From a virus, in IMG/VR virus record IMGVR_UViG_3300027852_000123, positions 1 to 33,576 of that record: a DNA stretch of 33,576 nucleotides. The stretch is one strand, 5' to 3'. Made by a program: the position numbers and the translations under genes. This document shows positions 1-33,576 of the stretch, in pieces. Within the stretch, counting starts at the first letter, position 1. The number at the start of each line of letters is the position of its first letter. The notes under the pieces were generated by a model. The model was given only the letters and a program-made list of their open reading frames with translations, searched no databases and was not told the origin of the DNA.

Positions 1-50
1 TGCATCTTTGTACCTTGGGCGGTGATATGGTACCAGATTGCGGCGTTTAA
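1..50 (+). CDS. 3' end of an upstream gene (partial)
   Basis: The frame starting at base 3 is open from the window edge to a TAA at 48-50 and would encode the last 15 residues of a protein (HLCTLGGDMVPDCGV). The next ribosome binding site (AAGGAG) follows directly, which is the spacing seen elsewhere in this gene set. Too little is present to name a function, and the frame choice rests only on this spacing. Confidence 0.35.
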   Translation, partial: HLCTLGGDMVPDCGV

Positions 51-64
51 ATAAGGAGAGAGAT

Positions 65-609
65 ATGAACAAACTAATTGAATTACTAGACGAGATGAAG
101 TCATCGACCGTAGATAATTACGTGTTAGCCGGTTTGAGTAGCAGCCTAATAGGGCAGCAAGGGTTCGGCAGTGTTCGGCTGTTTGAGAAAGAGGCTCATC
201 AGCGAGACTTTGTAACCCCGCACAGCCATCGTTTTGATTTCGCCTGTCTAGTGCTAGCCGGTCAGGTCACTAATCATATCTGGCGTGAGACAGAGCACGA
301 ACTAGAAGACAAATTTCTAAATCTGAACTATTATATTGCGGTAAAATAGGTTCACATACGAAAACACTTGATAGCACAGGGCGTTACTGCTCATCAAGCC
401 GAAAATACAATGCAGGCGATGTGTATAGTATGAAGCATGATGAAATCCACTCTATCACATTCAGCAAAGGGGCGAAAGTTCTGTTTTTTGAGGGGCCGCA
501 AGTTTCAGATAAATCAGTAATTATAGAGCCAATCATCAATGGCCAAACCGTATCTACATATGATGTGGCGCCTTGGATGTTTAAAGCAAGAAAAGTAGAT
601 ATAGTTTAA
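65..609 (+). pseudogene. Cupin-like conserved phage protein, broken by an apparent frameshift
   Basis: Translation should start at ATG 65, which has a strong AAGGAG site just upstream. The first frame runs to TAG at 347-349 and contains HSHRFDFACLVLAGQVTNHIW, typical of the metal-binding first half of a small cupin-like fold. A second frame, open from before 301 to TAA at 607-609, supplies YNAGDVYSMKHDEIHSITF and KVLFFEGP, which look like the second half of the same protein. Adding one base in the TTT run at 314-316 joins the halves (K-F-S-K-S-E-L-L-Y) into one protein of about 180 residues. No canonical -1 slippery heptamer is visible. The break is therefore either a real inactivating deletion or a sequencing error. 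The family is a hypothetical protein recurrent in phages as far as I recall; its substrate is unknown. Confidence 0.6.
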
Positions 610-626
610 ACAAAAGGAGAGTCAGC

Positions 627-974
627 ATGACAGTATGTAAGACTACAAACAATACAAACCAAGAGATCTACGAGGGCGTGGAGCTGAGTACCAAGTTCGA
701 TGATCTTGACTTCCATACACCCAAGTACAAATTTGGGACGGACGTGCAGGTGGCGCTGCATACCAACTTAGGCTCCTTTACTGTGCTCGACAGGATGACT
801 GGCTTCGGCAGTGGCGTTCGAGACACCGAGTCCGGCTACAGAGACTTGGATGGCAACTTTTGGCTGGCCTCTGGCGGATACGATACTAGAGAAGCCAAGC
901 TTGATACTGTGGGCGACGCTATTAAATGGGTGAAAGACAAAGCCAATACTTGCACAGGAGACAGGATAAGATGA
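627..974 (+). CDS. Hypothetical protein, 115 aa
   Basis: ATG 627 follows a strong site (AAGGAG, 7 nt spacing). The product is soluble and polar, with no membrane segment, and has a glycine-rich middle (TGFGSGVRDTESGYRD) followed by DGNFWLASGGYD, so a small beta-rich domain is likely. The stop TGA at 972-974 overlaps the ATG of the next gene at 971 (ATGA), so the two are probably translationally coupled. I do not recognise the family. Confidence 0.75.
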   Translation: MTVCKTTNNTNQEIYEGVELSTKFDDLDFHTPKYKFGTDVQVALHTNLGSFTVLDRMTGFGSGVRDTESGYRDLDGNFWLASGGYDTREAKLDTVGDAIKWVKDKANTCTGDRIR

Positions 975-1243
975 GCAAGATCAGCAAGCGAGAATTTAGA
1001 GCATTGGTTGTAGAGGACTTCAAAGACAAGTGGCTAAGTGAAACGGCCAGAGACGAAAAGACAACCGTCGAAGAAGCTGAGGTCATCTATGGTGGCAACG
1101 CTCTTGATGATCTGTCCGAACGTATTTCCGGCAAAACCGTCACACTGGTAGAATTCGATTACAAAATTGGCACTGCTGACTGCTTTGAAAAGATTGATGA
1201 CAATTTCGTTATTCATAAATGCCTGTATGAAGAGGTTAGCTAG
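971..1243 (+). CDS. Hypothetical acidic protein, 90 aa
   Basis: The start ATG 971 overlaps the previous stop and has AGGAG about 9 nt upstream; an in-frame ATG at 926 would lie deep inside the preceding gene and is rejected. The product (MSKISKREFRALVVEDF at the N-terminus) is charged, mostly helical in appearance and has no recognisable motif or membrane segment. It sits in the run of small early genes. Confidence 0.7.
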   Translation: MSKISKREFRALVVEDFKDKWLSETARDEKTTVEEAEVIYGGNALDDLSERISGKTVTLVEFDYKIGTADCFEKIDDNFVIHKCLYEEVS

Positions 1244-1244
1244 T

Positions 1245-1463
1245 ATGAGCGATCCAGACACACAACACTACTTTATAGACTGCCCGCAGTGCGGTTGCGA
1301 AGTTTATGCACTACATGAAGGCTACTGCGAAGACTGCTGCAAAGCGAATCAAGATGAGCTTGACAATCATAACTCAAGTTTCGATAAGTGGGAAAAGATG
1401 AGCGACGCCCAACGTGGCTATGAGATAAATGATGCTTTGAACAAAGCCTTTCAGGATGTGTGA
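1245..1463 (+). CDS. Small zinc-ribbon-like protein, 72 aa
   Basis: ATG 1245 begins one base after the preceding TAG, with AGAGG upstream. The N-terminal half contains CPQCGCEVYALHEGYCEDCC, two CxxC-type pairs about 14 residues apart that could bind one zinc ion. The C-terminal half is helical and acidic. Small treble-clef or zinc-ribbon proteins of this kind often act as nucleic-acid or protein adaptors in phage early regions; no specific target can be inferred. Confidence 0.65.
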   Translation: MSDPDTQHYFIDCPQCGCEVYALHEGYCEDCCKANQDELDNHNSSFDKWEKMSDAQRGYEINDALNKAFQDV

Positions 1464-1644
1464 AGACTTTATAGCCTTGGCTGACAGGCGCGAAGGGCTA
1501 TGCAAATGGATGAACCGCACCAAACTGGTATGTACCAAGTGCCAGAGTAGGCAGCTACAGCTAATAGCGTACCTGGACGAACCGGCAAAATGGCGATGCC
1601 GCAAGTGTGGCCATACGTTCGTAGAAGAGCCCATGAATAAATAA
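1456..1644 (+). CDS. Small zinc-ribbon protein, 62 aa
   Basis: ATG 1456 overlaps the last 8 bases of the preceding gene, which suggests coupling. The product carries VCTKCQSRQ and, about 20 residues later, RCRKCGHTF, a classic four-cysteine zinc ribbon (CxxC...CxxC). It is the second zinc-binding candidate in a row and the last gene before the promoter at 1646-1674. Function is unknown. Confidence 0.65.
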   Translation: MCEDFIALADRREGLCKWMNRTKLVCTKCQSRQLQLIAYLDEPAKWRCRKCGHTFVEEPMNK

Positions 1645-1645
1645 G

Positions 1646-1674
1646 TGTACAAAGTATACACAATGACGTATAAT
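1646..1674 (+). promoter_or_regulatory. Sigma70-like promoter, TGTACA-N17-TATAAT
   Basis: TGTACA at 1646-1651 and a perfect TATAAT at 1669-1674 are separated by 17 bases, in the intergenic gap after the gene ending at 1644. The -35 region lies in GTGTACAAAGTATACAC, which has 5-bp inverted arms and could also be an operator. The same architecture recurs at 3817, 7658 and 15380, and with TTTACA at 5456. Confidence 0.75.
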
Positions 1675-1712
1675 TAACCTGTAAAATCAAGTAATGTAAA
1701 GGCAACGTCATC

Positions 1713-1793
1713 ATGAGACTGTTCAAGAATATAGTACCTAGCACTAAGACGTATAAAACTCAAGAGCGTGCTGGATTTTGTATAGCAAGTTAA
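1713..1793 (+). CDS. Short leader-type peptide, 26 aa
   Basis: ATG 1713 is the first start codon downstream of the promoter at 1646-1674, and AAAGG lies about 10 nt upstream. The peptide begins MRLFKNIVPSTKTYK and ends at TAA 1791-1793. A second short peptide containing IVVPS occupies the same place behind the promoter at 7658. Either could be a leader peptide or simply a very small protein. Confidence 0.4.
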   Translation: MRLFKNIVPSTKTYKTQERAGFCIAS

Positions 1794-1803
1794 GGACGAT
1801 ATT

Positions 1804-2055
1804 GTGAACAACGAAAAAGTAATAGAAGACCAGGTAGAAGAGATTAAAGAGCTAAAGGTTTTGCTACGAAGGGCAAATGTCTTTTATGAAGACGTTATAA
1901 GTCAAATAGGCGGTTTGTGCATACAAGATTACGCCAACATGAATGAACTAGGTATAGGACTTAGCAAGTTAAGTGCTGAGACCGAAGTACCTTCGCCAAA
2001 TTCTGCAGCTGCAGACGGCAAATACACGGATACAAACTGGTATGCGAAACAGTAA
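1804..2055 (+). CDS. Hypothetical coiled-coil protein, 83 aa
   Basis: The start is GTG 1804, with AAGGA about 8 nt upstream; no better ATG is available. Residues 5-30 are highly charged and heptad-like (VEEIKELKVLLRRANVF), suggesting a short coiled coil. The C-terminus is Ser/Ala/Asp-rich and probably flexible. The function is not recognised. Confidence 0.6.
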   Translation: MNNEKVIEDQVEEIKELKVLLRRANVFYEDVISQIGGLCIQDYANMNELGIGLSKLSAETEVPSPNSAAADGKYTDTNWYAKQ

Positions 2056-2155
2056 ACCTATGGCTGAAGAGCCACTTAGAGAAAAGCTAGAGCGGCTAGG
2101 CGTGATAGAGCCTGGAGACGTAATACCATTTGTGTTTATACGGCAAGCAGAGTGA
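2042..2155 (+). CDS. Small hypothetical protein, 37 aa
   Basis: ATG 2042 overlaps the end of the preceding gene; an in-frame ATG at 2060 is an alternative. The product contains REKLERLGVIEPGDVIPFVF, which looks like a folded fragment. Its stop TGA at 2153-2155 overlaps the next GTG start (GTGA), supporting a real coupled gene. There is no clear Shine-Dalgarno site. Confidence 0.45.
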   Translation: MRNSKPMAEEPLREKLERLGVIEPGDVIPFVFIRQAE

Positions 2156-2262
2156 CAGAAGCGTTCATGAGTGAACCTGAAGAGTTCAGAATTCTTGTAC
2201 TGACGGACGGTCAACTATTTATTGCCGACACGTACTTTATGTTCGATATTGGAGACGCTTAG
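2152..2262 (+). CDS. Small hypothetical protein, 36 aa
   Basis: The GTG at 2152 overlaps the preceding stop in a GTGA junction; ATG 2167 is an alternative start. The product includes FRILVLTDGQLFIADTYFMF, an amphipathic strand pattern. It ends at TAG 2260-2262, just before the next ATG at 2264. Position in the tight gene string and codon pattern support it; function is unknown. Confidence 0.45.
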   Translation: MTEAFMSEPEEFRILVLTDGQLFIADTYFMFDIGDA

Positions 2263-2263
2263 T

Positions 2264-2455
2264 ATGGCTGACAAATGGGACTCACTAGACTCAGCGGCTG
2301 AAGCCAATCTTGGCAGCGATGGCACAGACGGTTTCAACAGATTTATCGTATACAAAGATAAACTGAAAAGCGAAGGCCATGAATGGGAAGATGATGCCTG
2401 CGACATACTGACTGGCTTTATATGGGATGAAATGGAGCTTAACAACCAAGACTAA
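2264..2455 (+). CDS. Hypothetical acidic protein, 63 aa
   Basis: ATG 2264 directly follows the preceding stop and has GGAG about 8 nt upstream. The product (MADKWDSLDSAAEANL at the start) is rich in Asp, Glu and Trp and carries no membrane segment. Strong acidity in a small early phage protein is compatible with DNA mimicry or host-protein inhibition, but nothing specific supports that here. Confidence 0.65.
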   Translation: MADKWDSLDSAAEANLGSDGTDGFNRFIVYKDKLKSEGHEWEDDACDILTGFIWDEMELNNQD

Positions 2456-2465
2456 GGAATATACT

Positions 2466-2949
2466 ATGATTAGTAAAGCAGAGTTTGACAAACTGATGGC
2501 TGAAAAGCCTTCGCAAAGATTGGCTAACGCCCTTATTGCATTAGACGTGTTTGAGAGTAAGGTTGGCTGCGAAGTCGATATGGACTTTTATTACAGCTAC
2601 AACACCAAAAACTGGTACTTGCTTTGCATGCTTAGGAGGTGCCGCCGCACTGGTGCGACTAGGCATAGATGAAGACGCGTATGAAAAGATAGGTATAGAA
2701 GGCCAAGTAGATAACTTCTATAGTACTGCCGCAGATCGCAGAGAAGTCCTTAATCAAATACATGATTACGAGATGTCGCTGGACGCTGCACGCCAGGGTG
2801 ATGTATGCGGCATGTTCTCTTTTATTGGTTTAGGCCTTATAGCCGGTATGACGCTAGATAGAGAAGTGGCACAATATTCATACAGACCTAGACAATGGCG
2901 CAGAGATATGGAGCGGCTAGTGGCTGACCTAAAAGAGGCCGGATTCTAA
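2466..2949 (+). pseudogene. Conserved phage protein split by an apparent +1 frameshift
   Basis: ATG 2466 has AAGGA 7 nt upstream. Its frame ends at 2672 with an implausible basic tail (MLRRCRRTGATRHR). The neighbouring frame, open to TAA at 2947-2949, reads CFACLGGAAALVRLGIDEDA and then continues as a well-behaved domain to its C-terminus. Skipping one base near 2619 joins NTKNWY to CFACLGGAAALV and gives one protein of about 160 residues. CTTTGC at the junction resembles the release-factor-2 slip site but lacks the stop codon that drives that event, so I favour an indel. Function is unknown. Confidence 0.55.
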
Positions 2950-2985
2950 ACTGTTAATTGGTATAAACCTAAATAAGGAACTATT

Positions 2986-3343
2986 ATGACACAAGTATTC
3001 GAAGGTTTTTCAAATGGATGAGTTCAGACAGTTAGCTATTCAGAGACACGTTAAGTCTTTGTTTGAAGGAAGGCACTTTTCGATTTGTGCTGTAGATGAA
3101 TTGGCCGAGCTGTTATCTGTACCAGTAGACAGTCGTATCAGATTGGAGTTGAAAGCATACCACTGTGTCAACTACTCCGTTATGTCGGATAGAGAAAAGC
3201 AGCTGATACAAGAGAAGGTGGTCCAGGCGCTTAGAGGCGACCCCATCTTGAACCCGGCCAGAGTGCTTAGTCAATTGACCGATGAGGGTGCGGACTTTGC
3301 GTTCACAGAAGACAGATACTTAGGGCCTAAACGAATAAATTAA
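2986..3343 (+). CDS. Hypothetical protein with a short overlapping upstream reading frame
   Basis: The long frame starts at ATG 3014 and encodes 109 residues (MDEFRQLAIQRHVKSLFEG onward), but it has no ribosome binding site. A strong AAGGA lies before ATG 2986, which opens an 11-codon frame (MTQVFEGFSNG) that stops at 3019-3021, just inside the longer gene. Either the short frame feeds ribosomes to ATG 3014, or one extra T in the TTTTT run at 3006-3010 has split a single gene starting at 2986. The product looks like a soluble helical protein of unknown function. Confidence 0.6.
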
Positions 3344-3355
3344 AGGACAAAAGAT

Positions 3356-3616
3356 ATGGACGAATTATGTATCAAAGTGACGCCTGTTGAAAAGTTTAGT
3401 GTCAGTATACAAGGTCATGATGTCGGCGAATTCAAAAAGATATCATCATGGGAGGGTTTCATTAAACTCCAGGGACCCAAAGGTACCATTATTGTGCACG
3501 ATGAGCGAAGCTGGATGGACAAATTCGGTGAGGACATATTCGGAGTAGCCACGGAGCAAAGCCTCAAAGTGGTAAAGATTACACCGGACTTAATCTCTAT
3601 TGACAAGGCAGAATAG
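3356..3616 (+). CDS. Hypothetical protein, 86 aa
   Basis: ATG 3356 has AAAGGA about 8 nt upstream. The product alternates short hydrophobic and polar stretches (FIKLQGPKGTIIVHDERSWM), suggesting a small beta-sheet domain; there is no signal peptide. The last base of its TAG overlaps the GTG start of the next gene. No family is recognised. Confidence 0.7.
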   Translation: MDELCIKVTPVEKFSVSIQGHDVGEFKKISSWEGFIKLQGPKGTIIVHDERSWMDKFGEDIFGVATEQSLKVVKITPDLISIDKAE

Positions 3617-3795
3617 TGCAGCTGACCATGTGTGCAGCAGTGATACTGATCTGGGCTTGGGCGAGCTCTGAAAGCTACGATAACTCGCTGGCCAAAGCTG
3701 AGAAATACAAGAGAATGGTATGCGCCGGAGTATGGCGCCCTTACAAAGGTAAGCCGGACTGTTCGACTGCGCCGGTTCGTGCCGACGTGTATTAG
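3616..3795 (+). CDS. Small secreted or membrane-anchored protein, 59 aa
   Basis: The GTG at 3616 overlaps the preceding stop codon and has AAGG upstream. Residues 1-17 form a hydrophobic stretch (MQLTMCAAVILIWAWASS), consistent with a signal anchor or signal peptide. The remainder is hydrophilic with two cysteines (residues 36 and 49) that could form a disulfide in the periplasm. The early position suggests a possible envelope role such as superinfection exclusion, but nothing specific shows this. Confidence 0.55.
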   Translation: MQLTMCAAVILIWAWASSESYDNSLAKAEKYKRMVCAGVWRPYKGKPDCSTAPVRADVY

Positions 3796-3816
3796 TATGG
3801 CCTCTTCAAATTCTTT

Positions 3817-3845
3817 TGTACATAGTAGTCAACCTGTTGTATAAT
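3817..3845 (+). promoter_or_regulatory. Sigma70-like promoter, TGTACA-N17-TATAAT
   Basis: TGTACA at 3817-3822 and a perfect TATAAT at 3840-3845 are separated by 17 bases, in the gap between the stop at 3795 and the gene at 3879. The spacer ends in ACCTGTTG, which resembles CCTGTTGTAG in the promoter at 7658. Confidence 0.75.
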
Positions 3846-3878
3846 ATACATTCAAACCAAATAAATTAAGGTATAAAT

Positions 3879-4127
3879 ATGACCGAAAATACTGTAGTAA
3901 CTAACCCATCAATTGGTAGCTTGCTGCGTAAGGCTAAAAGGGAGCCAATTGTCAAAGTGGCAACCGCTAATTATGTTGACATAATTGTAGTCTTGAGAGA
4001 TAAAGGGTATACGTTCAAAGACATCGCGCAATGGCTGAAAGATCATGGCGCCGGAGTACATGGCGTATCGACTCTGGCAGCAGTGGTCAGCAAGGCAAAA
4101 AAGGAAGCAGAGCATGAGCAAACATAA
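3879..4127 (+). CDS. Probable small helix-turn-helix protein, 82 aa
   Basis: It is the first gene behind the promoter at 3817; ATG 3879 has TAAGG upstream. The central part, YVDIIVVLRDKGYTFKDIAQWLKDHG, has the alternating helix pattern of a helix-turn-helix (KGYTFKDIAQWLK), followed by a basic C-terminal helix. Similar short proteins in phages and plasmids bind DNA and regulate transcription, so a regulator of early transcription is a reasonable guess. The assignment rests on pattern only. Confidence 0.55.
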   Translation: MTENTVVTNPSIGSLLRKAKREPIVKVATANYVDIIVVLRDKGYTFKDIAQWLKDHGAGVHGVSTLAAVVSKAKKEAEHEQT

Positions 4128-4830
4128 GATTTTCCGAATCAAAGACCTTATCAACACGGCTCCGTCGTTGACGTCTAAAGAGCGGGACGTAATGACTTTG
4201 ATAGCGGAGCTGCATGGCGTACGCAAATGTACGCTGGAAGAGCTAGGCGTACCGTGGGCAGCCGTACGTTCGCTGCACAGACGAAGCTTTTTGCAGGTCT
4301 ACCAAACTCTAATTGCTGGCGGAGACTCAGAACGGACGTACAAAATCAACGTCAATGCGCTGGAAGGCTTTTCAGCGCATAAAAGTGCCAACCAACCCAG
4401 CCAAAATGAAGGAATAAACATGGATACTCACGCATTAGTTAACAATCTTTATAACGACTTAAAAGCTGTACAAGTGCAGTTCGATCAGCCGCATGGCAAG
4501 CACTTTACCTTTAAGACCATGATCGACTTCGAAATCGGCGATAAGTGTGTGGTTGAGAGTGCCCATCAAGGTTTCGTCGTTGTAGAAGTAGTCGGCACAG
4601 ATAGCACTTTGCTAGAAGGCAACTACCGCTATAAGTGGGTGGTACAAAAAGTAGACGACACGGCCTATCAAGCTCACGTAGAGAAAGAAGAACTAGCTAT
4701 AGCTGAAGTGTCAAAGCTAATCCGTGAGCGCAAAAGGGTTGAGGCAGTTGACAAACTCAAAGACCTGGTAGGTGATGGCGACAGCCTTACAGCCATATCA
4801 TCCGACCTCAATTCGACGCTGGAGAGCTGA
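4114..4830 (+). CDS. Hypothetical two-part protein, 238 aa, with an internal start
   Basis: ATG 4114 has AAGGA upstream and overlaps the end of the preceding gene. Residues 1-60 are basic and helical (SLTSKERDVMTLIAELHGV), like a small DNA-binding domain. Residues 103-238 look like a separate domain (MDTHALVNNLYNDLKAVQV onward) with a beta-rich middle and a charged helical C-terminus. ATG 4420 (Met 103) has its own AAGGA at good spacing, so a shorter protein of about 136 residues may also be made, or the gene may be an in-frame fusion of two small genes. No family is recognised. Confidence 0.65.
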   Translation: MSKHKIFRIKDLINTAPSLTSKERDVMTLIAELHGVRKCTLEELGVPWAAVRSLHRRSFLQVYQTLIAGGDSERTYKINVNALEGFSAHKSANQPSQNEGINMDTHALVNNLYNDLKAVQVQFDQPHGKHFTFKTMIDFEIGDKCVVESAHQGFVVVEVVGTDSTLLEGNYRYKWVVQKVDDTAYQAHVEKEELAIAEVSKLIRERKRVEAVDKLKDLVGDGDSLTAISSDLNSTLES

Positions 4831-5085
4831 ATGAACACAGTTCAAAGTGCTTGGAGCAAGTATAGGTCTCAAGTCATAATTTCGGACAGAGATAAAACCC
4901 ATATAAAAGACATAGAAATGGGTTTTTATGCAGGGTCAGCAGTGATGCTGTCTGCCATTGTTGAGCTTTTAGACTCTAGCATGTCTGCGCAAGCGAAGGC
5001 TGCTATGCTTAGTGGGCTGCAAGAAGAGATAGCGCTCTATGCGCTGGAGACAGCGCGCTATGCGCTGGAGACATTGCGACAATGA
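4831..5085 (+). CDS. Hypothetical helical protein, 84 aa
   Basis: ATG 4831 immediately follows the preceding TGA. The product is helical, with a small-residue core (MGFYAGSAVMLSAIVELL) of the kind seen in many short phage proteins. Its C-terminus contains two copies of YALET, encoded by a tandem 21-bp duplication (5032-5073). The stop overlaps the next start (ATGA at 5082). Function is unknown. Confidence 0.65.
   Translation: MNTVQSAWSKYRSQVIISDRDKTHIKDIEMGFYAGSAVMLSAIVELLDSSMSAQAKAAMLSGLQEEIALYALETARYALETLRQ
5032..5073 (+). repeat. Tandem 21-bp duplication inside a gene
   Basis: Bases 5032-5052 and 5053-5073 are adjacent copies that differ at one position. They keep the reading frame and add seven residues including YALET. 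This looks like a recent slippage duplication near the 3' end of the gene. Confidence 0.75.
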
Positions 5086-5450
5086 TACTCATCAGGCACA
5101 TCGACTTTTACGAGGTAGATCTTGACACAGTTTATATACCACTGCACCACGGTTTTGCAGACATTCCGGTTTTAGACGAGGCCGGTCGTAAGGTACCTGC
5201 TCCAATTAGCGAGGTCCAAGAGTTAGTACACGGCCGCAGGTTCACCAGACCAGATGGGTCATCAATAACAGTCGGTTTGTCAGTGCAAGCGCAAGACGTA
5301 CTAGGTCTGCAGTTTGATGCTTGGACCAACCTGCAACGAGACTACAATGCTTGCCATATAAACTTGACCAAAGCGAATAAGGTTATAGCCGCAGCGAGCG
5401 CTGCGCCGCTATGGACTCGTATCAAATGGTTATTCTTAGGTTTCTCGTAA
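5082..5450 (+). CDS. Hypothetical protein with C-terminal membrane segment, 122 aa
   Basis: ATG 5082 overlaps the preceding TGA. The N-terminal two thirds is soluble (VHGRRFTRPDGSSITVGLS). The C-terminal region has a heptad-like stretch (DAWTNLQRDYNACHINLTK) and ends in APLWTRIKWLFLGFS, a short hydrophobic tail like those ending several small phage proteins that associate with membranes. The exact function is unknown. It is the last gene before the promoter at 5456. Confidence 0.65.
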   Translation: MILIRHIDFYEVDLDTVYIPLHHGFADIPVLDEAGRKVPAPISEVQELVHGRRFTRPDGSSITVGLSVQAQDVLGLQFDAWTNLQRDYNACHINLTKANKVIAAASAAPLWTRIKWLFLGFS

Positions 5451-5455
5451 AAACG

Positions 5456-5484
5456 TTTACAAACAGAATCAACTGTAGTATAAT
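5456..5484 (+). promoter_or_regulatory. Sigma70-like promoter, TTTACA-N17-TATAAT
   Basis: TTTACA at 5456-5461 and TATAAT at 5479-5484 are separated by 17 bases, right after the stop at 5450. The ACTGTAG before the -10 matches the TTGTAG and GAGTAG seen at the same position in the promoters at 7658 and 15380. Confidence 0.75.
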
Positions 5485-5507
5485 AATTGCTCAATTAAGG
5501 AATGCAA

Positions 5508-5675
5508 ATGGATAAGTTACCAGTTGAGAAGATGGCTAAACTAAAGCTCATGATGTTGAAGCTACCAGATTTTCAACTTCAGGAGTTAAAGGCTTATATG
5601 AATGGGTTGACCACCGTATCTGGCAGAAACAAAGCTATCAGAGCAGCCAACGCTAGGAGAAAGGGTCATGAGTAG
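5508..5675 (+). CDS. Small basic protein, 55 aa
   Basis: It is the first gene after the promoter at 5456; ATG 5508 follows TTAAGGA. The product is helical with a Lys/Met/Leu-rich start (MDKLPVEKMAKLKLMMLKLP) and a basic end (AANARRKGHE), suggesting a small nucleic-acid-binding or host-interacting protein. Its stop overlaps the next ATG (ATGAGTAG). No family is recognised. Confidence 0.6.
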   Translation: MDKLPVEKMAKLKLMMLKLPDFQLQELKAYMNGLTTVSGRNKAIRAANARRKGHE

Positions 5676-5899
5676 TTTACTTTTGGACGTGACTGAACGC
5701 ATGTTGGCTATACGAGGCAGCTATAGAGCTTGATCAAATGCAAGCTATACCGTTTTGTGCTAGAAAGTCCGACAAACCTAAACCCAGGAGTGCAAGGTTT
5801 AAGATACTGGCCTCTAGTGTGTCCAGAGTTTGCAATGGTACCAGGCATACGCACGCTGGCTGCAAGTGGAAGAAAGTACCCATAAAGGCAAAGAAATGA
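5668..5899 (+). pseudogene. Small gene with an apparent +1 frameshift
   Basis: ATG 5668 has a very strong site (AGGAGAAAGGG) but its frame stops after 21 codons at 5731-5733. The next frame, open to TGA 5897-5899, reads YEAAIELDQMQAIPFCARKS and then a basic, cysteine-containing tail. Skipping base 5710 joins TERMLA to YEAAIELDQ and yields a protein of about 76 residues. If the frames are really separate, the second could begin at ATG 5738 (53 residues), which has only a poor ribosome site. The stop overlaps the next ATG (ATGA). Function is unknown. Confidence 0.5.
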
Positions 5900-6135
5900 G
5901 TAAACCTTTATACAGCTGTCTATTGGACATGAACCTTGCAGCGCATTTCGGCGGCGAAGATCGAGTCCGGCACACGGCTAAAGGCTGCATACGCCAAACA
6001 GATAAGTCTAATAAGAAGGCGCTCAAAAAAGTGATCAAATCCAGTAATCCGTGCCAACTGGTAGACGTAGCGTTCAGAGACATGTACCCTAAAGTCGTGG
6101 CCGCAGCGGATGAGGTTCGACAATGCAAGAATTAG
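5896..6135 (+). CDS. Hypothetical protein, 79 aa
   Basis: ATG 5896 overlaps the preceding stop; AAAGG lies upstream. The product contains YSCLLDMNLAAHFGGEDRVR, then a basic stretch (SNKKALKKVIKSS) and a final helix. It overlaps the HD-domain gene by 13 bases. No motif is recognised. Confidence 0.6.
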   Translation: MSKPLYSCLLDMNLAAHFGGEDRVRHTAKGCIRQTDKSNKKALKKVIKSSNPCQLVDVAFRDMYPKVVAAADEVRQCKN

Positions 6136-13698: not shown

Positions 13699-14006
13699 TG
13701 GCCGCCACCCCAGAAAATAAAGTAAAAACCTGGACTGACAAGCAGATACTTGCCACGTACCCGGATAGGTTTAAGTTTATGCCTGTACCCAGTAGATGGG
13801 GTGGCAAAGGTATACCAGATATTCTGTATTGCATCCACGGACGGTTTGTAGCGGTAGAAGTCAAAGCTGAGGCGGGAATGGTGCCGACTCCTCTTCAGCA
13901 AAAACGTATAGACGAAATACGTAATGCAGGCGGCTTCGCTATTTGCATGGACGGCAAGAACGAAGAAGTATTGAGGTTGATAAAAGAATTCATGGGTGAC
14001 ATATGA
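13698..14006 (+). CDS. VRR-NUC domain nuclease, 102 aa
   Basis: This stand-alone VRR-NUC protein is a compact PD-(D/E)XK relative seen in many phages and thought to cut branched or flap DNA. Motifs are GGKGIPDILYCIHGRFVAVE with Asp 41, Glu 54 and Lys 56 (EVKAE), then TPLQQKRIDEIRNAGGFA. Start ATG 13698 overlaps the preceding stop, with AAGGA upstream. Its stop overlaps the helicase start (ATGA-type). The pairing with the adjacent SNF2-like helicase is common in phages and suggests that the two act together at forks or recombination intermediates. Confidence 0.9.
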   Translation: MAATPENKVKTWTDKQILATYPDRFKFMPVPSRWGGKGIPDILYCIHGRFVAVEVKAEAGMVPTPLQQKRIDEIRNAGGFAICMDGKNEEVLRLIKEFMGDI

Positions 14007-15373
14007 GATTCGAAGATTACACTTGGCCTTGCGAGTATGAGGCACCGCTCAAGAGCCAAGTACAGACCACTTTGTTTTTGCTTAACAACAAGAGAGGTTT
14101 TGTACTTAATGAGATGGGTACAGGAAAGACATTAAGTGCCCTATGGGCCACTGATATACTGTTTATTAACAGGAAAATTAGTAAGGTGCTTATCAGTACA
14201 GTCTTATCTACAGTGCACAGTGTGTGGGTGCAACATCTGTTCAAGAACTTCCCACAAAGCACGTACGCTGTGTTAACTGGTACTAAGAAGGAAAAACTAC
14301 GCCAGCTAGATAGAGACGTGCAGTACTACATCATTAACCACGATGGGCTAAAGAACATAGAAAAGGAGCTGAGAGCTAAAGGCTTTGACGTCCTTATAAT
14401 CGACGAACTGACTGCGTTCAAAACCTTTAACAACGACAGATCTAAGTGCGGAAAAAGAATAGCCGATAAGTTCACAGCTGTTTGGGGTATGACTGGCAAT
14501 CCGACACCCAATACACCAGATGAGGCATTCGGTCAAGCTAAGATAGTCAACCCTGATAATGTACACTTGCCCACCTACTATACCAAGTTCAAGCACATGG
14601 TAATGAAGGAAGTTAACGAGTATACCTGGGTACCACGTGAGGGTCATGAGCATGAAGTGGCCAGGATTTTAAGTCCAGCAATACGGTTTACCAGGGACGA
14701 ATGTGTAGATCTGCCGCCATGTACTGTGCCGCCAATAACCGAAGTTGCTATGCACAAAGAGCAGAGCAAGGTGTACAAAGACCTACAAGACGAGTACATA
14801 TCCAGCTTAGCTACAGGCGATATAACCGCAGGAAATGCAGCGGCCAAAGCTGTCAAGCTGCTACAAGTTAGCTCCGGAGTGGTGTATGACGATAGCAGAA
14901 ACCATGTGAGACTGCCATGTGGACCTAAGCTCAAAGCCCTATGGGACTTGTGGCTGAATGTCAATAACAAAAAGCTAATAATCTTTTGTGCGTTCACTGG
15001 CTCTATTCACATGTTACAAGACTTCTTCACCAAAAAGAAAGTCAGCCATAGGACTATTGACGGATCTATAAAGCCGGCCGATCGAGCTACGTACATCGAC
15101 CAATTCCAAACCGCCGACCTGGAAATACTGATACTGCAGCCGGCAGCCGCATCACATGGTATTACACTGACAGCAGCCAATACCGCATGCTGGTTCACAC
15201 CTGTTACTAGTGGCGAGATTTACCAGCAGGCAAATGCCCGCATCACACGACCTGGTCAGAAACATAAACAACTTATTGCTAGATTAAGCTGCTCTCCAGT
15301 TGAAGCGGCTGCGTACCAAGCTTTACAGCGGAAAGAGAAGTTGGGCGCAGTGATACTTAAACTTTTTGAATGA
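14003..15373 (+). CDS. SNF2-like SF2 DNA helicase/translocase, 456 aa
   Basis: Helicase motifs are clear: motif I NEMGTGKT at residues 36-43 (Lys 42), motif II DELT at 134-137 within VLIIDELTAFK, motif III GMTGNPTPN, and in the second RecA-like domain KLIIFCAFTGS, a SHGITLTAANTACWF block and motif VI QQANARITRPGQKH. The size matches phage SNF2-like helicases. It overlaps the VRR-NUC gene by 4 bases and is the last gene of the replication block before the promoter at 15380. Likely roles are fork remodelling or recombination-dependent replication. Confidence 0.92.
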   Translation: MRFEDYTWPCEYEAPLKSQVQTTLFLLNNKRGFVLNEMGTGKTLSALWATDILFINRKISKVLISTVLSTVHSVWVQHLFKNFPQSTYAVLTGTKKEKLRQLDRDVQYYIINHDGLKNIEKELRAKGFDVLIIDELTAFKTFNNDRSKCGKRIADKFTAVWGMTGNPTPNTPDEAFGQAKIVNPDNVHLPTYYTKFKHMVMKEVNEYTWVPREGHEHEVARILSPAIRFTRDECVDLPPCTVPPITEVAMHKEQSKVYKDLQDEYISSLATGDITAGNAAAKAVKLLQVSSGVVYDDSRNHVRLPCGPKLKALWDLWLNVNNKKLIIFCAFTGSIHMLQDFFTKKKVSHRTIDGSIKPADRATYIDQFQTADLEILILQPAAASHGITLTAANTACWFTPVTSGEIYQQANARITRPGQKHKQLIARLSCSPVEAAAYQALQRKEKLGAVILKLFE

Positions 15374-15379
15374 GCCCTG

Positions 15380-15408
15380 TGTACAAACAGTATACAGAGT
15401 AGTATAAT
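15380..15408 (+). promoter_or_regulatory. Sigma70-like promoter, TGTACA-N17-TATAAT
   Basis: TGTACA at 15380-15385 and TATAAT at 15403-15408 are separated by 17 bases, a few bases after the helicase stop codon. The -35 region reads GTGTACAAACAGTATACA, close to GTGTACAAAGTATACAC at 1645. It should drive the nucleotide-modification operon downstream. Confidence 0.8.
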
Positions 15409-15423
15409 AAGTATTAATTAACT

Positions 15424-15537
15424 CGGAGAAGTGTATGTCGCTTGAATCGGTGCTAGCAGTTTTATACTTGATAGCTATATCTGGTATCATCTGGGCGCCG
15501 TAACAGCACAGCAATTTTACGCGGAGAAGTGTATGTC
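15424..15537 (+). repeat. Duplicated ribosome-binding region (16-bp direct repeat)
   Basis: CGGAGAAGTGTATGTC occurs at 15424-15439 and again at 15522-15537. Each copy contains a Shine-Dalgarno site, an ATG and the first base pair of the second codon. The first copy starts a 22-codon peptide, the second the 142-residue gene at 15533. Confidence 0.8.
15435..15503 (+). CDS. Very small hydrophobic peptide, 22 aa
   Basis: ATG 15435 is the first start behind the promoter at 15380 and has a strong CGGAG site identical to that of the next gene. The peptide is one hydrophobic helix (VLAVLYLIAISGIIWAP) and would insert in a membrane. It may be a leader peptide or a small membrane protein. Confidence 0.45.
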   Translation: MSLESVLAVLYLIAISGIIWAP

Positions 15538-15961
15538 AGAGGTAACAGAAGTAGAAACATTAATAGCCAGAGAGCCGCAGATAGTAGATCTTATTGACAG
15601 GTATCTACATGTTCGAGAAACCCTGGACCTAGAAAGAAAGCAGTTCAAGTCGTACGAATCTGACGCCAAAGCCGCTATGGACTTGCTAGCCAAAAGGCTA
15701 GGAGATCTTGGCTCTGCGTTTGGAGTTGATTCTTTCAAGACATCCGCTGGAACTGCGTATGAAACCAAGAAAGAGATTTACCGAGTTGAAGATTGGCCAA
15801 CATTTGTAGAGTACGTTGTCCGGACAGAAAATTACCAACTGCTAGAAAAGCGAGTAGCAAAGAACGCCGCCAGAGAGATTTTAGAAGAAACTGGCGAACC
15901 ACCGTCAGGCATATTTCACGATTCTGTGCCTGTATTCCTTGTAAGAAAACCATCCAGATAG
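15533..15961 (+). CDS. Conserved phage protein next to a ssDNA-binding candidate, 142 aa
   Basis: ATG 15533 has CGGAG at good spacing. Residues 1-60 are helical and charged, with heptads (LIDRYLHVRETLDLERKQF). The second half, YVVRTENYQLLEKRVAKNAA followed by GEPPSGIF and VPVFLVRKPS, is a pattern that I recall from uncharacterised phage proteins encoded near ssDNA-binding or recombination genes; some are described as Gam-like nuclease inhibitors. No catalytic motif is visible. A DNA-binding or accessory replication role is likely but unproven. Confidence 0.65.
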   Translation: MSEVTEVETLIAREPQIVDLIDRYLHVRETLDLERKQFKSYESDAKAAMDLLAKRLGDLGSAFGVDSFKTSAGTAYETKKEIYRVEDWPTFVEYVVRTENYQLLEKRVAKNAAREILEETGEPPSGIFHDSVPVFLVRKPSR

Positions 15962-15972
15962 GATAGATATAT

Positions 15973-16800
15973 ATGAGTAACGAAATTGCAGTACCCGATT
16001 ACCTGAAGGACCTAATTGACGAAGGCTCTTTACCCGGAGCAAAGTCTTTTGTAACATCAGGTGACTCACTTCCGCGCATCAGCCTTAAAGGCAGAAAGTT
16101 TCGATACAAAGAAGGCGGCGAAGAAGTTAAAACACAGAACGATACCATTGAGGTGGTGATCGTAGGCATTACGCCAGAAAGCGGCACGTCCAAAACATGG
16201 TACGAAAAAGGCTACGTACCTGGTGATACTGATCCACCCTCTTGCTCTTCACTGAACGGCGTTAACCCAGATGATTGGGTAGACAACAAACAAGCTACCA
16301 CGTGTGCTGGATGCCCTCAATCTAAGTGGGGCTCCGCAAAATCAATGAGCGGCGGTAAAGCTAAGGCTTGCAAAGAGTCTAAGATTCTTTACGTTATAGA
16401 CGCCGATGACGAAGAGAAGAAAGTCTGGATTCTTCAGGTCACCATTAGCTCGCTGAGGAATCTGACTGCTTACGGTCGATATTTGGAAGGTAACAACATG
16501 CCGTATGCTGCGTGCATAACCCAGATCATTATGGATGATGAGACTGACTTCCCCAAAGTCGACTTTCAGTACATAGGTGTATTGAAGAAAGACAACATCG
16601 GCGGATTTGTAGATATCGCAAAAGAACGCCCTTGGGATACTGGCGAATACCAGAATCTACTTAAATCCGACGCAAACGGTGAAACTGTTGCGGCCGAGGC
16701 GGAGCCAAAGCCCAAGGCCATGCCAAAACCGGATAAGTCTGTAGTACCAGAGTCTGATGCTGACAGCATCATTGAAAACTGGGGAGGCGACGAATCTTGA
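15973..16800 (+). CDS. Probable single-stranded DNA-binding protein, 275 aa
   Basis: ATG 15973 follows the preceding gene by 11 bases. The N-terminal part alternates strands (LPRISLKGRKFRYKEGGEEV), and the middle has a cysteine cluster (TTCAGCPQSKWGS ... ACKES) that may bind zinc. The C-terminus is a Pro/Lys/Ala linker ending in an acidic tail (DADSIIENWGGDES). An acidic C-terminal tail and a gene position between helicase and nucleotide genes are typical of phage ssDNA-binding proteins that recruit partners. The stop TGA overlaps the TTG start of the carbamoyltransferase. The fold is not proven. Confidence 0.65.
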   Translation: MSNEIAVPDYLKDLIDEGSLPGAKSFVTSGDSLPRISLKGRKFRYKEGGEEVKTQNDTIEVVIVGITPESGTSKTWYEKGYVPGDTDPPSCSSLNGVNPDDWVDNKQATTCAGCPQSKWGSAKSMSGGKAKACKESKILYVIDADDEEKKVWILQVTISSLRNLTAYGRYLEGNNMPYAACITQIIMDDETDFPKVDFQYIGVLKKDNIGGFVDIAKERPWDTGEYQNLLKSDANGETVAAEAEPKPKAMPKPDKSVVPESDADSIIENWGGDES

Positions 16801-18494
16801 ATGCATTGCTATTGTCCTTAGGACATGGCGCAAGCGCTTGCCTGGTCGATGCTTCGACTGGGCAGGTACGTGTCGCCTTCGAAAATGAGCGGCTAACTGG
16901 GGTTAAGAGTGATTCTCAATTTCCTATCGAAGCCATTAACAAATGCATGGAGTACGCTGTCGGAGAAGAGACAGTCATAATACTCGTTAGCCATTGGGGT
17001 ATAGGCCCTGAAGAGTTCATGGTTACGTCTAGCAAGTACTGGCGACCGAACATCATTAAGTCTGCATTCCCTGGCGTGCCAGTGGCGTACGTAAATGACG
17101 AATTTAGCCATCACGATGCGCATATGGAGTCCGCAGCGGTCTTCGCCGGAAAAGATTTTCTGGACGATAAGGTGTTAGGTATTGTCTGCGATGGATTCGG
17201 TACTCGTGGTGAGACTTTATCCGCGTACACGTTTAAAGACGGAGAGCGCAAGAATGTGTTCCGGCACTTCGGCTTCAAGGATTCTCTTGGTTTATTTTAC
17301 CAGTTTTCAACCTCGTTTCTGGGTTTGAAAGAGAACCAAGATGAGTACAAGCTTCTTGGGTACGAAGCCCATATATTGGACTGTGTGGATCTCATTGATT
17401 TTGCGGCGTTCACAGATATAATCGGGACTACAGCTAACAGCATCTTGAAGTCTATACAGTCAAAAAAGATAAATGAGGCTACAGACCCTTTAATAACCTT
17501 AGGTGCTCTGCCGCAATGCAAGTTGCAACACAGGATGATGCTACAAGATATGCTAGACAAGATTGAAGTTAGGCATATGTCAGGACACCAGCGTAGAATT
17601 GTGGTGGCGCACTTCACACAAAGGGTGGTGGAGCGAGTACTGGAAAAGTTCATCAGCGGCATGTCCGCAAAGCTAGACACTACCAAGTTGCTCGTGAGCG
17701 GCGGTGTGTTTATGAACGTAGCGCTGAATAACAGGTTGCTAGGGATTTGCGACTCTTTGTGCGTCATGCCTCTCTGTGGGGATCAAGGCGCTCCAATTGG
17801 TCTATACAACCAAGTATTCGGTAACTTTGTGTGGCCAGATCATTTGTTTTGGGGAGATCGAGGCTGGCCTTGGCATGAAGACGGTGACGTAGCTCGCCAC
17901 TTGGCTGCCGGTGATACTAACGTCCAAAGTATCAGCCAGACTGACCTCAATGCCGTGTTAATAGCTGAGAGGATCAACGCCGGCCAGATAGTAAACTTGG
18001 TAGGCAGCGCTATGGAGTTCGGATCAAGAGCTCTAGGTAACACATCGTCCTTGATGTTGCCCACAAAAGAAAACGTGGACAAGATCAATAGCGCCAATAA
18101 CCGCGCATCTATCATGCCATGCGCACCAGTAGTACGAGACCAAGATGTGCATAAATTCTTTAATCTTGAGCAGCTCGGCAAGGTACACAAGTCACTAGAG
18201 TACATGATATGCACAATTGACTACCTGGACGGAGAGGGTGAAAAGTGCCTAGGCGCAGCTCACAGCAAGCCATTTGAAAGCCACAACTATACAGGTCGGG
18301 TGCAGATTCTGAAAGAAGAAACTCACCCATTTCTATACCGGGTTCTAGGCTTGGTTGAAGGCAACATGGTAGTCAACACCAGCTTTAATTATCACGGTCA
18401 GCCTATCTGTTACAACAAGTTTGTTGACGTAGATAGGTTGCAAAACCAAGAAGACCCGAACGCCACATCCACGTTCTTACTGGAGCCAAACTGA
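16797..18494 (+). CDS. NodU/TobZ-family O-carbamoyltransferase, probably acting on 5-hydroxymethylcytosine
   Basis: This 565-residue protein has the two-domain layout of the NodU/CmcH/TobZ carbamoyltransferases. These enzymes make carbamoyl-adenylate from carbamoyl phosphate and ATP, then transfer the carbamoyl group to a hydroxyl. The N-terminal Kae1-like domain shows SLGHGASACLVD and SHHDAHMESAA (His 105, His 106, His 109; metal binding), then VSGGVFMNVALN. The C-terminal part shows AMEFGSRALGNTSSLMLP near residues 405-422, MPCAPVVRD and MVVNTSFN. The usual PRALGNRS is here SRALGNTS. The start is TTG 16797 with GGGGAGG upstream, overlapping the preceding stop. Next to a dCMP-hydroxymethylase-like gene, the likely substrate is hydroxymethylcytosine in DNA, as reported for environmental phage homologues. 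A hydroxymethyluracil substrate is the main alternative. Confidence 0.88.
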   Translation: MNALLLSLGHGASACLVDASTGQVRVAFENERLTGVKSDSQFPIEAINKCMEYAVGEETVIILVSHWGIGPEEFMVTSSKYWRPNIIKSAFPGVPVAYVNDEFSHHDAHMESAAVFAGKDFLDDKVLGIVCDGFGTRGETLSAYTFKDGERKNVFRHFGFKDSLGLFYQFSTSFLGLKENQDEYKLLGYEAHILDCVDLIDFAAFTDIIGTTANSILKSIQSKKINEATDPLITLGALPQCKLQHRMMLQDMLDKIEVRHMSGHQRRIVVAHFTQRVVERVLEKFISGMSAKLDTTKLLVSGGVFMNVALNNRLLGICDSLCVMPLCGDQGAPIGLYNQVFGNFVWPDHLFWGDRGWPWHEDGDVARHLAAGDTNVQSISQTDLNAVLIAERINAGQIVNLVGSAMEFGSRALGNTSSLMLPTKENVDKINSANNRASIMPCAPVVRDQDVHKFFNLEQLGKVHKSLEYMICTIDYLDGEGEKCLGAAHSKPFESHNYTGRVQILKEETHPFLYRVLGLVEGNMVVNTSFNYHGQPICYNKFVDVDRLQNQEDPNATSTFLLEPN

Positions 18495-18495
18495 T

Positions 18496-18930
18496 ATGAG
18501 CACTAATAGCACAGAAGCGCTATCTGTCAATTTCAACAAAAAAGTACTAGGCATTGATCCTAGAATCCCTAAACTGCAAAAGAAGGACGAATTCAAATTA
18601 AGCGTGGTACAACTCAAAGAAGAGATTCAAGAGTTTGAAGACGCGTACGAAGATGGTAACTTGGTTGAATGCGTAGACGCCATGATGGACTTGAAAGTGT
18701 TCGCCGATGGCGTGCTGTACAAGATGGGCCTAACTCCAGAAGATATGTTTGAATGCGCCGAAGCCATAAACACAGCCAACATGGCTAAAAAGGCTGGAGT
18801 AAAGGCCACAAGAGTTGTTACGGAAGGAGATGATGCTCCGGTCGATGCCAACAAGCCAGAAGGCTGGGTCGGACCGGAGGCAGCTATTGCACTTGTCTTG
18901 GCAAGAAGGGTAGAAAAATGCCGATCGTAA
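18496..18930 (+). CDS. MazG-like nucleotide pyrophosphohydrolase, 144 aa
   Basis: The segment LKEEIQEFEDAYEDGNLVEC followed by VDAMMDLKVFADGVLYKMGL carries the EExxE...E..D acidic pattern of all-alpha NTP pyrophosphohydrolases (MazG/HisE type), which convert NTPs or dNTPs to NMPs and pyrophosphate. The gene begins two bases after the carbamoyltransferase stop and overlaps the kinase gene. In this operon a plausible job is removal of unmodified dCTP or dUTP, as T4 does with a different enzyme; a (p)ppGpp- or NTP-pool role is also possible. The C-terminal 45 residues are extra to the catalytic core. Confidence 0.78.
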   Translation: MSTNSTEALSVNFNKKVLGIDPRIPKLQKKDEFKLSVVQLKEEIQEFEDAYEDGNLVECVDAMMDLKVFADGVLYKMGLTPEDMFECAEAINTANMAKKAGVKATRVVTEGDDAPVDANKPEGWVGPEAAIALVLARRVEKCRS

Positions 18931-19493
18931 TAGAAGGACCGGATAACGCCGGCAAATCCAGTTTGGCTAACGACATAGCTACAAGACTAGGAGGGCTGGT
19001 TATACACGCTGGCCCTCCAGTCAGTGACTATAGTAAAATGGCTAAGGACATAGCTCAAATGGACTTGGACTTGGCTAATCCAGAACACCGCAATGACGTG
19101 TTTGACAGAGCTGCGTGTATAAGTGAGAGCGTGTACCAGAATCACTGCGGCGCTGATGACCTCGCTCTGACAGGCGGCATCCAAAGATTGTTGGCGAGAG
19201 ATACCATCTTGATTTACTGCCGGCCGCCAAGCAGTACGCTGATGGACTTCTCTACTCACCTGACCAAGGCGTATGATACTGAAGAGACTATGCAAAAAAT
19301 AGTCGATAACGCGCACTTGTACATTGAGCGATACGATGAAGTATTCAGCAAGATACCGCACATCAACTTTAGCTGGATAGACGCTGTAGACAATAAAAAC
19401 TGGTATAACAGCTTCATAAACGCCACTGTCTCGTATACGCGCGATATGGCCGCATACAAAGCTGTAACTGAGGGCTTCCTAAATGTCAGATGA
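18918..19493 (+). CDS. Deoxynucleoside monophosphate kinase (thymidylate-kinase-like), 191 aa
   Basis: ATG 18918 overlaps the previous gene by 13 bases. The N-terminus MPIVIEGPDNAGKSSLANDI is a P-loop with Lys 13 and the GPDNAGKS form found in phage dNMP kinases related to thymidylate kinase. FDRAACISESVY follows as the nucleotide-binding segment, and DTILIYCRPPSSTLMD is a later strand. The size is right for a single-domain kinase. Because a hydroxymethylase follows, the inferred substrate is hydroxymethyl-dCMP, which host kinases handle poorly. dTMP or general dNMP activity cannot be excluded. Confidence 0.85.
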   Translation: MPIVIEGPDNAGKSSLANDIATRLGGLVIHAGPPVSDYSKMAKDIAQMDLDLANPEHRNDVFDRAACISESVYQNHCGADDLALTGGIQRLLARDTILIYCRPPSSTLMDFSTHLTKAYDTEETMQKIVDNAHLYIERYDEVFSKIPHINFSWIDAVDNKNWYNSFINATVSYTRDMAAYKAVTEGFLNVR

Positions 19494-20331
19494 TATGAAT
19501 AAAGCTTGGCTAGCCAAGACAAGAGAAGTGCTAGAAGACGGCATCAGCCAAGACGTCAGAGGCACCAGGTCTGTGGAGCTTATCAACTCTACCATCTCAG
19601 TAGATATGACTAAGCCTATACTGACCGTTAAAGACAGGGATCTTGGCTATAGATTCATGTTTGCCGAAGCGGAGTGGATACTGAACGGTAAGAACGATGT
19701 AGCGTCCATCGAACCTTACAGTCCTATCATCAAGAACTTTTCGGATGACGGAATATGGTTTCAAGGTGCGTATGGCCCCAAACTGGTCGATCAGCTATCG
19801 TACGTGGTGGATTCGTTGACGTCAGACCTGGGTACGCGACAAGCTGTTGCCACAATATGGAGCAGAAACCCAAGAGCCAGCAAAGACCATAGTTGTACTG
19901 TCAGTATCCAATGGTTAATCAGACATGGTAAACTGCACTGCATAGATACCATGCGTAGCAGCGATATCTGGCTTGGCGTTCCGTACGACGTGTTCAACTT
20001 TTCTATGTACTCAGCATACATCGCGCTTGTACTAAGAAGTAAAGGTGTTGACGTTGATCTAGGGACTCTGCACTTAAATGCCGGCAGTCAGCACTTGTAC
20101 AGTAACAACTTTGTTGCTGCAGCCAATATAGCCGACAGACTGCCGAAAGAGCCATCAGTTAAGGCGTTTGACTACGCACCATTTAGCTTGGATGGCTTTA
20201 GCCGGCCCTCTGATTTGGTCGACTACCTCGGTAGGGCCAAAGATATAGTAATAGAGCCGTCTGAGTGGCTATATTCGTCAATAGACGACATATCCAAAGG
20301 CAAAAGAGCTGAGGGCTGGTACGATCAATGA
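19483..20331 (+). CDS. dCMP hydroxymethylase (thymidylate-synthase fold), 282 aa
   Basis: The protein follows the thymidylate synthase core. DHSCTVSIQWLIRHGKLHC holds the nucleophile Cys 138, MRSSDIWLGVPYDVFNF holds the phosphate-binding Arg 158 and Asp 161, and AGSQHLYSN holds His 204 and Tyr 206. The residue that is Asn in thymidylate synthase (Asn 177 in E. coli) and reads the uracil ring is Asp 169 here. Asp at this site marks dCMP hydroxymethylases such as T4 gp42. The expected reaction is dCMP plus methylene-tetrahydrofolate to 5-hydroxymethyl-dCMP. The start overlaps the kinase gene by 11 bases, and GAGG lies upstream. A dUMP-specific synthase or hydroxymethylase is less likely because of Asp 169. 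Confidence 0.85.
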   Translation: MSDDMNKAWLAKTREVLEDGISQDVRGTRSVELINSTISVDMTKPILTVKDRDLGYRFMFAEAEWILNGKNDVASIEPYSPIIKNFSDDGIWFQGAYGPKLVDQLSYVVDSLTSDLGTRQAVATIWSRNPRASKDHSCTVSIQWLIRHGKLHCIDTMRSSDIWLGVPYDVFNFSMYSAYIALVLRSKGVDVDLGTLHLNAGSQHLYSNNFVAAANIADRLPKEPSVKAFDYAPFSLDGFSRPSDLVDYLGRAKDIVIEPSEWLYSSIDDISKGKRAEGWYDQ

Positions 20332-20333
20332 AC

Positions 20334-20403
20334 GAAGTAGCCAGATTTATGTTGTAGTTAGTAACTATACTAGTACGTTATTCTTACTTAATCTGGCTAC
20401 TTC
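20334..20403 (+). repeat. 70-bp element, copy B (14-bp perfect inverted arms, 42-bp interior)
   Basis: GAAGTAGCCAGATT (20334-20347) is repeated in perfect inversion at 20390-20403 (AATCTGGCTACTTC), separated by 42 bases that contain TTGTAGTTAGTAACTATACT. The element starts two bases after the dCMP hydroxymethylase stop. The same 70 bp, inverted and with only two substitutions in the interior, occurs at 22252-22321, and a partial copy at 6657. The rest of this intergenic gap, to 20484, shows no gene. Confidence 0.9.
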
Positions 20404-20484
20404 TTATTTGATGTTGTCATTTTACAACAAAATAATAGCCAAATACGTTGCAAAATACGCGTATTTAACCCAGGAAAACTCAAA

Positions 20485-20982
20485 ATGGTGAGAATAGGCA
20501 AGCATGAGCACGGTATACAGCGCGCAGCGCTAGAATCAGCACGATCAACTTGCTGCAGAGGCCAGAGAGGCTGCGTACTTGTTGATAGCATGCACCAGAT
20601 TTTATCGACTGGCAGAAACGGAGTGCCTCGTGGCGCGATCCATTGTATAGACAAACCATGCGCTGGGGCTGGAGCAGCATCCGGTACCGAACTCAGCAAG
20701 TGCAAGGCAACCCATGCCGAGGCAAATGCATTACTGCAGTGCCAAGACGTAGATAGCATCTACATAGCATACTGTACCACAGAGCCGTGCATAGACTGTA
20801 CGAAGCTACTACTTAACACTTCTGTAAAGCAGGTGATATTTAGAGACCAGTACCCACATGGTAAGCAGTCAAAGGCGCTATGGGAAGAATGCGGTAGAGA
20901 TGTTTGCAACTGGATTCACTTAAAACTGGAAGAAAAAGAAGAAAAACAGACCCAGCCTTCCCTCGAAATTACGCATAGATAA
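20485..20982 (+). CDS. dCMP deaminase (zinc cytidine-deaminase fold), 165 aa
   Basis: The zinc site is THAEANALL (His 77, proton donor Glu 79) and EPCIDCTK (Cys 102, Cys 105), the standard deoxycytidylate deaminase set; STCCRGQRGCVLVD near the start also fits. It converts dCMP to dUMP, feeding thymidylate synthesis and competing with hydroxymethylation for dCMP, as in T-even phages. ATG 20485 follows CAGGA. The C-terminal tail (LEEKEEKQTQPSLEITHR) is polar and probably disordered. The gene is the first inside the segment bracketed by the 70-bp elements. Confidence 0.88.
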   Translation: MVRIGKHEHGIQRAALESARSTCCRGQRGCVLVDSMHQILSTGRNGVPRGAIHCIDKPCAGAGAASGTELSKCKATHAEANALLQCQDVDSIYIAYCTTEPCIDCTKLLLNTSVKQVIFRDQYPHGKQSKALWEECGRDVCNWIHLKLEEKEEKQTQPSLEITHR

Positions 20983-20994
20983 CGGAGATCAATT

Positions 20995-22044
20995 ATGACA
21001 ACTTTGTACAAGAAGCACAAAAAATCTATAGGTGTATGGCACATTAACCCGATACCTAGCGGCCTATTAGTGCAACACTCAACCACACTAAATGGTAAGC
21101 TAGTTGTGCACAGAGAGGTTATATCTGAGGGCAAGCAAGGTAGATCGCTATCTGATCAGACCCAGCACAGAATACAGTCCAGAATCAACAAACAGCTAGA
21201 CAAAGGCTATGTGACCACTTTAGAGCTTGCCAGGAATGGACCTACTAATACCATGGGTCTTAAGCTGCCTATGCTGGCACAGCAGTTCAAAAAAGTCAGA
21301 AACAAAGGGCAGTTCGTGTGCTACCAACCTAAGTTGGACGGGCATAGGTGTTTGGTAACAAAGCAGGACGGCAAAGTAATAGCGTACACCCGGCAAGGCA
21401 AGCACATTACAACTATCGAGCATATTACTGTTGGACTTATGGGTACACTGCCGGAAGGCATTACCATAGATGGCGAGCTGTACATACACGGTACGCCTCT
21501 ACAAAACATAGGCTCTTTGATAAAGAAGCAACAACCTGGCACTGAGTTACTAGAGCTATGGGTATACGACCTAATCGGCGATGCGCCATTCAAGAATCGG
21601 TATGAGAAGTTGTCGCGCATAATTAAGGGTTTGCCGTCTATCAAGTTGACTCCTACCAGTTTTAAGTTGGTCGATGAGGTAGCGCCTTTACTGACAAAAA
21701 TGATCGACAGAGGGTACGAAGGATTAATAATTAGGCTAAGCGCAAAAGGTTACGAGGACGGCAGACGATCTAATTCACTAGTGAAGGTCAAAAGGTTTTA
21801 CGATAACGAGTTTGTTGTTACAGACGTTATACAATCAAAGGAGGGATGGGGTATTTTGTGTTGCGAAACAACCAACGGACTGCCGTTCAAAGTGAGCGCA
21901 CCGGGTACTCACAAAGAGAAAACAGGCATCTTAGACAACAAACAAGACTACATAGGAAAAATGGTTACGGTGGAGTTTAGCATGCTGACCAACAACGGTA
22001 TACCGTTTCACCCTGTGGCACTAAGATTCAGAGAGGACATTTAA
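20995..22044 (+). CDS. ATP-dependent DNA ligase with an N-terminal WGR-like domain, 349 aa
   Basis: The catalytic motif is QPKLDGHR with Lys 113 as the adenylated lysine. Motif III is EGITIDGELY, motif IV GYEGLIIR and motif V SLVKVKRF; the OB-fold end is GKMVTVEFSML. This is a compact ATP-dependent nucleotidyltransferase ligase that seals nicks. Residues 10-72 (SIGVWHINPIPSGLLVQHS onward, with GKQGRSLSDQT) resemble a WGR domain, a DNA-end-sensing module best known from PARP enzymes, placed before the adenylation domain. ATG 20995 has CGGAG upstream. It is one of three genes between the 70-bp elements. Confidence 0.9.
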   Translation: MTTLYKKHKKSIGVWHINPIPSGLLVQHSTTLNGKLVVHREVISEGKQGRSLSDQTQHRIQSRINKQLDKGYVTTLELARNGPTNTMGLKLPMLAQQFKKVRNKGQFVCYQPKLDGHRCLVTKQDGKVIAYTRQGKHITTIEHITVGLMGTLPEGITIDGELYIHGTPLQNIGSLIKKQQPGTELLELWVYDLIGDAPFKNRYEKLSRIIKGLPSIKLTPTSFKLVDEVAPLLTKMIDRGYEGLIIRLSAKGYEDGRRSNSLVKVKRFYDNEFVVTDVIQSKEGWGILCCETTNGLPFKVSAPGTHKEKTGILDNKQDYIGKMVTVEFSMLTNNGIPFHPVALRFREDI

Positions 22045-22045
22045 C

Positions 22046-22249
22046 ATGGACATACAAGAGATAAAAGACAGAAAGACTAAAATGGATAATGAGATCTTTC
22101 AAGCTGTAGGTAAAGCTGTCAATGATTTTGAAGCTGAGACTGGCGTGCAAGTTGAGTCCGTAGACGTACACTTTATAGAGATACTGCGAATAGGCGTCAG
22201 AGGATCCTCAGTTATACTGGATCAGGTCAGTAGCACATTGGCAATATAA
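22046..22249 (+). CDS. Conserved hypothetical protein, 67 aa
   Basis: ATG 22046 follows the ligase by one base, with AGAGGA upstream. The product has an amphipathic N-terminal helix (IFQAVGKAVNDFEAETGVQV) followed by two strands (ESVDVHFIEILRIG). This is a common short phage protein shape; function is unknown. It is the last gene of the rightward transcription unit and ends two bases before the 70-bp element. Confidence 0.7.
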   Translation: MDIQEIKDRKTKMDNEIFQAVGKAVNDFEAETGVQVESVDVHFIEILRIGVRGSSVILDQVSSTLAI

Positions 22250-22251
22250 AC

Positions 22252-22321
22252 GAAGTAGCCAGATTAAATAAGAATAACGTACTAGTATAGTTACTAACTA
22301 CAACTTAAATCTGGCTACTTC
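22252..22321 (-). repeat. 70-bp element, copy C, inverted relative to copy B
   Basis: It has the same perfect 14-bp arms (22252-22265 and 22308-22321) and a 42-bp interior that is the reverse complement of copy B except at two positions. It fills the gap between the convergent early and late operons. Its right arm contains the last two codons and the TAG stop (22315-22317, minus strand) of the DUF5675 gene. No T-run follows either arm, so it is not a typical factor-independent terminator. Confidence 0.9.
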
Positions 22322-22743
22322 TGTCCTAGCACGTGCCGTCTTACTATCAATATGTGCTCATCTGAGCCACTTAGAGCGCCCATAAACAAGGCAAACGTTT
22401 TTCTACTGTTAAGAACAGCCCATCTGCCGCCTATTGCGCCAAATCTATCCCCTAAACCGATGCAACCTAGCAGCTCAGACACTTTATTGGCGACGTGGAC
22501 CATTATATACGTCCTATCTGGTACATCACACACCTCCCAGCCTGAAACAAACTCGCCACCGGATGACCTTTTTACTACACCTGATCTACGCTTTCTTAGT
22601 ACGTACCTACCGGCTGGTATGCAAGAGACGCGCCTTTCATTCAGCAACCAAGGTCTTTCAACAGTTGCACAGGAGAAGTCATCAGCCCTAAGTACTCCGA
22701 AAGTACCATGTTTGAATGACGTAGTATTTAGTGTTATTACCAT
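22315..22743 (-). CDS. DUF5675-family protein, 142 aa
   Basis: The minus-strand start is ATG 22743, with AAAGG at good spacing; the longer in-frame start at 22812 would run into the tail hub gene. The sequence CATVERPWLLNERRVSCIPA, then GRYVLRKRRSG, WEVCDVPDRTYIMVHVAN and GCIGLGDRFG, matches the DUF5675 family found in phages and bacteria. Its biochemical function is not established; the conserved Cys, His and Asp residues suggest a catalytic or structural site. It is the last gene of the late operon, where lysis or tail-associated genes often lie. The stop codon is inside the 70-bp element. Confidence 0.75.
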   Translation of the reverse strand: MVITLNTTSFKHGTFGVLRADDFSCATVERPWLLNERRVSCIPAGRYVLRKRRSGVVKRSSGGEFVSGWEVCDVPDRTYIMVHVANKVSELLGCIGLGDRFGAIGGRWAVLNSRKTFALFMGALSGSDEHILIVRRHVLGQK

Positions 22744-22759
22744 GTTGAGCCTTTGTGTT

Positions 22760-25654
22760 TTAGATCCATGCTGTATATCCTGCAGGGGGAGTGTCAACAA
22801 ACGACCCTTCAAAGTTAGCCGTAACTTTGGAGCCGCCCTCTACACTGCAAACTGGAATTATAACGCCTGTTCCAAGCAAGACTTTATGCTCTCCGGTTCC
22901 AAGCACAGGGTCACCGCCTCCACCCCAAGCTCCTCCATTCAGTCTAAGCCAAACTTTTCTGGTTGTATGGTCAACTGCGATTCCAAGTCTATCGCCGACA
23001 ACTAGTACCCCAAGACCATAGGCCCCTCCCATTGAAGACCCATTTCGTTGCTGAACTGACCAATAGTCACTGGTGCCTTGTACATTTCTGTTAGCTGTGT
23101 CCACAACGCCCATCACTGGGTCGGGGAATGTAACCTCTTCAATGTCAAGAATAACCTCATAGTATGTTTTGGTGCTTGTTAACGTGTATTCATTATACGC
23201 CCTGTAAGTAGGTATGTTAGCAGTACCTCCATCACCAAGGGCTGTCAGAGAGTTGTTACTTAAAGTAACACCACTCCCGGCCGCCGAGGGTGTCCAAATA
23301 GATTCAGGGTCTTGGAAAAAGGGTAGTGTGTGTTCAAAGGGTACTATTGAATCGCCATTAGTTGCATGGGTCGCGTACACCTTCACTGTCAAATTGTGGT
23401 CACTGTCGGGTGCGGAGTATGAGTAAGATGTACCTGTTTCACCAGTTACGGTTTGTAATAGATCAGGAGCACCGTCGGCATCCCAAAACTCAAGAGTTAC
23501 CGTGGTATCTGCTGGCAAGTCTTGGGTTGCCGCTGGGCCGTCATTCCAGCCATAGTAGTTTTTACCACTTAAACTTTCATCAATACTTGTGTTCTTCCAA
23601 GACACAAGTAGTGGCCCTGTTCGCTGTGTGGTTGGGAATTGCGCCCCGCCAATAAGAATGCCAACTGGGGGTGTAGGCGCCACGCTTACGTTATTCTCAG
23701 CCAAATTAATAGTGGCTGGAGTTGCATAAATAGTTCCCCCTGATTCATCCACCAGCTTATGAGTCCACGTGGCGTCTATAGCAATAGGTGAATTAGAACT
23801 AGCGGCTGTTGACACTTCCCATACAGTTGCGGCGGTAGTGAATGGCCTCGGGAATGTTCCGCCCAGACCTCGGTATACGTCAGTTAGGGTGGTGACGCCG
23901 GTCACGCTGTTGAATGAGGACGTTTCAAACCCTACATACTCATAAACTCCACTCTCCTCTATTAGTAGAATGTTTTCAGTTTCACCTGCCAGAAAATCTG
24001 CTGAAGATACATTAGTAGCGTCAACAAGCAATCCGTCAACCTCAATAGTAGTTGCACCATTCTGAGCTAAGGCAGAGCTCAGCCCTTGAGCAATAGTAAA
24101 AGACCTAATTGGCGTCTCCAGCACACCTCCCGTCTCAACATAAAACCCAGCAGAAGCGCCCACAGGGTCGATTGCAAATAGTAGAGGGACAGCGGCAACC
24201 GCATCGACAAGAAACATCGGAGGTGTAATTGTTTCATAGTAATTACTAATTTCTGCCGGAGCCACAGCGTTGTCACCAATACCTGTTGTAGGTACATCAA
24301 ATACTGATGTCCCATAAGAAAATAGCTCTTCCACAGCCTGTATTTCAACTTCTCTTTTTAGCAAGTCGCCTTTAGTGTGTTCCGTTACCCTCATTACAAG
24401 GTTAGAAAACCCTTCCAACTCTGATGACAGCTTAAATACGTCGCCCACAGACCAGTCCCACGCTTCCCTGCCCGTAATTAGTTTGGCTTCCCTTCTAGGT
24501 CTGGTTCTTTTCTTGGCTTCTCTTGTAAGTATTTGTGAGGCTATATAAGCATTAGAGGCGGCAAACATGTCTATAGAAATAGTCACATCCCTACCAAGTA
24601 TTTGGCGGGCAGCGACATTTGATAATGTTATTTTCTTTTCTTTATAGTGGGCTGCTGAGTCAAGATAAGTTAAGTTGATCTTGGTAGGGGTGCTTGAGAT
24701 GCCATTCCCAACCATTGCAAGTTCAATTATGTTTTCGTCATCTAGAGATGGGATTGCACCTATGTCAAAGTCGTCTCTCAGTAATGAATACACCACATCA
24801 CCTGTAATTGGGCTTCTATACCTAACCCCGTCAATCAGGTCTAGTATTTCACGCTCAATAGTAGGTGCATCTTTATCATACCAAGTGCGAGCAATCCCAA
24901 GCCCTTCGCTTTTAAGGGTGTCTGCCATGGCTGCTATTGCCGCAGTGTCTATTGAATAACCACTACCTATACCCCACAAGGTATTTTTCATCAGTGCATA
25001 AAGGACATAGGCAGGATTGGCCATGTAGGCCCCTACGATATGATTCACCGGATGGTTCAAAGGGTTTGGGTAATGAGCATAAACAAAAGATACAGGTTTG
25101 AAATTCTCGGCATTCCCCCAATAAAATCTGTAGGTGTCTAGGTAAAATAGCACTCGCGCCAAAGATGGGTAACCAGGTTGCTCACGTCCCGGCATGAGTC
25201 CCTCCACCTTTTGGTTAATATGCCCAACATCATGCCCTGCCACATACATAGCATACCCAGTCATACCTCCACCGCCAGGGGTACCAGAATTACCAAAAAC
25301 ATCAGGCTTATCTATGTACACTTCATCCAAGGTCTGATCCATGGTTCCCTCCCAGATTTTCGCGTCATTTGCCCAAATCTGGTGAAGAACCCCTGGCCCA
25401 TAGGCTATCGCCATTTCAATGTCTTGGTGGTATTGTTCCCGGCCATTACTCCTCGAATGTATGCGCAATGGTCCCACATCCAATATGTTCGGGCCGTCAA
25501 CCAAAGTTTTACCCACGGCAAGTGGAATTTTCCTTGATTGTGACACGGTTGGGTGCTTTGGGTTTCCCGGCTCAGCAGATGGTGTGTCCGGCTTCTGAAG
25601 CACTGCAAAAAGAACAATTAATGCCATGACTCCGTAATAAATAGCTTCGAGCAT
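22760..25654 (-). CDS. Tail tip/hub protein with a C-terminal SPRY-like domain, 964 aa
   Basis: The minus-strand start is ATG 25654 with CGGAG upstream; longer starts would enter the BR0599 gene. Residues 1-20 are hydrophobic (MLEAIYYGVMALIVLFAVLQ), as in several tail-tip proteins of the J/Phage-tail_3 type. The central region (NLTYLDSAAHYKEKKITLSN, TREAKKRTRPRREAKLITG, EAWDWSVGDVFKLSS) fits the Phage-tail_3 hub domain. Fibronectin-like segments follow. The last 180 residues (TYYEVILDIEEVTFPD, DRLGIAVDHTTRKVWLRLNG) resemble a SPRY/concanavalin-like domain, probably binding the host surface. It likely caps the tail and contacts the receptor. The start lies one base after the upstream gene's stop. 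Confidence 0.82.
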   Translation of the reverse strand: MLEAIYYGVMALIVLFAVLQKPDTPSAEPGNPKHPTVSQSRKIPLAVGKTLVDGPNILDVGPLRIHSRSNGREQYHQDIEMAIAYGPGVLHQIWANDAKIWEGTMDQTLDEVYIDKPDVFGNSGTPGGGGMTGYAMYVAGHDVGHINQKVEGLMPGREQPGYPSLARVLFYLDTYRFYWGNAENFKPVSFVYAHYPNPLNHPVNHIVGAYMANPAYVLYALMKNTLWGIGSGYSIDTAAIAAMADTLKSEGLGIARTWYDKDAPTIEREILDLIDGVRYRSPITGDVVYSLLRDDFDIGAIPSLDDENIIELAMVGNGISSTPTKINLTYLDSAAHYKEKKITLSNVAARQILGRDVTISIDMFAASNAYIASQILTREAKKRTRPRREAKLITGREAWDWSVGDVFKLSSELEGFSNLVMRVTEHTKGDLLKREVEIQAVEELFSYGTSVFDVPTTGIGDNAVAPAEISNYYETITPPMFLVDAVAAVPLLFAIDPVGASAGFYVETGGVLETPIRSFTIAQGLSSALAQNGATTIEVDGLLVDATNVSSADFLAGETENILLIEESGVYEYVGFETSSFNSVTGVTTLTDVYRGLGGTFPRPFTTAATVWEVSTAASSNSPIAIDATWTHKLVDESGGTIYATPATINLAENNVSVAPTPPVGILIGGAQFPTTQRTGPLLVSWKNTSIDESLSGKNYYGWNDGPAATQDLPADTTVTLEFWDADGAPDLLQTVTGETGTSYSYSAPDSDHNLTVKVYATHATNGDSIVPFEHTLPFFQDPESIWTPSAAGSGVTLSNNSLTALGDGGTANIPTYRAYNEYTLTSTKTYYEVILDIEEVTFPDPVMGVVDTANRNVQGTSDYWSVQQRNGSSMGGAYGLGVLVVGDRLGIAVDHTTRKVWLRLNGGAWGGGGDPVLGTGEHKVLLGTGVIIPVCSVEGGSKVTANFEGSFVDTPPAGYTAWI

Positions 25655-25655
25655 T

Positions 25656-26504
25656 TTAAACTTCTCCGTATACGCCCGAGGCGTCAAATGGATTAACCTT
25701 ATCTGCATAGGGCGCGCCAAGATACCGATGTCTATTATTAAATAGCGCAGGATCTTTGCACCTATCAAAAGATGCTCTGCACGACGGGTACATTGTTATA
25801 TCAACACCCGCAACAATAGCCGGAGAAATACGATCCACAACAATATTGAGATTATCTGTTATAGATGTAACCCACAGCTTCTCCACACCGTGTGGGCCTA
25901 ACAGTGATATGTAGCCTCCCGAATAATGGTCAATATCAACTGCGTCTACAGGAGTTCCTACAGTAAGAGACAACAGGTCAACTGCCACTATTGAATTTGA
26001 AAACGCAAAAAGGGACGCTTGCAAACCACAGCCCCCATCGTATTGGGTATGCTGGCAGTTCAAGCCAAAACTAGGTTGCAGAGCAGTTCTATTCAATTCA
26101 AAGTCAGATGGAGCAAAGTGAAGTTTCACAACTGGGTACTTGGCTTCATATTTTATGTAACTGCCTTTGAACTCATGAACAAGCTCTGCCATCTCAGTTA
26201 GATTATCGCCACGCTCTAGCGACTTAATTTCAATAGTCCATTCTTGTGCTGGGATGTAGGCTCTCAAATAAGCTGACAGAGGATGTAGATAGTCAAGTTC
26301 CACAGTCACAGTGCTTTTTGCCGCGTCCCCAGAGTTAACAACCTTTGAATGGGTGATACCAACGTAACTCTCATAGACAACACCTCCATGAGTTATATCT
26401 TGCTCAGCAGAAGTGTGCCTGTATATTGTGGTGCCTATGTAAAAGGTGTAGATGTTTACCGGTTGGCTATCTTCTTCTGTTTTATGGAAATCGTTATACG
26501 GCAT
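25656..26504 (-). CDS. BR0599/DUF2163-like tail assembly protein, 282 aa
   Basis: Features of the BR0599 family are visible: an N-terminal beta domain (NIYTFYIGTTIYRHTSAE), LNCQHTQYDGGCGL in the middle, and a C-terminal signature CRASFDRCKDPALFNNRHRY followed by LGAPYADKVNP. The spaced cysteines match the family's conserved positions. Members are encoded directly before the hub gene in siphoviruses and gene-transfer agents and are part of the distal tail or baseplate. The start overlaps the preceding stop by one base. Function is inferred from family and position. Confidence 0.85.
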   Translation of the reverse strand: MPYNDFHKTEEDSQPVNIYTFYIGTTIYRHTSAEQDITHGGVVYESYVGITHSKVVNSGDAAKSTVTVELDYLHPLSAYLRAYIPAQEWTIEIKSLERGDNLTEMAELVHEFKGSYIKYEAKYPVVKLHFAPSDFELNRTALQPSFGLNCQHTQYDGGCGLQASLFAFSNSIVAVDLLSLTVGTPVDAVDIDHYSGGYISLLGPHGVEKLWVTSITDNLNIVVDRISPAIVAGVDITMYPSCRASFDRCKDPALFNNRHRYLGAPYADKVNPFDASGVYGEV

Positions 26505-28201
26505 TAAATAACCTCAGCTGTGGTCTTGAGCTCTGATATTATATGGTTCGTATACTTCATCGTGAAATCATCTTTTGCATAACGCGTCAGTCTCATTAAC
26601 GAGATTACAGCAACCTCCTCAATTGTGAACGCAGGCATTACATCTAAGGTCAGTACTGAACCTACGTCATCAGAGACTCTAGAGTAATAAACCGAGCCGT
26701 CATTTAGAAGAACTTGAATGTCGTAAGGAGGTACCAATGCAGTGCCCAACACATTCATGGCGGTTCCACCTGTATAGTTTGAGCTTAAAGCAAGGTCAGT
26801 TTGCCATGTCGGTAAGTAAAATGATTTCTGACCTCCTACCCTGGTAGCCAGCCAGCGCTTCACGTCCATACGGCCGGCGTGACCTTGCTTTATGAAGTTA
26901 TGCTGGTAAATACCTCTAAGTCTATTTTCAATATTCCAGTGCTTCTTTCTAGAAAACTTATTACCGGTGGTAACCTTGGCGCGTCGGAGCGTGGCGTGTA
27001 TCTTCCTTTGTATCATGGACGGGTCTTGTAAAACGTCGATGCCATAGTGCTGAGTGTATGTGATTTGCTCCATATCGTAAGCTGTTGCCACAACAGCGGT
27101 CAGTTTTGCAAAGTAGTGATCCTGATTGTAAAAGTCGTAGGACGCATTTTCTATATAGCAAATCAAAGCTGGCATTACTGTGGCGTGCTTATATTGATTA
27201 GATATCGGTAAAAGCAACCCTACATCCGTGAGCGAAGTTGATGTTACTCCTTGCAATTCAGACTTAGGATCAACTCCCTCTTCCTGAATAAACACTTGCT
27301 CACCAACTATAAATTCAGCATCCGTAGTGTCCAAGGTAACTGACACCCCACCCACTGAGAGCTCACCAACAGCCCTTTCATCCCACCATAAGGGAACTGC
27401 AACTAATTTCTCAGCGTCATCAACCAACGCTTCAAATTGGTGTATTTCTTCTTTTGGGATGTACATAGAATAACTTATTGTTCTGCTGGGTGCCGTGCGC
27501 AGGCCTGCCGCATAGGACTTGTTTCTAGCATTTATTTTTGAAGTGTACCAACCTATCTTTTCACTAATTGACTTCAGTGGGCGCCAAGGCAGGGGGGAGA
27601 CTCTTATTAATGTGACTTCCCATATTACGTCCTGCTTATCATAGTCAAAACGTATTGTCCCCTCATAAAGTGCGGGGCCGTTCTTTCCAGCATAGAACTG
27701 AGTATCTAGGTTTGTGTGCGGCATGTGGTTAAACACATACACAGGCTCAATGGACATTGCAGTATCTGGCCCAGTGTCTAAAACTACAGCCGAAAGCGGT
27801 CTTGCGTCTCTGCGAAAAGAGGAGTAAATTAGCAAGTTTTGTGTAGCGGACTCATTGAACCGCAATGTGAATTTATTATCTGGCAGTTCAAAGAATCTTT
27901 CAAACCAGTTAAAACCAATTACGTCCATATCACTAGGCGCTTTCTTCACTGCTTGGTCAGTTTCACTCCTCCCACGGGTTGACGACCAGGCATTACTGTG
28001 CACCGAAACTATATTTGACACAAAGACACCTGACGGAGTACTTGTCAATACAGGAGCTAGGTTTGAAGAATAATTATATACATTAGGCACCCATGGCTTC
28101 ACAGCGGTGGTTATTGTGGGCGATACACTGCTAGGTGTAGCATCCCGCCACGTGAAATACGGGTAGCTGTTATCTAGAGCAACACCATTTTGAGCTGTCA
28201 T
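26504..28201 (-). CDS. Tail or baseplate structural protein, 565 aa
   Basis: A large beta-rich protein in the tail operon, between two virion proteins and the BR0599-like protein. It lacks a signal peptide or membrane helix and has many aromatic, strand-like segments (PYFTWRDATPSSVSPT, WEVTLIRVSPLPWRPLKS). Near residue 440 there is a basic segment (RKIHATLRRAKVTTGNKFSR). The position after the tape measure suggests a distal tail or baseplate component, but I do not recognise the family from sequence alone. The start is ATG 28201, one base after the upstream gene's stop. Confidence 0.7.
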   Translation of the reverse strand: MTAQNGVALDNSYPYFTWRDATPSSVSPTITTAVKPWVPNVYNYSSNLAPVLTSTPSGVFVSNIVSVHSNAWSSTRGRSETDQAVKKAPSDMDVIGFNWFERFFELPDNKFTLRFNESATQNLLIYSSFRRDARPLSAVVLDTGPDTAMSIEPVYVFNHMPHTNLDTQFYAGKNGPALYEGTIRFDYDKQDVIWEVTLIRVSPLPWRPLKSISEKIGWYTSKINARNKSYAAGLRTAPSRTISYSMYIPKEEIHQFEALVDDAEKLVAVPLWWDERAVGELSVGGVSVTLDTTDAEFIVGEQVFIQEEGVDPKSELQGVTSTSLTDVGLLLPISNQYKHATVMPALICYIENASYDFYNQDHYFAKLTAVVATAYDMEQITYTQHYGIDVLQDPSMIQRKIHATLRRAKVTTGNKFSRKKHWNIENRLRGIYQHNFIKQGHAGRMDVKRWLATRVGGQKSFYLPTWQTDLALSSNYTGGTAMNVLGTALVPPYDIQVLLNDGSVYYSRVSDDVGSVLTLDVMPAFTIEEVAVISLMRLTRYAKDDFTMKYTNHIISELKTTAEVI

Positions 28202-28202
28202 G

Positions 28203-29174
28203 TTAGGTCACTATCTTTTTATAAGCCAGGCCGTTGTGGTTGCAACGCTCTTCAGTGCCGGTGTACCCTCCTTTTCTCCCTGCTGGGAAAGTTATCCAAG
28301 TATCTGCTCCAATCACATACTCTTGCTTATCAATAAGGGCACCAACATTGCACATACGGACATCAGGTACGGACCCCATTAAGTATAGGGCTTTTGGGCT
28401 CACAGATCTGTCCCATAGCATAGCGTGAATAGGGTTAAGTCCTAGAAACCCGTTGTGCATACTAGCGCCTACTGCGTATAGAGGGCCTGTAAACCCGCCG
28501 TCTATACCGGTTATCAGTAGGTTATTTAGGGCGTTCCCGTCAGCGTCAGTAGCTGTGTTACTATCACCTATAGTAACGCCCCATCGGGAGGCTGCTGACT
28601 TACTGCCGGGAAGTGCTGCCGCAGCGTTGGTTTCACCCCAGAAACTAAAGTTCTGAGTACTCCCTACACTGGACAATCTACCTGCGTCAAAGGGATAGCA
28701 GTTTTCATTCGCGCTAGTTGCGTACTCCTGAGACCCTGTGGACACATGATGGGCATAAGCATATTCCCCTCCTGTCCAATCCCCTACCTTAACCATTTCA
28801 CCGAAACCAAAGTGACGAAAGCTGGTTGCCACATTCTCCACAACAACATGAATATAGTTGTCATCCTCAAAAAAGAAGTAGCTTGGGTATGGGCCAGCCA
28901 TGTGCGAGACCCGTTTACCAGAATTTGTAAGCGTGGACGAATTATCCAAAGACCCAGTATGGGTACCTGGTGCGCCCCCAGTGTACCCTCTGGCGGTAAA
29001 TATCTTCAGCAAAGGGTCTACATCCAAAAAGCTGATATAGATGTTGTTTTTGTGCATTGCTCCAGCACCTAAAGCCCATGCGGAGTCTATTGTCCAGCCG
29101 TTTAGTCCTGCAAAGGTGAAAAGCTTCGCTATTAGGTCTGATAATCCCGTTGCCGATCCTGTTTCAAATGCCAT
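28203..29174 (-). CDS. Virion structural protein, paralogue 1, 323 aa
   Basis: Starts MAFETGSATGLSDLIAKLFT and ends in a strand-rich region (YVIGADTWITFPAGRKGGYT). The internal sequence is rich in Gly, Thr, Ser and aromatic residues, as in tail-associated surface proteins. Its N-terminus, GADTW motif and overall layout match the next gene upstream (29176-30183), so the two are probably tandem paralogues. Expected to be part of the tail tip or its decoration; receptor contact is possible but not shown. Start ATG 29174 directly follows the neighbour's stop. Confidence 0.65.
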   Translation of the reverse strand: MAFETGSATGLSDLIAKLFTFAGLNGWTIDSAWALGAGAMHKNNIYISFLDVDPLLKIFTARGYTGGAPGTHTGSLDNSSTLTNSGKRVSHMAGPYPSYFFFEDDNYIHVVVENVATSFRHFGFGEMVKVGDWTGGEYAYAHHVSTGSQEYATSANENCYPFDAGRLSSVGSTQNFSFWGETNAAAALPGSKSAASRWGVTIGDSNTATDADGNALNNLLITGIDGGFTGPLYAVGASMHNGFLGLNPIHAMLWDRSVSPKALYLMGSVPDVRMCNVGALIDKQEYVIGADTWITFPAGRKGGYTGTEERCNHNGLAYKKIVT

Positions 29175-29175
29175 A

Positions 29176-30183
29176 CTATTCTTCCCTTATTGCTACGCCA
29201 GTCCACGTATCTGTACGGTGTATATTTTGAAAAACCATAAAGGTATCCGCACTAATACCATCTGTAATCACATCTTCAGCAGTTACCCCGCCTCCATAAC
29301 TGCACCAATAAATATTATGGATTTCACCTAAAAACTGCCTTGAAGGATCTAGCATATACAACGTAGCAGGGAGCAATGGAACTGCTGGCGTGCCCGCCCC
29401 GTTCTCTGTTGGTAGCAAATTGCTATTAGGCACCCCGCCCGGGCTGTTACTATGAAGCAAGGTTCTTGCATTATAGGTATCCACAACTCTGTTCTCCAAA
29501 ACTGGGTCAGATGATGAGACATGATATGCAAGAGGCCAGACCACAATAGGCCCCGCACCCACTGTGACTTCCTGACCACCTGTTCCAGTATGATTCATGA
29601 CCGTATACCACTGCCCATCAACCATACGCAAATACGCTGATGAGTTGCTCCCACTTCCCGATGGGCTATGCGATGACGATGCCCCAACATAGTTGCCGTT
29701 AAATAATTCTTCTTTTCTCCAAGAAGACCCCATTACAAGCATGGGGTAAGGGTATTCATCTGCCGTTGCAAATTGATCGAAGAATCCAGCATACATGAAT
29801 TGATACGCTGTACCCGTCTTCACAATCATGCAGACTCTGCGACCAGTTACAAAGAACCAGTAAGTCATGATGGTGTTTTGTAAGGGTATGTATGACGGCA
29901 GGCTCACACCAGGCTGAGCGTCAAAATCAGCCCCTGCTAGATACCCGGTGTAGCCTCGCAACTCCCAGTTATAGTATCCATCAGTGGCGTTAAAGTAAGA
30001 GCGTATACCAAAGAATATCTCATCAGTTGCGCCTCCATCACCTTTGAATATCATTTCATAGTCACCCGCCACATCATTTCGCTCAGTGACCCAATGAGAT
30101 CCGGCTGGAGCTGAAATCACGTAGTCCCTAAACTTAATCATTAGGTCTAGGTAGTCTGTTGCGGTTCCTGTTGTTGTTGCCAT
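29176..30183 (-). CDS. Virion structural protein, paralogue 2, 335 aa
   Basis: Starts MATTTGTATDYLDLMIKFRD and has near its end ISADTFMVFQNIHRTDTWTG, aligning in layout with the downstream paralogue (TGSATGLSDLI and IGADTWITF). Shared middle features are a tyrosine- and phenylalanine-rich stretch (PVLENR versus PKALYL regions are diverged) and a Gly/Ser-rich linker (SSSHSPSGSGSNSS). It lies directly after the tape-measure gene, separated by one base. A tail-associated structural role is inferred from position; no enzyme motif is seen. Confidence 0.65.
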   Translation of the reverse strand: MATTTGTATDYLDLMIKFRDYVISAPAGSHWVTERNDVAGDYEMIFKGDGGATDEIFFGIRSYFNATDGYYNWELRGYTGYLAGADFDAQPGVSLPSYIPLQNTIMTYWFFVTGRRVCMIVKTGTAYQFMYAGFFDQFATADEYPYPMLVMGSSWRKEELFNGNYVGASSSHSPSGSGSNSSAYLRMVDGQWYTVMNHTGTGGQEVTVGAGPIVVWPLAYHVSSSDPVLENRVVDTYNARTLLHSNSPGGVPNSNLLPTENGAGTPAVPLLPATLYMLDPSRQFLGEIHNIYWCSYGGGVTAEDVITDGISADTFMVFQNIHRTDTWTGVAIREE

Positions 30184-30184
30184 A

Positions 30185-33100
30185 TTAAATTCTCAATTTC
30201 GCCTTTATCTGGTCGGCATTAGTTTCCATTATGGTAAGAACTTCACTTACCCCTGCGTTTGACCCTATAACCGACACCATGTCATTTGGGTCAATGATAA
30301 CATTGACAATAGGAGGTGCAGGAGGTGCGGCAGACTCTGGTTCAGTCGTTGAAGGCGCAGCCTTAGAAGGAGTCTGCGCCACAGAGTCAACAGGTACCAC
30401 TTTACCTCTCTCAGGCGGGATAAAGAACTGGGTACCGTTGTCCGCTCTAAAGATTTCTGGGTTGATGCCTTCACCGACTCTGTACATATTGTCAGCTTCT
30501 ACGCTGCCGCCGATCTTTTTCGACCCTGACAGCGATTGAGATAGTGCGTGCACCGCGGATATACCTGCTGCAGCGCCTATAGCGTTTGTCCCTAACGTGG
30601 CCAGGCTGGCAGACGCCGCTGCCGGAGCCATGGCTGAAGCAATAGACGCCGCAGAAGTAACCGCACCGGCAGTGACAGTTGTCTGCGCAGCTATAGTGGC
30701 CGCGGTCACGAGCGCTATATTTTTTATCTGCGCCTCGGGCTTTTGACCTTTCATCTCTGCGCCAAATGCTGCCGACAAGGTTTTGGAGACCAGGAGTTGC
30801 ACTCCCATCTGAACCAGTGTCGTAATAAATTGTCTGGCTACGCTCTGACCTATTTCTTGGAACGTCTCAGTAAAAGACTCACCTAGAAGAATGGAATCTG
30901 CTATGGCAGTACCCATAGCGTTAGACAAGTCTTCGAAGGTGCCAGCGAATAGTTCACCTGCTTCAACGGAGAAGTTCCTTGCGGACTCAAGCATTGACTC
31001 GATACCCAATACGAAACCGTCTGTAAATGATGCCTCGCCCATCTCTTTGTTATATGCCGCCAACTCAGTGCGCAAGTCAAACCAAGCGCTTGTGTACGCT
31101 TCCATGTTAGGGCCTCCAGCTGAGATATACCCTCCAACAACCTCAAGCTGCGTAGTTATAGCTTTGTACTTCTCTAGTGTCTTATTTAATATATCGAAGG
31201 ACTCTTCTGTAAAACCTATATCCGTGGCGGCCAGTCTCCCTCCTGCCAAAAGCTCTTGCTGGTCAGTTAGTTCTTTAATTGATGCGGTCAGAGATCTTGT
31301 CACTTCCGCGTGCTTGCGCGTCACTTCTGCGTTTGCCAGACCGGCGCCCTTGGCTTTACTTAAAATCCCATCAGCAGTGATCATTTGCTTGTTAAGGCCT
31401 GCGATCTCCGCATTCAACCTTCGCTCTTCGGCCCACATTAGCTCTGTAGAGTCTGACGTGGTCTTTAAAGACTCCGCCATCTTGTCCAGTCTGTCAGTAT
31501 GTGCCTTCGTCTTTTCTGCGGCCTCTTTCTCAAGAATCGAATTTGCTTTGACTGCAATCCCGTACGCGGCCAGCTCTTGTAGTACCGCTTTATACGCTTT
31601 CAGCTGCTCTGGATCTGAGCCGGGCGAAGGCAACGTGCTAAGTAAATCTTTAGACGCGGACTTGATTTCATCCGGGTTACCGGCTGCCTCAAGGCCAGAC
31701 AAGTCTATATCAGCCATAGAGCCTCTAGCTATCTGTAGAGCGTCCGACAGAGCAGCTACAGAGTCTCTTGATTCGGACAGCCTTGCGCCGAGTGTTTTAG
31801 ATTCACTAAAATTAAGGGCCTCGTTGATATCGATCTTCTTAAGTTCTATGTCGATACCTTGAATCGCACTAACTGTCTGGGTCTCTATGCTATTCTCTAG
31901 TAAGCCTATCTGGCGACCTTGCTCCATGTACGCATTTCTAACTCTAATTACGCCAGCCAGATTGGATTTTACAATTTGGATAGACGCAGCAATTTCTTTA
32001 AGATTGGCTTGCTCTTCTTTAGACCTGTCATCGCCTTTAGCCCGCTCTTTATCGTACGCCGCGTACGCCGCTTCTGCTGCTTTTATGCCTTCTGCGGAAG
32101 TCGAGCTCATAGAGAGAGCAGTACCGAGTCTACTGCTTAGGTCTTTTGCGGCGGTGCTCCGCACGGGTTTAGCTGTGATAGCCGCCTGCTCTGCCTTAAG
32201 ATTCTCTAGCTGACCTTTCAGATCTGCTATACCTCTCTCCGCCGCAGCTGTACCTATGCTTATCTCACCCATATCTTTGATCTCTGCGATATGGTCTAAG
32301 TTTATCATCAGCCTGTCAAGGGGTGCCAATTTGGACAAGTCCGGAGCGGGCACGTCTATATTCATGTAGGCAGCTATCTTCATGGTTATCTGGCGAATGG
32401 TCTCCATCAATTGCACAAGTTGTGCAACGGAGTTAACTACGTCCATGAAGAAGTTGCGTATATCATCTTTACCTGCCAGCTGAATAGACATAAGAATTCT
32501 ATCAAACACACCAGCGATCTGATTCGCTAAGCCGGTTAACAAGTCTTTATTACTAACCATGGTGTCAGTAAACTCGTCGATCAGTCCTTTGAATACGTCG
32601 AACAAGCCAGAACTAGCCATCTCGCTAAATATCTGCAACATTGTTGTCTTGAGACGATCCAACTTAGCTTGCAAAGTGGTAGAGCCCTTAGACGCCCCTT
32701 CAAAATACTTGGTGACAAGCTCGATGTTAAACAGCCTGATAAACACATCTGATGCCAAGCCGCCAGCTTCTACCAGTTTCTTGAACTGGCCTACACCCAT
32801 ACCCATAGCCGCCGCAGCGGTATTGAGAGCTCCCGGAATTCGCTCTCCGAGCTGTAGTTTCAGCTCTTCCATAGACACTGTGGACTTAGATACCATTTGC
32901 TGGAGCGCGTATATAGCCCCTTTAGTATCTTCGGATGTCAGACCTAGTGCTCTACTGGTTACCAGCATTGCCTTCATGGTGGCAGTCGCGCCGGCCAAGC
33001 CTAAGTCTGTATCTATTGCCGCTGCGGACAGCTTGATCATAGATTTACTTATAGAGTCCATACTGACTCCGAAATCTAGAGCCATTTCGAACATATTCTC

Positions 33101-33576
33101 TAGTTCAGATGCAGCGGCAGCGGTAGAACCTGTCACGGAGAACAGTGACACCTCCAACTTCTCAAGCGTTTTTCCTGCCTCTATTATGGCGTGAAATCCG
33201 GCTGCCACAGACAGCCCTACCATTGCCTTGGCAAAGTTGAGCATACCTGATGTGGCTTTTTTCAGGGACGCCCATAGATGACCCTTAAGCGATGACGCCA
33301 ATTTATTAATTTTATTTTCTGTCTTTTTGGCTTTTCCGCCTACGTTGTCCAGACCTCCGCCAGCTAGCTTTAAGCCGCCAGTTAGCTTACCTAGTGCTGC
33401 GGTTAAGCTTAGCGAGCTTTTTCGTGTAGTGGAAACCGCTTCTTTCATCTTCTCGAAGCGCGTAATCCCCGCGTTCACGGACGTGCGTAAGGCAGCAAGC
33501 TTCTTGGCTGGGATGGAGTCGCCCATGTCGTCAAACGCTTTGCTAAGAGTCTTCATCTGCCTGAGAGACTGGTTAG
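30185..33576 (-). CDS. Tail tape-measure protein (5' end cut by the window)
   Basis: At least 1129 codons are open on the minus strand from the window edge; Met 33556 has no good ribosome site and the frame continues upstream, so the true start lies outside the window. The layout is typical: a basic N-terminus, a conserved tape-measure domain (SLFSVTGSTAAAASELENMF, EELKLQLGERIPGALNTAAA), a long coiled-coil region rich in Ala, Glu, Lys and Ser, and a hydrophobic Ala-rich segment near the C-terminus (IALVTAATIAAQTTVTAGAV). It sets tail length and is ejected into the host on infection. At more than 1100 residues it implies a tail of typical siphovirus length. It starts the visible late operon. 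Confidence 0.92.
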   Translation of the reverse strand, partial: NQSLRQMKTLSKAFDDMGDSIPAKKLAALRTSVNAGITRFEKMKEAVSTTRKSSLSLTAALGKLTGGLKLAGGGLDNVGGKAKKTENKINKLASSLKGHLWASLKKATSGMLNFAKAMVGLSVAAGFHAIIEAGKTLEKLEVSLFSVTGSTAAAASELENMFEMALDFGVSMDSISKSMIKLSAAAIDTDLGLAGATATMKAMLVTSRALGLTSEDTKGAIYALQQMVSKSTVSMEELKLQLGERIPGALNTAAAAMGMGVGQFKKLVEAGGLASDVFIRLFNIELVTKYFEGASKGSTTLQAKLDRLKTTMLQIFSEMASSGLFDVFKGLIDEFTDTMVSNKDLLTGLANQIAGVFDRILMSIQLAGKDDIRNFFMDVVNSVAQLVQLMETIRQITMKIAAYMNIDVPAPDLSKLAPLDRLMINLDHIAEIKDMGEISIGTAAAERGIADLKGQLENLKAEQAAITAKPVRSTAAKDLSSRLGTALSMSSTSAEGIKAAEAAYAAYDKERAKGDDRSKEEQANLKEIAASIQIVKSNLAGVIRVRNAYMEQGRQIGLLENSIETQTVSAIQGIDIELKKIDINEALNFSESKTLGARLSESRDSVAALSDALQIARGSMADIDLSGLEAAGNPDEIKSASKDLLSTLPSPGSDPEQLKAYKAVLQELAAYGIAVKANSILEKEAAEKTKAHTDRLDKMAESLKTTSDSTELMWAEERRLNAEIAGLNKQMITADGILSKAKGAGLANAEVTRKHAEVTRSLTASIKELTDQQELLAGGRLAATDIGFTEESFDILNKTLEKYKAITTQLEVVGGYISAGGPNMEAYTSAWFDLRTELAAYNKEMGEASFTDGFVLGIESMLESARNFSVEAGELFAGTFEDLSNAMGTAIADSILLGESFTETFQEIGQSVARQFITTLVQMGVQLLVSKTLSAAFGAEMKGQKPEAQIKNIALVTAATIAAQTTVTAGAVTSAASIASAMAPAAASASLATLGTNAIGAAAGISAVHALSQSLSGSKKIGGSVEADNMYRVGEGINPEIFRADNGTQFFIPPERGKVVPVDSVAQTPSKAAPSTTEPESAAPPAPPIVNVIIDPNDMVSVIGSNAGVSEVLTIMETNADQIKAKLRI

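What the first reader, a model, noticed from the sequence alone, without database searches (positions are those of the whole stretch)
16797..20331. Operon for carbamoylated hydroxymethylcytosine in phage DNA
Four overlapping genes give a complete route: a NodU/TobZ carbamoyltransferase, a MazG-like pyrophosphohydrolase, a dNMP kinase and a dCMP-hydroxymethylase-like enzyme, transcribed from the promoter at 15380. Known: phage dCMP hydroxymethylases make hmC, and carbamoyltransferases from environmental phages have been shown to convert hmC to 5-carbamoyloxymethylcytosine. Inferred: this phage carries that modification and uses it against restriction. The gene set here also includes a MazG-like enzyme whose role in clearing unmodified dCTP is untested.
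Basis: partly seen in the sequence, partly recalled or inferred. Interest (0 to 1): 0.85.

Follow-up and report, generated by a model that had tools for sequence, protein, structure and literature searches.

The report
Phage operon for carbamoylated DNA cytosine
An uncultured phage carries a gene cluster that most likely replaces cytosine in its DNA with hydroxymethylcytosine and then caps it with a carbamoyl group, probably as armour against restriction enzymes; the enzyme and this gene combination were already described in 2021, so it is a well-supported new member of a known kind.

Summary
The four genes are real and in tight same-strand order. The carbamoyltransferase (CT) falls in one clade (support 100/100) with the enzyme shown biochemically to make 5-carbamoyloxymethylcytosine (Yang et al. 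2021, PMC8670742), apart from cyanophage and antibiotic-pathway CTs. The thymidylate-synthase-fold enzyme has the dCMP signature (Cys146, Thr147, Asp177) of T4 gp42. Of 44 CT-clade loci, 41 have an Asp177 homologue within 1.7 kb; the other three end at a contig edge inside or beside the CT gene. The same gene order occurs in cultured phages Xp15, HHU4 and Effie. The 2021 paper already reported this domain combination: a new member of a known kind.

Corrections: the promoter at 15380 is no better than chance; CT and MazG do not overlap; the route still needs a nucleoside-diphosphate kinase, which the window lacks.

Added: the window's hydroxymethylase nests in a family (80 of 80 relatives Asp177) without CT nearby. 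51 of 80 loci carry a SAM methyltransferase, usually in the CT slot; two carry a T4-type alpha-glucosyltransferase. A cultured methyltransferase-type phage, AXL3, has DNA resisting 35 of 37 restriction enzymes, cut only at A/T-only sites (PMC7504290). No modified base has been measured in any CT phage examined here.

The parts
16797..18494 (+). NodU/TobZ-family O-carbamoyltransferase of the 5-hydroxymethylcytosine carbamoyltransferase clade (565 aa, TTG start)
   Evidence: Pfam N and C domains, phrog_1601, clade with the characterised enzyme 100/100 and diagnostic residues, 35% identity
18496..18930 (+). MazG/PRA-PH-type (all-alpha) NTP pyrophosphohydrolase; proposed dCTP to dCMP
   Evidence: PF01503 1e-7; E42/E43/E46 ... 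D61/D65 invariant in 8 relatives; substrate is inference
18918..19493 (+). P-loop dNMP kinase-like protein; proposed 5hm-dCMP kinase
   Evidence: phrog_761; P-loop G7/G12/K13 invariant in 16 relatives; model pLDDT 80 matches YorR, deoxynucleoside kinases and dTMP kinases; substrate is inference
19483..20331 (+). dCMP hydroxymethylase (thymidylate-synthase fold; E58, C146, T147, D177 in E. coli TS numbering)
   Evidence: PF00303, CMP hydroxymethylase best PDB sequence match, residues
20485..20982 (+). dCMP deaminase, part of the conserved block
   Evidence: PF00383 4e-15, phrog_174 9e-31; conserved position in relatives
20995..22044 (+). ATP-dependent DNA ligase, conserved downstream neighbour
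   Evidence: PF01068 4e-21; same order in Xp15, HHU4, Effie, L005, L007
15973..16800 (+). Cys-containing protein of unknown function (phrog_27714), directly upstream and co-conserved with this CT; possibly a ssDNA-binding replication protein
   Evidence: conserved next to CT in 7 phages with C91, C111, C114, C133 invariant; model too poor (pLDDT 54) to assign a fold
   Evidence: 16 sites found, 14.4 expected

Best explanation
This is a cytosine-hypermodification operon of a double-stranded DNA phage with a family A polymerase. The MazG-type enzyme is proposed to hydrolyse dCTP to dCMP (inferred), which keeps plain C out of the DNA and supplies substrate. The Asp177 thymidylate-synthase-fold enzyme converts dCMP with methylene-THF to 5-hydroxymethyl-dCMP (predicted from residues and kin). 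The P-loop kinase makes the diphosphate (inferred) and a host NDK the triphosphate (inferred; none in the window). The phage polymerase incorporates 5hmC, and the CT transfers carbamoyl from carbamoyl phosphate via carbamoyl-adenylate to the 5-hydroxymethyl group, on DNA or already on 5hm-dCTP, giving 5-carbamoyloxymethylcytosine. The reaction is shown for the 35%-identical homologue, not for this protein. The dCMP deaminase diverts surplus dCMP to dUMP for dTMP. The likely benefit is escape from restriction (inferred).
For: CT clade with the characterised enzyme 100/100, every clade member with Thr where other CTs have Arg (TobZ R423 position) and a GDQG motif; 35% identity, E 2e-85. TS-fold residues E58/C146/T147/D177 as in T4 gp42, and no 'APVAI'-type C-terminal cap that canonical TS has. 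All CT-adjacent TS homologues are Asp177; 41 of 44 CT loci have one within 1.7 kb and the 3 without are truncated at the CT gene. HHU4 and Effie carry a separate canonical C146-H147-N177 TS about 11 kb away, and Xp15, L005 and L007 carry ThyX, so the operon copy is not needed for dTMP there. Relatives of the window's hydroxymethylase (80 of 80 Asp177) occur with T4-type alpha-glucosyltransferases in L087 and L094 (phrog_2888 2e-24), whose known substrate is 5hmC DNA. AXL3, with MazG-kinase-TS(D177, 44% identical to the window's)-deaminase, has DNA resistant to 35 of 37 restriction enzymes and cut only by two with A/T-only sites (PMC7504290). The 2021 study found the CT + TS + PRA-PH + dCMP deaminase association in DNA selected for cytosine modification.
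Against: No nucleoside analysis of this phage or of any cultured CT phage found here (only one paper on 5cmdC in the library). The window CT keeps Gly at the TobZ 421 position, where most clade members have Cys. Asp177 alone would also fit a dCMP methylase making 5mC. MazG and kinase substrates are unassigned. The AXL3 operon has a methyltransferase, not a CT, and its modified base is unknown.
Confidence: 0.85

Rival explanations
1. The TS-fold enzyme is a dCMP methylase (5-methyl-dCMP, as in phage XP12), and the CT acts on something else.
For: Asp177 in a TS scaffold alone gives 5-methyl-dCMP formation (cited in PMC8670742).
Against: The characterised CT does not act on 5mdCTP, and CT plus Asp177 TS are linked in 41 of 41 untruncated loci. 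The window enzyme lacks the canonical C-terminal cap. Its kin occur with alpha-glucosyltransferases that need 5hmC.
Confidence: 0.06
2. The TS-fold enzyme acts on dUMP (thymidylate synthase or 5hmU synthesis as in SPO1) and the operon serves thymidine metabolism.
For: dCMP deaminase and a TMK-like kinase are neighbours; the window's TS groups nearer to SPO1 gp29 and TS than to T4 gp42 (91/73, 93/88); no ThyX in the window.
Against: Both top dUMP/dCMP-discriminating positions, 177 and 147, are of the dCMP type in the window and in all 80 closest relatives (one has Ser147). The characterised CT does not act on 5hmdUTP.
Confidence: 0.05
3. The CT decorates a glycan or small molecule (nodulation-factor or antibiotic-like), as cyanophage CTs next to sugar genes probably do.
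For: The family is mostly of that kind; phage CTs of P-SSM2, S-CAM3 and XacN1 lie by sugar or glycosyltransferase genes.
Against: Those CTs fall outside the clade with 100/100 support and keep Arg at the 423 position; the window CT has no sugar gene nearby.
Confidence: 0.03

Closest known systems
5-hydroxymethylcytosine carbamoyltransferase of Yang et al. 2021 (eLife 10:e70021, PMC8670742) and its modified-DNA contigs
   Same: CT clade, companion Asp177 TS, PRA-PH pyrophosphohydrolase and dCMP deaminase; the paper's own top co-occurring domains
   Different: Only 35% identical CT; the window's hydroxymethylase belongs to a different subfamily (closest to CT-less phages); the kinase and the conserved upstream gene are not mentioned in the passages read
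Xanthomonas phage Xp15 (NC_007024) gp40-gp32
   Same: Same order: phrog_27714-like protein, CT, MazG, kinase, TS(D177), deaminase, ligase; cultured
   Different: Hydroxymethylase only about 22% identical in alignment; annotated as TS; also has ThyX; no base analysis found in the papers searched
Acinetobacter phages HHU4 and Effie
   Same: Same gene order with an Asp177 TS
   Different: Carry an additional canonical TS about 11 kb away
T4 gp42 / alpha- and beta-glucosyltransferase / gp56 / gp1 pathway
   Same: Logic: dCTP removal, dCMP hydroxymethylation, kinase, post-synthetic capping of 5hmC; same residues 146/147/177
   Different: Carbamoyl instead of glucose cap; MazG-type enzyme in the position of gp56; hydroxymethylase distant from gp42
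Stenotrophomonas phage AXL3 gp27-gp31 and MW202510.1
   Same: MazG-kinase-TS(D177)-deaminase cassette, 44% identical TS; AXL3 DNA resists G/C-containing restriction sites (PMC7504290)
   Different: SAM methyltransferase in the CT slot; modified base unknown

Membership tests
5hmC carbamoyltransferase clade | Carbam_trans_N + Carbam_trans_C over the full length | tested here: met
5hmC carbamoyltransferase clade | Monophyletic with the characterised enzyme, excluding other CTs | tested here: met
   42 rows against 9 outgroup rows, 100/100; the reference enzyme lies inside the clade. Two outgroup rows were partial sequences read from PDB alignments
5hmC carbamoyltransferase clade | Residues at TobZ W408, G421, R423 of the modified-DNA type (Yang et al.) | tested here: inconclusive
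   Leu, Gly, Thr; 2 of 3 differ from TobZ-type. Positions were mapped through the GdmN motif, because the TobZ sequence itself was not available
5hmC carbamoyltransferase clade | HHxxH and GGxxxN motifs of the family | tested here: met
   SHHDAH, GGVFMN present
5hmC carbamoyltransferase clade | Carbamoylates 5hmC in DNA or 5hm-dCTP | not testable with these tools
   needs enzyme assay
dCMP hydroxymethylase | TS fold with catalytic Cys146 and Glu58 | tested here: met
dCMP hydroxymethylase | Asp177 (dCMP rather than dUMP) and non-His147 | tested here: met
   Thr147, Asp177 as in T4 gp42
dCMP hydroxymethylase | Hydroxymethyl, not methyl, product | not testable with these tools
   indirect only: no APVAI-type C-terminal cap; kin with alpha-glucosyltransferase
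MazG/all-alpha NTP pyrophosphohydrolase as dCTPase | Metal-binding acidic motif | tested here: met
   E42, E43, E46, D61, D65 invariant in 8
MazG/all-alpha NTP pyrophosphohydrolase as dCTPase | dCTP preference | not testable with these tools
   inference from context
dNMP kinase | P-loop kinase fold | tested here: met
   matches YorR 9e-6, deoxyadenosine kinase 4.5e-4, dTMP kinase 8e-4
dNMP kinase | Acts on 5hm-dCMP | not testable with these tools
   inference

The most novel reading that the evidence does not exclude
The dCTPase-kinase-dCMP hydroxymethylase-deaminase cassette is a common chassis in phages, in which one slot next to MazG holds an exchangeable capping enzyme: the carbamoyltransferase here and a SAM methyltransferase in most relatives, while a few relatives have an alpha-glucosyltransferase nearby. 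In methyltransferase phages such as AXL3 and MW202510 the product would be a hypermodified cytosine not yet described (for example an O-methylated 5hmC).
Probability: 0.3. Interest if true: 0.7.

Novelty: new member of a known kind. Interest (0 to 1): 0.45.

Why it matters
5-carbamoyloxymethylcytosine is known from an in vitro reaction with a metagenomic enzyme; in the papers searched no cultured phage has been shown to carry it. The conserved operon places the pathway in cultured isolates (Xanthomonas Xp15, Acinetobacter HHU4 and Effie, and CT plus Asp177 TS in Bacteroides BF503P1), so the base and its effect on restriction can be tested directly. The exchange of CT for a methyltransferase suggests further undescribed cytosine caps, with AXL3 as a phage whose restriction resistance is already measured.

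Tried and rejected
Promoter at 15380: match count is at chance. DNA-level relatives of the region: none in the phage collection by megablast. Upstream protein 15973-16800 as a ssDNA-binding protein, to link with the CT's reported ssDNA preference: the model is poor (pLDDT 54) and Foldseek gives no hit below E 0.001, only weak PrgE matches, so left as a guess. TET plus C5-methyltransferase route to 5hmC: no PF12851 or PF00145 match in the window; the TET control rang nowhere, so that absence is weak, and the record may be partial. XP12 genome as a dCMP methylase control: accession not held. A claim that Trp80 is replaced was dropped because the alignment there is ambiguous.

Full report
Observation. 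Six-frame ORFs and family searches confirm four same-strand genes at 16797-20331: CT, MazG/PRA-PH, P-loop kinase, TS-fold enzyme. They lie 1 nt apart (CT/MazG), overlap by 13 nt (MazG/kinase) and by 11 nt (kinase/TS). The CT uses a TTG start that overlaps the stop of the upstream gene. The window is a 33.6 kb virus record that may be a fragment, with a family A polymerase, a Prim-Pol/DUF5906 primase, a helicase, a ligase and tail genes.

The carbamoyltransferase. Yang et al. 2021 print the sequence of the characterised 5hmC carbamoyltransferase. The window CT is 35% identical over its whole length (E 2e-85). A maximum-likelihood tree of 51 CTs puts the window, the characterised enzyme, Xp15, HHU4, Effie, BF503P1 and IMG/VR homologues in one group with 100/100 support, apart from cyanophage, XacN1, GdmN and 7xb6 CTs. 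All members of the group have Thr at the position of TobZ Arg423 and Gly-Asp-Gln-Gly later on; the outgroup has Arg and other motifs. Position 421 is Gly in the window, HHU4, Effie, L007 and L040, but Cys in most others. The TobZ numbering was mapped through the GdmN motif, so it is an inference.

The hydroxymethylase. In E. coli TS numbering the enzyme has E58, C146, T147, D177. Positions 147 and 177 are the two that best separate TS enzymes of modified and unmodified DNA in Yang et al.. T4 gp42 has the same T147/D177; SPO1 gp29 (dUMP hydroxymethylase) has N147/N177; E. coli TS has H147/N177. The C-terminal APVAI-type tail of canonical TS is absent, which fits hydroxymethylation rather than methylation (my knowledge of TS mechanism, not tested here). 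The best PDB sequence match is CMP 5-hydroxymethylase.

Linkage. Of 44 CT-clade loci, 41 have an Asp177 TS homologue within 1.7 kb. The three without (L037, L041, L042) are cut at or beside the CT gene by a contig end. No CT-adjacent TS is of the Asn177 type; HHU4 and Effie carry a canonical TS separately. ThyX occurs in Xp15, L005 and L007. The full block (upstream protein, CT, pyrophosphohydrolase, kinase, hydroxymethylase, deaminase, and ligase where the contig allows) is shared by the window, Xp15, HHU4, Effie, L005, L006 and L007 at 35-44% identity to the window for the upstream protein. In L006 the MazG slot holds a much more divergent MazG-like protein (16% identity).

A wider family. 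The 80 closest IMG/VR relatives of the window's hydroxymethylase all have Asp177 (79 with Thr147, one with Ser147), and none has this CT within the 6 kb fetched. Twelve whole records were searched and have no CT C-terminal domain. The window's enzyme and that of CT phage L006 nest separately inside this family (a quick FastTree tree with moderate supports), so hydroxymethylase cassettes and CTs have probably been recombined more than once. In 51 of the 80 loci, and in MW202510 and AXL3, there is a SAM methyltransferase (Methyltransf_23), in most cases immediately upstream of MazG, the slot that the CT takes in the window. It is absent from all 44 CT loci. In L087 and L094 a T4-type alpha-glucosyltransferase lies downstream. 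Because T4 alpha-glucosyltransferase acts on 5hmC DNA, this supports a hydroxymethyl product for the family.

Independent experiment. AXL3 carries methyltransferase, MazG, kinase, TS (D177, 44% identical to the window's) and dCMP deaminase, and ThyX. Its authors report DNA resistant to 35 of 37 restriction enzymes, cut only by TasI and Tru1I, whose sites are A/T only (PMC7504290). They read the TS as part of dTMP synthesis; the residues found here suggest instead that it makes the modified cytosine. This supports the chassis, not the carbamoyl cap.

Other parts. The kinase model (pLDDT 80) resembles YorR, deoxynucleoside kinases and dTMP kinases. The MazG protein has the acidic motif. Their roles with 5hm-dCMP and dCTP are inferred. 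No NDK was found in the window, so a host enzyme is probably used. Whether carbamoylation happens on DNA or on the triphosphate is open: the characterised enzyme does both and prefers single-stranded DNA.

Verdict. The added value is the list of cultured carriers and the exchangeable capping slot.

Noticed in passing
L044:7372-8268; L138:7920-8744; 51 of L058-L137: A SAM methyltransferase (Methyltransf_23; L044's copy weakly UbiG-like) takes the CT slot next to MazG-kinase-Asp177 TS-deaminase and never co-occurs with this CT; possible enzyme for an undescribed hypermodified cytosine. AXL3 DNA is known to resist G/C-containing restriction sites.
   Followed up: partly
e.g. L012:9762-10418, L008:3131-3919, L004:14417-15223; about 23 CT loci: Many CT loci carry two Asp177 TS homologues, one lacking the catalytic Glu58 (Lys/Met/Ile/Leu instead) but keeping Cys146; could be a heteromeric partner or regulator. 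L024, L025, L029, L032 and L038 have a single TS with Gln58. Unexplained.
   Followed up: partly
window 6123-6653 (+): HD-domain protein resembling the N-terminal hydrolase domain of SpoT/RelA (HD_4 5e-14, TIGR00691 3e-18): perhaps a phage ppGpp or nucleotide hydrolase.
   Followed up: no
window 15973-16800 (+): Unknown Cys-containing protein (phrog_27714) co-conserved directly upstream of this CT in 7 phages; a replication ssDNA-binding protein is a guess.
   Followed up: partly
L087:8963-10159, L094:8965-10164: T4-type alpha-glucosyltransferase homologues downstream of an Asp177 hydroxymethylase and a DUF5906 primase-like protein.
   Followed up: partly
L006:9687-9989: The MazG slot of the CT operon is filled by a much more divergent MazG-like protein (16% identity to the window's), suggesting replacement with retained function.
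   Followed up: no
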